Position numbers and translations under genes: made by a program | Notes under the pieces: model-generated | The model's input: the letters and a program-made list of their open reading frames with translations, nothing else | What the model was told of the DNA's origin: nothing | Databases searched by the model: none | Shown: one piece after another, positions 1-64,000 of the stretch | How positions within the stretch are numbered: the stretch's first letter is position 1 | Layout of the letters: each line of letters begins with the position of its first letter | DNA from: Lysobacter soyae | GTDB lineage: Bacteria; Pseudomonadota; Gammaproteobacteria; Xanthomonadales; Xanthomonadaceae | Direction: 5' to 3' | Length of the DNA: 64,000 bases | NCBI RefSeq assembly: GCF_019551435.1 | Contig: NZ_CP080544.1 | Coordinates: 806,001 to 870,000 of the forward strand

Positions 1-143
1 TCGCAGACGTACCCGCGGTCTTTGTCGGCGACAAGCTTGCCGCAAAAATTCCGATGAGGCTGGTGCATTCCATTGCCGCGGCGATTTTTGCGCTTTTGGG
101 TCTGGCCACACTGTTTGGGGCCGGTGCAAAGCTCGGTTTCTGA
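1..143 (+). CDS. GDT1/TMEM165 (UPF0016) family transporter, C-terminal fragment
   Basis: Only the last 46 codons are in the window; the reading frame is open from base 3 to the TGA at 141-143. The fragment has the signature VFVGDKLAAKIP followed by a hydrophobic helix (IAAAIFALLGLATLFGAG), which matches the last transmembrane helix of the second half of the UPF0016/GDT1 fold. Members are inner-membrane Mn2+/Ca2+ exporters in bacteria and eukaryotes. The E-x-G-D motif of the second repeat is partly visible as VGDK. Family is inferred from this short tail only; the metal transported cannot be judged. It is followed at once by a strong hairpin terminator. Confidence 0.7.
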   Translation, partial: ADVPAVFVGDKLAAKIPMRLVHSIAAAIFALLGLATLFGAGAKLGF

Positions 144-153
144 CGACGCATAA

Positions 154-188
154 AAAACGCCCGGCGATGCATGCCGGGCGTTTTGTCT
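154..188. terminator. Bidirectional intrinsic terminator
   Basis: A 12-bp perfect stem (AAAACGCCCGGC at 154-165 with its complement at 173-184) encloses a 7-base loop, with an A-run on one side and a T-run on the other. It lies between the end of the transporter gene on the plus strand and the end of the OmpA-domain lipoprotein on the minus strand and can serve both. Confidence 0.9.
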
Positions 189-209
189 TTCACCGATCGG
201 TCGGAACGA

Positions 210-890
210 TCAGGCGCCGTTGTTGACCGGAATCAGGCGGATTTCGACGCGACGGTTCTTGGCGCGGCCCGCATCGGTGGTGTTGTCGGCCACCGGGTAT
301 TGGTAGTTGTAGCCGTGCATTTCCATACGCACCGACTGCACACCTTGACCGGCCAGATAGTTACCGACCGCTTGTGCGCGACCTTCCGACACCTTCTGGT
401 TGGCTGCAAGCGAACCGACGTTGTCGGTGTGTCCATTGATCTCAACGATCGTTTGGTTGTATTCCTTGATCGTGCTGGCAATGTTGTTCAGTGCCGGATA
501 GAACTGCGGTTTCACTTCGGTCTTGTTGAAGTCGAAGGTCACGCCGTCCGGCAAGTTGAGCTTGATGACATCGCCATCGCGCTGCACGTCAACGCCGGTG
601 CCGGCGGTCTGACGACGCAGCTCGGCTTCCTGACGATCTTGGTACGCACCGATACCCGCACCGGCGAGGCCACCGATACCGGCACCGACCATTGCGCGTT
701 GGCGGCGCTCGGTCGCGTCTTTACCGGACAGGAGACCGGCGACTGCGCCGATGCTCGCGCCGATCAAGGCGCCGTTGCGGGTGCGGTTCGGATCATTCGG
801 ATCATTGGTCTGGCCGGTGTAGGTGGCACAGCCGGCAAGCATGGTGGCCGCAACTGCGGCGGCGATGGCGCTCTTGGTCAATACGTTCAT
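210..890 (-). CDS. OmpA-family lipoprotein with glycine-zipper segment
   Basis: 226 aa. The start at 890 is chosen because AGGAGGAAGG precedes it and the product then begins with a lipoprotein signal peptide ending in the lipobox LAGC (Cys20). After a short linker comes a glycine-rich segment (ALIGASIGAVAGLLSG, then GAGIGGLAGAGIGAY, about residues 43-85), the glycine-zipper found in many outer-membrane lipoproteins. The C-terminal half (about 110-220) is an OmpA domain that binds peptidoglycan, with the motifs INGHTDNVGS and AKNRRVEI. It is probably anchored in the outer membrane and tethers it to the wall. It stands alone, divergent from the small lipoprotein gene next door, with a 172-base shared upstream region. 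Confidence 0.9.
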   Translation of the reverse strand: MNVLTKSAIAAAVAATMLAGCATYTGQTNDPNDPNRTRNGALIGASIGAVAGLLSGKDATERRQRAMVGAGIGGLAGAGIGAYQDRQEAELRRQTAGTGVDVQRDGDVIKLNLPDGVTFDFNKTEVKPQFYPALNNIASTIKEYNQTIVEINGHTDNVGSLAANQKVSEGRAQAVGNYLAGQGVQSVRMEMHGYNYQYPVADNTTDAGRAKNRRVEIRLIPVNNGA

Positions 891-1062
891 GGGGTCCTTC
901 CTCCTGAAAAATCGGGAACGTGCGGGAAAACTGGAGACTAGAGCCCGTTGCTTTGCCTGAACGTGAATGGTCGGCATTGGTTCAGGCAGCGGCGGCAATC
1001 GTCACGGACGCGTGAAGGACGTTTCAATACACTTGAGGACACACTTTTTGGAGTTGTCGGTG

Positions 1063-1473
1063 ATGAACATCAAACAGCTGATGCCCATCTCGTTCGCCGC
1101 CATCGCGCTGTCATTGGGCGCTTGTGCCACCACGGGCGGTGGAAGCGATGCCAGCCACTTGGCGGCGTATACCCCTTACTTGCAGCCTGCGGTGAAGTCG
1201 ATTCGCTACACCCAAGCGCGCAACTGGGAAAAAATCACCGATCAACATGTGTTGTTGGAAACGCGCCCGAATGAGCAATATCTTTTGAAGCTCGATGGTC
1301 CCTGTCTTCAATTTTCGAATGGCTCACCCAGCTTGATTGTGGATGCGCATATGACGGGCATGCTGTCTGCAGGCACTGACCGTATCGGCACGATGGATTC
1401 GCGCATTACCTGCTTGATTCGTGAGATCCGACCCCTCGATTACGCCGCGATGCAGGCCGGCAAAGGAAGCTGA
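1063..1473 (+). CDS. Small lipoprotein, DUF6491-like
   Basis: 136 aa. The start at 1063 gives a signal peptide with the lipobox SLGAC (Cys19). The mature part contains the sequence TRPNEQYLLKLDGPC and ends with a CLIREIRPLDYAAM motif. I recognise these as features of a small Lysobacterales family of unknown function (DUF6491, from memory). Two further cysteines (in GPC and TCLIRE) could form a disulphide. Function unknown. It faces yggX tail to tail with no gap. Confidence 0.75.
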   Translation: MNIKQLMPISFAAIALSLGACATTGGGSDASHLAAYTPYLQPAVKSIRYTQARNWEKITDQHVLLETRPNEQYLLKLDGPCLQFSNGSPSLIVDAHMTGMLSAGTDRIGTMDSRITCLIREIRPLDYAAMQAGKGS

Positions 1474-1743
1474 TCAAGCTTCCGGGGTAAAGCCTTGGGG
1501 TTTTTCCGCGCCGCCGCCAAACAGGAACTTCGTCATCTCGGCTTCGAGAAATGCGCGATGTTTCGGATCCATGGGCGACAACCGGTTTTCGTTGATCAGC
1601 ATGGTTTGATGGGTCAACCACGCGGCCCACGCGGCTTTTCCGATATGGGCGAACACGCGTTTGCCCATGTCGCCCGGCCAAGGAACGAAATCCAATCCTT
1701 CGGTTTCGGTCTTCGAATATTCGCAATAGACAGTCCGGCTCAT
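1474..1743 (-). CDS. yggX: Fe(2+)-trafficking protein YggX
   Basis: 89 aa, the usual length of the family. It begins [19 protein letters not shown], with the conserved Cys7 and the family's characteristic glycine/phenylalanine positions, and contains [17 protein letters not shown], the helical core. YggX is a cytoplasmic protein linked to iron trafficking and protection of Fe-S enzymes from oxidative damage. Its ATG overlaps the mutY stop (ATGA), so the two are translationally coupled. The pairing mutY-yggX is widespread in Gammaproteobacteria, and MutY itself is an Fe-S enzyme. Confidence 0.96.
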
Positions 1744-2792
1744 CGATCAGTCTCCAACAATTTTCTGATAGGTGCGGGCATGCCCAATGTCGAAAGTGTA
1801 TCGGCATCTGCCCATGTTGACGGCAGATCTTCACGCACACGCTGGGGTTTTCGCGTCACCACGGCATGCACCGGCGTGATCTCGAGTTTGAAATGCGTGA
1901 ACACGTGGCGGAAAGCGGGCAGCTCGCGTGCTTCTTGAATCCCTTGTTCGGCAAGCCATGCGTTTGCGTCGGCCACATCATCGAACTGCGGCAAGCTCCA
2001 AAGCGAACCCCAAATCCCCGTTTCAGGGCGTTTTTTCAGGAAATGTGCGCCGTCAGAATCTTGCAACCAAACCACTGCACACCGACGTTCGGGCACCGGC
2101 TTCTTAGGTTTTCTCGCGGGGATGTTTCCGGTGTTTCCGGTTTCATGCGCAACGCACAATTCATTGAGCGGGCAGGCCACACAGCGGGGTTTGCTGCGTG
2201 TGCAAAGCGTCGCGCCCAAATCCATAATCGCTTGTGTGTAATCAGCGACATCCGACGCAGGCATCAATGTCTCCGCCAACGACCATAGTCTTTTTTCCAC
2301 TGCCGGCTTTCCCGGCCAATCGCGTTCGCCGATCACACGCGTAAGCACGCGCTTGACGTTGCCATCCAGGATAGGGAACGGCTGGTTGAATGCTTGCGAC
2401 AAAATGGCACCGGCCGTACTGCGTCCGATGCCAGGCAAGGCGATCAACGCGGCAAAATTGTCCGGAATGGCGCCTCCGTGAATTTCCACGCAACGCTTGG
2501 CGGCCTTGTGCAAATTCCGGGCCCGGCTGTAATAACCGAGACCAGTCCACAATCCGAGGACTTGATCCTCCGGCGCATCGGCCAACGCTTGCACCGTGGG
2601 AAGCGCCGAAATAAAGCGCGAAAAATAGCCCAATACAGTGGAAACCTGGGTTTGCTGCAACATGATTTCCGACAGCCAAACATGATACGGACTGCGCGAA
2701 CGCGTCCACGGCAGATCATGGCGACCGTGTTTCGCGTACCAGTCCAACAGCGCCGGCGCGAAGCGCTCGCCGATGTCGTCAGTCTTGCTCAA
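1740..2792 (-). CDS. mutY: A/G-specific adenine glycosylase MutY
   Basis: 350 aa. MutY removes adenine mispaired with 8-oxoguanine or G in base excision repair. All key elements are visible: the catalytic Glu in [10 protein letters not shown] (near residue 43), the helix-hairpin-helix [13 protein letters not shown], the catalytic Asp in [12 protein letters not shown], and the [4Fe-4S] loop C-x6-C-x2-C-x5-C ([18 protein letters not shown]). The C-terminal NUDIX-like domain that reads 8-oxoG follows ([20 protein letters not shown] onward). It sits in the operon AsmA-like/mutY/yggX; its first codons overlap the end of the upstream gene by 14 bases. Confidence 0.97.
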
Positions 2793-4035
2793 TGTTGATC
2801 TCGACGCCTTCCAGCCGGATATCGCCGATGTCCAAACGTTTTGCCTTCAGCCGTCCTTGCAGCGGTGGAATAGGCGTACCGCGATCGGAGACATGGGTCC
2901 AAGCCACCACGTCTTGTGCACGGAAACGACCGTCGAATTGCGCGTCCGGCCGGTCCAACGTCAGAGCGAGCGGTTCGGTCAGGCGCGTGTCGCCCTCATA
3001 CGCCAGCGTGAATGCCATCGGACCTGTATAGCGATTCAAAGGCGACGGCAGTGCGGGCCACGCCGAGGGCCATTGTGCGATTTGTCCGGACAGTGCCAGG
3101 TCCATCTCACTCCCGACATGCACTTTGCCGTTGGCATCGAGCTGTGGCACGCGCCCGTTGACGCGCAAAGCGACTTGCGCAGGTGAAAGTTGCAAGCCTT
3201 CGCTGTTCAACAACCAATCGCCATGAAGTCCGAGTGACATCGGTAGAACGTCGGTGCCCGTTCGATATTCGACGAAGGCGCCGAGGGTGCCGTTGCGCAT
3301 GCGGACGTCACCTTTTTCGAGCGACAAGATTCCCTTCAAACGCGGGCGCGTCGCCAGCGCCCAACCGCTGGTAAGCAACGAAGCACTGCCGTTAATGCCG
3401 ACGCCGGCGCCACTTGCAGGCCGTGACAGTGCAGCGCCCAAATCAAAGCGCATGCGCAAAGCATCATTGGTAAACAAACCCGCCAACGTGCCTTGTACAG
3501 GGGCTTGCATGGAAAATGCCGGCACTTGAATATCGAGGGACTCGACCCGCCAGCCGCGACCGATGACCGTTCCCCGCGTGACGGAGACGCCGCGCTTGAA
3601 ATCCGGGATCTCGGATTTGGTCTTCGGGCGCGTGTCTTGCCAAGCACGAAACGCCTGCAAATCTAGTACAGGCGCATCCAATTCAACCCGATCCAACACG
3701 AGAACCTGCCCGCGCGATCGCAAGGTCACCCATGGCAAGGCGATCTTGATTCTGTCTGCGGTCAGGACCGCGGTCTTTTGCCCCGGGCTACGCGCCGAGA
3801 CCTCCCGCAAAACGATATAAGGCGTTCCACGCCAGTTGATCTCGGTCTGACCTTTCGCTTGGATATCCAATCCGGTGGCTTGGCCGATCCGTTCCAGCAA
3901 CAGCGGCGTGAAATTTTCCGGCTTAAGCGCCAGATAGCTGACGAACAGAACTGCGGCAATCAGGACGATGAAAACGAGTGCAAACCACTTGAGCTTGCCG
4001 AGCTTGCGTCGTTCGGCTTGCGCGGGGGCATTCAC
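2779..4035 (-). CDS. AsmA-like membrane-anchored protein
   Basis: 418 aa. One N-terminal transmembrane helix (about residues 18-38) is followed by LLERIGQATGLDIQAKG, the N-terminal pattern of AsmA/TamB-type proteins, in which a membrane anchor leads into a long beta-rich periplasmic domain. Repeated short beta-strand patterns ending in D-x-x-x-L-D and VxxLDIQV fit this. AsmA-like proteins help lipid or outer-membrane homeostasis, probably as bridge-like lipid conduits; the exact role of this short member is unknown. The ATG overlaps the ftsY stop (ATGA) and the end overlaps mutY, so the gene is in the ftsY-mutY-yggX operon. Confidence 0.75.
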   Translation of the reverse strand: MNAPAQAERRKLGKLKWFALVFIVLIAAVLFVSYLALKPENFTPLLLERIGQATGLDIQAKGQTEINWRGTPYIVLREVSARSPGQKTAVLTADRIKIALPWVTLRSRGQVLVLDRVELDAPVLDLQAFRAWQDTRPKTKSEIPDFKRGVSVTRGTVIGRGWRVESLDIQVPAFSMQAPVQGTLAGLFTNDALRMRFDLGAALSRPASGAGVGINGSASLLTSGWALATRPRLKGILSLEKGDVRMRNGTLGAFVEYRTGTDVLPMSLGLHGDWLLNSEGLQLSPAQVALRVNGRVPQLDANGKVHVGSEMDLALSGQIAQWPSAWPALPSPLNRYTGPMAFTLAYEGDTRLTEPLALTLDRPDAQFDGRFRAQDVVAWTHVSDRGTPIPPLQGRLKAKRLDIGDIRLEGVEINIEQD

Positions 4036-5129
4036 TCGCTGATCGATTCCGGCAACAGCGCATCCACAAACGCGGCAGCGTCGAACACGCGTAAATCTTC
4101 TGGTCGTTCACCGATACCGGCATACCGGATCGGGATGCCGAACTCGCGTGCCAACGCGAAGACCACGCCGCCTTTTGCGGTGCCGTCGAGTTTGGTCACC
4201 ACCAAACCTGTGATCGGCACTTTCGCACTGAACGCACGGACTTGCGAAATTGCGTTCTGCCCTGTGGTGCCGTCAATCACCATCAAGGTTTCGTGCGGCA
4301 CATTCGGATCTTGTTTGCCCAACACGCGAACGATCTTGGACAGTTCGTCCATCAATCCGGCTTGGGTATGCAAGCGACCGGCGGTATCGGCAATCAGGAT
4401 TTGTGTGCCGCGTGACTTCGCTGCCTGATATGCGTCGAATGCCACGGCCGCGGCATCGGCATTTTGCCCTTGCGCAATCACTTGCACATTGTTGCGATCA
4501 CCCCAGGCTTGCAATTGCGCCACAGCGGCGGCGCGAAATGTATCGCCCGCGGCCAACATCAGGCTACGTTGTTCATCGCGGAATTTGCGTGCCAATTTGC
4601 CGATCGTCGTGGTCTTGCCGACGCCGTTCACGCCCACCGTGACAATCACGAAAGGCTTTGCGGTGCCGTCGATCAACAAGGGCTGGGCCACCGGTGCGAG
4701 CATCTCGATCAGGGATTGTCGAAGCGCCCGGAACAGACCCGATGCGTCGGCAAATTCGCGCTTGTTCATTCGGCGGCGCAGATCTTCGACCAAAGCGGTG
4801 GTCGCCGTCACGCCCACATCCGCGGTGATCAAAGCGGTTTCGATCTCATCGAGGAGTTCTTCATCCAGGGCCGGATTGCGTTTGAACAATCCGCCCAAGC
4901 TGCGAGCGATCGCACTGCCACCCAGCCGTTCACGCCAGCCGACTTTGCCGGCCGTGGCGGCGGGCGCGGCGTTGGCGTAGTCATCGACGACGGTTTGTTC
5001 GATCATCCCCGTCGCATCGGTCGGTGCGGAAGATGCGGGAATTTCAGCAGAGGCCTGCGCTTCGATCGGCGCGGTAGTTTGGGCGATATCGGCCGTTTCA
5101 GGCTTTTTGCGGCGGAACCAACTGACCAT
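4032..5129 (-). CDS. ftsY: Signal recognition particle receptor FtsY
   Basis: 365 aa with the start at 5129 (MVSWFRRKK), the normal start in relatives; the frame stays open further upstream but crosses into the divergent rsmD leader. An acidic A domain (about 1-70, rich in E, A and T) precedes the NG domain. GTPase motifs are GVNGVGKTTTIGKLA (P loop), DTFRAAA, LIADTAGRLH and VTKLDGTAKGG. FtsY docks ribosome-nascent chain-SRP complexes at the inner membrane for co-translational insertion. Usually ftsY is linked to ftsE/X; here it is linked to an AsmA-like gene and mutY. Confidence 0.98.
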   Translation of the reverse strand: MVSWFRRKKPETADIAQTTAPIEAQASAEIPASSAPTDATGMIEQTVVDDYANAAPAATAGKVGWRERLGGSAIARSLGGLFKRNPALDEELLDEIETALITADVGVTATTALVEDLRRRMNKREFADASGLFRALRQSLIEMLAPVAQPLLIDGTAKPFVIVTVGVNGVGKTTTIGKLARKFRDEQRSLMLAAGDTFRAAAVAQLQAWGDRNNVQVIAQGQNADAAAVAFDAYQAAKSRGTQILIADTAGRLHTQAGLMDELSKIVRVLGKQDPNVPHETLMVIDGTTGQNAISQVRAFSAKVPITGLVVTKLDGTAKGGVVFALAREFGIPIRYAGIGERPEDLRVFDAAAFVDALLPESISE

Positions 5130-5187
5130 GGGTACGCGAATGCGGGACAATGGTCTGCATGGTAACACTGGACACTGAATCGACCCC

Positions 5188-5769
5188 ATGAAAACGAGGC
5201 AGCTCGCGCCGTCCGGACAAGTGCGGATCATCGGCGGGAAATGGCGCAACACGCGCCTGTCGGTGCCATCCGTCGACGGCTTGCGTCCGAGTTCGGACCG
5301 GATGCGGGAAACGCTCTTCAATTGGCTGCAGCCGGTCTTGCCGGGCGCCGTAGTGGTGGATGCGTTTGCGGGCACCGGCGCGCTGGGTCTGGAGGCTCTG
5401 TCACGCGGTGCCGCGTCGGTGGTCATGATCGAGCGCGATAGCGGCTTGCATGCCAATTTGAAAGCTGTGCTCGGCAAGCTCCAAGGCGGTGAGGCCGCGA
5501 AGTTGCTTTTGGGTGATGCCCTGCAGTGTCTGACCCGACAAAGTCCGGCCGCGTTTGACCTGGCTTTCATCGATCCGCCATTTGCGGCGGGCTTGTGGTC
5601 ACAGCTTTGGCCGTTGCTGGACGTTTGCCTGAAACCCGACGCGTGGCTCTATGTGGAGTCGCCGCCGGATGCGGCGGATGCCGTTCCGCCTTCCCATTGG
5701 CAGCTGCATCGGGAAATGTCCACCAAGGACGCCTGCGGTCGCCTTTACCGGCGAACGGGCGCGAGTTGA
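5188..5769 (+). CDS. rsmD: 16S rRNA (guanine(966)-N(2))-methyltransferase RsmD
   Basis: 193 aa. It starts QVRIIGGKWRNTRL and contains GLRPSSDRMRETLFNWL, both RsmD hallmarks. The SAM-binding motif is VVDAFAGTGALGLEALSRGA and the N-methyltransferase catalytic motif is FIDPPF (the family's D-P-P-F). It methylates G966 of 16S rRNA in the assembled small subunit. It is divergent from ftsY with 58 bases between them and runs into coaD, the common rsmD-coaD pairing. Confidence 0.97.
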   Translation: MKTRQLAPSGQVRIIGGKWRNTRLSVPSVDGLRPSSDRMRETLFNWLQPVLPGAVVVDAFAGTGALGLEALSRGAASVVMIERDSGLHANLKAVLGKLQGGEAAKLLLGDALQCLTRQSPAAFDLAFIDPPFAAGLWSQLWPLLDVCLKPDAWLYVESPPDAADAVPPSHWQLHREMSTKDACGRLYRRTGAS

Positions 5770-6609
<840 letters not shown>

Positions 6610-6611
6610 CA

Positions 6612-8333
6612 GTGTTGAAACACGCTCGACGCATTTTCAGTGCCGTGCTTTTGTGTGCGCTCTACACGCCGGTGTTTGCGGCGTCCGCACCTTCAAAGAA
6701 GCCGCCGATGGTCAAGCCGCAAGGCACCGTCATCGCCTCCGCGCATGCCTTGGCGACCGACGCGGGATTCGAAGTGATTGCCAAAGGTGGCAATGCGTTC
6801 GACGCCGCCGTGGCAGTGTCCGCGGCGCTCTCAGTTGTCGAGCCGGTCAGCTCGGGACTCGGCGGGGGTGGTTTCTTTCTTTTGCACGACGCAAAGACCG
6901 GCAAAGACTATTTCATTGATGCGCGCGAAACCTCACCGGCATCCGCTACGCCGGAGAAATTTTTGGATGCAAAGGGCAACCTGGACACCGGCAAATCGCA
7001 AGACGGCCCTTGGTCGGCAGGTATTCCGGGTTTGCCCGCCGCATTGGTGTATGTGTCGCAGAAATACGGCCGGCTGCCGCTGAAAACGAGCTTGGCACCA
7101 GCCATTCGTTTGGCGCGCAACGGCTTTCCCATGTATGCCCGTTTGGCCAATGCCTTGCAGGAACGACGCGATGTGATCGGCCGGTTTCCGGGATCTCGCG
7201 CTATTTTCATGCCGGGTGGCAAATCGCTCACAACCGGCGACCTGCTGATTCAAACCGATCTCGCCGATACGCTGCAATTGATCGCTGACAAAGGATTCGA
7301 CGGCTTTTACAAAGGTCGCGTTGCTCGCCAAATCCTTGATGCGGTGAAGCAAGAGGGCGGGCATTGGACAGCAGAGGAATTGTCGTCCTATCGGGTCAAA
7401 GAACGCGAGCCGATTCGTTTTAATTACCGCGGTTGGCAATTGGTGACGGCACCGCCGCCGTCATCGGGTGGCATTGCACTGGCGGAAATTCTGCAGTTGC
7501 TCGAACCATGGGATATCAAGGCAATGTCTGCGGCGAAGCGGACCCACTTGGTTGTCGAATCGATGCGTCGTGCTTATCACGATCGCACCTTCTACTTGGG
7601 TGACCCTGATTTCGTTCAAGTGCCGCAGAAGACTTTGTTGAGCCCCGATTATGCGGACGGCCTTCGCACCACGATTAATCCGTCGAAGGCGACTCCGAGC
7701 TTGTTGTTCCCCAACGAACCCACGCCGTTCGAACACGAGGAAACCACGCATTTCTCGATCATTGATGCGCAAGGCAATAAAGTCGGCGTCACGCAAACGG
7801 TCAACTTGGAGTTCGGCTCGGGATTCATTCCGCCGGGCACCGGCGTGTTGTTGAACGATGAAATGGACGACTTCGCGCTGAAAGCCGGTACGCCGAACGC
7901 GTTCGGTGTGATCGGTTATGCCGCCAATGCGCCGAAACCCGGCAAGCGCATGTTGAGCTCGATGTCTCCGACATTCATGTCCAGGCCCGGTCAGGAAGTT
8001 GTGATTGGAACGCCAGGCGGCAGCCGCATCATCACCATGGTCTTGCTCGGCATTTTGGGCTATGACGCCGGTCTGACACCCCAGCAAGTGGCTGCATTGC
8101 CGCGCTACCACCACCAATGGCTGCCCGACGAAATTTCAATTGAAAAGAATGCGTTGGATGCCGAAACCATCAAAGCCTTGGAAGCGATGGGTCACGTGGT
8201 CAAACCGCGGTCTTCGACGTGGGGCAACATGCAAACGGTGGATTGGAATACGCGCACGGGCGAAGTGCGCGGCGGTACCGATCCGCGCAATCCGGTCGGT
8301 AAAACCGCGGTGCATGGCGCATCATCACCTTGA
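6612..8333 (+). CDS. ggt: Gamma-glutamyltransferase (gamma-glutamyltranspeptidase)
   Basis: 573 aa. The GTG at 6612 is preferred over the in-frame GTG at 6606 because AGGAG then sits eight bases upstream. A signal peptide (to about residue 24, PVFAA) exports the enzyme to the periplasm. It is made as a proenzyme that cleaves itself before the conserved Thr of THFSIIDAQGN; that Thr is the nucleophile of the small subunit. Also present are SSGLGGGGF near the N terminus, the substrate-binding segment GSGFIPPGTGVLLNDEMDDF and LSSMSPT. It hydrolyses or transfers gamma-glutamyl groups of glutathione and related compounds. Confidence 0.96.
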   Translation: MLKHARRIFSAVLLCALYTPVFAASAPSKKPPMVKPQGTVIASAHALATDAGFEVIAKGGNAFDAAVAVSAALSVVEPVSSGLGGGGFFLLHDAKTGKDYFIDARETSPASATPEKFLDAKGNLDTGKSQDGPWSAGIPGLPAALVYVSQKYGRLPLKTSLAPAIRLARNGFPMYARLANALQERRDVIGRFPGSRAIFMPGGKSLTTGDLLIQTDLADTLQLIADKGFDGFYKGRVARQILDAVKQEGGHWTAEELSSYRVKEREPIRFNYRGWQLVTAPPPSSGGIALAEILQLLEPWDIKAMSAAKRTHLVVESMRRAYHDRTFYLGDPDFVQVPQKTLLSPDYADGLRTTINPSKATPSLLFPNEPTPFEHEETTHFSIIDAQGNKVGVTQTVNLEFGSGFIPPGTGVLLNDEMDDFALKAGTPNAFGVIGYAANAPKPGKRMLSSMSPTFMSRPGQEVVIGTPGGSRIITMVLLGILGYDAGLTPQQVAALPRYHHQWLPDEISIEKNALDAETIKALEAMGHVVKPRSSTWGNMQTVDWNTRTGEVRGGTDPRNPVGKTAVHGASSP

Positions 8334-8367
8334 CCCGCTTTTACAACGCTGCGCGTAAACTCCAAGC

Positions 8368-9255
8368 ATGAAACTTTGGTCGATTCTGGGTAATTCGCAA
8401 CGGCTCGATGGCGGCGCGATGTTCGGCAATGCGCCGCGCGCGATGTGGCAGTCGTGGTCCGAACCCGATAGGGAAAATCGCATCGACTTGGCTTGCCGCG
8501 CCTTGCTTGCATCTCCCTTGAACGGCAAGACGGTGTTGTTTGAAACCGGTATCGGTGCGTTTTTCGAACCCAAGCTGCGTGAGCGCTATGGCGTTCAAGA
8601 ATCCGATCACGTGTTGTTGGATTCGTTGGCCAAGGCGGGGTTCTCGCACGAAGACATTGACGTCGTGGTCATTTCACATTTGCACTTTGATCATGCCGGC
8701 GGCTTGCTGAAAGCTTGGTCTGAGTGCGGGGCGGCCGAGCTCTTGTTTCCAAATGCCACCTTTGTGATCGGCAAGCAGGCATGGGAACGCGCGCTTCATC
8801 CGCATCCGCGTGATCGTGCGAGTTTCATTCCCGAGCTGCAACCGCTGCTGGAAGCCAGCGGCCGTTTGCAGCTGGTGGAGGGCGATCACTGCGAAGCCTT
8901 GGGCGAATCTGTTCGCTTCCATTACAGCGACGGGCATACACCGGGACTCATGCTGGCGGAAATCGTCGGCGCCGAAGCCTCGGATGGCAGCCGTCATGGC
9001 GGTTTGGTGTTCTGTGCGGATTTGATTCCCGGTCGTCCCTGGGTGCATGTGCCGATCACCATGGGCTATGACCGCAATGCGGAGCTGCTGATTGACGAGA
9101 AACGCGCGTTTCTTGAAGACAAGCTCGCCCGAAACGTGCATTTGTTTTTCACCCATGATCCCGGCTGCGCGTTGGCGCAGGTGCAAAAGAATGACAAGGG
9201 CAAGTTCGGAACGACACACGAAGTCGCCGAATTGCACGCACGCGCACTGCAATAA
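8368..9255 (+). CDS. MBL-fold metallo-hydrolase
   Basis: 295 aa with no signal peptide. The metal site HLHFDHAGG (H-x-H-x-D-H) lies near residue 110; a later Asp is in [13 protein letters not shown] and further His residues in DGHTPGLM and FFTHDPGC. This set matches the metallo-beta-lactamase fold of the quinolone/lactone hydrolase type, with two metal ions. The substrate is not evident; lactonase-like or thioesterase-like hydrolysis is possible. It follows ggt by 34 bases and ends at a terminator, so it may share the ggt transcript. Confidence 0.85.
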
Positions 9256-9288
9256 AAAAAGCGCCGCTTTCGCGGCGTTTTCTTTTGG
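9254..9288. terminator. Bidirectional intrinsic terminator
   Basis: CGCCGC at 9262-9267 pairs with GCGGCG at 9272-9277 around a TTTC loop, with A-run and T-run flanks that extend the stem. It lies between the convergent MBL hydrolase and aminotransferase genes. Confidence 0.85.
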
Positions 9289-9294
9289 TATCAA

Positions 9295-10791
9295 TCAAGC
9301 CGCTTTTTCGACGGCGTCCCGCGGGCCTTCGGTCAATGCTTTCTTGATCATCGCGATGACGAGATCGAGCTCGTCGGATTGCGTGTCGAATCGCGGGGTG
9401 AAGCGCAAGGAATTCACGCCGCCATGGATCACGCCGATACCACGTTCACGCATCCACTCTTCGGTGGAGCCGACGCCATAGCCTTTGAAGCCCTCGGCCA
9501 GCTCGCAAGAGAACAACAAACCGGTGCCTTGAACCTTGGTGACCAATCCGCCGGTTTCGTCTTTCAGTGCATTCAATTTCGCAATGGCTTCAAGGCCACG
9601 TTCGCGAATGTTGACGCGCAATTCCGGCGTGAGCAGGCCGAGCACGGTGCAGGCGACGTCGAGCGCACGCGGGTTCGCCGTCATCGTGTTGCCGTACAAG
9701 CCGCGTTTGTAGGCGTCGCAGGCACGTGCGTTGGCGGCCAGCACCGACAGCGGATATTGGCCGGCATTCAGCGCCTTTGAATAGGTTTCCATATCCGGCG
9801 GGTTGATGCCTTCCATGCCGGGATAGTCGACAAAAGACAAATAACCCGTGGCACGGATGCCGGCTTGGATCGAGTCGATCAACAGCAGGCTGCCGTGTGT
9901 TTCGGTCAGTTCACGTGCGGCATCGTAGAAAGCACGCGGCACCGAACGGCCCGGGTCGCCTTCACCCATCACGGGTTCAAGGAACATGGCCTCGATGAAC
10001 CAGCCGTTGGCGTCGGCATCGGCAAATGCCTTTTTCAGGGCATCGATATCGTAGGGCTCGATGACGATGACACTTTTTTCGCCACGATAGCTGGCCAGGA
10101 ATTGGGTGTAGTTCTTGCGGCTGGAATCCGAATACAGTGCCGGCTTGTCGGTACGTCCGTGGAAGCTGCCTTTGACCACGACGCGGTGAATCGCCTTGCC
10201 GGCGTGCCTGGCGCCCGGGTCGGTCATTTCTTTGGCGTGGGCGTCGACGATACGCGCCGCCAACGAGACCGATTCGGAACCGGAGTTCAAACACATGAAT
10301 TGGCTGTAAGGGCAGCCATCAGCACGGGTTTGGCCGATTTCTTGACGCATGGCTTGGACAAAACGCATCTGCGACACGCTCGGCGTCATGATGTTGGCCA
10401 TCGCCTGCGGACGTGTCATCGCTTCAATCACGGCTTTGGGCGCATGACCGAAACCGAGCATGCCGTAGCCGCCGGAATCGTGCAGCACGGCACCTTTCAG
10501 GGTGACGATCCACGGGCCACGGGCGACCAACGCCACATACGGATTGACGTTGTCCATGGAATAGAAGTTGAGGAAGCCGTTTTGCACCGCTTCGATCTGC
10601 GCTTGCTCGTCCATGTCGATGAGCTGGGGAAAATCGCGCTGGATTTGCTCAAAAGCCGGGACCGCGGCTTCAACGGCTTCAACCAGCTCCGGATGGCGGG
10701 CAGCGAAATCGAGGAGGGTGGCGTCGTCCAGGCCGGTGGTGCGTTGTTTTCCGGCCGCGCGCAGCGGCTTCAGGGTATCGAGCAAATTCAT
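9295..10791 (-). CDS. Class III PLP-dependent aminotransferase
   Basis: 498 aa. A fold-type I, class III (acetylornithine/lysine/4-aminobutyrate-type) aminotransferase: the glycine loop MCLNSGSESVSLAARI, the PLP-ring Asp in LLLIDSIQAG, and the Schiff-base Lys in YSKALNAGQYPLSVLAA. The usual D-E-V-Q-x-G motif is here D-S-I-Q-A-G, so Glu is Ser. There is an N-terminal extension of about 90 residues before the core. The substrate cannot be read from sequence; the overall shape resembles lysine epsilon-aminotransferase-like enzymes of Lysobacterales. The gene stands alone, divergent from queA across 151 bases. Confidence 0.85.
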   Translation of the reverse strand: MNLLDTLKPLRAAGKQRTTGLDDATLLDFAARHPELVEAVEAAVPAFEQIQRDFPQLIDMDEQAQIEAVQNGFLNFYSMDNVNPYVALVARGPWIVTLKGAVLHDSGGYGMLGFGHAPKAVIEAMTRPQAMANIMTPSVSQMRFVQAMRQEIGQTRADGCPYSQFMCLNSGSESVSLAARIVDAHAKEMTDPGARHAGKAIHRVVVKGSFHGRTDKPALYSDSSRKNYTQFLASYRGEKSVIVIEPYDIDALKKAFADADANGWFIEAMFLEPVMGEGDPGRSVPRAFYDAARELTETHGSLLLIDSIQAGIRATGYLSFVDYPGMEGINPPDMETYSKALNAGQYPLSVLAANARACDAYKRGLYGNTMTANPRALDVACTVLGLLTPELRVNIRERGLEAIAKLNALKDETGGLVTKVQGTGLLFSCELAEGFKGYGVGSTEEWMRERGIGVIHGGVNSLRFTPRFDTQSDELDLVIAMIKKALTEGPRDAVEKAA

Positions 10792-10942
10792 GAGACATCT
10801 CCAATTCGGCGCCGGAAAAAAGAAAATCGCGCGGCTGGGCGCGCGGTCCGGTGCAGGTGTTCATTGAGTTTAGCAAACGCCCCATGCGCCGATAACCCCC
10901 TGCGAAGGCTAGAATATCGAGCCGAGACGATCGTGGTTTCCG

Positions 10943-13125
<2,183 letters not shown>

Positions 13126-13155
13126 TCGCCTGTTGATTTTTTGAGGATGTACCTG

Positions 13156-13494
13156 ATGAATCCGTTGGATTTCTTGATTTCGCCCGCCTACGCCCAAGCT
13201 GCCGCCGGCGGCGCCCAAGGCAGCAGCATGAGCATGTTGTTCATGATGCCGATCTTCGTGTTGCTGATGTACTTCATGGTCATCCGCCCGCAAATGAAGC
13301 GAGCCAAAGAACACCGCGCCTTGTTGGAAAAGTTGTCGAAAGGGGATGAAATCCTCACCAGCGGTGGTTTGGCCGGCACCGTCACCCAAATCGATGAAAA
13401 CTTCATCTCCATGGAAGTCTCGCCGGGCGTCGTCGTCCGCGTGCAACGCGCCGCGATCAGCAGCGTTCTGCCCAAGGGCAGCCTGAAGAACTAA
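13156..13494 (+). CDS. yajC: Preprotein translocase subunit YajC
   Basis: 112 aa with the start at 13156 (MNPLDFLISPAYAQ), chosen because GAGG lies nine bases upstream; an ATG three codons earlier is the alternative. One transmembrane helix (MSMLFMMPIFVLLMYFMVIRP, with the conserved RPQ-K motif after it) is followed by a small cytoplasmic beta domain (KGDEILTSGGLAGTV). YajC associates with SecDF at the inner membrane. Gene order yajC-secD-secF is conserved. Confidence 0.97.
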   Translation: MNPLDFLISPAYAQAAAGGAQGSSMSMLFMMPIFVLLMYFMVIRPQMKRAKEHRALLEKLSKGDEILTSGGLAGTVTQIDENFISMEVSPGVVVRVQRAAISSVLPKGSLKN

Positions 13495-13535
13495 CCTACT
13501 TAAGTGCCTGCGCATGCCGGCACCGGATTCGAACC

Positions 13536-15416
13536 ATGCTTGAGTTTCCCCGTTGGAAGTACGTTGTCATCGTCTTGGTCTTGTTGCTCTCGACCTTGTA
13601 CGCGATGCCGAACATTTATCCGCAAGACCCGTCATTGCAGATCAGTAACGGCAGCCAGCCGGTACCCGCCGACATGCAGGGCAAGGTCTCGGCAGCGCTG
13701 AAGGCCGCCAATATCACGCCGAAGTCGATTGAAACCGACGCCAGCGGCAAAGTGCTGGTGCGCATGAAGACGGCGGACGATCAAACACGTGCCAACGATG
13801 TAGTGCGTCCTTTGCTTGGCGAAGGTCAATCGGTGGCGTTGAACTTGGTGTCGACGGTTCCGCAGTGGCTGCGCAATATCTGGGCGAAACCCATGCCCTT
13901 GGGTCTCGACTTGCAAGGCGGTGTGCACTTCCTCATGCAGGTCGACCAAAAGGCTGCACTTGAAAAGCGCATGGAAGGCACGGCCGAGCGCATCCGGACC
14001 GCATTGCAAACGGAAAAAATCCCCTATGGTTCGGTCGAACGTTTGGCCGATTCCAGCGTGGCAGTGGTGCTCGATCCGTCCGCCGATGTGGGCAAGGCGC
14101 AAACCTTGATCACCAACACGTTGGCCTCCGGCCTGGCATTGGGTACCAACAACCCGTACACCGTGGTGCAGCAAGGCAGCACCTTGATGGTGCGCGTGAA
14201 CGAAGCTGCGCTGCAGGCGGTATCTGCCGATGCAGTCGACCAAAACCGCAACGTGATCGCCGACCGGATCAACTCGCTGGGCGTGGCGGAACCGGTCTTG
14301 CAACGCCAAGGCACCGATCGTCTGGTGGTCGAACTGCCCGGTCTGCAAGACATGGCTGAAGCCAAGCGCCAGATCGGTGCAACCGCGACGCTCGAGTTCC
14401 GCGCTGTGACGGGTGACATGACAGCAGCGGCCGAGGCCGAGCGTAGCGGCGTGGTGCCGCCGGGTTCCAAGCTCTACCGCATGGAAAACGGTGCCCCGAT
14501 CCTGCTCTCCAAGCGCGTGCTCGTTTCGGGTGATGAATTGCTGGATGCGCAAGTCACCCCGGATCCGAAGTCCGGTATGCCGTCTGTGAGCGTGACCCTG
14601 ACCGGTGCCGCCGGCAAGCGCATGTTCAACCACACGGTGAACAACGTGAACAAGCAATTGGCCACGGTGTACATCGACCGCATTCCCGTCACCACCAAAG
14701 ATGCGAATGGCAACGAAGTGCAGTCGTCGCGCACGCAGGAACGCGTGATCGCCGCACCGAATATCGCCGAGCCTTTCGGTGAGCGTTTCAACACCACGGG
14801 CTTGACCAACGAGCAGGCCACCGACCTTGCGAAGCAATTGAAGTCGGGTGCCTTGGCGGCGCCGATGGACTTCGTTGAGCAGGGCGTGATCGGGCCGAGC
14901 TTGGGTCGTGAAAACGTCGAGCGCGGTGTCAAGGCGGTGTTGTACTCCTTCACCTTCGCGTTGGTGTTCTTCCTCGTTTACTACCGCATGTTCGGCTTGA
15001 TCACCTGTCTGGCACTGCTGCTGCAAATGGTGATGATCGTTGCCGTTATGTCGATCTTCGGCGCCACGATGTCGTTGCCGGGCTTTGCCGGCTTGGCGTT
15101 GTCGGTCGGTATGTCGGTGGACGCCAACGTCTTGATCAACGAACGCATCCGCGAAGAGCTGCGCGCGGGCGTACCGCCCAAAGCGGCCATTGCCGTGGGT
15201 TACGACCGTGCGTCCGGCACCATCTTCGACTCGAACATGACCGCCTTGCTCGCAGGTATCGCCTTGCTTGCCTTCGGTACCGGCCCGCTCAAGGGCTTTG
15301 CGATGACGATGATCATCGGCATCATGACCTCGCTGTTCTCCGCAGTGACGGTTTCGCGTGCGCTCGCCACCTTGATTTACGGCAAGCGCAAGAAACTGAA
15401 GTCGATCGCCATCTGA
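13536..15416 (+). CDS. secD: Protein translocase subunit SecD
   Basis: 626 aa. SecD with SecF uses the proton gradient to pull preproteins across the inner membrane. An N-terminal helix (about 6-26) leads to the large periplasmic P1 domain, with GLDLQGGVHFLMQVD and VVELPGLQDMAEAKRQIGATA as family marks. Five more helices follow from about residue 465, containing the RND-type signature SVDANVLINERIREELRAG and GTGPLKGFAMTMIIGIMTSLFSA. Length is normal for Proteobacteria. Confidence 0.98.
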   Translation: MLEFPRWKYVVIVLVLLLSTLYAMPNIYPQDPSLQISNGSQPVPADMQGKVSAALKAANITPKSIETDASGKVLVRMKTADDQTRANDVVRPLLGEGQSVALNLVSTVPQWLRNIWAKPMPLGLDLQGGVHFLMQVDQKAALEKRMEGTAERIRTALQTEKIPYGSVERLADSSVAVVLDPSADVGKAQTLITNTLASGLALGTNNPYTVVQQGSTLMVRVNEAALQAVSADAVDQNRNVIADRINSLGVAEPVLQRQGTDRLVVELPGLQDMAEAKRQIGATATLEFRAVTGDMTAAAEAERSGVVPPGSKLYRMENGAPILLSKRVLVSGDELLDAQVTPDPKSGMPSVSVTLTGAAGKRMFNHTVNNVNKQLATVYIDRIPVTTKDANGNEVQSSRTQERVIAAPNIAEPFGERFNTTGLTNEQATDLAKQLKSGALAAPMDFVEQGVIGPSLGRENVERGVKAVLYSFTFALVFFLVYYRMFGLITCLALLLQMVMIVAVMSIFGATMSLPGFAGLALSVGMSVDANVLINERIREELRAGVPPKAAIAVGYDRASGTIFDSNMTALLAGIALLAFGTGPLKGFAMTMIIGIMTSLFSAVTVSRALATLIYGKRKKLKSIAI

Positions 15417-15429
15417 CGGAATACAGACA

Positions 15430-16398
15430 ATGAAACTTTTCCCGCTTCACCTCATTCCGAACGACACCCGCGTCGATTTCATGCGACTGCGCTGGGTCTC
15501 GATCGCGATCGCCGCGCTTTTGATGTTCGCCGCCATCGGTGCGATCGCGTTCAAGGGCTTCAACTTCGCGCTGGATTTCACCGGCGGCACCTTAGTGGAA
15601 CTCGAGTTCCAACAAACGCCGAACATCGATACGGTTCGCAACAACTTGGACAAGGCCGGTTTCGGCAATGCCACCGTGCAAACCTATGGCGCCGGCAACA
15701 AGCTCTTGGTACGCACGGAATCCGATAGCAACGCCAAGAATGCCGACGAAGCCAGCAGCTTGGCCGCGCAACGCGTCTTGCAGGCAGTCAACCAGCCGTC
15801 GAACCCGGCCAAGGTCGGTCGTTCGACATTCTTGAATCCGCAGGTCGGCAGCGACTTGGCCAAGAACGCGGCGATGGCTTTGGCTTTCGTGATCATCGGC
15901 TTCCTCGGCTACATCGCCTTCCGCTTCGAATGGAAGTTCGCGGTCGCGGCGATCGTCGCCACCATGCACGACGTGCTGATCTGTGCCGGTTTCTTCGCGG
16001 CGACCGGTCGTGAGTTCGATCTCACGGTGTTGGCCGGTTTGCTGTCGGTGATGGGTTACTCGATCAACGACACCATCGTGGTGTTCGACCGCGTGCGGGA
16101 AAACTTCCGCAGCATGCGCGCCGATCCGCGTGAAGTGTTGAACGCGTCGGTCAATCAAACGCTTTCCCGTACGATCATCACCTCGTTCGTCGCGTTCTTG
16201 ACTGTGCTGGCCTTGTACATTTACGGCGGTGGTTCGCTCGAAGGCATGGCCTTGTCGCAAATGATGGGTATCGTCATCGGCACCCTGTCGTCGATCTTCA
16301 TCGCCTGTGCGTTGCTGACCATCGGGCCGTTGAAAGTCACGCGCCAGGATCTGTTGCCGCGCGCCAAGGACAACGAAGCCCTCAACCGCCGCCCCTAA
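15430..16398 (+). CDS. secF: Protein translocase subunit SecF
   Basis: 322 aa. Six transmembrane helices with a short periplasmic domain between the first two. Marks are FALDFTGGTLVELEF after helix 1, then YSINDTIVVFDRVRENFR and NQTLSRTIITSFVAFLTVLALYI (adjacent parts of the conserved C-terminal core). It pairs with SecD; the intergenic gap is 13 bases with an ACAGACA spacer. The transcript is followed by a small GCCCC/GGGGC hairpin over the stop codon and then a long perfect palindrome. Confidence 0.98.
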   Translation: MKLFPLHLIPNDTRVDFMRLRWVSIAIAALLMFAAIGAIAFKGFNFALDFTGGTLVELEFQQTPNIDTVRNNLDKAGFGNATVQTYGAGNKLLVRTESDSNAKNADEASSLAAQRVLQAVNQPSNPAKVGRSTFLNPQVGSDLAKNAAMALAFVIIGFLGYIAFRFEWKFAVAAIVATMHDVLICAGFFAATGREFDLTVLAGLLSVMGYSINDTIVVFDRVRENFRSMRADPREVLNASVNQTLSRTIITSFVAFLTVLALYIYGGGSLEGMALSQMMGIVIGTLSSIFIACALLTIGPLKVTRQDLLPRAKDNEALNRRP

Positions 16399-16408
16399 AA
16401 ACGGGGCA

Positions 16409-16463
16409 AAAAATGGGGTCAGAAGAAATTTTTCAATGAAAAATTTCTTCTGACCCCATTTTT
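16409..16463. repeat. 26-bp perfect palindrome (GGGGTCAGAAG type), probable terminator/REP-like element
   Basis: Arms at 16409-16434 and 16438-16463 are perfect reverse complements separated by only three bases (AAT). The arm reads A-run, TGGGGTCAGAAGAAATTTTTC. It sits exactly between the convergent secF and suhB genes and would form a 26-bp hairpin with A/T-rich ends on both strands, so it can terminate both. I recall similar GGGGTCAGAGT/ACTCTGACCCC palindromes scattered between genes in Lysobacterales and other Proteobacteria, so this is likely a copy of an interspersed element, not just a terminator. Confidence 0.85.
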
Positions 16464-16473
16464 GTTTCGCGGC

Positions 16474-17298
16474 TTAGCGGCGGAAGGTTGCGGCGTAGCC
16501 GGATGTGGCAATCACTTTTTGCAAGGCATCGGCGAGTTTCAAGTTGCCGGCCATGATCGTGCGGCTATCAATGCCGCGTTCGTCCAGCGGGCCCGTTTGC
16601 GCACCGTTGTAGTCACAAACGCGACCGCCGGCTTCACGGACCAGCAAAACGCCGGCAGCGATATCCCAAGGCTTCACGCCCGCTTCGAAGTAGCCGTCCA
16701 AACGGCCGGCGGCGACATAGGCCAAGTCCAGCGCGGCAGAACCCGTGCGACGGATATCTTCGGCATGGAGCAGCAGCTGGCGCGTGCATTCGAGTTGGGC
16801 CGGCGTGCGCTCGCGCTCGCGCGGGTGGAAGCCGGTGGCGATCAAGGCGCCGTTCAAATCCTTACGCTCGCCGACACGAATGCGGACGCCGTTCAACAGC
16901 GCACCGGCGCCCTTGCTGGCGGTGAACAGGTCGTTGCGCAACGGATCGTAGATGACAGCATGAATCGGTTCGCCGCGCTCCACCAGTGCGATGGAGACGC
17001 AGTAGTGGCCGAAACCGCGGATGTAGTTGCTGGTGCCGTCGAGGGGGTCGATGACCCAAACCAAGGGGCCGCCGCGACCGCGCAAACCGCCTTCTTCACC
17101 GAGAACGGCGCATTCGGGCATCGCACGCGTCAATTCGCGGATGGCCACGTCTTCGGCGTTCTTATCGACGTCGCTTGCGTAATCCAGCGTCGCCTTTTCG
17201 ACGACATTGAGCTTGTCCAGACGCTGCGCACTGCGCAACAAAACATCACCGGCAGCACGTGCCGCCTTGACCATGATCGTGACCGCGGGTTTCTGCAT
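16474..17298 (-). CDS. suhB: Inositol-1-monophosphatase family protein SuhB
   Basis: 274 aa with the start at 17298 ([17 protein letters not shown]), the usual start in relatives. Mg2+ site motifs are VLGEEGG (GEE), [16 protein letters not shown] (DPxDGT) and the C-terminal [18 protein letters not shown] (WDxAAG). SuhB hydrolyses inositol monophosphate in vitro and, in E. coli, also acts in rRNA transcription antitermination and processing. It faces trmJ head to head across 75 bases, a common neighbour pair in Gammaproteobacteria. Confidence 0.96.
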
Positions 17299-17373
17299 CG
17301 CGGGAGCCCTCTGCTGGAATGAAAAAGAACAATCCGGCTCCGTGGCCGGGTCGGGAAGTTTAACATTGATGCC

Positions 17374-18156
17374 ATGGAACCAGATCACATGTCACTTTCG
17401 CCTGCCATTCGTTTCGTTTTGGTGGGCACCCAGCACCCGGGCAACATGGGTTCGGCCGCCCGTGCCATGCGCACGATGGGCTTCACCCGGATGGTGCTGG
17501 TCGCGCCGGAAAAGGCGCCGAACCACGAGACCGATGCGATGGCGGCCGGCGCCGAGTCGCTGGTGAGGGAAGCACCGGTGTTCGCCAGCTTGGCGGAAGC
17601 CGTCGCCGATTGCGGTCTGGTTCTGGGTTGCACGGCGCGAAGCCGCCGGGTGGCGCTTGAGGAGCTGGCGCCGCCCCTGGCTGCCGAGCGTGCCCTGTCT
17701 GCAGCAGCCAAGGGCAGGGAAGTGGCCTTGGTGTTCGGTCGTGAACGCACCGGGCTCACCAACGAAGAGCTGCAGCTGTGTCACGCCGCGATCCACATTC
17801 CGTCCGACCCTGATTTCAGCTCCTTGAATCTCGCCGCCGCGGTGCAAGTGATCGCCTATGCGGTGCGCATGGGTCAACTGATGCACGGAACGGGCGTCGT
17901 GGGCACGTCGATACAAGATGCTGAAAACGAGACCGACCCGCCGGCGAGCCATCAGGATTTGGAAGGTTTCTTTGGCCAGCTCGACGCCACCTTGCATGCC
18001 ATCGATTTTCACAAAGGGCGTGCGCCCGAATCGGCGATGCGCAAACTGCGCCGGATTTTCCTGCGCAATGCGCTGTCAATCAAAGAAGTCCGTCTACTGC
18101 GCGGCGTTTTGGCGGACGCGCAACGCATGGCCATGTTGGCCGGCAAGCAGGTTTAG
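17374..18156 (+). CDS. trmJ: tRNA (cytidine(32)/uridine(32)-2'-O)-methyltransferase TrmJ
   Basis: 260 aa; a second possible start (MSLSPAIRF) is five codons in. A SpoU-type SPOUT methyltransferase: motif 1 [20 protein letters not shown], motif 2 [16 protein letters not shown], motif 3 [23 protein letters not shown]-terminal extension (about 165-255) is typical of TrmJ, which 2'-O-methylates position 32 of several tRNAs as a dimer. Divergent from suhB. Confidence 0.96.
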
Positions 18157-18160
18157 CGAT

Positions 18161-18799
18161 TCAGATCACGATGCGCTGCCACAGGTCGCTTAGGCGATCT
18201 TGCATGGCGGCAAAGGCTTCGATGATTTGACTGGACAGAACCACGGCTGTGCCGATCAGTGCGAAGCCGACGATCCAAGAGGCCATCATCAACCAGCCAT
18301 CGCGTTCGATCATCGCCAAGGCGAACAACACCAAGGCCAGACCGAACAAATAATTGGTGCCGGGAATGGGCAGCGCCAACAGCAGCGCGAGCAGCAGCAG
18401 AATGATTCCGGTGAAGCGAAAACTCAGACCGTTTTCGAAGATCCAATCTGCGCGCGGCTTGATCAATTTGTGCAAGGGACGCAGGACCGGCGACAACCGA
18501 CGGCGCAGATTGGCCAATGCACCGCGTTTGGGTCCTTTCTCGAGCGCGCGGCGTGGCAACCAAGGCTCACGCCGGCCGATGATCATTTGCAAGGCAAGCA
18601 AAGCCACTATCGGCCCTGAAAGCGCGCCACCCACGGGAATCGGAATAAAAGCCGGCAAGGTCAGGACAAACAGCATCATGCCGAAGCCGCTTTCTTCGAC
18701 CGCATCAATGATTTGATGCAAGGTGATATGCGATTCGGGATCACCCTGGGCGAACCGCCCCAGCATGCCCAACAGACCTACGTCGTCCTCGTCACTCAC
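18161..18799 (-). CDS. ExoD family membrane protein
   Basis: 212 aa. It begins with a soluble segment containing ITLHQIIDAVEESGFGMMLFVL and then PAFIPIPVGGALSGPIVALLALQMIIGRREPWLP, the conserved ExoD pattern (two stretches of one region). Three or four transmembrane helices follow, including FTGIILLLLALLLALPIPG. The family was named from Sinorhizobium exopolysaccharide mutants, but its biochemical role is unknown. It follows the CorC-like gene by two bases, so the two are probably cotranscribed. Confidence 0.85.
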   Translation of the reverse strand: MSDEDDVGLLGMLGRFAQGDPESHITLHQIIDAVEESGFGMMLFVLTLPAFIPIPVGGALSGPIVALLALQMIIGRREPWLPRRALEKGPKRGALANLRRRLSPVLRPLHKLIKPRADWIFENGLSFRFTGIILLLLALLLALPIPGTNYLFGLALVLFALAMIERDGWLMMASWIVGFALIGTAVVLSSQIIEAFAAMQDRLSDLWQRIVI

Positions 18800-18801
18800 G
18801 A

Positions 18802-20109
18802 TCAGGGCCCGACCGGTGCTTGCTCGCTGTGCAAGGGCGTCAACAACAATTTGTCCACGCGCGGCCCGTCGAGGTCGACGATTTCATAGCGCCATTGATT
18901 CCATTCGAACGACTCGCCCACGTGCGGAATCCGACCGAACCAGGCAATCGCGAGGCCCGCAGCCGTGTGATAGTCATGTTCGTCTTCGAGTGGAAGCTTG
19001 TTCGATTCGACGATTTCCCTGACTTCGTCAATCGGCAAACTGCCATCGATCAACCAGGAACCGTCGTCGCGCTGCAACACCATGTTTTCGGCGTCGTTGT
19101 GTTCGGCCGACTGCAAACGACCGGTGACCGCGCCCATCACGTCACTGACGGTCACGAGACCGGTGACATCGCCGTATTCGTCGACAACCAACGCCAAGGA
19201 TTGTTGCTCTTCGCGAAAAATTTCCAGCAACTTCATCGCCTGGGTGGATTCGCTGACGAACAGAACCTCGCGCAGTTCATCGAACAACGGCGGACGCGAT
19301 TCGCCGAGATTGTCGAGCAAGGATTTGACTTCAAGTACGCCCAACACATCGGCATCGCTGCCGCGATACACGGGGTAACGTGAGAATGGTGTCTGACGCA
19401 TGGTTTCGAAGTTCTCTTCGAATTCCGCTTCGCTGTCGAGCCAGACAATCCGCGTTCTCGGCGTCATCAAACTTTCCGCGGTGCGGTCGCCGAGTCTCAA
19501 AACGCGCGTCATCATGTTGCGCTCGTCGTCGTCGATGACGCCTTGTTCGTGTCCTTCCGACACCAACATTTGAATTTCTTCTTCAGTGATCTGTTGGTCG
19601 TTGACGCCGGCCAATCCGAACAACTTGATGATGCCGCGGGTGCTGACGGATAGCAGCATGACCAGCGGCTTCACGATGAGCGCAAAAAACTCCATCGGAT
19701 ACGCTGCTACGGAAGCGACGCGCTCCGGTGCGATGGTGCCAAGGCGCTTGGGAACCAGTTCGCCCAGCAAACCGAAGGCGAACAGCATGACGATAAAACC
19801 GACGACGATCCCGATCAGATCGGCGTGCGGCGCGAACAGCGGGACATCTTTCAAAGGCTCGGCGATTTGCGCGCCCATGGTTTCGCCGCCGAAGAAGCCG
19901 ATCATCAAGCTCAACAACGTGATCCACAACTGCACCGCTGACAAAAAGCTTTCGGGATTGTTGGCCAAGTCCAGTGCTTTGGCCGCACCGCGGCTGGTCG
20001 CCGCCATCTGCTTCAACTTGCTTTTACGTGAAGTCATCACCGCCATTTCAGACATGGCGAAAAATGCATTCAGAACGATCAGGAACAGCACGATGACAAA
20101 CTTCAGCAT
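18802..20109 (-). CDS. CorC/HlyC (CNNM-like) family transporter
   Basis: 435 aa. The DUF21/CNNM membrane domain (about 1-190, with four hydrophobic segments) is followed by a CBS pair (about 205-330; LMTPRTRIVWLD marks the first and VVDEYGDVTGLVTVSDVMG the second) and a C-terminal CorC_HlyC domain (about 345-430; DGSWLIDGSLPIDEV and TAAGLAIAWFGRIP). Relatives are implicated in Mg2+/Co2+ efflux or sodium-dependent Mg2+ export; the older hemolysin name is not informative. It is upstream of exoD with two bases between. Confidence 0.9.
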   Translation of the reverse strand: MLKFVIVLFLIVLNAFFAMSEMAVMTSRKSKLKQMAATSRGAAKALDLANNPESFLSAVQLWITLLSLMIGFFGGETMGAQIAEPLKDVPLFAPHADLIGIVVGFIVMLFAFGLLGELVPKRLGTIAPERVASVAAYPMEFFALIVKPLVMLLSVSTRGIIKLFGLAGVNDQQITEEEIQMLVSEGHEQGVIDDDERNMMTRVLRLGDRTAESLMTPRTRIVWLDSEAEFEENFETMRQTPFSRYPVYRGSDADVLGVLEVKSLLDNLGESRPPLFDELREVLFVSESTQAMKLLEIFREEQQSLALVVDEYGDVTGLVTVSDVMGAVTGRLQSAEHNDAENMVLQRDDGSWLIDGSLPIDEVREIVESNKLPLEDEHDYHTAAGLAIAWFGRIPHVGESFEWNQWRYEIVDLDGPRVDKLLLTPLHSEQAPVGP

Positions 20110-20254
20110 GGGCGCAACACCTGCTGTTCGTTCAGTGCGAGGTTCGGGTGCGCGATGCGCAGGGCTAAGTTAGGTTCGTCCATGTGTGATTCAATGCTCC
20201 GTCTGCATGGTAGCAGGCGACGCGAGTGAAATTGACGCGCCTGCCGGAGAAGAG

Positions 20255-20587
20255 ATGGTGGATTCAGCCGACGAAGACAAGGTGTGGCGGGTCATACGCG
20301 CGATTCCACACGGATCGGTACGCGGATACGGCGAAGTCGGGCGCCTGGCGGGTTTTCCGGGCCGCGCGCGTTGGGTGGCCAAGTTGCTGTGGAGCAAGTC
20401 GCCGGGCGACATTCCTTGGCATCGCGTGCTGCGAAGTGACGGCCGCATCGCCTTCGCCGAAGGCAGTGCGGGTTTTAAACGCCAAGTCGCGGCCCTCAAA
20501 AGAGAGGGAGTCAGCGTGAAAGACGGCAAAGTCGCCATGAAACGCCCCAAGACTGAAGACGAGAGGTTGTGGGGACCGCCGGATTAG
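20255..20587 (+). CDS. MGMT-like alkyltransferase-like protein (ATL)
   Basis: 110 aa from the ATG at 20255, which has GGAGA just upstream; earlier in-frame starts at 20207 (ATG) and 20186 (GTG) would add up to 23 residues. It has the DNA-binding half of O6-methylguanine methyltransferase: the winged-helix GSVRGYGEVGRLAGFPGRAR and IPWHRVLRSDG. The acceptor Cys of PCHRV is Trp (PWHRV), the hallmark of ATL proteins. These bind O6-alkylguanine without repairing it and direct the lesion to nucleotide excision repair. Its tail overlaps the oxygenase gene by four bases. Confidence 0.9.
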   Translation: MVDSADEDKVWRVIRAIPHGSVRGYGEVGRLAGFPGRARWVAKLLWSKSPGDIPWHRVLRSDGRIAFAEGSAGFKRQVAALKREGVSVKDGKVAMKRPKTEDERLWGPPD

Positions 20588-21195
20588 TCCAAACGACGCA
20601 TCCAGCCCGCGATGCTGAGACGCGTCTGGTGTGACGCCAGCACTTCGTGCTCGATGTCGCTCAAGAAGCACACGGAAGTTCCCATTGTCGGTGCGATATC
20701 GGTGTGGCCGCCATCGTCCGAGTAAAGACGCAGCAGGCCGCCATCCGCGGGTTGCCAATCCGCATTCAAATAGGTGACCCAGGAAATCATGCGCGCACCA
20801 CTGTCTTGCATGCGGTCTTTGTGTCGTACGTAGCGGGCCCCGGGCGGATACAGCGCGTAGTGCGCTTCCACGCCATGGATGGGCATCCGTAAGTTCGCTC
20901 TCAGTTGCTGGCTGAGTGTATGCAGCGCGGCTAAAAATTCACCGCCGTTGACACAAGCGACGTTGTCCAGCCAAAGCGTACGGTCGCCGCGTGAAGCCAC
21001 GTCGGTGGTCGTCGAACCCCCGCGCCCCATGCGTGCAATCGAGAAGGCATTCGTTGCGTCCAACGTCATAGCTTCGTCGCGCAGGGCGCATGCCTGAACC
21101 TGGGGAATGAAATTCCGCACGCGACAGGCGCCGGAGCTGAACAACGCCGCTGCAATTTCGTCCGGGGCGTTGCCTTCAACGTCTATGACACGCAT
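20584..21195 (-). CDS. 2-oxoglutarate/Fe(II)-dependent oxygenase, prolyl-4-hydroxylase-like
   Basis: 203 aa. The double-stranded beta-helix Fe site is readable as H-x-D in YVRHKDRM and a distal His in LSDIEHEVL, followed by the 2-oxoglutarate Arg in TRLSIAGWMRR. The arrangement and size match the small bacterial P4H/PKHX-type hydroxylases. The substrate (a protein residue, perhaps EF-Tu or another translation factor, as known for some relatives) cannot be told from sequence. It is divergent from the rhomboid gene with 32 bases between. Confidence 0.85.
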   Translation of the reverse strand: MRVIDVEGNAPDEIAAALFSSGACRVRNFIPQVQACALRDEAMTLDATNAFSIARMGRGGSTTTDVASRGDRTLWLDNVACVNGGEFLAALHTLSQQLRANLRMPIHGVEAHYALYPPGARYVRHKDRMQDSGARMISWVTYLNADWQPADGGLLRLYSDDGGHTDIAPTMGTSVCFLSDIEHEVLASHQTRLSIAGWMRRLD

Positions 21196-21227
21196 GTCCG
21201 TATCATATGCGCAATTGCGGAGACTCC

Positions 21228-21866
21228 ATGATCAACAACATTCCCCCGGTCACCCGTGCCATCGCCATCACCATCGCCGTCGGATTTTTGGCGCAGATGA
21301 TCGCGGGGCAGTGGTTGACACAGTTTTTTGCGCTCTGGCCGCTCTCGAACGGATTCATGCCGTGGCAACTGCTGACCCATGGCCTCCTGCATATGTCTTT
21401 CCTGCATTTGTTCTTCAACGGCTTGGCGCTGGTGATGTTCGGTGCGCAGCTCGAATACACCTGGGGTTCGCAGCGCTTCATGACGTTTGTTGCCGTCACC
21501 ACCATCGGTTCCGGCCTGTGTTGGCTGCTCGTCAGCGCCCTGCTCGGCAGTGGCAGCCCGGCCATGGGCACGTCCGGTACCTTGTTCGGTATGTTGCTGG
21601 CCTACGGCATGTTGTTCCCGAACCAGCAAGTGATGATGTTGATTCCGCCGATCCCGATGAAGGCGCGTACGCTGGTCATCGTTTACGGCATTCTTGCGCT
21701 GGTCTTTGCCGGCAGCGGTTTGCAATCCCCGGTGGTGGTGATCGCGCACTTGGGCGGCATGCTCTTCGCTTGGTTGCTGATCCGCTATTGGCGCGGGCAG
21801 CCGCCGTTTGGTCGCGGCGGCAAAGGTGGGGGCAAGAAGCCGCCCACCTTGCGACGCGTGGTCTGA
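21228..21866 (+). CDS. Rhomboid family intramembrane serine protease
   Basis: 212 aa with the start at 21228 (GGAG six bases upstream). Six transmembrane helices. Catalytic Ser is in MGTSGTLFG (family G-x-S-G, commonly GASG) and catalytic His in IAHLGGMLFAWL; the oxyanion-side Asn is in HLFFNGLAL and the preceding helix has the LLTHGLLHMSFLH pattern. The C terminus is a short glycine/lysine-rich cytoplasmic tail. It cleaves membrane proteins within their helices; the substrate is unknown. Confidence 0.92.
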   Translation: MINNIPPVTRAIAITIAVGFLAQMIAGQWLTQFFALWPLSNGFMPWQLLTHGLLHMSFLHLFFNGLALVMFGAQLEYTWGSQRFMTFVAVTTIGSGLCWLLVSALLGSGSPAMGTSGTLFGMLLAYGMLFPNQQVMMLIPPIPMKARTLVIVYGILALVFAGSGLQSPVVVIAHLGGMLFAWLLIRYWRGQPPFGRGGKGGGKKPPTLRRVV

Positions 21867-21867
21867 C

Positions 21868-23886
21868 TCAGCGCCAGATCTTCACTTGTTGAGCCGCCGG
21901 CAACGACATCGGTGTCCCTGCCTTGCATTTGAACGCGGTGGCAAACTCCGGCATGTTGGCGAGCGGACCATTGGTGCGCCACTTGCCCGGCGAGTAGCTG
22001 CTGGTGGCCTGTTGTAGCGCGGCAGCTTCCTTGCTCATGGCCTGAGGCCACAAGCGACCCCAGCCATTGAAGAACGCGGTGGCGTTGGCGACATCCGGCG
22101 CGCCGCCTTTGGCCAATGCATCCCAAGCCAATTCCAGGCCGGCCAAATCGGCGGTGTCCTGTTCGCGCGTCAGCGCACCGTTGACTTTCGCGCCGGACAG
22201 TTCCGGATAAGGGTGGGCGCTGTATTGCGAGGCGATGGCAGTCATCTTCGAATTCCAGCCGGAAGCGTCTTGCGGCGTCCACCAGTCGCGGAGGTTGCCG
22301 CCGGCATCCACCATCCGGCCGCGATTGTCGAATCCGCGGGTCAATTCATGACCGATCAACGCGCCCAGCGCACCGTATTGCGCTGCTTGCGGTTGGGTCA
22401 TGTCGATGACCGGTGCCTGCAAGATCGCGGCGGTGATGATGATGCGGTTGTGCGCCATGTCATAGCCGAGCGCCGCGTCCTGCGGCAGCACATCCCAGCG
22501 ACGATCTGCATTGCCTTTACCGATCCGCTTCATTTCCTGTGCGTGGCGCCAGGTCGAAGCGATCAACATGTTGCCGCCGAAACTGCCGCGGCCCATCGGT
22601 TGGATGGTGTAATCGAGGTCGCGACGCGGCGCACCGATTTCGATGGTCGTCTTGCCGAGCTTGCTTTTCGCCTCTTGCTTGGCGGCGGCGCTCATCCAAG
22701 TGTTGCTGTCGATCCGGCGCGACAGCGCTTCGACAACATCCTTGGCCACGGACTCCGCACGTGAGGCGGCACCGGACGGGACATAGCGCGAGACATATTC
22801 ACGACCCAGCATCGGACCGGCAGCCAGATTGATTGCAGCGAGCACTTGTTGCCAACGCGGTGGGGCCGTCGTTTCGTTGCGGAAAACGCGACCGAAGAAT
22901 TCACCTTCGGCCTGACGGAAGCTTCGCGACAAATACGGCGCCATGGCATGCCCGATTTGATAGCGCAAATAAGTTTTCCACTGTTCGGTCGAGGTGTTCT
23001 TCACCAAGGCGTCGAGCTGCGCGAAATACTGCGGATCGACCATCGAAACCATGTCGTCCTTGACGCCTTGCGCAGCAATGAACTCCGCCAATTGCAAATT
23101 CCGGTACTGGTTTTTCAAATTGGCAATCGGCATCGCGGCATACGCGGTGCGCGGATCACGCGTCGCTTGCGCGGGCTTCGAGAATTTTGCAATGCTCGAC
23201 TCGATGCCCATCACCAGATTGACATCATTGGCGACTTTGCCGGCATCGCTACCGGTCAGGGTCAGGATGTTCTTGACGTAGTCGCGATAACGCGACATGA
23301 GTGCCACCGTGTCCGCATCGTTGCGGGTATAGAACGCCGCATCCGGAAGGCCCAAACCGCCTTGCGAAAAGTAGCCGATATGGCGGTTCAGATCATTCAA
23401 GTCGACATCGGCGCTGAAATTGAAAGCGACCGGGATACCGACCTGATGCAATGCGGCGATAGCAGCGGGAATGTCTTTCGCGCGTTTGATGGAGTTCACG
23501 CGTTGAATCAGCGGCGCGATGGACTTGGACCCGTCCGTTTCGATCGAGGCTTCATCCAGACCGCTGGCCCAGAAGTCGCCCAGCAGTTTTTGGTTCTGGT
23601 TCTGCGGCGCCGTCATCGCGGCATCCAGCAATTGACGCTGTTGTTGAATGCTGTTCGCTTGCAGCACGGCCATGGCCGAATTCACGGCGGCGCCTTCGGG
23701 CGCCTTGTTGGCATTCAACCAATCCTTGTTGAGCGTGCTGTAGAAGTCGGTGCACACCTGCGGTGCAACGGTTTTGGCCACCTTTGACTTGGGTTTGGCC
23801 TTGGCCTTGGCGGGATCGGCGCCGGCAATGGAAGGCGCGAGCGCGAGTGCTGCCGAGAGGGCGATGACCAAAGTGCGTTGGATCAT
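21868..23886 (-). CDS. M13-family peptidase paralogue with degenerate active site (probable pseudo-peptidase)
   Basis: 672 aa with the start at 23886, giving a signal peptide (to about residue 22, SIAGA). The fold is full-length M13 (neprilysin-like), but the zinc site is altered: HExxH is HELTR (513-517, second His to Arg), the ligand Glu of ENIAD is Gln in QDTAD (576-580), the transition-state His of S-H-x-P is Tyr (SYSP), and the substrate-binding NAYYN is replaced by GYDMA. The base Glu of HELTR and the Asp of QDTAD remain. There is no frameshift and the C-terminal FKCKAGTPM is kept, so it appears maintained as a non-catalytic protein. It lies 48 bases after its active paralogue. Confidence 0.85.
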   Translation of the reverse strand: MIQRTLVIALSAALALAPSIAGADPAKAKAKPKSKVAKTVAPQVCTDFYSTLNKDWLNANKAPEGAAVNSAMAVLQANSIQQQRQLLDAAMTAPQNQNQKLLGDFWASGLDEASIETDGSKSIAPLIQRVNSIKRAKDIPAAIAALHQVGIPVAFNFSADVDLNDLNRHIGYFSQGGLGLPDAAFYTRNDADTVALMSRYRDYVKNILTLTGSDAGKVANDVNLVMGIESSIAKFSKPAQATRDPRTAYAAMPIANLKNQYRNLQLAEFIAAQGVKDDMVSMVDPQYFAQLDALVKNTSTEQWKTYLRYQIGHAMAPYLSRSFRQAEGEFFGRVFRNETTAPPRWQQVLAAINLAAGPMLGREYVSRYVPSGAASRAESVAKDVVEALSRRIDSNTWMSAAAKQEAKSKLGKTTIEIGAPRRDLDYTIQPMGRGSFGGNMLIASTWRHAQEMKRIGKGNADRRWDVLPQDAALGYDMAHNRIIITAAILQAPVIDMTQPQAAQYGALGALIGHELTRGFDNRGRMVDAGGNLRDWWTPQDASGWNSKMTAIASQYSAHPYPELSGAKVNGALTREQDTADLAGLELAWDALAKGGAPDVANATAFFNGWGRLWPQAMSKEAAALQQATSSYSPGKWRTNGPLANMPEFATAFKCKAGTPMSLPAAQQVKIWR

Positions 23887-23934
23887 GAAAACTTCCGGGT
23901 TCCGAGGTTCCCGGAAGTTTATCAAGTGACGCGT

Positions 23935-26019
23935 TTACCAGATGACGACGCGATGCGCCTCGTCACGAACCATTGCATCTCCGGCTTTGCATTGGAATGC
24001 ATTGGCAAATGCCGGCATGTTGCTGGGGGCGCCGATGGCACGGAAGTTCGCCGGTGCGTGTGAGTCCGTGTTGAGACGAACCTTGAGCTCTTCCGGACGG
24101 TGGTTCCGACGCCACACGGTTGCCCAGTTCATGAAGAAGCGCTGGTTGTAGGTGAGACCGTCGATTTTTGCGTCCGGCTTGATGCCGTCGCGCTTCATAG
24201 CCGCGTGCAAGGCGTCGAACGCCACGTTCAGGCCACCGAGGTCCGCGATGTTTTCGCCCAAGGTGAGTTGTCCCTTGACCGGCAGTCCATCCACAGAACG
24301 ATAGTCGTCGAACTGTTGGACCAGTTTGTCCGTGCGCGCCGTAAAGCCCTTGCGATCCGATTCCGTCCACCAGTTCGAGAAGTTGCCGTTGGCATCGAAC
24401 TGACTGCCTTTGTCGTCATAACCATGCAGCATTTCATGGCCGATGACTGCGCCGATGCCGCCGTAATTCACCGCCAGATCGGCGTTCGGATCGAAGAACG
24501 GGGGTTGCAAAATGGCGGCCGGGAAGACGATCACGTTCTTGCTGGCGTTGTAATACGCGTTCACGGTTTGCGGCGTCATGCCCCATTCACTGCGATCCGA
24601 GGGCTTTCCGATTTTCGCCATCGAATATGAGGAATTGAATTTGCGTGCGGCCAGAATGTTGCCGACGTAGTCATTGCGCTTGAACGACAGGCCTTGCCAG
24701 CTGCGCCATTTGTCGGGGTAGCCGATCATCGGTTTGAAGCTCGCCCATTTTTCCATGGCCTTCTTCTTGGTTTCCGGGCTCATCCAGTCGAGCTGATTGA
24801 TGCGTGCCTTCAATGCCTGGCTCAAATCCGCCACCAGACCTTCCATGGCTTTCTTGGAAGAGGCGGGGAAATATTCCTTGACGTACAGCTGGCCGAGCGC
24901 TTCGCCGGTGCTGCCTTGAACGCTGCCAAGCACGCGTTTCCACAGATCACGTTGCTCGGGCTGTCCTTTCAAGGTCTTTCCGAAGAAGGCGAATTGCTCA
25001 TCTTGGAACTTGTTTGACAGATACGGCGCCAAGCTCATCGCCGCATGGGTGCGGAAATAGGATTGCCACACGGCGACCGGCTCATTCGCGACCAGTCCGT
25101 CCAAGGCTTGGAAGAACTTGGGTTGCGACAAGGAGAATGAATCGACATTGACGCCTTGTGCCTTCCAGAAATTCGCCCAATCCAAATTCGGGTTGGCTGC
25201 CTGTGCCTCGGCCATGGACACCACGTTGTAGTTCTTTGCCGGATCCCGACGTTCAATCGGGCTCAAGGAGGCTTCGGCCAGTTTGGTTTCCAGGCTCAAG
25301 GTTTGCGCTGCTTGTTGCGCGGCCGCGTCCGGCGCAACGCCGGCATTGACCAATTGGTTCTTCAAATGACCGACAAAGGCTTCGCGAATGCGTTTGTAGC
25401 TGCCGTCTTTGCCGTCTTCAAGGTAGTAGGCGCGTTCCGGCAAAGAGAGTCCGCCTTGCATCGCGAACGCGATCACTTTGGTGGCGTCTTTGAAATCGGA
25501 ACCGCCGCCAGCATTGAATGCGTCTGCCATTCCGTCATCGTTGTGAACAGCCATGTAGCGCGCGATATCCGCCGGCGTCTTCAGTGAATCGATTTCCTTG
25601 AAGACAGCGAGCAAAGGCGTCGCCCCCATCGCTTCACGTGCTTTCGTATCCATGCCGCTGGCGAACAAATCACCCACCAGCTTTTCCGCGCCGGTGGCAC
25701 GGGTGTTTGCGGCGGCCTTCACGGACAGCGCATGGGTCGCTTCTTCGGATTGTTGCGCCAAACGTTCAAATGCGCCCCAGGTGGTGCGATCGGACGGAAT
25801 CGGGTTGGCGGCGAGCCACTTTGAATTGACGTATTCCGACAGGTCGTCACAAACGCGCTTGCTGGTGTCCAAATCTGTCACGCGGAAACGCGGCGTAGAC
25901 GGATCGTCTTTCGGCTTCGCGCCGGCAGTTTGCTTGGCGGCGATCGCCGAGCCGGCGGCCAACATCGTGACGGCAATGGCCGCGGCAAGCGCGGCGCGCT
26001 TCGGGAAAATCGATTTCAT
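23935..26019 (-). CDS. M13-family metallopeptidase (neprilysin/PepO-like), active form
   Basis: 694 aa with the start at 26019 (AGGGGTG upstream) and a signal peptide (MKSIFPKR then a hydrophobic stretch ending SAIAA). The zinc site is complete: HEMLH (528-532), ENIAD (589-593) and the later TDSHAPANFR with the transition-state His. Substrate-binding NAYYNASKN and the C-terminal FQCKAGDAM are present. M13 enzymes are periplasmic or surface zinc endopeptidases that act on oligopeptides. The inactive paralogue follows on the same strand. Confidence 0.95.
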   Translation of the reverse strand: MKSIFPKRAALAAAIAVTMLAAGSAIAAKQTAGAKPKDDPSTPRFRVTDLDTSKRVCDDLSEYVNSKWLAANPIPSDRTTWGAFERLAQQSEEATHALSVKAAANTRATGAEKLVGDLFASGMDTKAREAMGATPLLAVFKEIDSLKTPADIARYMAVHNDDGMADAFNAGGGSDFKDATKVIAFAMQGGLSLPERAYYLEDGKDGSYKRIREAFVGHLKNQLVNAGVAPDAAAQQAAQTLSLETKLAEASLSPIERRDPAKNYNVVSMAEAQAANPNLDWANFWKAQGVNVDSFSLSQPKFFQALDGLVANEPVAVWQSYFRTHAAMSLAPYLSNKFQDEQFAFFGKTLKGQPEQRDLWKRVLGSVQGSTGEALGQLYVKEYFPASSKKAMEGLVADLSQALKARINQLDWMSPETKKKAMEKWASFKPMIGYPDKWRSWQGLSFKRNDYVGNILAARKFNSSYSMAKIGKPSDRSEWGMTPQTVNAYYNASKNVIVFPAAILQPPFFDPNADLAVNYGGIGAVIGHEMLHGYDDKGSQFDANGNFSNWWTESDRKGFTARTDKLVQQFDDYRSVDGLPVKGQLTLGENIADLGGLNVAFDALHAAMKRDGIKPDAKIDGLTYNQRFFMNWATVWRRNHRPEELKVRLNTDSHAPANFRAIGAPSNMPAFANAFQCKAGDAMVRDEAHRVVIW

Positions 26020-26144
26020 CTTCACCCCTCGAAACATGGAAACCTTCACTGTAGGCGAAAGCGACGTACCGACAGGGGTGCTGGAAGTCACGCCCCGACA
26101 GTATTCTTAAATGACGGACCGGCATCCGGTAGAGGAGTGTGAAC

Positions 26145-27518
26145 GTGCAGGTGGAATTTCATGGCGCAGCAGGTGAGGTCACGGGTTCGATGCATCTGGT
26201 GGAAGTCGGAGGCAAACGAATTCTGCTGGATTGCGGGCTGATGCAGGGGAGCCGGGAGGCTGAACAACGCAATTTCGAGCCGTTTCCGTTTGATCCGGCG
26301 ACCATTGATGCCGTGCTTCTGAGCCACGCCCATATCGATCACGTCGGGCGCCTGCCGCTATTGACCGACCGCGGCTTCAAAGGGCCGATTCTGGCGCAAG
26401 AAGCCACGGCGGAACTGTTGCCGATCATGCTGATGGATTCGGCGTCATTACAGGAGAGCGATGCCGAGCGAAGCAACCGCAAACGCAAGCCGGGCGCGCC
26501 GGAAATCAAACCGCTCTACGGCAGAGAGTCGGTTGCGCGGGCGATGACCCAAGTTCGCACGCTCAAATACGATTTGCGCATATCGATCTTCCCCGGTGTT
26601 GATTTGCAGTTCCGTGATGCCGGACACATCCTGGGCTCGAGCACCGTTGAGCTGCAGGGAGATGGAAAAATCCTCGTGTTCTCGGGCGATATCGGACAGA
26701 AGAACACGCCGATCCTGCGCGATCCCGAACCCGTGCCGGCCGCCGACTTGCTGCTGATGGAATCCACTTACGGAAACCGATTGCACAAAGACCGTGAGAC
26801 CACAGTGGCGGAGCTTGGGCGAATTTTCGAGGCCGCATGGAAAAACGGCGGCAATGTGTTGATTCCGGCATTCGCCGTGGGACGCTCGCAAGAGTTGTTG
26901 TATTGGTTTGCGCAGCACTGGGACGCGTGGAACATGTCGCGCTGGAAAATCGTTTTGGATTCTCCGATGGCGGCGAAAGTCGTGCGCGTTTACGACAAGT
27001 ACCACGCGATCTTCGACGAGGCGGCGCAAAAAGTCATGCAGGGGACGCAAAACCCGTTTCGCCTGCCGAATCTTTTGATCACGCAGTCGGTTGAGGAATC
27101 GAAATCGGTCAACGCACTTAGTAGCGGTGCCATCATCATTGCCGGCAATGGCATGGCCAGTGGCGGCCGCATCATCCATCACTTGAAACAGCATCTGGAG
27201 CGGCCGCAGTCACATGTGGTGTTTGTCGGCTATCAAGCCAATGGCACATTGGGAAGGCGTCTGGTGGATGGCGCGCAATGGGTGCGCATTGATCGCGCCA
27301 ACGTTCGCGTGAATGCGCGCGTACATACCGTCGGCGGATTGTCGGCACATGCCGATCAGGCAGGGCTTTTGGATTGGTATTCGGGGTTCAAGGTGTCGCC
27401 GCGCGTGATGTTGGTGCATGGCGAGGACATTGCGCGTGAGGCGCTGGCAGGGGAACTGGCCCTGAGATATGGCGTGGATGTGGATTTGGCGTATCCGGGG
27501 GATGTTGTGGCGGTTTGA
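26145..27518 (+). CDS. MBL-fold RNA exonuclease/nuclease with beta-CASP domain
   Basis: 457 aa. GTG at 26145 is preferred because AGGAG lies seven bases upstream; an in-frame GTG at 26139 is too close to it. The MBL domain has SHAHIDHVGRLP (H-x-H-x-D-H), DAGHILGSS and FSGDIG; the beta-CASP insert includes GNVLIPAFAVGRSQELLY, ITQSVEESKSVNAL and NGMASGGRIIHHL; the last motif is TVGGLSAHADQAGLLDW, and a late His is in MLVHGE. This is the CPSF73/RNase J-like family seen in many Proteobacteria, acting on RNA in the cytoplasm. It stands alone before an interspersed repeat. Confidence 0.92.
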   Translation: MQVEFHGAAGEVTGSMHLVEVGGKRILLDCGLMQGSREAEQRNFEPFPFDPATIDAVLLSHAHIDHVGRLPLLTDRGFKGPILAQEATAELLPIMLMDSASLQESDAERSNRKRKPGAPEIKPLYGRESVARAMTQVRTLKYDLRISIFPGVDLQFRDAGHILGSSTVELQGDGKILVFSGDIGQKNTPILRDPEPVPAADLLLMESTYGNRLHKDRETTVAELGRIFEAAWKNGGNVLIPAFAVGRSQELLYWFAQHWDAWNMSRWKIVLDSPMAAKVVRVYDKYHAIFDEAAQKVMQGTQNPFRLPNLLITQSVEESKSVNALSSGAIIIAGNGMASGGRIIHHLKQHLERPQSHVVFVGYQANGTLGRRLVDGAQWVRIDRANVRVNARVHTVGGLSAHADQAGLLDWYSGFKVSPRVMLVHGEDIAREALAGELALRYGVDVDLAYPGDVVAV

Positions 27519-27630
27519 GGAGCGCCTCATCCGGCGCTGCGCGCCACCTTCTCCACTGCGCGGAGAAGGAATTAGTCCCCTCTCCATCTTCGATGGAGAG
27601 GGTGCCCCGAACGGGGCGGGTGAGGCGCTC
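27519..27630. repeat. Interspersed palindromic element, copy A (modules facing inward)
   Basis: The element fills the whole interval between two convergent genes. Outer arms GAGCGCCTCA (27520-27529) and TGAGGCGCTC (27621-27630) are perfect complements. Inside are further hairpins: CCTTCTCC with GGAGAAGG, CCTCTCCATC with GATGGAGAGG, and GCCCCG with CGGGGC. The left module (27520-27556) matches 36 of 37 bases with the reverse complement of 61326-61362; the right module matches the one at 61383-61436. Its position suggests a transcription-ending or mRNA-stabilising role, as for REP-like elements. Confidence 0.88.
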
Positions 27631-27631
27631 T

Positions 27632-28249
27632 TCAGATCACCTTCAAATCTTCATCCCCGAGCGCCTTCAAAACCCCCGGATCGGCATCCATGCGGGCTTT
27701 GAATGCCTGAAGGTGCTTCAGCGCGCTCAAATCAATCTTCATCGCATTCGCCCAACGCACCGTTATATATAGATAAGCGTCAGCGGCACTTCTGAATCCG
27801 GCCAACCACTCGACTTCGCCGAGGCGCTGGTCGGCCAGTTCAAAGATCGATTGCACGCGACGAATCGCGCGTGCCTTCACGGCATCGAATTGCGCGTCGT
27901 CGTCAATAAACAGGCTCGGACCGAAAATCGGTTTGAACGCGGGGTGCACGTCAGAGTTCACATATGCCAACCAGCGCGTGGCTTCTGCGCGGTTCTGACG
28001 GCCGTTGTCGCCGAACAAACCCGATTCGGGTGCGCCATCGGCGATATAGGCCATGATCGCGGCGTTCTGCGTGAGCGTGAAGTCACCATCGGTGATGACC
28101 GGAACCGCGCCGACGGGATTCATCGCGCGGAATTCCGGCGACTTCATCGTCGCCGCATCAACCACTTCAAATTCATAAGGCTTGCCGGCCCATTCGCACA
28201 CAATATGGACGGCGGTGGAGCAGGCACCCGGTTTCGTATAGAGCTTCAT
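27632..28249 (-). CDS. Glutathione S-transferase, beta-class-like
   Basis: 205 aa with the start at 28249 (MKLYTKPGACS), preceded by AAGGT. The thioredoxin-like N domain has the beta-class Cys (GACST, Cys10) and the cis-Pro loop VGAVPVI with NAAIMAYIAD for glutathione contact. The helical C domain contains RSAADAYLYITVRW with the conserved capping Asp. It conjugates or reduces with glutathione in the cytoplasm; the substrate is unknown. The stop codon directly abuts an interspersed repeat. Confidence 0.93.
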   Translation of the reverse strand: MKLYTKPGACSTAVHIVCEWAGKPYEFEVVDAATMKSPEFRAMNPVGAVPVITDGDFTLTQNAAIMAYIADGAPESGLFGDNGRQNRAEATRWLAYVNSDVHPAFKPIFGPSLFIDDDAQFDAVKARAIRRVQSIFELADQRLGEVEWLAGFRSAADAYLYITVRWANAMKIDLSALKHLQAFKARMDADPGVLKALGDEDLKVI

Positions 28250-28297
28250 AGCGACCTTCATCAGGGTTGAAAGTCGACTAGTGTGCCCGGGCGGGTG

Positions 28298-28774
28298 TTA
28301 GCTTCCGGTTGCGGTGCGACGGTAGGGCGAGCGAACGCGATCGACTTCAAAGAAGGTGTGGTCGCCGATCGTGGCAACGCGATAGGCGTTCCGCCAGCTG
28401 GGCTGCGCCAAATCAAGCGCGGCAAAATGCGTGGCGCCGGGCACGACTTCCTTGCGACGACCGACCGGCAGCGCCCAGTTCTGTTCAGCCTCAAGAGCGA
28501 CATTGACGGCGGCGCCCCAAGCGTCGGGATTGCCGAGGTCATATTGCGGCGACACGAGCGTGGGTGCGAACTGCTTGCGCGCGGTCACGACCGAACACAT
28601 GGAATCGCCCCATTGACCACTTTCTTGGCGACGTAGCGCCACTTCGGCGACGGCGCGCTGACCCATGACGGGCTGGTCGCGCGCTTCGAGATAAACGGTG
28701 GTGCTCAAACAAAGTGAATCGGATGCCTGGGGCGGTAACACCGAGGCCAACCACAACAACCATGCCAATTTCAT
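28298..28774 (-). CDS. Cell-wall hydrolase SleB-like, secreted
   Basis: 158 aa with a signal peptide (MKLAWLLWLASVLPPQAS). It contains CLSTTVYLEARDQPVMGQRAVAEVALRR, then MCSVVTARKQFAPTLV and VPGATHFAALDLAQPSW, matching the Hydrolase_2/SleB fold (lytic-transglycosylase-like), with the conserved Glu in YLEAR and a likely disulphide between the two cysteines. It probably cuts peptidoglycan in the periplasm. In spore formers SleB is a cortex-lytic enzyme; Gram-negative members have no known cell-level role. Confidence 0.85.
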   Translation of the reverse strand: MKLAWLLWLASVLPPQASDSLCLSTTVYLEARDQPVMGQRAVAEVALRRQESGQWGDSMCSVVTARKQFAPTLVSPQYDLGNPDAWGAAVNVALEAEQNWALPVGRRKEVVPGATHFAALDLAQPSWRNAYRVATIGDHTFFEVDRVRSPYRRTATGS

Positions 28775-29301
28775 ACAGCGACTCCTTGCGCGTTGCCCCA
28801 GCGTCCGTCACGCTGGATTGCGCGACATTCGATGTTCTGGCGTTTTGGGGAGGGCGCCGATCTCTGCCGGCGTTTTGCCCTGTAGGCATCCATCAAATGG
28901 GACGGACTGGCCTGTTGAATTCCAACTCGTTCAGCTTTCTGTTCAGCGATGAGTGGATGGGGGAAAGTGCGCGAACCTTAAAAGGTCGAACCCCAACCCA
29001 TCCTGAATGGCCGATTTGCCCAAGGATTCGTATTTATGCTTGGATGACGTGCGCGATTCGCGCCGGCGCGGGGAGTCGAGATTCCGATTCCTAGACAGGT
29101 TTTCCCGAAAAAAGTTCCTGAACACGCGATTCAAACTAGGCGCAAATTCAGCATATCGTTATGGTATCGTTAACGCGGTCTTCACGGCTGGGTTTTTAAG
29201 GTTGCCCATGTCGGCAAACGGCTAAGTTTTATTACAGATTTCGTTTTACCTCTGTTCCATATGTCGCAAGACTTTTATTTCAATAGTTCAAGGAGCTCAC
29301 G
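28775..29301. other. Long intergenic region upstream of the OmpA/OprF-like porin gene
   Basis: 527 bases without a convincing gene. Its left two thirds have ordinary GC; from about 29100 the sequence becomes AT-rich, which fits a promoter and a long 5' untranslated region for the abundant porin. A direct repeat TATCGTTA appears twice (about 29153 and 29165), and AAGGAG lies before the porin ATG. I cannot fix a -35/-10 pair. No tRNA, terminator hairpin or small-protein ORF with a ribosome site is evident. Confidence 0.5.
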
Positions 29302-30411
29302 ATGAACAAGAAACTCCTCTGCGCCGCCCTCTTGTGCGGTATGGGCGTGGCGCAAGCCGCTTCTGCCCAGGAGTTCGACGACCGCTGGTATGTTTCGGGC
29401 AGCACCGGTGTCAACTTCCAGGATAATGATCGCGGTACTGAGGATGCGCTGTTCGGCACCTTGGGCTTCGGTAAGTTCTGGACCCCGAACTGGTCGGTGG
29501 ATTTGGAAGCCAACTACCAAAACCCGGACAAGACCTCGAACCCGAACCTGTGGTGGACCCAGTACGGTCTGTCCGTTGACGCGCGTTACCACTTCCGCAA
29601 TGCGGACAGCAAGTGGTGGCCGTACGTGAAGTTCGGTCTCGGCATGCAACGTCACGAAGAAGAATTCGCAGCCATCTGCGGTCCGGCTTCGGGCATCCCG
29701 ATGCAAGCTGATTGCCCGGCGCAACACGAAGACAACAACGCAGCTGCCAACCTCGGCGTCGGCCTGCAATTCGACTTCGGCCGCGTTGACCTCCGCACCG
29801 AACTCGGCGCACGCGTCGATTTCGACAAGGAACAAGCACGTCGTCCGCAAGACCAACAATCGCAATTCACCGACCTGCTCGCATCGGTTGGCCTGACCGT
29901 GGCTTTGGGCCCGGACCGCATGGCTCCGGTTGTTGAAGCTCCGGTTGTCGACAACTGCGCCGACAAAGACGGCGACGGCGACGGCGTGAACGATTGCAAC
30001 GACAAGTGCCCGGCTTCGACCGCTGGCCAAGCCGTTGGTCCGGACGGTTGCCCGGTTCCGTTGACGATCGACCTGAAGGGTGTCAACTTCGACTTCGATA
30101 AGTCCAAGCTGCGTCCCGACGCGATCGCCATCTTGAACGAAGGCATCGAAATCCTGAAGCGTTACCCCGACCTGCGCGTTGAAGTTGCCGGCCACACCGA
30201 CTTGTGCGGTTCCGACACCTACAACCAAGCTCTGTCGGAACGTCGTGCACGCGCTGTGTATGACTACCTGACCGCTAATGGCATCGACGCTGGCCGTATG
30301 GTCGGTCCGGTCGGCTACGGCGAAAGCCGTCCGCTGGTCAACACCGCTCAAACCAAGCCGGATTGCAAGAACGAAACCAACCGTCGTACCGAACTCAACG
30401 TCCAAAACTAA
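29302..30411 (+). CDS. OmpA/OprF-type outer-membrane porin with TSP3 linker
   Basis: 369 aa. The signal peptide ends at ASAQ (about residue 23). The N-terminal eight-stranded barrel (about 24-210) shows alternating hydrophobic strands such as WSVDLEANYQNPD and VDARYHFRN. A calcium-binding thrombospondin type-3-like linker follows (DKDGDGDGVNDCNDKCP), then the OmpA peptidoglycan-binding domain (LKGVNFDFDKSKLRPDA, VAGHTDLCGSD, ETNRRTELNV). This is a structural outer-membrane protein. Heavy use of preferred codons and a strong Shine-Dalgarno (AAGGAG) suggest high expression. A perfect terminator follows. Confidence 0.95.
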   Translation: MNKKLLCAALLCGMGVAQAASAQEFDDRWYVSGSTGVNFQDNDRGTEDALFGTLGFGKFWTPNWSVDLEANYQNPDKTSNPNLWWTQYGLSVDARYHFRNADSKWWPYVKFGLGMQRHEEEFAAICGPASGIPMQADCPAQHEDNNAAANLGVGLQFDFGRVDLRTELGARVDFDKEQARRPQDQQSQFTDLLASVGLTVALGPDRMAPVVEAPVVDNCADKDGDGDGVNDCNDKCPASTAGQAVGPDGCPVPLTIDLKGVNFDFDKSKLRPDAIAILNEGIEILKRYPDLRVEVAGHTDLCGSDTYNQALSERRARAVYDYLTANGIDAGRMVGPVGYGESRPLVNTAQTKPDCKNETNRRTELNVQN

Positions 30412-30451
30412 TTGGTCGTTGCTTTCGCAAAGCGGAAGTTTCAGCAAGACA

Positions 30452-30484
30452 AAGAAGCCCGGCAATGCCGGGCTTCTTTTTTTT
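30452..30484 (+). terminator. Intrinsic terminator after the porin gene
   Basis: A 12-bp perfect stem (30452-30463 with 30467-30478) closes over a three-base loop and is followed by an eight-T run. It isolates the porin gene from the small secreted protein gene downstream. Confidence 0.95.
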
Positions 30485-30529
30485 CACCCGTCATCGGCGA
30501 TACACTGTCGACAGACCGAAGAGGAAATC

Positions 30530-31054
30530 ATGATGCGTCGTCTGCTCGCTGTTGCATTGATCGCTTGCTGTGGAACTGCTGCGGCACAATCACAAAACTG
30601 TGCGAATGTTCCGCGCTCGTTGCCGGCGAATACGGATTTGCTGGCGCCCGTCGCGCCCGAGCTTTCCGCCATCAATTCCCAACTGGGTAGACCTGCCGGC
30701 GTATTGGCGCAGGCTTACGGCGATGCCATTTCGGTGGACGCCGTCATCACCCGGATCCGCATCGAGAACTGCAAGAGCGTCGCCAGCGCGATTCCGGCGC
30801 CGTCCGCCGCGAAGCCCAACGATCCTGCGGCCTATCAGAAGCGCTCGGAGTTCGACAACGGCCCTTGGCGTTTTGACATGACGCAAGGCGGCAAACGTAT
30901 GACCGCCGACGAATTCGATGCATGGATGAAGTCTCGCGGCGTGCGCGTCGCGCGTGGCACCGCGCCGGTTGCACCTTCGACGAGTCAACCATCGGCACCG
31001 GCAGGTACCAAGGCGCCGGTTGCGCCGGAAAACCCCGCGCCGAAGAAAAAGTAA
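30530..31054 (+). CDS. Hypothetical secreted protein with Pro/Ala-rich tail
   Basis: 174 aa (a second ATG follows at once; GAGGA is upstream). A signal peptide (MMRRLLAVALIACCGTAAAQS) is followed by a short domain (about 25-80), then FDNGPWRFDMTQGGKRMTADEFDAWMKSRGVRVARG, a segment I cannot assign (given here as one stretch of short motifs such as GPWRFDM and EFDAWMKSRGV), and a low-complexity A/P/T/K tail. It probably shares a transcript with the pseudouridine synthase six bases downstream. Function unknown; secreted location is inferred from the signal peptide. Confidence 0.75.
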   Translation: MMRRLLAVALIACCGTAAAQSQNCANVPRSLPANTDLLAPVAPELSAINSQLGRPAGVLAQAYGDAISVDAVITRIRIENCKSVASAIPAPSAAKPNDPAAYQKRSEFDNGPWRFDMTQGGKRMTADEFDAWMKSRGVRVARGTAPVAPSTSQPSAPAGTKAPVAPENPAPKKK

Positions 31055-31060
31055 TCCGTC

Positions 31061-31786
31061 ATGGTCCTTAAGCGTGCGCCGAAGTTCGGACTCGCACGCG
31101 TGATGTCCAAACGCGGCATGTGTTCGCGCACTCAAGCCGCGGCGCTCATTTCCGAGGGCCGCGTTTTGCTTGGCGGTGTTTGCGTCCGGGATCCCGAACA
31201 CCCGACCGATCCGGAGACCGCAGTGATCGACATTGCCGGTCAAGAAGGCGCGTCTTCGAATCCGACCTATTTGGTGTTGAACAAACCGCGCGGCTTGGTC
31301 ACGACCGCCAAAGACGAGCAGGGTAGGGAGACGGTGTACAAATGCCTGGCGGGGGCGGATTTGCCATGGGTGGCGCCTGTAGGGCGTTTGGACAAGGCCA
31401 GTGAAGGCATGCTGCTCTTCAGCAATGACCCGGCATGGGCGGCAAGAATCACCTCGCCTGAAACAGGGCCCTCAAAGACCTATCACGTGCAGGTGGACTG
31501 CATTCCCGATATCGACACCATCGTGAACCTCATGCAGGGGATTGAAGTCGAGTGGGAGCATCTGAGGGCAAGTTCCGTGATTGTCTTGCGTGAAGGCACC
31601 AAGAATGCGTGGTTGGAAATCGTTTTGGATGAAGGCAAGAACCGCCAAATCCGGCGCTTGCTTGCCGCCTTCGATATCGCCGTCCTACGTTTGATCCGGA
31701 TTGCCATTGGTGAGCTCAGTTTGGGCGAACTCGCGAAAGGCGAATGGCGTGCGCTGACGCCCGCAGAGATCAAGTCACTCGCCTGA
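31061..31786 (+). CDS. Pseudouridine synthase, RsuA/RluB family
   Basis: 241 aa. An N-terminal S4-like RNA-binding segment (GLARVMSKRGMCSRTQAAALISEGRVLLGG) leads into the catalytic domain, with the active-site Asp in PVGRLDKASEGMLLFSND and the family motifs YLVLNKPRGLVTT and EGKNRQIRRLLAAF. Together these place it in the RsuA/RluB/RluE/RluF family, which isomerises uridine in rRNA. Which rRNA position it modifies cannot be told from this sequence. Confidence 0.93.
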   Translation: MVLKRAPKFGLARVMSKRGMCSRTQAAALISEGRVLLGGVCVRDPEHPTDPETAVIDIAGQEGASSNPTYLVLNKPRGLVTTAKDEQGRETVYKCLAGADLPWVAPVGRLDKASEGMLLFSNDPAWAARITSPETGPSKTYHVQVDCIPDIDTIVNLMQGIEVEWEHLRASSVIVLREGTKNAWLEIVLDEGKNRQIRRLLAAFDIAVLRLIRIAIGELSLGELAKGEWRALTPAEIKSLA

Positions 31787-31801
31787 GCGTGATTCGTCCG
31801 G

Positions 31802-32992
31802 TTAACGGATGACGCCCAATTCCTTGCCGATACGCGTAAATGCATCGATGGCGCGATCCAGATGTTCGCGGGTATGCGCGGCGCTCATTTGCGTGCGGAT
31901 GCGCGCCTGGCCTTTGGGAACCACCGGGAAGAAGAAACCGATCGCATAAATGCCTTCCTCAAGAAGGCGTGCGGCAAACTTCTGTGCCAAGGGGGCATCA
32001 TGCAGCATGACCGGGCTGATCGGATGCACGCCCGGACGAATTTCGAAACCGCGGGCCGTCATTTGCTCGCGGAAATAGCGTGTGTTTTCGGCCAATTGTT
32101 CACGCAACTCACCAGCCGATGCCAGCATGTCGAACGCTTTGATGCCGGCGGCAACAACATGTGGCGGCAGGGAATTGGAGAACAAATACGGACGCGAGCG
32201 TTGGCGCAACAATTCGATCACTTCGCGCTTGCCGGTGGTGAATCCGCCGAGCGCCCCGCCCATGGCCTTACCCAAGGTGCCGGTGAAAATATCGATCTTG
32301 TCCATGACACCTTTGACTTCTGCTGAGCCGCGACCGGTGGCGCCAAGGAATCCGGTCGCGTGGCATTCGTCGATATGCACCAACGCACCGTATTTCTCGG
32401 CGAGCGCAGTGATTTCGTCCAGCGGCGCGATGAATCCGTCCATCGAGAAGACACCATCGGTGGTGATCATGATGCTGCGCGCGCCATCGGCCTTGGCTTG
32501 CTTCAATTGCGTTTCCAAGTCGCTCATGTCGCAATTGGCATAGCGATAGCGCTTGGCCTTGCACAAGCGGACACCGTCGATGATCGAGGCGTGATTCAAG
32601 GCATCCGAGATAATCGCATCGTTTTCATCCAGCAGCGGCTCAAACAGTCCGCCGTTGGCATCAAAACATGCGGCATACAGAATGGTGTCCTCGGTGCCGA
32701 AGAACGAGGCGATCTTGGCTTCGAGCGCCTTATGCAAATCTTGCGTGCCACAGATAAAACGCACGGAGGCCATGCCGAAGCCGTGGCTGTCCAGCGCATC
32801 CTTCGCGACTTGAATGATGTCGGGATGATCTGCCAAACCCAGATAGTTGTTGGCGCAGAAATTCAAAACTTTGCGGCCGTCTTCCAGTTCGATTTCAGCG
32901 GACTGGGGACTCGCAATCACGCGTTCTGATTTGAACAACCCCGCGTCGCGAATTTCTTCGAGGGTGTGCTTGTAGCGTTCGGTCAACGACAT
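31802..32992 (-). CDS. kbl: 2-amino-3-ketobutyrate coenzyme A ligase (glycine C-acetyltransferase) Kbl
   Basis: 396 aa with the start at 32992 (AAGGA six bases upstream); an ATG two codons earlier is possible. An alpha-oxoamine synthase with [14 protein letters not shown], the Asp/His pair in [18 protein letters not shown] region ([10 protein letters not shown]), and the Schiff-base Lys in [16 protein letters not shown]. It splits 2-amino-3-ketobutyrate with CoA into glycine and acetyl-CoA. It follows tdh on the same strand, so the two steps of threonine breakdown are cotranscribed. Confidence 0.97.
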
Positions 32993-33018
32993 TGCCATTC
33001 CTTTTGGGGTGCGCCCGA

Positions 33019-34053
33019 TCAGTTCCAACTCAAAACGACTTTGCCCGATTTGCCGCCTTCCATGAGCTCAAAGCCTTTCTGGAATTCGTCAATGGACAAC
33101 TGGTGGGTCAACACTTTTCCAAGCGGGAAGCCCGAGAGCACGAGTTGGGTCATCTTGTACCAGGTTTCATACATCTTGCGGCCGTAGATGCCGTGCAAGG
33201 TCAGTCCCTTGAAAATCACCTTGTCCCAATCAATGCCGGCGCCATTCGGCATGATGCCCAACATGGCGATTTTCCCGCCGTGATACATGCAATCCAACAT
33301 GTCGCCGAAAGCGCGGGGGTTGCCGCTCATTTCAAGGCCCACGTCAAACCCTTCCATGTGCAGGTCGGCCATCACATCTTTCAGCGACGTGTTGGCGACG
33401 TTGACCACGCGCGTCGCGCCCATGTCGGCCGCGAGCTTCAAGCGGTAGTCGTTCACATCGGTGACGACGACATTGCGCGCGCCGATATGTTTGCAAATGC
33501 CCGCCGCAATGATGCCGATCGGGCCGGCGCCGGTGATGAGCACGTCTTCACCGACGACATCGAATTCCAATGCACAGTGGGCGGCATTGCCATAGGGATC
33601 GAAGAACGCAGCGAGTTCGCTGGGAATCTGGTCGGGAATCGGCCAAAGGTTGGTCGCGGGCATGACGATGTATTCGGCAAAAGCGCCGTTGCGGTTCACA
33701 CCAATCCCGACGGTGTTGGGGCACAGATGCTGGCGGCCGGCCCGGCAGTTGCGGCAATGGCCGCAGACGATATGGCCTTCCGCGCTCACGCGTTGACCCA
33801 CTTCGTAGCCGCTGACACCTGCGCCGAGTTCCACGATCCGGCCGACAAATTCGTGGCCGATTACGAGGCCGGGTTTGATGGTGCGTTGACTCCACTCATC
33901 CCACAGGTAGATATGCAGATCGGTGCCGCAAATCGCGGTTTTCTCAAGCTTGATCAGCACTTCATTCGCGCCCGGGGCCGGAACCGGGACCTGATCCATC
34001 CAAATGCCCTTGCCGACTTCCTTTTTGACCAAGGCTTTCATCATCTGCGTCAT
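33019..34053 (-). CDS. tdh: L-threonine 3-dehydrogenase Tdh
   Basis: 344 aa. A zinc-dependent medium-chain dehydrogenase: catalytic zinc ligands Cys in [10 protein letters not shown] and His-Glu in IGHEFVG; structural zinc Cys in [21 protein letters not shown]-binding loop [16 protein letters not shown]. It oxidises L-threonine to 2-amino-3-ketobutyrate, which Kbl then cleaves. The start at 34053 has GGAG six bases upstream. It is divergent from the S46 peptidase gene across 115 bases. Confidence 0.97.
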
Positions 34054-34168
34054 GCACGGCTCCGAATGGATTTCAATGCACCATTTTAGCGCCGGAGCAT
34101 GACGCGTACCCGAGAAAAAACGCGACGCACATGCTGTAATGGGAGGTCACTCGAAAGGAAATGTGAAT

Positions 34169-36325
34169 ATGCGCAAGAAAATCCTGGCGGGCGTTGTCGC
34201 CGGCATGGTGGTCGCTCCGGCGGCATGGTCGGACGAGGGCATGTGGTTGCCTTCGCAATTGCCGGGAATTCAAGCGCAAATCAAGGCCGCAGGTTACAAA
34301 GGTGACGTCAATGCGCTGGCGGATGTTACCAAGCCGCCGCTGTCGGCAGTGGCGAAAGTGGGCGGCGCGACGGGTGCCTTCGTTTCCAAAGACGGACTGG
34401 TGTTGACCAATCATCACGTGGCCTTCGGCGTCATCCAATACAACAGCTCGAAAGAGCGCGATTTGATCAAAAACGGCTTTGTGGCTGAAAACCGTGAAGC
34501 CGAATTGCCGGCAAATCCGGATTACCGCGTACTGGTCACCACCGGTTTCGATCGGATCACCGATCGCATTTTGAAGGCCGCCGCAGGCAAGACCGGCCGT
34601 GCCTATTACGAAGCGATTGATTTGGCCGGCAAAGCCGAAGTCAAGGCCTGCGAGCAAGATCCCGGATACCGCTGCAGTGTCGTCAACATGCACTACGGCA
34701 GCGATTTTTATCTGATCAAGCAATTGGAGTTGAAAGATATCCGTCTGGTCTATGCGCCGCCGGAAGCGATCGGCAATTACGGCGATGAAATCGACAACTT
34801 CATGTGGCCGCGCCATAGCGGTGACTTCACCGTGTTGCGTGCGTATGTGGGCAAGGACGGTCGACCGGCGCCGTATAGCAAGGACAATGTGCCGTACACG
34901 CCGCCTGCGTTCTTGCAAATCAGCACCACGCCGATCAAGGACGGCGACTACGCCATGTTGGCGGGCTACCCCGGAACCACCTATCGCAATCGCACGGCGG
35001 GTGAGTTTGCCGACCAAATGCGTTGGCAATTGCCGACACGTGTCGAGCTCTACGGCAGCATCCTGAAAGACATTGCGGCTGCCGCGCCGGCGGGAACCGA
35101 AGCGGCGGTGAAATATGCCGCGCAAGTCCAAAGTGCGAAAAACACGCTGAAGCGTGCGCAAGGTGAGCTGGAAGGCATGACGCGCAGCAATGCCGATACG
35201 GTTCGCAAAGAAGACGAACAAGCCATGTTGGTATGGCTGAAAAAACAACCGAATGCGCAGGCGGCCCTTCGCGACATGGATGCCGTCGAGAAGTTGCTGG
35301 CCGATGGGCGTGCCACACGTGACGCCGATCAATTGTTCATGTTGATGCGTTCTCAAACGCAAGTGCTGCGTGCGGCGATTCAGTTGCAACGCTTTGCGAT
35401 CGAGAAAAAGAAACCGGACGCGGAACGTGAAAGCGGCTACCAGCAACGTGACGAATCCTTGATTGAAGGCAATTTGAAACAGGTCCAGCGCCGTTATGAT
35501 CCGGCGGTTGAGAAGGCGATCCTGGCTGATTTGTTGGCACGCTATTACGGATTGCCGGCAAATCAGCGCATTCAAGAGATTGACGCCGTGTTTGGAAAAG
35601 ACATGGCAGGCGCGCGCAAAACACTCGACAGCCTCTATGCCACCACGCGCTTGGGCGAAGAGTCGGAACGCCTGCGTTTGATGAAGGCCGATTCCGCCGA
35701 AGTGGCCGGCTCGACCGATCCGGTCATGGTGGCCGCAGCCAAATTGATGCGTGCGATTCTTGCGGGTGAGCAAAAAGCCAAGGAACGTGACGGTGAATTG
35801 CTTCGCTTGCGTCCTGCCTACATGCGCACGCTGGCCGGCTTCCGCCAAAGCCAGGGCCGCGCCATGTATCCGGATGCCAACAGCACGCTTCGGGTCAGCT
35901 TCGGCAAAGTCACCGGTATGCACGTCAAAGACGGCATGGAATACACGCCCGTGACCACGGTAGCCGGTATCACTGAAAAGCACACCGGGAAGTTCCCCTT
36001 CGATGCGCCGGAAGCACTGCGCAAAGCCATCGCCAAAGGGGATTTCGGCAGCACTAAAGATCCGGTCTTGAAATCGCAAAGCGTGAATTTCATGACCAAT
36101 CTCGACACGACGGGGGGTAACTCGGGTTCACCGGTCATGGACGCAGATGGAAAACTGATCGGCCTCAACTTCGACAGCAACTGGGAAGCCGTGAGTGCCA
36201 GCTGGATGTACGACCCGCGTTACAAGCGCGCCATCCACGTCGATTTGCGTTACATGCGTTGGTTGATGGCCAAGGTCTATCCGGCGCCTTGGTTGTTGAA
36301 AGAATTGAATGTCCCGGCCGAATAA
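34169..36325 (+). CDS. S46 family dipeptidyl-peptidase, Ser-type specificity pocket
   Basis: 718 aa with the start at 34169 (AAAGGA upstream) and a signal peptide (to about residue 21). S46 enzymes are clan PA serine exopeptidases of the periplasm that release dipeptides. The catalytic triad is visible: His in TNHHVAFG (82/83), Asp in GDEIDNFMWPRH, and Ser652 in TGGNSGSPVMD. The specificity position (673 in DPP11 numbering, Arg in Asp/Glu-specific DPP11, Gly in DPP7) is Ser670 here (FDSNWE). The helical domain inserted between about 280 and 560 is of normal length. The second S46 gene follows 12 bases later. Confidence 0.94.
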   Translation: MRKKILAGVVAGMVVAPAAWSDEGMWLPSQLPGIQAQIKAAGYKGDVNALADVTKPPLSAVAKVGGATGAFVSKDGLVLTNHHVAFGVIQYNSSKERDLIKNGFVAENREAELPANPDYRVLVTTGFDRITDRILKAAAGKTGRAYYEAIDLAGKAEVKACEQDPGYRCSVVNMHYGSDFYLIKQLELKDIRLVYAPPEAIGNYGDEIDNFMWPRHSGDFTVLRAYVGKDGRPAPYSKDNVPYTPPAFLQISTTPIKDGDYAMLAGYPGTTYRNRTAGEFADQMRWQLPTRVELYGSILKDIAAAAPAGTEAAVKYAAQVQSAKNTLKRAQGELEGMTRSNADTVRKEDEQAMLVWLKKQPNAQAALRDMDAVEKLLADGRATRDADQLFMLMRSQTQVLRAAIQLQRFAIEKKKPDAERESGYQQRDESLIEGNLKQVQRRYDPAVEKAILADLLARYYGLPANQRIQEIDAVFGKDMAGARKTLDSLYATTRLGEESERLRLMKADSAEVAGSTDPVMVAAAKLMRAILAGEQKAKERDGELLRLRPAYMRTLAGFRQSQGRAMYPDANSTLRVSFGKVTGMHVKDGMEYTPVTTVAGITEKHTGKFPFDAPEALRKAIAKGDFGSTKDPVLKSQSVNFMTNLDTTGGNSGSPVMDADGKLIGLNFDSNWEAVSASWMYDPRYKRAIHVDLRYMRWLMAKVYPAPWLLKELNVPAE

Positions 36326-36337
36326 AGAGGAAGGAAG

Positions 36338-38497
36338 ATGAAGAACACATTGAAATGGACAGCATTGGCGATGGCCATCACGACCACCTCCGCGGCCGTC
36401 GCGGGTGAGGGGATGTGGGTGCCACAACAACTGCCGGAGATCTCCGCTCAGTTGAAGAAAGCCGGATTGAAACTTGATCCGAAGCAGATGGCAAACCTCA
36501 CCGGCGATCCTTTGGGCGCGATCGTTTCGTTGGGGGGTTGCACGGCAAGCTTCGTGTCGCCGGATGGCCTTGTGGCGACCAACCATCACTGCGCTTACGG
36601 TGCGATCCAATTGAACTCCACCGCTCAGAACAACCTGATTGCCAAGGGTTTCAATGCCGCCAAGATGGGCGATGAGTTGTCGGCAGGTCCGAGCAGCCGC
36701 ATCTATGTGCTGGAACAAATCGATGACGTGACCGCGCAATTCAAGTCGGCTATTGCTTCCGCCTCGGCACCTGCAGATCGCACGCGTGCTGTCGAAAAGC
36801 TGGAAAAAGATATCGTTTCGAAATGCGAAGCGCCCGGCGGCTATCGCTGCAGCGTCTCGAGCTTTTTCGGTGGCAATACCTATCGTCTGTTCCGTGCCAT
36901 TGAAATCAAGGACGTGCGCTTGGTTTACGCGCCCCCGGGTTCGATCGGCAATTACGGCGGTGAAATCGACAACTGGATGTGGCCGCGCCATACCGGCGAT
37001 TTCTCGTTCATCCGTGCCTATGTGGGTCGTGACGGCAAGCCTGCCGCCTACAGCAAAGACAACGTGCCGTACAAACCCAAGCATTGGTTGAAGTTTGCCG
37101 ACAAGCCGCTTGCGGCAGGTGACTTCGTGATGGTGGCCGGCTACCCGGGCTCCACCAACCGCTATGCCTTGGTCGATGAATTCCAGAGCACGCAAGATTG
37201 GGTCTATCCGAATGTGGTTCAAAACTACAAGGATTTGACCAATCTCGTGCTGTCTGCCGGCAAGAAAAATCCGGACGTTCAAGTCAAATATGCCAACACC
37301 GTTCGGGGTTGGGAAAATACGATGAAGAACTTCGAAGGTCAGCTGGCCGGTTTCAAACGCACCAACGCGTTGGCCACGAAGCAAGCGGAAGAAGCCGCCG
37401 TGATCGCGTGGTTGAAAAAGAACGGCAAGTCCGGCCAAGCGGCGCTGGATGCGCATGATCGGGTGATCGCCCTCAACGCGGAAGGCCGAAAAACGCGCGA
37501 GCGCGATTTGGTGATGAACAACCTGGGTGGCGCATTGGGATCGGTCGCGATGCAGTTGTACCGCGCGTCGATCGAACGCGAGAAACCCAATGCGGAACGT
37601 GAAAAGGGCTACCAGGATCGTGATTACCCGGCGATTGAAGGTGCGCTGAAACAAATGGATCGGCGCTATGAAGCCGGCATGGATAGCGACATCCAGCGCT
37701 ATTGGTTGAACAAGTACGTCAAGTTGGATGCATCGCAACGCATTGCTCCGCTGGACGCTTGGATGGGCGGCGCCGAAGCGAAAAATGTGGATACGGCGAT
37801 CAAGAACATGCACAAGAGCGAACTGGGCAAGGAATCTGCGCGCCTGAAGTGGTTGAAGGCCGATCGCAAGGCCTTCGAATCCAGCAAGGATCCTGCCATT
37901 CGCTATGCCGTGGCGTTGATGCCGACCATGCTCAAAGTGGAAGACGAACGCAAGGATCGAGCGGGAGAAATGATGGTCAATCGACCGCTGTATCTGCAAG
38001 CAGTGGCTGACTACAAACGTTCGAAGAAGCAGGGTGTCTATCCGGATGCCAACTCAACGCTTCGCCTGACCTTCGGCAAAGTGCGCGGGTACACCAAGCT
38101 GGACGGCAAGGTGCAGACGCCGTTCACCAAGCTTGAGGAAGTCGCCGCGAAAGCGACGAAAGAAGAGCCGTTCAATGCACCGCCGGAATTGCTCGCCGCC
38201 ATTGCAGCGAAAAAATACGGCGGATTGGAAGACAAGAAGCTCGGAACCGTACCGGTCAATTTCCTGTCCGATCTGGACATCACGGGTGGCAACTCGGGTT
38301 CACCGGTCTTGGATGCCAATGGCAAGTTGGTCGGTCTCGCCTTTGACGGCAATTGGGAATCGGTGGCGTCCAATTGGGTGTTCGACCCCGTCATGACGCG
38401 GATGATTTCGGTGGATCAGCGTTACATGCGTTGGATCATGCAAGAGGTCTATCCGGCGCCGCGTCTGTTGCAAGAAATGGGCGTCGCGAAGCCTTGA
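36338..38497 (+). CDS. S46 family dipeptidyl-peptidase, DPP7-like (Gly pocket)
   Basis: 719 aa, strong ribosome site (GAGGAAGGA) before the ATG. Signal peptide to about residue 22. Triad: His in TNHHCAYG, Asp in GGEIDNWMWPRH, Ser653 in TGGNSGSPVLD. The specificity residue is Gly671 (FDGNWE), as in DPP7 and dipeptidyl aminopeptidase BII, which take hydrophobic P1 residues. It is clearly paralogous to the gene before it; the two are cotranscribed and differ at the pocket, so they likely split substrates between them. Confidence 0.95.
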   Translation: MKNTLKWTALAMAITTTSAAVAGEGMWVPQQLPEISAQLKKAGLKLDPKQMANLTGDPLGAIVSLGGCTASFVSPDGLVATNHHCAYGAIQLNSTAQNNLIAKGFNAAKMGDELSAGPSSRIYVLEQIDDVTAQFKSAIASASAPADRTRAVEKLEKDIVSKCEAPGGYRCSVSSFFGGNTYRLFRAIEIKDVRLVYAPPGSIGNYGGEIDNWMWPRHTGDFSFIRAYVGRDGKPAAYSKDNVPYKPKHWLKFADKPLAAGDFVMVAGYPGSTNRYALVDEFQSTQDWVYPNVVQNYKDLTNLVLSAGKKNPDVQVKYANTVRGWENTMKNFEGQLAGFKRTNALATKQAEEAAVIAWLKKNGKSGQAALDAHDRVIALNAEGRKTRERDLVMNNLGGALGSVAMQLYRASIEREKPNAEREKGYQDRDYPAIEGALKQMDRRYEAGMDSDIQRYWLNKYVKLDASQRIAPLDAWMGGAEAKNVDTAIKNMHKSELGKESARLKWLKADRKAFESSKDPAIRYAVALMPTMLKVEDERKDRAGEMMVNRPLYLQAVADYKRSKKQGVYPDANSTLRLTFGKVRGYTKLDGKVQTPFTKLEEVAAKATKEEPFNAPPELLAAIAAKKYGGLEDKKLGTVPVNFLSDLDITGGNSGSPVLDANGKLVGLAFDGNWESVASNWVFDPVMTRMISVDQRYMRWIMQEVYPAPRLLQEMGVAKP

Positions 38498-39780
38498 GCG
38501 AGACCGCACTGAATGCATGGCTTCGCAAAATCGAAGCCATGCATCCCGCGTCCATCGAACTCGGTTTGGATCGTGTGAAACACGTGGCAGGCTTGCTAGG
38601 TTTGGGCAAGCCTGCCTCGTGTGTGATCTCTGTTGCAGGTACGAATGGCAAGGGCTCGACGGTTGCATTTGTCGAGTCCATTGCGCGTGCAGCCGGATTG
38701 CGCGTCGGTGCTTACACGTCGCCGCATATTCTTGCGTTCAACGAACGTATTCGCATCGATGGCCAAGATGTTGACGATGCGACCTTGGTCCGGGCATTCG
38801 AACGAATTGATGCAGCACGTCAAGACACGGCGCTGACGTACTTTGAGTTCACCACGCTGGCGGCGCTGTGCGTGTTTGAAGACGCGACATTGGATCTTGC
38901 CGTTTTGGAAGTCGGCTTGGGTGGGCGCTTGGACGCGGTGAACCTGGTCGATGCCGATGTCGCCATCGTGACGACGGTGGATATCGATCACACCGACTGG
39001 CTCGGCACGGATCGCGAGGCCATCGGCGCTGAGAAGATCGGCATCGCGCGCGCGGGTAAGCCGGTCGTGATCGGTGATGATGATCCGCCGTCCAGTGTGT
39101 TGCGCCGTGCTTACACCTTGGGTGCCCCGGCGATTCGCATCAACTGCGATTTCTTCTTCGGACGGAACACCGCGTCGACATGGCTATGGCGAACCCTGGG
39201 CGGGGAGCGCGAATTGCCGATGCCGCGTCTCACGGCGCCGGTTCAGTTACGCAATGCGGCGATGGCTGTCGCGGCATTGGAGGCTTCACCACTTTCCATT
39301 CCGGAGAGTGCCTATGCAGCGGGCGTCGCGTCAGCCCATGTCGCCGGTCGTTTGCAATATCGTCAGGTGGACGGCATCCCGCTCTATATCGACGTTGCCC
39401 ACAATGCCCAAGCCGCTGCGGCGCTTGAGCAGTGGCTGGCGGCCAACCCGATTGCCGGCAGCACACGTGCAGTGCTCGCGATGTTGGCTGACAAAGACGC
39501 GGCAGCGGTGTTCGAGGCGCTCGATGCCGAAATCGCGCAGTGGTATTTGGCCGCACTCGGCGGTGCGCGCGGTCAAACCGCTGAATCACTGGCAGCGAAG
39601 GGCAAACGGGATGCGTCCGACTACCGGACACATGAAACGGTCGCGCAGGCACTCGACGCGGCAATCGCTGCGTCCTCCAGCGCAGATCGCATTATCGTGC
39701 TCGGTTCGTTTCATACCGTTGCGGAAGCGTTCACGCATCTCGCGAAACGCGAGGGCGAGGGCGCTAGGTCGGGCGTATAA
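38494..39780 (+). CDS. folC: Bifunctional dihydrofolate/folylpolyglutamate synthase FolC
   Basis: 428 aa from a TTG at 38494 that overlaps the S46 stop (TTGA); this start keeps the conserved ALNAWLRKIEAMHPASIELGL region (W-L-x-x-I-E-x-x-H-P) of relatives. The ATG at 38539 would delete it. ATP motif is VAGTNGKGSTVAF; others are GAYTSPHILAFNERI, EVGLGGRLDAVN, TTVDIDHTDWLG, and YIDVAHNAQAAAAL in the C domain. It adds L-glutamate to dihydropteroate and then to reduced folates. Confidence 0.95.
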   Translation: MSETALNAWLRKIEAMHPASIELGLDRVKHVAGLLGLGKPASCVISVAGTNGKGSTVAFVESIARAAGLRVGAYTSPHILAFNERIRIDGQDVDDATLVRAFERIDAARQDTALTYFEFTTLAALCVFEDATLDLAVLEVGLGGRLDAVNLVDADVAIVTTVDIDHTDWLGTDREAIGAEKIGIARAGKPVVIGDDDPPSSVLRRAYTLGAPAIRINCDFFFGRNTASTWLWRTLGGERELPMPRLTAPVQLRNAAMAVAALEASPLSIPESAYAAGVASAHVAGRLQYRQVDGIPLYIDVAHNAQAAAALEQWLAANPIAGSTRAVLAMLADKDAAAVFEALDAEIAQWYLAALGGARGQTAESLAAKGKRDASDYRTHETVAQALDAAIAASSSADRIIVLGSFHTVAEAFTHLAKREGEGARSGV

Positions 39781-39812
39781 TTCACGGGCTTCCAGAAACC
39801 GGTCGAATACGC

Positions 39813-40805
39813 ATGGATCGAGCTACCACCCAGCGCCTATGGGGCGCCGCCGTGTTGATTGCCATTGCGGTCATTTTCCTGCCCATGTTGGTGAAAGGAC
39901 CTGCACCGGATAGCGGCGTGCGCGATGTTCCGCTCGATATTCCGAAAGCCTCAGAGCAGCCGCAGTCCAACATTCAAGAGCTCCCTTTGGGTGAGCCGGG
40001 CGCACTGCCTGCCAGCGGCGCAACCGGCTTTGACGACACCACCGCCACAGTGGATGCGCAAGACGTCGCTCCGGCCGCGGTGGCTGCTGGCGACTATGCC
40101 ATCAATTTCGGTAACTACGGCTCCGCCGGTGATGCCCAAAAGGTGATCGCCGCGCTGGAAAAATCTGGTTTGCGTGCCTACAGCGATGCGGTGAATGCGG
40201 GGAACAAACCCGCCTTTCGCGTGCGTATCGGTCCGTATGCGTCCCGCGAAGCGGCGGAGGCTGCGCGTATTGATGCTGCTCGCGTGAATCCGAGCGTCAA
40301 GACCGAAGTCGTCGCCTTGAATGCCGTGGCGACCGAATCGATCAAACCGGCCTCGGCCCCGGCCGCGTCCACGCCGCCGGTGGTTGCTGCCGTTGCGGAA
40401 TCGCCAAAAGCAAAACCCGTAGTCGCTGAAGTTCCGAAACCTGCACCGGCCAAGACCGAAACGGTCAAGCCTCAGGTAACAAAGCCGGCGGCTTCGGAAA
40501 CGAAGACACAAACCGCAGTGGTTGAGAAACCGCCGGTTGCAAAGCCCGTGGAAAAACCGGCGGCCTCGAGCACCGGATTCGCAGTGCAACTGGGTGCGTT
40601 CGCCAATCCGGACGAGGCGCAGAAGCTGCGTGATCGCGCACGTGCGGCCGGCTTTAGCGCCACGACCGAGTCCGTCAAGACGGATAAAGGTGTGCTCACC
40701 CGGGTCAAATTGGGTCCGACCACCACCCGTCAATCCGCGGACGCCATGCGCGCTTCCGCGCAATCCAAGCTCGGCGTCGCAGGCGTCGTGCGTTCGCAAC
40801 CCTGA
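39813..40805 (+). CDS. DedD-like SPOR-domain protein
   Basis: 330 aa. A short cytoplasmic N terminus, one transmembrane helix (LWGAAVLIAIAVIFLPML), a Pro/Ala-rich periplasmic linker and two SPOR-type repeats: about 92-165 (YAINFGNYGSAGDAQK ... FRVRIGPYASREAA) and about 250-325 (FAVQLGAFANPDEAQK ... TRVKLGPTTTRQSA). SPOR domains bind denuded glycan strands at the division septum; DedD supports cell constriction. The linker is rich in Lys/Pro/Val/Ala. The gene lies between folC and purF as in E. coli, but the usual cvpA is not found after it. Confidence 0.9.
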   Translation: MDRATTQRLWGAAVLIAIAVIFLPMLVKGPAPDSGVRDVPLDIPKASEQPQSNIQELPLGEPGALPASGATGFDDTTATVDAQDVAPAAVAAGDYAINFGNYGSAGDAQKVIAALEKSGLRAYSDAVNAGNKPAFRVRIGPYASREAAEAARIDAARVNPSVKTEVVALNAVATESIKPASAPAASTPPVVAAVAESPKAKPVVAEVPKPAPAKTETVKPQVTKPAASETKTQTAVVEKPPVAKPVEKPAASSTGFAVQLGAFANPDEAQKLRDRARAAGFSATTESVKTDKGVLTRVKLGPTTTRQSADAMRASAQSKLGVAGVVRSQP

Positions 40806-40817
40806 TCCGGAGTTCGC

Positions 40818-42284
40818 ATGTGCGGAATTGTTGGCATTGTTGGTATCCACGACGTCGCTGCGCGTCTGTATGACGGCCTGACCGTCTTGCAGCATCGCGG
40901 CCAGGATGCCGCAGGCATTGCCACGAGCAATGGACGCCAGATGCGAGTGGAGAAAGGCAACGGTCTCGTCAGTGATGTGTTCGACGAGAATTCGATGTCG
41001 CTCTTGCACGGCAACATCGGGATTGCGCATTGCCGGTATCCCACGGCGGGCAGCGAAGGCTCGGACGAAGCCCAGCCGTTTTACGTCAATTCCCCTTATG
41101 GCATTGCACTCGCGCATAACGGCAACCTCATCAACACCGAGACCTTGCGCAAAGAGGTCTTCGAGCAAGACCGCCGCAGCGTCAACACGCAATCGGATTC
41201 GGAAGTGCTGCTGAACGTGTTCGCGCACGAACTCGCGATCCAGTCAGAACTGAGTCCGGAAGCGGCGTTTCGTGCCGTGGAAGGTGTGAACAAGCGCGCC
41301 AAAGGCGGCTATGCCGTTATTTGCATGGTGATGGGTTTGGGTTTGGTCGCGTTTCGCGATCCGAATGCGATCCGTCCCCTGGTGTTGGGTCGCCGCGAAC
41401 TGGAAGGCCAGTTTGAATATGCCGTGGCATCAGAGTCGGTGGCGCTCGATGTGCTCGGCTTCGAACGCATGCGGGATATCGAGCCCGGCGAAGCAGTGGT
41501 GATCACGAATGACGGGCGCTTGCTGCATCAGCATTGCGCGGCACAAGGACTGATGCGTCCGTGCATTTTCGAATACGTGTATTTCGCCCGTCCCGATTCG
41601 ATGATGGACAACATCTCCGTGCACAAGGCGCGCATGCGCATGGGTGTCACGCTCGGTGAAAAAATCCTGCGCGAACGCCCCGATCACGACATCGACGTGG
41701 TCATTCCGATTCCGGACACTTCGCGTGACGCCGCATTGGAAATTGCCAACGTGCTGGGTGTGAAGTATCGGGAAGGATTCATCAAGAATCGCTACGTCGG
41801 CCGCACCTTCATCATGCCGGGGCAGCAAGAGCGCTCCAAGTCTGTGCGCAGGAAATTGAACCCGATTCCCTTGGAGTTCAAGGGCAGGGTGGTGCTCTTG
41901 GTGGATGACTCGATCGTTCGCGGCACGACCAGCAAACAAATCGTACAAATGGCGCGCGATGCCGGCGCGAAAAAAGTGTATTTGGCCTCTGCGGCGCCGC
42001 CGGTGCGTTACCCGAACATCTATGGCATCGATATGCCCACGCCGACTGAATTGATTGCGCATGATCGCAGCGAAGCGGAAGTGGAAAGACTCATCGGCTG
42101 CGATTGGTTGATCTATCAGGATTTGGCAGATATGGAAGTCGCAGTCGCAGGTCCGAAGCACCCCGGCATGAAGTTCGACACCTCCTGCTTCTCCGGTGAA
42201 TACGTGACCGGCGTGGGCGAGGGTTACTTCGAACAATTGCAGTCACAGCGCTCCGACGACGCGAAGACCAAACGTCGCGCCTGA
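40818..42284 (+). CDS. purF: Amidophosphoribosyltransferase PurF
   Basis: 488 aa. The N-terminal Ntn hydrolase begins MCGIVGI, with Cys2 as nucleophile after Met removal, followed by [12 protein letters not shown] and [11 protein letters not shown]. The C-terminal phosphoribosyltransferase domain has the PRPP loop [19 protein letters not shown]. It makes phosphoribosylamine from PRPP and glutamine, the first step of purine synthesis. It follows the SPOR gene by 12 bases. Confidence 0.98.
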
Positions 42285-42289
42285 GCGTG

Positions 42290-43120
42290 ATGGACGCACT
42301 GACGTCAGGAAATGTGTTTGACGCTGCTGCAGCCTGCCTCGCAGAGGGAAGAGTGGAGGCCAAGCCGGTCCTGACGCGGGAAATGGCTGCGGCGTTTCAA
42401 GATGGCTCGCTGGCAATTCCTGCTACGCGGGGCACGCCATTGCCGATTCGGATGCCCGGACGCCCGACCAAACCCGAGTTGGTCGAACCACGCTTGCTGC
42501 GCAAACGCGGCTTTGGGAGTACCGAGGGGCTGGCGTCTTTCATTCACGCTGTGGCTCACATCGAATTCAACGCAATCGATCTGGCTTGGGATGCGGTCTA
42601 TCGCTTTCGCGACATGCCGGAAGACTATTACCGCGATTGGATCAAAGTGGCGGACGACGAGGCGCGTCATTTCACCTTATTGCGTGCGCGGCTGAAGTCC
42701 CTCGGCTATGACTATGGTGACTTTCCTGCCCATAACGGTTTGTGGGAAATGGCGGAAAAAACAGCCCATTCGGGCTTGGCACGCATGGCGCTTGTGCCGC
42801 GTGTGTTGGAAGCGCGAGGTTTGGATGTCACGCCGAGCATGATCGAGCGACTCAAGAGTTTGGGCGACCGCGAGACCGTAGCTATTCTCGAAATTATTCT
42901 CGCTGAAGAGGTCTCGCACGTTGCCTGCGGTTCGCGTTGGTTCCGTTGGCTGTGCGCACGGGAGGTCGTCGAGCCTAGGGAAACGTTCAAGCATTTGCTC
43001 GAAGCCTATGCAAAATCCGTGCTGCACGGCCCCTACAACCGTGAGGCTAGATTGGCTGCGGGCTTTGATCTTGAAGAGTTGGAAGATCTGTTTCTGGTAG
43101 AACGAATCGCCTCACTTTAG
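42290..43120 (+). CDS. DUF455 ferritin-like protein
   Basis: 276 aa from ATG 42290; a GTG one codon earlier is possible. It has a ferritin-like four-helix pattern with the metal-binding motifs HIEFNAIDLAWDAVYRF, ADDEARHF and EEVSHVACG (E-x-x-H repeated), typical of DUF455. Relatives include MiaE-like diiron proteins; the reaction is not known. Its Glu/His pattern suggests a diiron centre. It follows purF by five bases. Confidence 0.88.
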   Translation: MDALTSGNVFDAAAACLAEGRVEAKPVLTREMAAAFQDGSLAIPATRGTPLPIRMPGRPTKPELVEPRLLRKRGFGSTEGLASFIHAVAHIEFNAIDLAWDAVYRFRDMPEDYYRDWIKVADDEARHFTLLRARLKSLGYDYGDFPAHNGLWEMAEKTAHSGLARMALVPRVLEARGLDVTPSMIERLKSLGDRETVAILEIILAEEVSHVACGSRWFRWLCAREVVEPRETFKHLLEAYAKSVLHGPYNREARLAAGFDLEELEDLFLVERIASL

Positions 43121-43143
43121 GGGATCAACGCAGCAATGGCGGG

Positions 43144-43872
43144 CTAGGTGCCCTTGGGATGAATCAATGTGATTTGCCCGGCATCCGCACGCGCAATCGT
43201 CCCCACGCCGTACCAGTCGCCCAGCACAATGCGTTCGCCGCCTTCGTTGTCATGGACAGCCGGTCGGTGGGTATGACCGTGAACCATCCGCTTCACGCCG
43301 AAACGGGCAAACGTCTCGCGTACCGTTTCTGATGAGACGTCGCCAATTTGTTCTTGCGTTCCTTGGGCTTTCAGTTCGCCGTAGCGCGCTTTGCTGGCGG
43401 CGCGCGCCTGTTCGGCAAAGGCCAACCGGGCGGCGAGCGGCTGCGACAGAAATTGCGCTTGCCATGTCGGGTTGCGCGTCATCGCCCTGAACTGCTGGTA
43501 GGCAAGATCATCTGTGCAGAGCAAATCGCCATGTCCGATCAAAAGCGGTTCGCCATCGAGCATCACCACGCTTGGGTCGGGCAGCAATTGCATGCCACAA
43601 CGCGCGGCATAGTCGCGTCCCAACAGGAAGTCCCGATTGCCGTGGATGAAGTACACCGCCGTGCCGCTATCCGAGAGTTGGCGAATGGCTTCTGCTGTGC
43701 GCGCCCCGATTTCACTCGGGTCGTCGTCACCTACCCATGCTTCGAACAAGTCCCCCAAGATGTACAACGCCGACGCGCCACGCACTTCGTCTCGAAGGAA
43801 ATGCTCGAAACGGGCGGTATTGTCCAGGGCGTCGTCTTCCAGATGCGTGTCGGAAACGAAAAAAGTGGTCAT
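43144..43872 (-). CDS. lpxH: UDP-2,3-diacylglucosamine diphosphatase LpxH
   Basis: 242 aa with the start at 43872 (MTTFFVSDTHL). A calcineurin-like phosphoesterase with D-x-H (SDTHL, where E. coli has SDLHL), the GDLFEAWVGDD motif, GNRDFLLG, and VHGHTHRPA. LpxH hydrolyses UDP-2,3-diacylglucosamine to lipid X in lipid A synthesis at the inner membrane face, with Mn2+. It is divergent from gltX. Confidence 0.95.
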   Translation of the reverse strand: MTTFFVSDTHLEDDALDNTARFEHFLRDEVRGASALYILGDLFEAWVGDDDPSEIGARTAEAIRQLSDSGTAVYFIHGNRDFLLGRDYAARCGMQLLPDPSVVMLDGEPLLIGHGDLLCTDDLAYQQFRAMTRNPTWQAQFLSQPLAARLAFAEQARAASKARYGELKAQGTQEQIGDVSSETVRETFARFGVKRMVHGHTHRPAVHDNEGGERIVLGDWYGVGTIARADAGQITLIHPKGT

Positions 43873-43949
43873 GAACGCATTGTAGGGGGCATCCGGAGCA
43901 GACATTCGAGAGACGCTAAAATAGTGCCTTTCCGCATTGCTTTCCGACC

Positions 43950-45350
43950 ATGACCGTCCGCACGCGCTTCGCGCCCAGTCCTACCGGCTACCTCCACATC
44001 GGCGGCGCCCGCACCGCACTTTACTGCTGGTTGGCCTCGCGCCACGCCGGCGGTGAGTTTGTCCTTCGAATTGAAGACACCGATCGCGAACGCAGCACCC
44101 AAGAAGCGATCGATGCGATTTTGCAGGCGATGGATTGGCTCGGTTTGAATTACGAGGAAGGTCCGATCTACCAGACTGCGCGGCTGCCCCGTTACAAGGA
44201 AGTTGCAGAACGCATGGTCGCTGACGGCACGGCGTATTACGCCTACGAAAGCAAAGAAGAACTCGAAGCGATGCGCAATGCCGCATTAGAGATGAACGAG
44301 AAGCCGCGTTACAACGGCGCGTATCGTGATGCGAATGCGGGCTTCAAAGAAGACCCCTACCGCGTCATCCGCTTCAAGAATCCGACCGATGGCAGTGTGG
44401 TGTTCGACGATTTGGTCAAAGGCCGGATCGAGTGGCAAAACACCGAGCTCGACGATCTTGTCATCTTCCGCTCCGATGGCTATCCCACTTACAACTTCGC
44501 CGTGGTGGTGGACGACATGGACATGGGCATCACTGACGTGGTGCGCGGCGACGACCACGTCAACAACACCCCGCGCCAAATCAACATCTATCGTGCATTG
44601 GGTGTTGAACCGCCACGTTTTGCCCACTTGCCGATGATTCTGGATCCCGACGGCGCGAAGTTGTCCAAGCGCACCGGCGCGGCCGATGTCATGCAGTATC
44701 GGGATGCCGGCTATTTGCCGCATGCGCTTTTGAATTACTTGGCGCGTCTGGGTTGGTCACATGGTGATCAGGAGATTTTCTCGATCCGAGAAATGATCGA
44801 CCTGTTCGAACTCAAAGACGTCAATGCGAAAGCGTCGCGTCTGGACATGGCCAAGCTGGGTTGGTTGAACCAGCACTATCTGAAGACCGACGCGCCGGAA
44901 GAAGTGGCCAAGCATTTGCAGTGGCATTTGCTGCATCAAGGCTATGACCTCGGCGAAGGTCCCGCACCTGCCGATGTGGTCGTCGCTCTCCGCGATCGCG
45001 CACAGACTTTGAGAGAAATGGCTGAAAAAGCGGCGCCGTGGTATCAGCCGCAAGTCAGCTATGACGACGCGGCAGTGGCCAAGCAACTCACGGAAGCCGC
45101 ACGCGCGCCGCTGACGGCGGTTCACTCGGCGCTGGAGCGCTTGGAGACTTGGAACGTGGAAGCGATCTCCGCTGCATTCCACGACGTGCTCGAACAATTG
45201 GGGCTGGGCATGGGCAAGGTTGCGCCCGCACTTCGCGTTGCCTTGGTCGGCAACACAGTGAGCCCCGACATCTCTCACACCATCTATTTGACTGGGCGTG
45301 AACGTGCCTTGGCGCGCATCGAGGCCGCCGTGGGAATGATTCCGGCTTGA
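43950..45350 (+). CDS. gltX: Glutamyl-tRNA synthetase GltX
   Basis: 466 aa. Class I synthetase: the HIGH motif is HIGG ([16 protein letters not shown]) and the KMSKS motif is KLSKR ([10 protein letters not shown]). Other glutamate-type segments are EDTDRERST and [15 protein letters not shown]. It charges tRNA(Glu). Length fits discriminating bacterial GluRS. A Fur-family gene follows 31 bases later on the same strand. Confidence 0.98.
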
Positions 45351-45381
45351 AGCCGGGGGCATTCGCCACCACTATGGAAGG

Positions 45382-45873
45382 ATGAAACCCGCGCACTGCA
45401 CCCATCCGAAAGAGCATGTCCACGGCGCCGGCGATTTTGTCGCCGCCGTCGAACGGGCCTGCGCGGCGCGCGGACTCAGACTGACGCCGATTCGGGCGCA
45501 TGTGCTCGGCTTGATTGCCGAGGTCGCGCAACCGATCAAGGCCTACGACTTGCTCGAGCGTGTTCGTGAGGGCGACGGCCCCGGGGCGGCGGCGCCGCCG
45601 ACGGTCTACCGGGCCCTCGACTTTCTCTTGGCGAATGGATTCATCCACAAATTGGAATCCGTCAACGCCTTCGTGGCCTGCCATCACCCGAACGCGGACA
45701 AGCATTCGGTGCCATTTTTGATTTGTACGCGCTGCCACCAGGCCGTCGAGCTGGAGGATCAGGCCGTGGTCGAAAACTTGGATAGGCAGGCGAGGGCGCT
45801 GGGATTCAGCCCGCAAACCCAGACGCTGGAAGTCCATGGGATTTGTGCATCGTGCAGTGGGGACCAGCGTTAG
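45382..45873 (+). CDS. zur: Fur-family zinc-uptake regulator Zur
   Basis: 163 aa. A winged-helix DNA-binding domain (GLRLTPIRAHVLGLIAE, PPTVYRALDFLLANGF) is followed by a dimerisation/metal domain with CHHPN and two Cys pairs (ICTRCHQAVEL and GICASCSGD), forming the structural zinc site. The Cys-rich tail and the downstream MerC-like gene with a palindromic operator argue for Zur rather than Fur. In Zn2+-replete cells it represses zinc-uptake genes. Neighbours: gltX upstream, merC downstream. Confidence 0.88.
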   Translation: MKPAHCTHPKEHVHGAGDFVAAVERACAARGLRLTPIRAHVLGLIAEVAQPIKAYDLLERVREGDGPGAAAPPTVYRALDFLLANGFIHKLESVNAFVACHHPNADKHSVPFLICTRCHQAVELEDQAVVENLDRQARALGFSPQTQTLEVHGICASCSGDQR

Positions 45874-45890
45874 CGCGCAGTCGTCGTTTT

Positions 45891-45905
45891 TGTTATATCA
45901 TTACA
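45891..45905 (+). promoter_or_regulatory. Putative Zur operator overlapping the merC promoter
   Basis: The 15-base sequence TGTTATATCATTACA is an imperfect inverted repeat (TGTnAT-n3-ATnACA) that resembles Zur boxes (TGTTATAATATAACA type). It ends three bases before the merC ATG at 45908 and contains a -10-like TATATC, so the transcript would begin at or near the ATG. No Shine-Dalgarno sequence is present in this stretch. Confidence 0.55.
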
Positions 45906-45907
45906 AA

Positions 45908-46306
45908 ATGCAAAACGACTCGTGGCTCGATCGGATCGGCGCAACCGGCTCCTTACTGTGTGCAGTTCACTGCGCCATCGGACCGGTGTTGATCGCACTG
46001 CTGCCGACGCTCGGCCTCAGCTGGTTTGATCCGCGACTAGAGTTTTCGATCGCTACCTTTGTCACGATTTTGGGCTTGGGGAGCGTTTACCTAGGCTGGC
46101 GCCGACACCGGGCAACGCGGGCATTGAGTTTCATGCTGCCGGGCCTTGCCTTGATTTGGCTCACTTTGCTCCTGCCTTACCTGCATGAAAACGTCGTTCG
46201 CCATGCCGCCGTCATGGCAATGGGCGGCACCTTGGTTGCGGCAGCGCACCTGATCAATCTGAAGCTGAACCACGGCCACGTGCACGACGCGAGCTGCAGT
46301 CACTGA
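45908..46306 (+). CDS. MerC-domain inner-membrane protein
   Basis: 132 aa with four transmembrane helices. The N-terminal helix carries the MerC metal motif CAVHCAIGP (C-x3-C), and the C terminus is His/Cys-rich (NHGHVHDASCSH). Classical MerC imports Hg2+; chromosomal MerC-like genes next to zur are thought to move zinc or another thiophilic metal. The start at 45908 is set by the family N terminus. With a Zur-box-like palindrome just upstream, Zn2+ control is likely. No merR, merA or merT is nearby, so mercury resistance is not implied. Confidence 0.88.
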   Translation: MQNDSWLDRIGATGSLLCAVHCAIGPVLIALLPTLGLSWFDPRLEFSIATFVTILGLGSVYLGWRRHRATRALSFMLPGLALIWLTLLLPYLHENVVRHAAVMAMGGTLVAAAHLINLKLNHGHVHDASCSH

Positions 46307-46390
46307 AATTTGTTAGAATTGCAGGTCTTTCACACGCCAATGGCCGCCTCGGCCGTGGCACGAACTTATTAGATTTGGAGCAGGATTCAC

Positions 46391-46561
46391 ATGGGCAAGG
46401 GCGACCGTCGTACCACCAAAGGCAAGCGTTACAACTCGAGCTACGGCAATGCACGCGGCCGCGGCATCTTGAAGGCCACCGGTGACGCAGCAGCTCCCGT
46501 TGTGAAGTCCGCTGCAAAGGCCACCAAGAAAGTGGTCGCTAAGAAAGCCGCTGCCAAGTAA
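46391..46561 (+). CDS. 30S ribosomal protein THX
   Basis: 56 aa, very basic. It begins MGKGDRRTTKGKRYNSSYGN, the signature of bTHX, a small peptide that fits in a pocket of the 30S head in some bacteria; the Lys/Ala-rich tail (AAKATKKVVAKKAAAK) is longer than in Thermus. GGAG lies about 12 bases before the ATG. An extended -10-like TGTTAGAAT is seen about 75 bases upstream. A strong terminator follows, so it is a single-gene unit. Confidence 0.93.
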   Translation: MGKGDRRTTKGKRYNSSYGNARGRGILKATGDAAAPVVKSAAKATKKVVAKKAAAK

Positions 46562-46584
46562 TTCCAGCGCTTCACCGCTGTAAT

Positions 46585-46614
46585 AAAACGCCCTGCCATG
46601 CAGGGCGTTTTTGC
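46585..46614 (+). terminator. Intrinsic terminator after the THX gene
   Basis: AAAACGCCCTG (46585-46595) pairs perfectly with 46601-46611 across a five-base loop, followed by T residues. It also faces the 3' end of hutI and may act for both strands. Confidence 0.92.
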
Positions 46615-46629
46615 GTCCGGACGTCGGAC

Positions 46630-47838
46630 TTATTCGATTTCCAAGCGAACGCCGGCCTTGAAGGTCGCGGCGCACAAACGACCACCCAACCAATAGGCCA
46701 GTTCCGCCGGGTGATGGGCGCGCCAGCAACTGAAATCGGCACGCAGCCCTTCCACTAAACGACCGCGATCCTCCAGACCCAAGGCGCGCGCGGCGTTGAC
46801 CGTGGCACCGCGCAAGACTTCTTCGGGCGTCATGTTGAAATGCGTGCAAGCCAGTTGCATGGCTTGCCGCATTGAACGCAGCGGCGAGGTGCCCGGATTC
46901 AGGTCAGTAGCGATTGCCATCGGCACTTTGTGTTTGCGCAACAGATCGATGGGCGGCAGTTGTGTTTCGCGCAGGACATGAAATGCCCCAGGCAAAAGCA
47001 CGGCAACGGTGCCGGCCTCTTTCATGGCCAATACACCGCTCTCCGAGGTGTATTCAATGTGGTCTGCCGATAGGGCACCGAACTTGGCCGCCAAAGCGGC
47101 GCCGTTGCCGTCGCTGAGTTGGTCGGCATGCAGTTTCACCGGAAGTCCCAAGGTGCGCGCCGCTGACAACATGCGTTCGCCTTGTGCGGGCGTGAAGCCG
47201 ATGCGCTCGACAAATGCGTCCACCGCATCAATCAGACCTTCGGCATGCAGCTCCAACATCCAGGAGATGGCGGCTTCAATGTAGTCATCGGCCCGTCCGG
47301 CGAACGCTTCGGGCAGGGCATGCGCCGCAAGAAAGGTCGTTTTCACCGTTGCGCCGGTTCGCTTGGCGATGGCGCGCGCACAGCGCAGCATTTTTCGTTC
47401 GTTCTCAAGATCCAATCCGTAGCCGGATTTGATTTCGAGTGTGGTCACGCCATCGGCAATCAAGTCGTAAACGCGCGGCAGGGATTGCTCGAGCAGTTCT
47501 TCATAGGACGCCGCGTGTAGCGCTTTCACCGACGAGACGATGCCACCACCCGCTTGCGCGACTTCTTCATAGCTTGCGCCTTTCAAGCGCAGTTCGAATT
47601 CGTGCGCGCGATTGGCTGCGAAGACCGCATGGGTATGGCAGTCGATCAGGCCAGGCGTAATCAAGCCGTTGAACTCGATCTGACGCACAGCGTGTTGTGC
47701 ACTGTCGGGCAGCCCGTCACGTGGGCCGACGTAAGCAATGCGGCCGTCTTTCCAAGCCAGCGCACTGTTCTCGATGCGCCCGAAGCCTTCGTCTTTCGAG
47801 AAGGTGACCAACGTCGCGCCAAAGATCACGCCATCCAT
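46630..47838 (-). CDS. hutI: Imidazolonepropionase HutI
   Basis: 402 aa. An amidohydrolase with the H-x-H metal motif in LIDCHTHAVFA, the HutI mark EIKSGYGLDLENERKMLR, the metal His in KLHADQLSDGNGA, and the metal Asp near IATDLNPGTSP. It opens the ring of imidazolone-5-propionate to formimidoyl-L-glutamate, the third step of histidine breakdown. Divergent from hutF with only 37 bases between start codons. Confidence 0.96.
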   Translation of the reverse strand: MDGVIFGATLVTFSKDEGFGRIENSALAWKDGRIAYVGPRDGLPDSAQHAVRQIEFNGLITPGLIDCHTHAVFAANRAHEFELRLKGASYEEVAQAGGGIVSSVKALHAASYEELLEQSLPRVYDLIADGVTTLEIKSGYGLDLENERKMLRCARAIAKRTGATVKTTFLAAHALPEAFAGRADDYIEAAISWMLELHAEGLIDAVDAFVERIGFTPAQGERMLSAARTLGLPVKLHADQLSDGNGAALAAKFGALSADHIEYTSESGVLAMKEAGTVAVLLPGAFHVLRETQLPPIDLLRKHKVPMAIATDLNPGTSPLRSMRQAMQLACTHFNMTPEEVLRGATVNAARALGLEDRGRLVEGLRADFSCWRAHHPAELAYWLGGRLCAATFKAGVRLEIE

Positions 47839-47875
47839 TCTGCAACCCGCCCCTTGCTACGTCACAATTGACCGG

Positions 47876-49120
47876 ATGATGACATACCCAAGCCCGGTCA
47901 AGGCATTCGGCAACGGCGATTGGTCGCTGCCCGGCATTGCCAATTTGCATTCCCATGCCTTTCAACGCGCGATGGCGGGTCTCGCCGAGCACCAGACCGA
48001 TCCGGCGGATTCGTTCTGGACCTGGCGTGAAGTCATGTACGGATTGGCGCAGAAATTCACGCCTGAGCTGTTGCATGCCGTTGCCAGCCAGTTGTATGTG
48101 GAAATGCTCGAATCGGGCTATACGCATGTGTGCGAATTCCATTATTTGCATCACGAAGCGGACGGTCGACCGCACGCCAACGCGTCCGCGATGTCCGACG
48201 TCTTGATTCAAGCGGCACGCGAAACCGGCATCGGCATGACCCTGTTGCCTGTGCTTTACATGCAAGGCGGATTCGATGGGCGCGCCTTGAACGCGCGGCA
48301 AGCACGTTTCGGACACAGCGTGGATGCCTATTTGAAGTTGCTGCAGAATTTGCGCGTGCACGAAACCGACAATGTGCGAATCGGTTGCGCGTTGCACAGT
48401 TTGCGCGCGGTGCCCGAAGCGGCGATGCGCGAAGTGGTGGCGGCGCTTCCTGACAACGCCCCGATCCACATCCATATCTCGGAACAGTTGCCAGAGGTGG
48501 AAGAGTGCGTGGCGCTGCGCGGTGCCCGTCCCGTTGCATGGTTGTTGGATCATGCGGAGGTCAACCCTCGCTGGACGCTCGTTCATGCCACGCATTTGGA
48601 CGACTCGGAAATCCAAGGTGTGGCCCGTTCGGGCGCCACGGTTGCCATCTGCACCACCACCGAAGGCAATTTGGGTGACGGACTCTTTCCATTCGGCGCC
48701 TACGTCTCGGCGGGCGGCGCCTGGGGCGTGGGTTCGGACTCGCATATCTCCGTGTCACCTGTGGAAGAACTGCGTTGGCTCGAATACGGCCAACGCTTGA
48801 TCACGCACCGTCGCAATGTCGCGAGCCAGGCGGGCGCTCCGAGCACCGGTCTCAATCTGTTGGGGGCAACCTATGCCAGTGCGGCGGCCTCCACCGGATT
48901 CCCGGAGAATCGTGCGGAAGTGATTTTGTCGGGCGATCTGCCGACCTTGGTGGGTGCCACGGAAGAGAACGTGGTTGATCGATGGATCTTCTCCGGCAAT
49001 GTGCCCTGCGTCCGGGAGGTCGTGGTGGATGGCGTCCGCTGGGTGGAATCGGGGCGTCACCGAAACCACGACAGCGTCGCCGCCGGCTACAACCAGGCCA
49101 TCAAGACCCTGCTTGCCTGA
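47876..49120 (+). CDS. hutF: Formimidoylglutamate deiminase HutF
   Basis: 414 aa (a second ATG follows directly). The amidohydrolase core has NLHSHAFQRAMAGLAE (metal H-x-H), the catalytic pair HIHISEQ and LVHATHLDD, and GIGSDSH-like WGVGSDSHISVS. HutF deiminates formimidoylglutamate to N-formylglutamate, the route that needs HutG deformylase next. Compared with the Pseudomonas enzyme (about 450 aa) the N terminus lacks roughly 35 residues of the composite beta domain; the bases upstream are the antisense of hutI, so no longer start exists. Catalytic residues are intact. Confidence 0.92.
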   Translation: MMTYPSPVKAFGNGDWSLPGIANLHSHAFQRAMAGLAEHQTDPADSFWTWREVMYGLAQKFTPELLHAVASQLYVEMLESGYTHVCEFHYLHHEADGRPHANASAMSDVLIQAARETGIGMTLLPVLYMQGGFDGRALNARQARFGHSVDAYLKLLQNLRVHETDNVRIGCALHSLRAVPEAAMREVVAALPDNAPIHIHISEQLPEVEECVALRGARPVAWLLDHAEVNPRWTLVHATHLDDSEIQGVARSGATVAICTTTEGNLGDGLFPFGAYVSAGGAWGVGSDSHISVSPVEELRWLEYGQRLITHRRNVASQAGAPSTGLNLLGATYASAAASTGFPENRAEVILSGDLPTLVGATEENVVDRWIFSGNVPCVREVVVDGVRWVESGRHRNHDSVAAGYNQAIKTLLA

Positions 49121-49135
49121 ACCCGATGACCGCGG

Positions 49136-49166
49136 TTCACCCGCCGTGGCGCAATCGCAGTATCAT
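49136..49166 (+). promoter_or_regulatory. Putative promoter of the arginine operon leader
   Basis: A -10-like TATCAT at 49161-49166 lies seven bases before the leader ATG, with a weak -35-like TTCACC at 49136-49141 (spacer 19). Transcription would begin at or next to the leader ATG. The match is modest and could be coincidence, but a promoter upstream of the 49289 terminator is needed because only 30 bases remain before the first structural gene. Confidence 0.35.
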
Positions 49167-49172
49167 GTGCGC

Positions 49173-49262
49173 ATGCGTACCGTGAGTTTCCATTCCTTTG
49201 CTTGTTCCGCTGCCATGGCCAGCGGCATGACCTCGCGCGCCCGTACCTGCTTGCCCGACTGA
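49173..49262 (+). CDS. Putative leader peptide of the arginine operon
   Basis: 29 codons. The product starts MRTVSFHSFACS and ends MTSRARTCLPD. Arg codons are 2, 22 (CGC, 49236) and 24 (CGT, 49242). No Shine-Dalgarno is seen; a -10-like box seven bases upstream would make the mRNA leaderless. The stop codon overlaps the 5' side of a segment (49263-49270) that can pair with the terminator's left arm. This geometry fits ribosome-controlled attenuation by arginine supply, but translation is not proven and the composition (5 Ala, 5 Ser, 4 Met, 3 Arg, 3 Thr) is not strongly Arg-rich. Confidence 0.45.
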   Translation: MRTVSFHSFACSAAMASGMTSRARTCLPD

Positions 49263-49301
49263 AGCCGGCTCGCATTCTGCTGTTCGCGAAAAAGCCCGGC
49301 T
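49263..49301 (+). promoter_or_regulatory. Putative antiterminator of the arginine leader
   Basis: AGCCGGCT at 49263-49270 is self-complementary and can pair with AGCCCGGCT at 49293-49301, leaving one C bulged, which uses up the left arm of the terminator. A ribosome paused at Arg codons 22-24 would leave 49263-49270 free; a ribosome at the stop codon would cover it and let the terminator form. This is an inference from base pairing. Confidence 0.45.
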
Positions 49302-49323
49302 GCCATGCCGGGCTTTTTTATTT
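49289..49323 (+). terminator. Intrinsic terminator/attenuator ahead of the arginine operon
   Basis: Left arm 49289-49300 (five A then GCCCGGC) pairs with 49307-49318 around a six-base loop, followed by a T-run. It lies between hutF and the acetylornithine carbamoyltransferase gene, 30 bases before its ATG. A simple reading is that it ends hutF; however, no room is left for a separate promoter after it, so it may be a regulated attenuator. Confidence 0.9.
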
Positions 49324-49352
49324 CCGTCACTTTCATCCGCTTGAATACTTTC

Positions 49353-50357
49353 ATGAAGCATTTTCTCAATACCCAAGACTGGTCCCGTCCGGACATTGAT
49401 GCCCTGTTGCGCGACGCGGCAAACTTCAAGCGCCACAAGCTCGGTGACGCGTTGAAGGGCCGAAGTGTCGCATTGGTTTTCTTCAATCCGTCATTGCGAA
49501 CACGCACGAGTTTCGAGCTCGGCACCTTTCAGTTGGGCGGGCATGCCGTTGTGTTGTCGCCGGGCAAGGATGCATGGCCGATCGAGTTCGATTTCGGCAC
49601 GGTGATGGACGGTGAAGCCGAAGAGCACATTGCGGAAGTGGCGCGCGTGTTGGGCCGCTATGCCGATTTGATCGGCGTGCGCGCATTCCCGAAATTCGTT
49701 GATTGGGCACAAGACCGCGAAGATCGCGTGTTGAAGGGATTCGCCAAATATGCAGGCGTACCGGTCATCAACATGGAAACCATCACCCATCCCTGTCAGG
49801 AATTGGCACACGTGCTGGCCCTGCAAGAGCGTTTCGGGACAGAGGACTTGCGCGGCAAGAAGTATGTGCTCACCTGGACTTACCACCCGAAGGCGCTGAA
49901 CACTGCCGTCGCTAACTCCGCGTTGACGATTGCCACGCGCATGGGCATGGACGTGACCTTGCTGTGTCCGACACCTGACTACGTCCTCGATGAGCGTTAC
50001 ATGGGATGGGCAGCGCAAAACGTGTCGGAGAACGGCGGCTCACTGACGGTCAGTCACGATATCGAAAGCGCTTACACCGACGCAGACGTGGTGTATGCGA
50101 AGAGCTGGGGTGCGCTGCCTTATTTCGGTCGTTGGCAAGATGAAAAACCGATTCGGGATCAGTACAAACATTTCATCGTCGACGAAGCAAAGATGGCATT
50201 GACACGTGAAGCGGCGTTTTCGCATTGCTTGCCGCTGCGCCGGAATGTCAAAGCCACCGATGCCGTCATGGATTCGCCCGCGTGCATCGCCATCGAAGAA
50301 GCCGAGAACCGGCTGCACGTTCAAAAGGCCATCATGGCCGCACTCATCGCGCAATAA
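49353..50357 (+). CDS. argF': N-acetyl-L-ornithine carbamoyltransferase (AOTCase)
   Basis: 334 aa with the start at 49353 ([19 protein letters not shown]). The carbamoyl-phosphate loop is [13 protein letters not shown], as in AOTCase, and [13 protein letters not shown] carries the HCLP and the Lys that is carboxylated in the Xanthomonas enzyme. It carbamoylates N-acetylornithine rather than ornithine, giving N-acetylcitrulline. First gene of argF'-argG-deacetylase-NAGK/S-argC-argH. No Shine-Dalgarno sequence is evident, and an intrinsic terminator lies 30 bases upstream. Confidence 0.95.
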
Positions 50358-50367
50358 GGATTTGCCA

Positions 50368-51582
50368 ATGTCAGTCAATGATTCCAAAGACATCGTGCTC
50401 GCGTTTTCCGGCGGGCTGGATACCAGTTTCTGTGTGCCATATTTGAAAGAGCGCGGCTGGAATGTCCACACCGTTTTTGCGGATACCGGCGGCGTCGATG
50501 CCGACGAACGCGCCTATATCGAGCAGCGCGCGGCGGAGTTGGGCGTGGCCAGTCACGTCACCGTGGACGGCGGTCCGGCCATTTGGGAAGGGTTCGTCAA
50601 GCCCTTCGTCTGGGCGGGCGAAGGCTATCAAGCGCAGTATCCGCTGCTCGTCTCAGATCGCTATTTGATTGTGGACGCTGCGTTGGCACGCGCGCAGGCT
50701 TTGGGTACCAATGCGATTGCCCACGGATGTACCGGCATGGGTAACGATCAAGTGCGTTTTGATTTGGCCGTCAAAGCCAGTGGCGACTATCGCATCGTTG
50801 CACCGATTCGCGAAATTCAGAAAGAACACACGCAGACCCGCGCTTACGAGCAAGCTTTCTTGGATGCACGCGGCTTCGGCGTCAGGAGCAAGCAACAGCA
50901 GTACACCATCAACGAAAACGTTCTGGGCGTCACCCTGTCTGGCGCGGAAATCGACGAGTGGAAAGCCCCGGGTGAGAACGCGCGCGGTTGGTGCAAGCCG
51001 CGGGGGGAGTGGCCTGCCGAATCTTTGGAGGTGCGTTTGACCTTCGTCCAGGGTGAAGCGGTCGCCATCAATGGTGCGTCGCTGGCCGGAGACAAGCTCC
51101 TGCAACAATTGAACGCCATGTTCGCCGAATACGGCGTCGGCCGCGGCATGTACACGGGTGACACCACCATCGGGTTGAAAGGGCGGATTGTGTATGAAGC
51201 GCCGGGTCTGACCGCGCTGCTGGTCGCCCATCGCGCGTTGGAAGAAGCCGTCCTCAGCAAACAACAGAATCGATTCAAGCCGGAGCTCGCCCGCAAGTGG
51301 GTCGAATTGGTCTACGAAGGATTCTTCCACGATCCGCTGAAGACCGATATCGAAAGCTTCCTGAAATCCAGCCAGCGGATGGTGAACGGTGACGTCGTGC
51401 TCCAGACCAGTGGCGCGCATGTGGACGCGGTTGCCGTGACTTCGCCGCATTTGCTGCAGTCGAAGGGCGCCACTTATGCACAGAGTGCTGACTGGGGCGT
51501 GGAAGAAGCCGAGGGATTCATCAAGCTGTTCGGCATGAGCAGCACTTTGTGGGCCGAAGTAAATGCCGACGCCAATGGCTGA
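50368..51582 (+). CDS. argG: Argininosuccinate synthase ArgG
   Basis: 404 aa. The ATP pyrophosphatase loop is [13 protein letters not shown]. Other motifs are [13 protein letters not shown] and [19 protein letters not shown]. It joins citrulline and aspartate using ATP. The distance to the upstream gene is ten bases; the downstream deacetylase overlaps its end by 20 bases. The sequence after residue 150 matches the shorter (about 400 aa) ArgG form. Confidence 0.97.
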
Positions 51583-52666
51583 TATCGATCTCATGCCTGA
51601 CGTGGTTGCTCATTTGCGGGCACTGGTGTCGTTCGATACGCGCAATCCGCCGCGTTTGTTCGATGAGGCCGGCATTTTTGCGTATGTCCGTGCGCAATTG
51701 CCGGATTTCGACATCGAAGTGCGCGACTTGGGTGCCGGTGCTGTGTATTTGTACGCGAAGCGCGGAGCGCCTGCTGTTCTGTTCAACGTGCATTTGGACA
51801 CCGTCCCCGATTCCCCTGCGTGGTCACAAGATCCATTCGTGCTGACTGTGGGTGAAGACCGCGCGGTGGGGCTCGGCGCTTGTGATATCAAAGGTGCGGC
51901 CGCGGCGTTGATTGCGGCGTCGCGGGCGGTGAAGGGCGACGTCGCTTTCCTTTTCAGCAGTGATGAAGAGGCGAACGACGCACGCTGCATCGCAGATTTC
52001 CTGCAACGCAATGAATCGTTCGAGGCTGTGCTCGTCGCCGAGCCGACCGGTTGCGAGGCCGTTGCGGTACACCGCGGGATTTCGTCGGTGCGTGTCGAAT
52101 TCCATGGCGAAGCCGGCCACGCTTCAAACGCACACAATCCAAGTGCGGTCCACAAAGCGATTCGTTGGGGCGCTGCCTGTCTTGACTTGATTGAAGCCAA
52201 GGCCGAAGAGGAGTTCGCGGGTTTGCGCGGTACGCGCTTCAATATCGGCAAAGTGCAAGGCGGCATCAAAGGCAATGTGATCGCCCCTTCGGCGGAGTGC
52301 CGCTTCGGCTTCCGTCCGCTGCCCTCACAAGACATGGATGCCTTGCACGCGCAGTTCCGTGCCGCAGCCGGCGAGGGCGCATCATACGAGGAATTGTTTC
52401 GCGGCCCTTCTTTGCCGGTCGGGCCTGACAGCGACGTCCGGCGTGAACGCGCCGAAGCGGTAGCAAAGCGATTCGGGATTCCGGTTCGGGCCCCCGTGGA
52501 CTTCTGGACCGAGGCTTCCCTGTTTTCGCAGGCGGGCTACGACACCTTGGTGTTCGGTCCGGGGGACATTGCACAAGCACACAGCGCCGACGAATGGGTC
52601 GCGCTGTCCGATCTTGCGCGGTATTCGCAACACGTCGTACGTATCATCGGAGCACAGCAGGCATGA
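51563..52666 (+). CDS. argE: N-acetylcitrulline/acetylornithine deacetylase (ArgE-like, M20)
   Basis: 367 aa. An M20 metallopeptidase-like enzyme: first metal His in [11 protein letters not shown] (H-x-D), the bridging Asp in [14 protein letters not shown], the Glu pair in [11 protein letters not shown], a later Glu/Asp near VLVAEPTG, and the C-terminal His in [15 protein letters not shown]. In xanthomonads this gene is an N-acetyl-L-citrulline deacetylase, which returns citrulline to ArgG. A second ATG (MADIDLM) lies four codons in. Its stop overlaps the next gene (ATGA). Confidence 0.93.
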
Positions 52667-54009
52667 CGCCGTTGAATCAACAAGCCGCCGTCCACGATCC
52701 GCAAACACGCCAGACGATTGTGCGGCTGCTGTCCAGCATGGGCAGCGCCAAAGAGATCACTCAGTATCTCAAGCGCTATTCGCAGCTTGAAGCCGCGCGC
52801 TTTGCCGTGGTGAAAGTTGGCGGCGCAGTGTTGCGTGACGATTTGGAAGCGCTGTCCAGCGCCTTGGCGTTTTTGCAGGATGTGGGACTTACACCCATCG
52901 TGATTCACGGCGCCGGACCCCAGCTCGATGCGGCCTTGGCAGATCTTGGCATTGAGAAGCAGATCAAGAACGGCCTGCGTGTGACCACGCCTGAGGTTTT
53001 GGCGGTCGTACGCAAGGTGCTTCATGCGCAAAATTTGGCCTTGGTGGAAGACTTGCAAGCGCGCGATGCGCGGGCAACATCCATTGTTTCCGGCGTGTTC
53101 GAAGCGCAGCTGCTGGATGCCGACGAATACGGTTTGGTAGGCGAGGTATCGGATGTCGAGCTGGGCCCGATTCGCGCAAGTTTGAAGGCCGGATCCATTC
53201 CCGTGCTCGCATGCCTTGGTGAAACGGCGAGCGGTCAGATCGTCAATATCAACGCGGATTTCGCCGCCAATGCGTTGGTGGCCAAACTCCAGCCGGACAA
53301 AATCGTTTTCCTCACCGAAACCGGCGGCCTGTTGAATGCCGAAGGCGAGATCATTGATTCGATCAATCTCTCCTCGGAGTACGAAGAATTGATGGCGGCC
53401 GATTGGATCAATGGCGGCATGCGGGTGAAAATCCAGCAAATCAAAGCGCTGTTGGATAGCGTGCCCCTGTCTTCCTCCGTGTCGATCACCAAGCCGGCTG
53501 AACTTGCCAAGGAATTGTTCACCCATCGCGGGTCGGGCACCTTGGTGCGTCGCGGTGAGCGCGTGCTTGTCGCATCGCGATGGGACGCGTTTGACATCCC
53601 GCGGCTGCGCGAGTTGATTGAGTCCGCCTTCGGTCGAAAATTGACCGCCGACTATTTTGACGAGGCGCGGTTGCTCAAGGCCTACGTCAGTGAAAACTAC
53701 CGGGCGGCACTGATTTTGACGCAAGGCGCCGAGGGCGTTCCTTATCTGGATAAATTTGCTGTCTTGGACGACGCCCAGGGAGAAGGGTTGGGGCGTGCGG
53801 TTTGGCACGTCATGCGTGGCGAGACGCCAAGCTTGTACTGGCGTTCGCGGCGAGCGAATCCGGTGAATGTGTTCTACGACGCGGAAGCGGACGGAAGCTA
53901 CAAACGCGATCCATGGACGGCATTTTGGTTTGGCGTCGAAGCGTTCGACAAAATCGAGCGTTTGGTTCGCGATGCGTTGTCGAGGCCGGCCACCTTGGAG
54001 GCGGTATGA
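52663..54009 (+). CDS. argB: Bifunctional acetylglutamate kinase/N-acetylglutamate synthase
   Basis: 448 aa. The amino-acid kinase domain (about 30-285) has [22 protein letters not shown] and ITETGGL-like [10 protein letters not shown]; the C-terminal N-acetyltransferase (GNAT) domain (about 300-440) has [12 protein letters not shown] near the acetyl-CoA site. This fusion, as in Xanthomonas, makes N-acetylglutamate and phosphorylates it, and it is the arginine-sensitive step. It couples to the deacetylase and argC by ATGA overlaps. Confidence 0.95.
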
Positions 54010-54959
54010 CGCTGAAAATCGGCTTAGTGGGCGCGCGCGGGCATGTCGGCGAAGCGCTGATCCGCATCATCGACGCGCATCCGGATCTCTCCTTGGGATT
54101 CGTTTCGTCAAGAGAGCGGGTCGGCAAGCCATTGTCGGATTTTTTTCCCGGCTTGAAGCAGGATCTGGTTTATAGCCAAGTCGCCTTTGACGAGGTGGGT
54201 CGACAGCCCGTTGATGTGTTCGTGCTTGCGCTACCCAATGGCATGGCCGCGGACTGCGTGTCTTCCATAGAACGCTTTCACCCTGACGCGCTGGTGGTAG
54301 ACCTGTCGGCCGATTACCGGTTTGATTCGGCGTGGTATTACGGCTTGCCCGAACTGACGCGCACGCACGCGGCGGGTGCGCGTCGGATCAGCAACCCGGG
54401 CTGCTATGCGAGCGCGATGCAGTTGGCCATCCACCCCATGCGCGACGCGTTGGACGGTGCCGTGCAGTGTTTCGGCGTGTCCGGCTACTCCGGCGCCGGC
54501 ACGACGCCAAGCGATAAGAATGACCTCCGCAAATTGGCTGACAATCTAATGCCCTATGCGTTGGTCAATCACATTCACGAGCGTGAGGTGGCCAGGCATT
54601 GCGCGCCGGTTGAATTCATACCGCATGTCGCGCCGCATTTCCGCGGCATCACCATGACATGCAATTTGCATCTGTCGCGGGGATTCGAGGCCTCGGAAGT
54701 TCGCGAGAGATTTGAATCGGCGTATGCGAACGAGCCTTTGATTCACCTGCAGTCCGATCCGCCATGGGTCAGTGACATCGCCGGCAAGCATGGCGTCCGC
54801 ATCGGCGGCTTTACGTTGGACGCATCCGGCAGGCGACTGGTCGTCGTATCGGTGCTCGACAACTTGCTCAAAGGCGCGGCGACCCAAGCCATGCAAAACA
54901 TCAACATTGCCTTGGGGATCGATGAATTCACGGGCTTGGAACTGGAGAAGACAGCATGA
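54006..54959 (+). CDS. argC: N-acetyl-gamma-glutamyl-phosphate reductase ArgC
   Basis: 317 aa. NADP loop [17 protein letters not shown]; catalytic Cys in [13 protein letters not shown]; catalytic-region His in HVAPHFRGI. It reduces N-acetylglutamyl-phosphate to the semialdehyde. Start ATG overlaps the upstream stop (ATGA) and its own stop overlaps argH. Length is in the short-type ArgC range. Confidence 0.96.
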
Positions 54960-56254
54960 GCGATTTGTTATGGCAAAAATCGGGTGTTGTCATTGATGAG
55001 TCGATCCAGAACTTCTTGGCCGGTGACGACGTACTGTTGGATCGCGAGTTCATCCGCTTCGACATCGAAGCAAGTCTCGCGCACGCGAGCGGTCTTCAAC
55101 GCATTGGTGTGCTGACGGAAAACGAATCTCTGGCCATTCGCCAAGCCTTGTTGGCGCTGGACGCCGATATCGTCGAAGGCCGGTTTGTCCTCGATGCGCG
55201 CTATGAAGACATGCATTCTGCGATTGAGGCACGCCTGATCGAGCAATTGGGTGAGACCGGCAAAAAAATCCACACCGGGCGCAGCCGCAATGATCAAGTG
55301 TTGGTCGCGACGCGATTGTGGTTGAAGGCGCGACTGACGACATTGCAGCGCCTCTGCGTCGAGGTCGCCGACGTGGCACTTTCGCGCGCCGAATCCGAAC
55401 AATGGCCCCTGCCCGGATACACACACATGCAGCGCGCCATGGTGTCTTCTACGGCGATGTGGTGGAGCGCGTGGGCGGAGTCCTTCCTCGATTCGGCGCA
55501 ACGTGCGGGGGATACGCGTGCCTTGATCGATGCGAATCCGCTGGGCACGGCCGCCGGCTACGGGGTGAATTTGCCCTTGGATCGTGCGCACGTGACGGAG
55601 GTCTTGGGCTTTGCACGCATGCAGATCTCGCCGATCGCAACGCAATTGTCACGCGGTAAATATGAGCTTGCGGCGCTCGAAGCTTTGGGCAGCGCGACGC
55701 TGGACTTGCGCCGTTTGGCCTGGGATTTGAGTCTCTTCACCAGCGCCGAGTTCGGCTTTGTCGGCTTACCCGCGCAATACACCACAGGCAGTTCCTTGAT
55801 GCCGAACAAGCGCAATCCGGATGTGGTCGAGCTGATGCGTGCCAGCCACGCCAGCGTCGCTGCCGCACGGACCGAAATCGAGCAGCTGTTATCTCTGCCG
55901 ACGGGCTACCACCGCGATCTGCAGTCGAGCAAAGGGGCGATTTTCCATGGATTCGGTCGTGGCTTGGCAGCGCTCAATCTCTTGCCGGCGTTGCTCCGCG
56001 CGCTTGAATGGAAGCCCGAGGCCATGCGCGCGGCGTTGGAGCCGTCGATGTATGCCACCGACCTTGCCATTGAACTGGCGGCAAAGGGCATGCCTTTCCG
56101 GGATGCCTATGTTGAAGTCGCGAATCCGCAACGCTGGGAAGCGGGCGATCCCGAGGTCAGTTTGTCAGCGCGCGTGTCACCCGGGGGGCATGGTGCACTT
56201 TCACTTGAAGCGTTGCGTGCGCGTTTGACCTCACTCCAAGCGGAAGGCGTCTGA
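54956..56254 (+). CDS. argH: Argininosuccinate lyase ArgH
   Basis: 432 aa. Fumarase/aspartase superfamily: [17 protein letters not shown] region (two of three conserved segments), GYTHMQRA, and the superfamily signature [18 protein letters not shown]. It splits argininosuccinate into arginine and fumarate. Last gene of the arginine operon; the usual proB-proA of Xanthomonas is not next. The tail overlaps ogt (minus strand) by 24 bases. Confidence 0.97.
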
Positions 56255-56740
56255 ACTGTGGTCGGACGATTCGAGATTCAGCAAAAACACTTTGGTCGGC
56301 AATCCGCCGCCGAATCCGGTGAGTGCGCCATTGGCACCGATCACCCGATGGCAAGGCACCACAATCGGGAGTGGATTTCGACCGTTTGCGGCACCGACGG
56401 CCCGTGTCGCTGAAGACTTGCCAATGCTGCGCGCGATGTCGAGATAACTGCAGGTTGCCCCATAGGGGATGTCGCGCAAAGCGTTCCATACGTGAAGTTG
56501 GAAAGCCGTGCCGCGCGGCGCCAAAGGCAAGTCGAACGCGCGTCGTTTGCCGTCGAAGTAGTCCGAGAGTTGTTGCATGGTGGCATCCAACACGCGGTGC
56601 GAACCGGATTGCCATTCCTCACGACCCTTGACCTGATGGCGGTTCTCGGGAAATTCGATGGTGTGCAAGCCCTCATCGCCCGCGACGAGCGTGAGCGTGC
56701 CCACGGGACTTTCAAACGTATTGACGAACAATGGGGTCAT
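56231..56740 (-). CDS. ogt: Methylated-DNA-[protein]-cysteine S-methyltransferase Ogt
   Basis: 169 aa with the start at 56740 ([14 protein letters not shown]). The acceptor Cys is in [21 protein letters not shown] and the Arg-finger helix in [28 protein letters not shown] precedes it. It removes methyl or larger alkyl groups from O6-guanine, suicide-style. The ATG overlaps the stop of the Ada-AlkA gene (ATGA), so the two are one operon. Confidence 0.95.
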
Positions 56741-58251
56741 GGGCTTGTGCCTGTTTCGGGTAGCGCAGCGCGCCATAAATGAAGGGCGGCATAGGCGCGC
56801 CAAGGTTGCCAGTCTTTCGACCGCTGTCGAAGTGTCGCTTCGGACACGAGAGTCCCAGGTTGAAGCTGTTGTCGCAGCACCAAGTCACCTGCAGGAAACG
56901 CGTCCGGATGACCCAAAGCGCGCAAGGCCAAATAGTGGGCCGTCCACTCGCCAATACCCGGCAACGCACACCAGCGTTCGATGAAATCGTTCAAGGGCAG
57001 GTGCGCGTCGAACGTCGCGTCTCCGCGTGCCACTGCGGAAGCCATGGTTTGGAGTGTTGCGACACGGCGTCCGGTCAGACCCATGCCGTCCAAATTTGCC
57101 GCTGCGAGTGTCTCGGCGGTCGGGAAGATCCATTCAAGGCCTTCGACCGGACTGTCGGTCAAACGCGTGCCCGTTCGCTGCAAGAGTCGCGTCGCCAAGG
57201 TACGTGCGGCGGCCACACTGACTTGCTGGCCGACGATGGCGCGGGTAGCCATTTCCAAGCCGTCCCAGCCGCCTGCCAGCCTCAAGCCGGGGTGGCGGGT
57301 AACCGTGGTGGCAAGGCGTGGATCGTTCCTCAGCACGTCATGTACGGCGCGCATATCGGCATCCAAGTCGAACATTCTCCGCACCCGCTGCACCAACTCC
57401 GGAATCGCGTGCGCCCGTACACCATGCAATGTGAGGCGCAAAGCCGATTCATTGCGTCCCCATTCCGACACAGATAACCAAGCGCCGCGATCATCGATCA
57501 ATCGTCGATACGTTCTTGCTTCAACATCCACGTGCTCCAAACCTGCGAGTGCACGCGTCGACAAGAAGGCGAGGGTGGTGCCGAACTCAAACGGCGGGCG
57601 ATAGACCAAACGCAAATTGAGCGCCGAACCATCGGCGGTGTGCCCGGTGGTTTTGCGCAGTCTGCTCGGCGCGAGTCCGTAGGCACTCAAGAACGCGTCA
57701 TTGAAACGACGAAGGCTTTGAAAACCGGAGGCCAATGCAATTTCAGTGACGGGCAGTGCGGTCTCGGTCAGCAATTGTTTGGCGAAAAGCAGGCGCTTTG
57801 TGGCTTGGACTTGTTTGGGCGACGTGCCCAGGCGCGAGACGAACAATCGACGCAAATGGCGTTCACCGACATGCATGCGGTCGGCCAATTGCGCGAGAGA
57901 GGCCGTGTCCAACATGCCCGCCTCGACCAGACGGACAGCGCGCGCGACGACGTCGTCGCCGCGCCGCCATCCGCCGTCTGCGGGAGACAGCTCCGGACGG
58001 CAGCGCAAACACGGCCGGAAGCCCGCTGCCTCGGCGCTGGCCGCGCTGGGGTAGTAATCAACATTGCCGGCCTTGGGCGTTGGCGCCGGACAGACCGGCC
58101 GGCAATAAATACCCGTGGTCTTGACTGCCGTGAAAAAAAGCCCGTCAAAGCGTGCGTCTTTCGATTGCCGCGCGGCATCACAGGCGTCACGGCTCGGCAT
58201 ATGCGGCGCGACGACATCGTCAGGTTTGCGATGGGCGGAAAGCGAAGGCAT
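56737..58251 (-). CDS. alkA: Ada N-domain/AraC/AlkA fusion: methylphosphotriester sensor and 3-methyladenine glycosylase
   Basis: 504 aa. Ada zinc domain (about 25-90): TGIYCRPVCPAP and RPCLRCRPE give the four Cys, one of which takes methyl from phosphotriesters. AraC-type helix-turn-helix (about 100-200; MHVGERHLRRLF, EIALASGFQSLRRFNDAF). AlkA domain (about 210-500): helix-hairpin-helix LPGIGEWTAHYLALRAL and catalytic Asp in FPAGDLVLRQ. It senses methylation, activates transcription and excises alkylated purines. The Ada C-terminal methyltransferase is absent and is supplied by the adjacent ogt. Confidence 0.93.
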   Translation of the reverse strand: MPSLSAHRKPDDVVAPHMPSRDACDAARQSKDARFDGLFFTAVKTTGIYCRPVCPAPTPKAGNVDYYPSAASAEAAGFRPCLRCRPELSPADGGWRRGDDVVARAVRLVEAGMLDTASLAQLADRMHVGERHLRRLFVSRLGTSPKQVQATKRLLFAKQLLTETALPVTEIALASGFQSLRRFNDAFLSAYGLAPSRLRKTTGHTADGSALNLRLVYRPPFEFGTTLAFLSTRALAGLEHVDVEARTYRRLIDDRGAWLSVSEWGRNESALRLTLHGVRAHAIPELVQRVRRMFDLDADMRAVHDVLRNDPRLATTVTRHPGLRLAGGWDGLEMATRAIVGQQVSVAAARTLATRLLQRTGTRLTDSPVEGLEWIFPTAETLAAANLDGMGLTGRRVATLQTMASAVARGDATFDAHLPLNDFIERWCALPGIGEWTAHYLALRALGHPDAFPAGDLVLRQQLQPGTLVSEATLRQRSKDWQPWRAYAALHLWRAALPETGTSP

Positions 58252-58300
58252 GGGGTCAGTATCAGGCGAGCCTTGCGATCATTCTCGCCATTTTCGGACA

Positions 58301-59536
58301 TCAATGTCGGGCGTGTCGGCCGGCGTCCAATAAGTCGTCGAAACGATGCGGGTTGCCGTCGCTTCGCGCCGGCGGCAAGGCGACCAGTCGGCGCAGAAGG
58401 CCATAGACGTCGACGTTGTCGAAATCGGCCAGGGTGATCCCGGCGGGAAATGCGGGGCCGCGGGCGATAAACAGCGCGCGCATCGCCGGCAAATCCGGAT
58501 CGTAACCATGCGATCCGCGAGTCGATGCGGGATGCGTCCGTGCTTTCGCCAGTGAAGCAGGATAAAGGGCATCCCAGCCCGGTTTCATTTGACAGACGAT
58601 GGGCGGAATGCGCGGGTTGCGACCGGAGTGCCAACGTTCGGGAAGCGAGTCCTTCGTAAAACACGTCGCATGCGGCAACGGATTGCTGATGGCCTTCCGC
58701 ACTTGATCGGATTGCCCTTGCCGCGGAACGAAGCCGATGACTTGTCCTTCGCTGATCGGTGTCGCCAACGTCGTTGGAAGCAGATCGCTGGTGGAAATTT
58801 GCTGGCCGATTGGCACGGTCTCAAAGCCATGGTCGGAAACGACGACCAGATTCACCGCCAGTCCATCGGCGGCCAACGCATCCATGAGTGTCCCGATCGC
58901 GGCATCCACTTCGCCTCGCGCCGCGCGCGCCTCGGGCGAGTCGGGGCCATGGTCATGAGAGGCTTTGTCGACTTGGCTGAAGTACATGGTCGACAGTCTT
59001 GCCAACGGCGCGTGTTTGTCGCGTATCCATGACAGCAACCGTTCGACTTGCGCCCTCGGCGAGAGGGTGTCGTCATAGCGCAGCCAGCGACGCGGACGCA
59101 CGCCTTGAATCGGTGCTTCACTGCCGGGCCAAAACAACGTGTCGGCTTGTGCGCCAGCACGGATCACGCCGACCCACAAAGGCTCTCCACCCCACCACGC
59201 AGGATTGCCGACGGCATTGCCGTCTTTCACCTGAAACTCGCCCAAGGCCGCGTCACGCATTTGGTTGTGCACGATGCCGTGGACGTCCGGCCTCAGGCCG
59301 GTCACCAAGGTGTAGTGATTGGGGAATGTCAGACTCGGATACGAGGGTCGCATCCGTGCGCGCACCCCTTCACGACCGAAGCGCGTCAAGCGCGGCATCT
59401 GCGCGGCGTTGACGTCGTCTGGACGCAATCCATCCACCGAAATAAGAATGAGCGGCGCAACCGCCTGATGCGTTGGCGGGAGGTGGGCGCAGGCCGCCAG
59501 CAGTGCCACAAGAAATAGGGAAACGACAATACGCAT
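58301..59536 (-). CDS. Nucleotide pyrophosphatase/phosphodiesterase (NPP) family lipoprotein
   Basis: 411 aa with the start at 59536, giving a lipoprotein signal ending LLAACAH (lipobox). The alkaline-phosphatase-superfamily metal site is [10 protein letters not shown], with the Thr nucleophile in [16 protein letters not shown]; later metal residues are DKASHDHGP and VVVSDHGFE, and a final His in [12 protein letters not shown]. It is probably attached to a membrane and faces the periplasm, hydrolysing phosphodiester bonds of nucleotides or similar. It is divergent from hutU. Confidence 0.9.
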
Positions 59537-59630
59537 CCGTCCAGAGTGCCACGCCAATATGACCTTTGCAGCATCGTCAGAAAAAATGGGCGTAAATGCG
59601 ATAATTGGCTTCTTTCACCCCGGAGTTTGC

Positions 59631-61310
59631 ATGGAAGGCACGGTACGCCCCTCACGCCACGATCCCTCGCGCAGCATTCGCGCGCCGCGCGGTGCGACGC
59701 TCTCCTGCAAAAGCTGGCTGACGGAAGCACCGTTTCGCATGCTTCAAAACAATCTCGATGCGGAGGTTGCCGAGCGTCCTGAAGACTTGGTGGTCTACGG
59801 CGGCATCGGTCGGGCGGCGCGCGATTGGGCGAGCTACGACAAAATTCTTGAGGTATTGCAGCGTTTGGAAGATACCGAAACGCTGTTGGTGCAATCCGGC
59901 AAACCGGTCGGTGTCTTCAAGACGCACGCCGATGCACCGCGCGTGTTGATTGCCAATTCAAACCTAGTGCCGCATTGGGCCACGTGGGAGCACTTCAACG
60001 AACTCGATCGCGGCGGCTTGATGATGTACGGTCAAATGACCGCCGGCTCGTGGATCTACATCGGGTCACAAGGCATCGTTCAAGGCACCTACGAAACCTT
60101 CGTCGAAATGGGGCGTCAACATTACGGCGGCAGCCTCAAAGGCAAATGGATTCTCACCGCCGGTTTGGGCGGGATGGGTGGCGCGCAACCTTTGGCAGCA
60201 TCACTGGCGGGTGCCTGTTCGCTCAACATCGAATGTCGCCAATCGAGCATCGATTTCCGTTTGAAGACACGCTATGTCGATGAGCAGGCGACCGATATCG
60301 ACGATGCACTGGCGCGTATCGCCAAATACACGGCCGCCGGTGAAGCCAAGTCCATTGCGCTGCTTGGCAATGCCGCGGAAATCTTGCCGGAATTGGTGAA
60401 GCGTGGCGTGCGGCCGGATTGCGTGACCGATCAAACGTCAGCGCATGATCCGGTCCATGGCTATTTGCCGATCGGCTGGACGGTGGCCGAGTGGGAGGCG
60501 AAACAAGCCTCTGAGCCGGAAGCTGTCCGTGACGCAGCCAAACAGTCCATGCGTGTCCATGTGGAAGCCATGCTGGCGTTCCATGCGCAAGGCATCCCGA
60601 CAGTCGACTACGGCAACAACATCCGGCAAATGGCCTTCGATGTCGGTTGCAAGAATGCCTTTGATTTCCCGGGTTTCGTACCGGCGTATGTGCGTCCTTT
60701 GTTTTGTCGCGGTGTCGGCCCGTTCCGCTGGGTTGCCCTGTCCGGAGATCCGGAAGACATTTACAAAACCGACGCGAAAGTCAAAGAGATCATCGCCGAC
60801 GATCCACATCTGCACCGTTGGTTGGACATGGCGCGCGAACGCATCAGCTTCCAAGGTTTGCCCGCGCGCATCTGTTGGGTCGGTCTGGGATTGCGCCACA
60901 AGTTGGGCCTCGCCTTCAATGAAATGGTGCGCAATGGCGAACTGAAAGCACCGGTTGTCATCGGTCGCGACCATCTCGATTCGGGCAGTGTGGCAAGCCC
61001 GAACCGTGAAACCGAATCGATGATCGATGGCAGTGACGCCGTCAGCGATTGGCCTTTGTTGAACGCCATGCTCAACGTCGCCGGCGGCGCGACCTGGGTG
61101 TCACTGCACCACGGTGGCGGTGTCGGCATGGGCTACTCGCAGCACAGCGGTGTGGTGATCGTCTGCGACGGCAGCGAAGCCGCCGACCAACGCATCGAAC
61201 GCGTACTCTGGAACGACCCCGGCACAGGCGTCATGCGCCACGCCGACGCCGGCTACGACATCGCCAAGACCTGCGCCAAAGAACAAGGCCTAGACCTCCC
61301 CATGCTCTAA
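59631..61310 (+). CDS. hutU: Urocanate hydratase HutU
   Basis: 559 aa, start at 59631 with CGGAG upstream. NAD-dependent urocanase: [33 protein letters not shown] (NAD loop), the conserved Cys region [19 protein letters not shown], and [17 protein letters not shown]. It converts urocanate to imidazolone propionate. It is separate from hutI/hutF by the arginine and alkylation genes; hutH and hutG are not in the window. Confidence 0.97.
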
Positions 61311-61325
61311 CCCTTTTTCAAGAAA

Positions 61326-61436
61326 GTGGAGAAGGTGGCGCGAAGCGCCGGATGAGGCGCTCTTAAACCGCTGCAAAAAAACCGCCTCACCCGCCCCCTT
61401 TCGGGGGCACCCTCTCCATCGCAGATGGAGAGGGGG
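61326..61436. repeat. Interspersed palindromic element, copy B (modules facing outward)
   Basis: Two modules, 61326-61362 and 61383-61436, separated by an A-rich 20-base spacer, lie between the convergent hutU and dbpA ends. The left one is the reverse complement of 27520-27556 (36 of 37 bases). The right one is related to the reverse complement of the right half of copy A and holds the hairpins GCCCCC/GGGGGC and CTCTCCATC/GATGGAGAG. Compared with copy A the two modules have swapped relative orientation. Confidence 0.85.
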
Positions 61437-61460
61437 AGGGGATCGTGGAGGAGAGTCGGA

Positions 61461-62843
61461 TCAGAGGCGATGGACGCGCAATTTCCGGCCTTTGATCTTG
61501 CCGTTGCGAAGTTTCTCGAGCGTTTGGCCGGCCTGCGGGTGGGCGATGGCCACATAGCTTCTCGTTGCAAACACATCAATCTTGCCGATGGCTTCTTTCT
61601 TCAAGCCAACATCACCGGTCAAGGCACCGACGATGTCACCGGGCCTCAACTTGTCAGTGCGACCGGCATCGATTCTCAAGGTCACCATCGGCGCCTGCGG
61701 CACGGCACGCGGGCGTCCTTCGATGGCGGCCACCGTCTCCCAAGGAGTCGCTTTGCCCAAGTGCAAGTCGATGACCCGTGCGCGGCCATCTTCGCTGTCG
61801 GCGACCAGGCTCAAGGCGAGTCCGGCGCGCCCGGCGCGTCCCGTGCGTCCGATGCGGTGCAAGTAAGTGTCGGCATCGGTCGGCAGTTCGTAATTGATCA
61901 CCGCGTCAATGCCGTCGATGTCCAGACCGCGCGCGGCGACATCGCTCGCGACCAAGACCGAACAGCTCCGATTCGCGAAGCGCACCAAAACTTCCTCGCG
62001 ATCGCGCTGTTCCATATCGCCGTGCAAACTCAAGGCACTGAAACCGTAATGCGACAGGGACTGTTCGACCTCCACCGTATCGCGGCGCATGTTGCAGAAA
62101 ACGACGGTGGATTGCGGTCGATACTGCATCAACAGGGCCGCCAGCTGCTGCACACGCTTCGCCGGATCGGTATGGATGAATCGTGCCGTGATGTCCGGCC
62201 GGTGTTCAATGGCATCCACAGCGACTTCCACCGGATCGCGTAACAAAGCCGTGCCCAATGCACGAATCGCGTCCGGGAATGTCGCGGAAAACAACAGGCC
62301 CATGCGTTGCTTCGGCATCCGCTTGGACAAAGCACGGATATCTTCCTCGAAACCCATATCCAGCATGCGATCAGCTTCGTCGAGCACGAACACCGAGACG
62401 GCGGATAGGTCCAGTGCACCTTTTTCGGTCAGCTCAAGCACGCGCCCCGGTGTGCCGACCACGATGTGCGGTGCATGGGTCAAAGAAGCCAATTGCGGTG
62501 CCAGAGGAATGCCGCCGCACAAAATGGACAGTTTGAGGTTGGGAATGCCGATGGCCAATTTTCGCAACTGCTTGCCGACCTGATCGGCCAACTCACGGGT
62601 CGGGCAGAGCACCAACGCCTGGGTTCCACTGCGTCCGGCATCCATTTGCTGAAGCAAGCCCAAGCCAAACGCAGCCGTTTTACCGCTGCCGGTTGGGGCT
62701 TGGGCAATCAGGTCGCGCCCGGCCAGAATGGACGGCAGCGAAAGCGCTTGGACCGCGGTCATTTTGCTGTAGCCCAGCGCATCAAGGCCGGACTTCAGCT
62801 GTGGTGAAAGGGCAAGGGTCGAGAAATCAGAGGTGTCATCCAT
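61461..62843 (-). CDS. dbpA: ATP-dependent RNA helicase DbpA
   Basis: 460 aa with the start at 62843 (MDDTSDFSTLALS). DEAD-box motifs: Q motif, APTGSGKTAAF (I), PTRELADQ (Ia), VLDEADRMLD (II, DEAD), FSATFP (III), ASDVAARGLDI (V) and HRIGRTGRAGRAG (VI). The C-terminal RNA-recognition domain (from about 385; MVTLRIDAGRTDKLRPGDIVGAL and IGKIDVFATRSYVAI) is the DbpA type that binds 23S rRNA helix 92. It assists 50S assembly. Confidence 0.95.
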   Translation of the reverse strand: MDDTSDFSTLALSPQLKSGLDALGYSKMTAVQALSLPSILAGRDLIAQAPTGSGKTAAFGLGLLQQMDAGRSGTQALVLCPTRELADQVGKQLRKLAIGIPNLKLSILCGGIPLAPQLASLTHAPHIVVGTPGRVLELTEKGALDLSAVSVFVLDEADRMLDMGFEEDIRALSKRMPKQRMGLLFSATFPDAIRALGTALLRDPVEVAVDAIEHRPDITARFIHTDPAKRVQQLAALLMQYRPQSTVVFCNMRRDTVEVEQSLSHYGFSALSLHGDMEQRDREEVLVRFANRSCSVLVASDVAARGLDIDGIDAVINYELPTDADTYLHRIGRTGRAGRAGLALSLVADSEDGRARVIDLHLGKATPWETVAAIEGRPRAVPQAPMVTLRIDAGRTDKLRPGDIVGALTGDVGLKKEAIGKIDVFATRSYVAIAHPQAGQTLEKLRNGKIKGRKLRVHRL

Positions 62844-62917
62844 CTGCGTATGATCGCAGGAAGCGCGGGGGTGTGTCCTGCACGCGTCGGTCATTCCGGG
62901 TGCGCTAGGCTGTTGCA

Positions 62918-63577
62918 ATGAATACTGCAGCCCCACTTCGTATCGATTTCGTCTCGGACGTCGTCTGCCCTTGGTGCGCGATCGGCCTCGCCTCGTTGGA
63001 ACAGGCACTTGCGAAGATAGAGGACGAGATTGCAACCCAAATCCATTTCCAGCCCTTCGAGCTCAACGCCCAGTTTGGGCCTGAGGGCGAAGATGTGGTC
63101 GAGCATTTGCAGAAGAAGTACGGCTTGAGCGCTGAACAGGTGGCGGACAATCAAGAGAACATCCGTGAGCGAGGCGCCGCACTAGGCTTCGTTTTTGATT
63201 GGCAGCGCCGCCAGCGCACTTGGAATACGTTCGATGCCCACCGCCTTTTACATTGGGCGGCGTTGGAGGGCAAACAACTCGAACTCAAGCGCGCGTTGCT
63301 CAAGGCCAACTTCACCGAAGGGCGAAACGTCTCCGACGTCGACACATTGGTGGATGTTGCGGTTTCTGTCGGTCTGCCGGAAGAGGCCGCACGTGCCGTG
63401 CTGCTTGAGGGCCAATATTCCGATGAAGTGCGTGCCGCGGAGCAATTCTTTCAGCGAAACGGCATTTCCTCTGTCCCTGCGATCATCATCAATCAGCGCC
63501 ACCTGATTTCGGGCGGGCAGCCGCCGGAAATCTTCGAAAAAGCACTCCGCGACATCGCCGCCGACAAACCCGCCTGA
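62918..63577 (+). CDS. DsbA-family oxidoreductase (FrnE-like)
   Basis: 219 aa without a signal peptide, so probably cytoplasmic. Redox motif CPWC (SDVVCPWCAIGL), and the cis-Pro loop ISSVPAIIINQRHLISGGQP typical of FrnE/2-hydroxychromene-2-carboxylate isomerase-like DsbA proteins. The central helical insert is of normal size. The reaction is probably disulphide exchange or isomerisation; the partner is unknown. Confidence 0.92.
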   Translation: MNTAAPLRIDFVSDVVCPWCAIGLASLEQALAKIEDEIATQIHFQPFELNAQFGPEGEDVVEHLQKKYGLSAEQVADNQENIRERGAALGFVFDWQRRQRTWNTFDAHRLLHWAALEGKQLELKRALLKANFTEGRNVSDVDTLVDVAVSVGLPEEAARAVLLEGQYSDEVRAAEQFFQRNGISSVPAIIINQRHLISGGQPPEIFEKALRDIAADKPA

Positions 63578-63625
63578 GTGCGCTAACCTCAATAACGCCC
63601 GCTCCGGGCCTAATGGGGAAATTGC

Positions 63626-64000
63626 ATGGATACGTTGACGACGCCGCGAACCGGCACATTTCGTCTGGTGGCCATCATGGCACTGGCTTGGAACTTGATG
63701 GGACTTGCAATGTTCTGGATGCAATGGAACATCACACCTGAGCAATTGGCACAACTTCCCGAGGGCCAGCGCGCGGTGCATGAAGCCATGCCGCAGTGGG
63801 TCTGGATCGCCAACGGCGTCGCCGTGGTTGCGGGCGTGGTGGCATCTTTCTTACTGATCATGCGCAAGAAACTGTCCGTGCCGTTTTATTGGCTCTCGTT
63901 GATCGCCATTGTCGTGATGTTCGGCTACAGCTTTCTGATGTCCGACATGATCGGAAAAGTCGGTGCGGCACAGGCCCTGACAATGCCGATCGTGGTCACC
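63626..64000 (+). CDS. Hypothetical integral membrane protein, 3' end cut by the window
   Basis: First 125 codons are in the window, with no stop before 64000. The start ATG at 63626 has GGGGAA upstream. Hydrophobic helices are seen at about 13-34 (LVAIMALAWNLMGLAMFWMQW), 62-81 and 91-112 (FYWLSLIAIVVMFGYSFLM). The loop after helix 1 reads ITPEQLAQLPEGQRAVHEAMPQWVW. It resembles small four-helix Lysobacterales membrane proteins of unknown function that are often labelled as transporters without proof. Confidence 0.75.
   Translation, partial: MDTLTTPRTGTFRLVAIMALAWNLMGLAMFWMQWNITPEQLAQLPEGQRAVHEAMPQWVWIANGVAVVAGVVASFLLIMRKKLSVPFYWLSLIAIVVMFGYSFLMSDMIGKVGAAQALTMPIVVT

Follow-up and report, generated by a model that had tools for sequence, protein, structure and literature searches.

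A predicted ribosome-mediated attenuator of the arginine biosynthesis operon, widely conserved in the Xanthomonadales and derived in Lysobacter soyae

INTRODUCTION

The trp, his, thr, leu, ilv and phe leaders of proteobacteria are ribosome-mediated amino acid attenuators, and arginine operons are the textbook case of control by the ArgR repressor. The leader described here precedes the arginine biosynthesis operon in a window of 64,000 nucleotides, the whole stretch of Lysobacter soyae DNA that was analysed (order Xanthomonadales, family Xanthomonadaceae, class Gammaproteobacteria). Like the classical attenuators, it combines a short ORF, judged to be translated and carrying codons for the end product, with a candidate 1:2 hairpin, alternative 2:3 and 3:4 pairings and an intrinsic terminator before the first gene. 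Unlike them, it has Arg codons read by one isoacceptor with CGA last, a predicted near-leaderless start, and a peptide core conserved beyond the control codons.

Three described systems are closest to it. The orf34 leader of speF-potE in Salmonella (SpeFL) uses two Arg codons to sense arginine via ribosome pausing, according to excerpts of its description (PMC6386406). The arg leader is likewise a small ORF with Arg codons; it has an intrinsic terminator, however, whereas the excerpts on SpeFL describe Rho-dependent termination, RNase G, occlusion of a ribosome site and ornithine decarboxylase as the target. SpeFL/DUF2618 (PF10940) was not matched by any of five leader peptides, that of the window included, for which no Pfam and no NCBIfam family was returned at E values up to 1. 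In Sinorhizobium meliloti, the attenuator RNA of rnTrpL/peTrpL begins with the leader ATG, was found as an sRNA and has reported roles in trans, as given in excerpts of PMC7298713. The arg leader resembles it in its start at or near the ATG and in its sRNA form; the amino acid of rnTrpL is tryptophan. The carA leader of Pseudomonas comprises a leader peptide with proposed pyrimidine-linked attenuation, arginine control being transcriptional (excerpts of PMC4997734), and is similar, by description, in that an arginine/pyrimidine gene is preceded by a peptide for which attenuation has been proposed.

No description of an attenuator for the arginine operon of this order was present among the literature matches listed, which comprised titles and abstract openings with few subscription journals. 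The word 'arginine' is absent from the searchable portion of Naville and Gautheret 2010 (PMC2965389), as are 'Xanthomonas' and 'argF' from that of Brewer 2021 (PMC8632094).

RESULTS

A predicted attenuator ahead of the L. soyae arginine operon

The features of the locus are collected in Table 1. The initial annotation had described a 29-codon ORF with Arg codons at positions 22 and 24, followed by an intrinsic terminator ahead of the carbamoyltransferase ATG. Both are as described in the window sequence, from which the encoded peptide reads MRTVSFHSFACSAAMASGMTSRARTCLPD; a third Arg codon, at position 2, was absent from the earlier list. The spacing between the end of Arg24 (49244) and the start of segment 2 (49263) is 18 nt, as in most relatives.

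Table 1. Coordinates of the leader elements and arginine genes within the window
Feature	Position	Strand	Details and basis
Possible leader promoter	49136..49166	+	TTCACC 49136-49141, 19 nt, TATCAT 49161-49166, 6 nt before ATG
Leader ORF	49173..49262	+	ATG start, 29 codons + TGA; homologous core in 111/111 family loci; core pN/pS 0.05
Control codons	49236..49244	+	Arg22 CGC 49236-49238, Arg24 CGT 49242-49244; sequence reading
Candidate 1:2 hairpin	49237..49273	+	Prediction only, -8.2 kcal/mol
Segment 2, antiterminator left arm	49263..49270	+	AGCCGGCT; pairing prediction; position of relatives' GCYGGG
Segment 3, antiterminator right arm = terminator left arm	49293..49301	+	CCCRGC in relatives
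Intrinsic terminator (3:4)	49288..49323	+	Stem 49288-49300/49307-49319, 13 bp, -23.1 kcal/mol, then T-run
N-acetylornithine carbamoyltransferase, first gene of the operon	49353..50357	+	NCBIfam NF003384, 615.8 bits, cut-off 288
Probable operon remainder: argG, argE-type deacetylase, acetylglutamate kinase (argB type), argC, argH	50368..56254	+	NCBIfam

Fold prediction reproduced the pairing, claimed earlier, of segment 2 with the left arm of the terminator through one bulged C. With the right arm of the terminator withheld, the antiterminator region is predicted at -13.9 kcal/mol, which is weaker than the terminator. The T-run of the latter begins at 49314 and holds a single A at 49320. A scan of the window with consensus promoters and terminators returned neither the leader promoter nor this terminator. 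The promoter candidate has a spacing that is not ideal, at a position matching the hexamers of relatives; as its TATCAT lies so close ahead of the leader ATG, the mRNA of the window species is expected to begin at or near that codon.

The genes from 49353 to 56254 form a probable operon, in which the arg ORFs are adjacent or overlapping. The overlap of neighbouring ORFs suggests translational coupling. With starts as annotated, the overlaps listed are 51563-51582 (argG and argE type) and 52594-52666 (argE type and argB type). The arg operon is adjoined at 46630-49120 by a hutI-like gene on the minus strand, judged from the look of its ORF, and by hutF on the plus strand.

Taken on its own, the attenuator anatomy of the window is no better than chance. 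The fold of the whole interval has a z-score of -0.94, with 33 of 200 shuffles folding equally well, and 9 of 50 shuffled window spacers complement the terminator arm as well as the real one. All 14 Rfam matches in the window fell under their cut-offs, and the two best scores (rnk_pseudo; anti-hemB, E 0.0026) derive for the most part from the hairpin of the terminator. The element is lifted far beyond chance by its conservation across the order, the window's own tests not being significant; the classical attenuation logic put forward at the outset is supported by this comparison across relatives rather than by the window.

Conservation across the order and the apparently derived copy of L. soyae

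The family set consists of 111 loci chosen as best matches rather than as a random draw: the best 80 from named genomes, the best 30 from a search of family genomes that gave a match in 289 of 297, and the window's own, the window being counted twice (L001 and L082). The leader ORF, whose presence in related genomes the initial annotation had taken as a test of its reading, is found in all of them, with the core [T/A]SRAR ahead of the acetylornithine carbamoyltransferase gene in 111/111 (TSRAR in 110, ASRAR in L100). Of 299 order genomes, 160 contain the strict DNA pattern GGNATGACNTCNCGNGCNCGNCG, once in each, and none contains a reversed control pattern; in a sample of the class the forward pattern occurs in 2 of 274 genomes, both members of the window's family. 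Where loci around further pattern matches were read, in the window's and other families, the carbamoyltransferase gene follows in 43 of 43.

The 154 loci contain 142 unique leaders, in which A(-7), A(-4), M(-1), T0, S1, R2, A3, R4 and R5 are conserved at 99–100% and G(-2) at 95%. An intrinsic terminator separates the leader ORF from the first gene in every one of the 142.

The window itself is unmatched by GGNATGACNTCNCGNGCNCGNCG and, with 18 other leaders of the 142, has no standard GCYGGG segment 2. It keeps two of the three core Arg codons: in the window species and its sister L083, the third (CGA) and the following Pro have been lost, and the codon found in its place is ACC (Thr). From this loss, the window copy is read as derived, and it may be a weaker attenuator than those of its relatives. 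L083, the closest relative, has RARTR (upstream of its position 1500) where the window has RARTC, with Arg (CGC) in place of Cys (TGC).

Geometry and pairing of the alternative hairpins

Between the last core Arg codon and segment 2 there are 18 nt in 102 of 137 leaders; of the 131 leaders counted for the stop codon, 100 have its end 9 nt downstream of the point at which segment 2 begins. Given the size of the ribosome footprint, these spacings imply that a ribosome on the Arg codons would free segment 2 and that a ribosome at the stop codon would cover it. In the proposed mechanism, transcription would start at or just before the leader ATG, with immediate translation of the leader. When charged tRNA-Arg (the ACG-anticodon isoacceptor) is scarce, the ribosome would stall on the Arg codons and cover the start of the 1:2 hairpin. 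Segment 2, which in most leaders lies 18 nt further on, could then pair with segment 3; the terminator would be blocked and the arg genes transcribed. When arginine is plentiful, the ribosome would reach the stop codon in or beside segment 2 and cover this segment, and the 3:4 terminator would form. Four parts of this scheme are inferred: where transcription starts in the window species, that the ribosome stalls, that the isoacceptor is what is sensed, and which way the response goes.

Segment 2 occupies its standard place in 123 of the 142 leaders, and in 121 of these the 2:3 pairing is intact. The arrangement is GCTGGG/CCCAGC/GCTGGG in 87 and GCCGGG/CCCGGC/GCCGGG in 22, a further 12 contain G-U pairs and two (L081 and L150) are mismatched. 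In 69 family-type sequences, every one of the seven 2:3 pairs is retained 64–69 times, and in the 23 sequences of the f12 group six pairs are retained throughout. On a FastTree protein tree, the variable paired column changes 5–7 times and yields one well-supported independent pair; the sign test based on this tree, for that one column, was not significant, the independent events being too few. As the tree provides one such pair, the case for covariation rests on the pair counts, on the 1:2 arms and on the distant families. Among 72 unique family-type arm pairs, the 1:2 arms have a mean score of 11.94, against 11.01 (sd 0.17) for shuffles of partners, none of 300 reaching the observed value. 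Loci in which GCYGGG was missing close to codon 12, such as the window, were excluded from this test. The 20 arm pairs of f12 gave no covariation, 222 of 300 shuffles being as good. In family f8 (L177, L197 and L202) the segments are different and still match each other (GCCAGGTT/AACCTGG(C/T)/GCCAGG). For the compensatory changes envisaged in the initial annotation, the 2:3 pairs, the family-type 1:2 arms and the f8 segments speak in favour; the tree test and the f12 arms do not.

The leader peptide core and its Arg codons

In a random draw of 70 of the 142 leaders, pN/pS is 0.05 over positions -7, -4, -2, -1, 0 and 1, and 0.32 over the full stretch from -7 to 1. In the same leaders pN is 0 for the Arg block, and the flanking parts have pN/pS values of 1.2, 1.8 and 1.0. 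With a core ratio this low amid synonymous variation, the core appears to evolve as protein, and the leader is judged by this selection to be translated.

The ACG-anticodon tRNA-Arg reads CGU, CGC and CGA by the established wobble rules. The three core positions of the 142 leaders contain 424 Arg codons, every one of which belongs to this set; 137 leaders have CGA as the third. The other five are the window and L083, described above, L153 (CGC), and L114 and L115, in which CGA lies one codon later. The carbamoyltransferase genes that follow these leaders have 2635 Arg codons, of which 1.1% are CGA and 12% are CGG, AGG or AGA. At the 40 tRNA places located in the window genome, ARAGORN identifies one tRNA-Arg(ACG) and three other tRNA-Arg. 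The codon pair CGA-CCG is present in 121 of 142 leaders; in yeast it is strongly inhibitory, and the stalled structure has been solved, according to excerpts of PMC7829197 and PMC6379720.

Fixation of CGA for base pairing alone was rejected, the A of this codon having no 1:2 partner, by eye, in Xanthomonas/Stenotrophomonas-type loci. Pairing may contribute in the f12 set, since CGAC is able to pair with GTCG in 15 of its 20 arm pairs.

The leader RNA and its counterpart Xoo5

Of 105 family-type loci whose leader starts with ATG, 79 have a hexamer of the form [TG]ANNAT 6–10 nt ahead of that codon and 26 do not; at control positions, which lie inside the leaders and differ in composition from the upstream region, it occurs in 19 of 1050. 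Upstream of the hexamer, all 79 also carry TTG or TTC, at a spacing of 17 nt in 76 cases, and TG occupies the extended position in 77. No such promoter is apparent, by eye, right ahead of the leader ATG in the f12 loci. The initial annotation had found no room for a promoter after the terminator; none is seen there in the sequence, and the hexamers place the promoter-like element ahead of the leader instead.

These observations bear on a reading in which the terminator belongs to the upstream gene hutF, the small ORF arose by chance and the arg genes have a promoter of their own further downstream. The end of hutF at 49120, 52 nt before the leader ORF, is what suggests it. The ORF is nevertheless under protein-level selection and has a promoter ahead of it in most family loci, and we regard this reading as scarcely credible. 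As owner of the terminator hutF was also rejected on gene order, a homologue lying within 3 kb upstream in 3 of 79 relatives (L005, L060 and L077), yet the arg operon keeps its leader and terminator.

In four of six relatives scanned, Rfam family RF02242 (Xoo5, type sRNA) matched above its cut-off over the leader ORF. The four matches (L049:5729-5852, L003:5765-5889, L017:5806-5929 and L007:5739-5860) all end before the terminator. None of 12 other loci reached the cut-off, and the window scored 14.5 bits over 25 model positions where 50 are needed. The sRNA-Xoo5 of Xanthomonas oryzae is described, in the accessible part of Liang et al. 2011 (PMC3039613), as 124 nt long, with its 5' end mapped by RACE and its 3' end taken from clones. 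Northern blots in the same source gave bands of ~130 and ~100 nt, both early and the short one alone later. The words argF, arginine, ornithine, terminator and leader are all absent from the text that a word search of PMC3039613 covered.

Placed by homology on the four relatives, the RACE 5' end from this source falls 2 nt before the leader ATG. Judged by this placement and by the RF02242 matches, Xoo5 is the arginine-operon leader in Xanthomonas relatives, and the Rfam entry probably needs re-typing as a leader. It differs from the leader in being filed as an sRNA gene and in its 3' end, which on the published mapping, as far as accessible, lies 31–35 nt short of the predicted terminator end. 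The terminated leader is predicted at 155–159 nt in the four relatives, and both this 3' end and the Northern sizes are shorter, a point against the attenuation scheme as drawn; RNA processing would explain the short 3' end.

The discrete RNAs on the X. oryzae blot could also be taken to mean that the Xoo5 RNA or the leader peptide acts mainly in trans on other targets, with attenuation secondary. Such a role would suit the Rfam type, the conserved peptide core and the start at or near the ATG, which recalls trpL of S. meliloti as excerpted from PMC7298713. It would leave unaccounted for the carbamoyltransferase gene, which is directly downstream at every leader locus read, and the conserved terminator and antiterminator, and we think it very unlikely.

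Arg-run leaders in other families and the distribution of ArgR

Sixty-seven further order genomes, three of them family members, were searched for the carbamoyltransferase; 60 matched and 58 loci were obtained. A terminator precedes the gene in 44 of these distant loci, two are cut by a contig end and 12 have none. L162, L174 and L178 carry the carbamoyltransferase and have no terminator within 260 nt upstream.

The family core recurs in three of the 44 (MTSRARRP in two, MASRARRP in one), and L159 has MTSRARRT. Most other leaders are unrelated peptides with Arg runs, for example PRRRRV, LRRRRR, RRRSRRP, VVRRNRRR and HLRRS. At all 44 loci, the ORF selected contains a stretch of 8 residues with 3 or more Arg. 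Arg clustering exceeds at least 95 of 100 shuffles in 29, none of which has the core, and falls short in 15; the choice favours Arg-rich ORFs ending near segment 2, and the shuffles were made with the same choice. A second conserved leader type, GF..LRR......PGWV.V/M, was noted in L169, L170, L194, L200, L205 and L206, and its end, GGCTGGGTT, encodes peptide and segment 2 together.

Codons were counted in 40 of the 44 leaders, leaving out L156-L158 (family core) and L212 (no convincing Arg cluster). CGU, CGC or CGA account for 163 of 169 clustered Arg codons, and CGA for 34%, versus 7.4% of 693 in their genes. In 27 leaders hand-picked for a clear segment 2, the last Arg codon lies 15–18 nt from it in 18, 6–14 nt in eight and 22 nt in one. 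What the distant leaders have in common is Arg codons and the RNA switch, as attenuation by tRNA charging predicts.

Ribosome arrest that depends on a metabolite has precedents in the fungal arginine attenuator peptide and in SpeFL. By analogy, the core A..A.GMTSRARRP might, from within the exit tunnel, arrest the ribosome on binding of arginine, ornithine, acetylornithine or some other metabolite, with the same RNA switch. The residues A-7, A-4, G-2, M-1, T0 and S1 are indeed constrained as amino acids (pN/pS 0.05) and lie within ~11 residues of the Arg codons, the usual reach of arrest motifs. Yet the unrelated leader peptides of other families retain Arg codons alone, and the bias to CGU, CGC and CGA, and to CGA itself, in both leader types favours reading of the codon over the side chain. 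Sensing by the nascent peptide is for these reasons considered improbable.

The window genome has no match to the ArgR domains PF01316 or PF02863, whereas 9 and 8 of 14 control genomes match. Among 101 order genomes PF01316 is matched in eight, all of family f11, the family being unlisted for 73 of those with no match. In the f11 genomes G306, G315, G323 and G354, the ArgR gene lies ~1 kb from the carbamoyltransferase gene, and the four f11 loci read (L180-L183) contain no terminator and no leader. At these loci (G354, G323, G306 and G315, respectively) the carbamoyltransferase is ~40% identical and a coding frame extends, by eye, to the gene. As far as sampled, ArgR and leader attenuation appear to be mutually exclusive. 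Some order genomes show neither type of control, G300 (locus L162) having no ArgR match and no terminator found, so that the 12 of 58 distant loci with no terminator are not all explained by ArgR; this is a counterpoint to attenuation as the general rule.

DISCUSSION

The analysis shows the anatomy, conservation, coding constraint, codon bias, spacing and pairings in relatives, together with a complementary distribution of ArgR. On these grounds the element is, with high probability, a ribosome-mediated transcription attenuator of the arginine biosynthesis operon, with a predicted response to arginine. We infer that arginine is what the leader senses; runs of Arg codons are common to the unrelated leader peptides of other families. 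The mechanism is of a known kind, and comparison of genomes indicates that the arginine attenuator is real and widely conserved in the order, the window copy being derived. Several features appear new: specificity for arginine in the attenuator of a biosynthetic operon, a fixed CGA, a start near the RNA end, a constrained core, a distribution complementary to that of ArgR, and the assignment of Xoo5 to this leader.

Plain sensing of tRNA does not account for everything, since conservation of the core extends to residues other than those of the Arg codons, a constraint that tRNA sensing alone does not need. The core A..A.GMTSRARRP, added in the window's family and its nearest sister families, probably tunes the stall. 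More tentatively, and with the balance somewhat against it, a hybrid sensor can be envisaged. The nascent A..A.GMTSRAR, acting in the exit tunnel, would prime the ribosome to stall at a fixed CGA-CCG pair, so that the switch would answer small drops in one tRNA isoacceptor, and the Xoo5 RNA and peptide may act in trans. The core would have been added to an older leader with Arg codons only, still present in sister families, and the order would use an RNA switch where f11 uses ArgR.

Most families of the order, which includes crop pathogens and hospital organisms, appear to use RNA attenuation instead of ArgR, and an RNA filed as an sRNA, Xoo5, would gain a mechanism and a testable function. 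The leaders also offer a natural experiment on why one leader clade has fixed a peptide core and a rare codon where its sisters have only a run of Arg.
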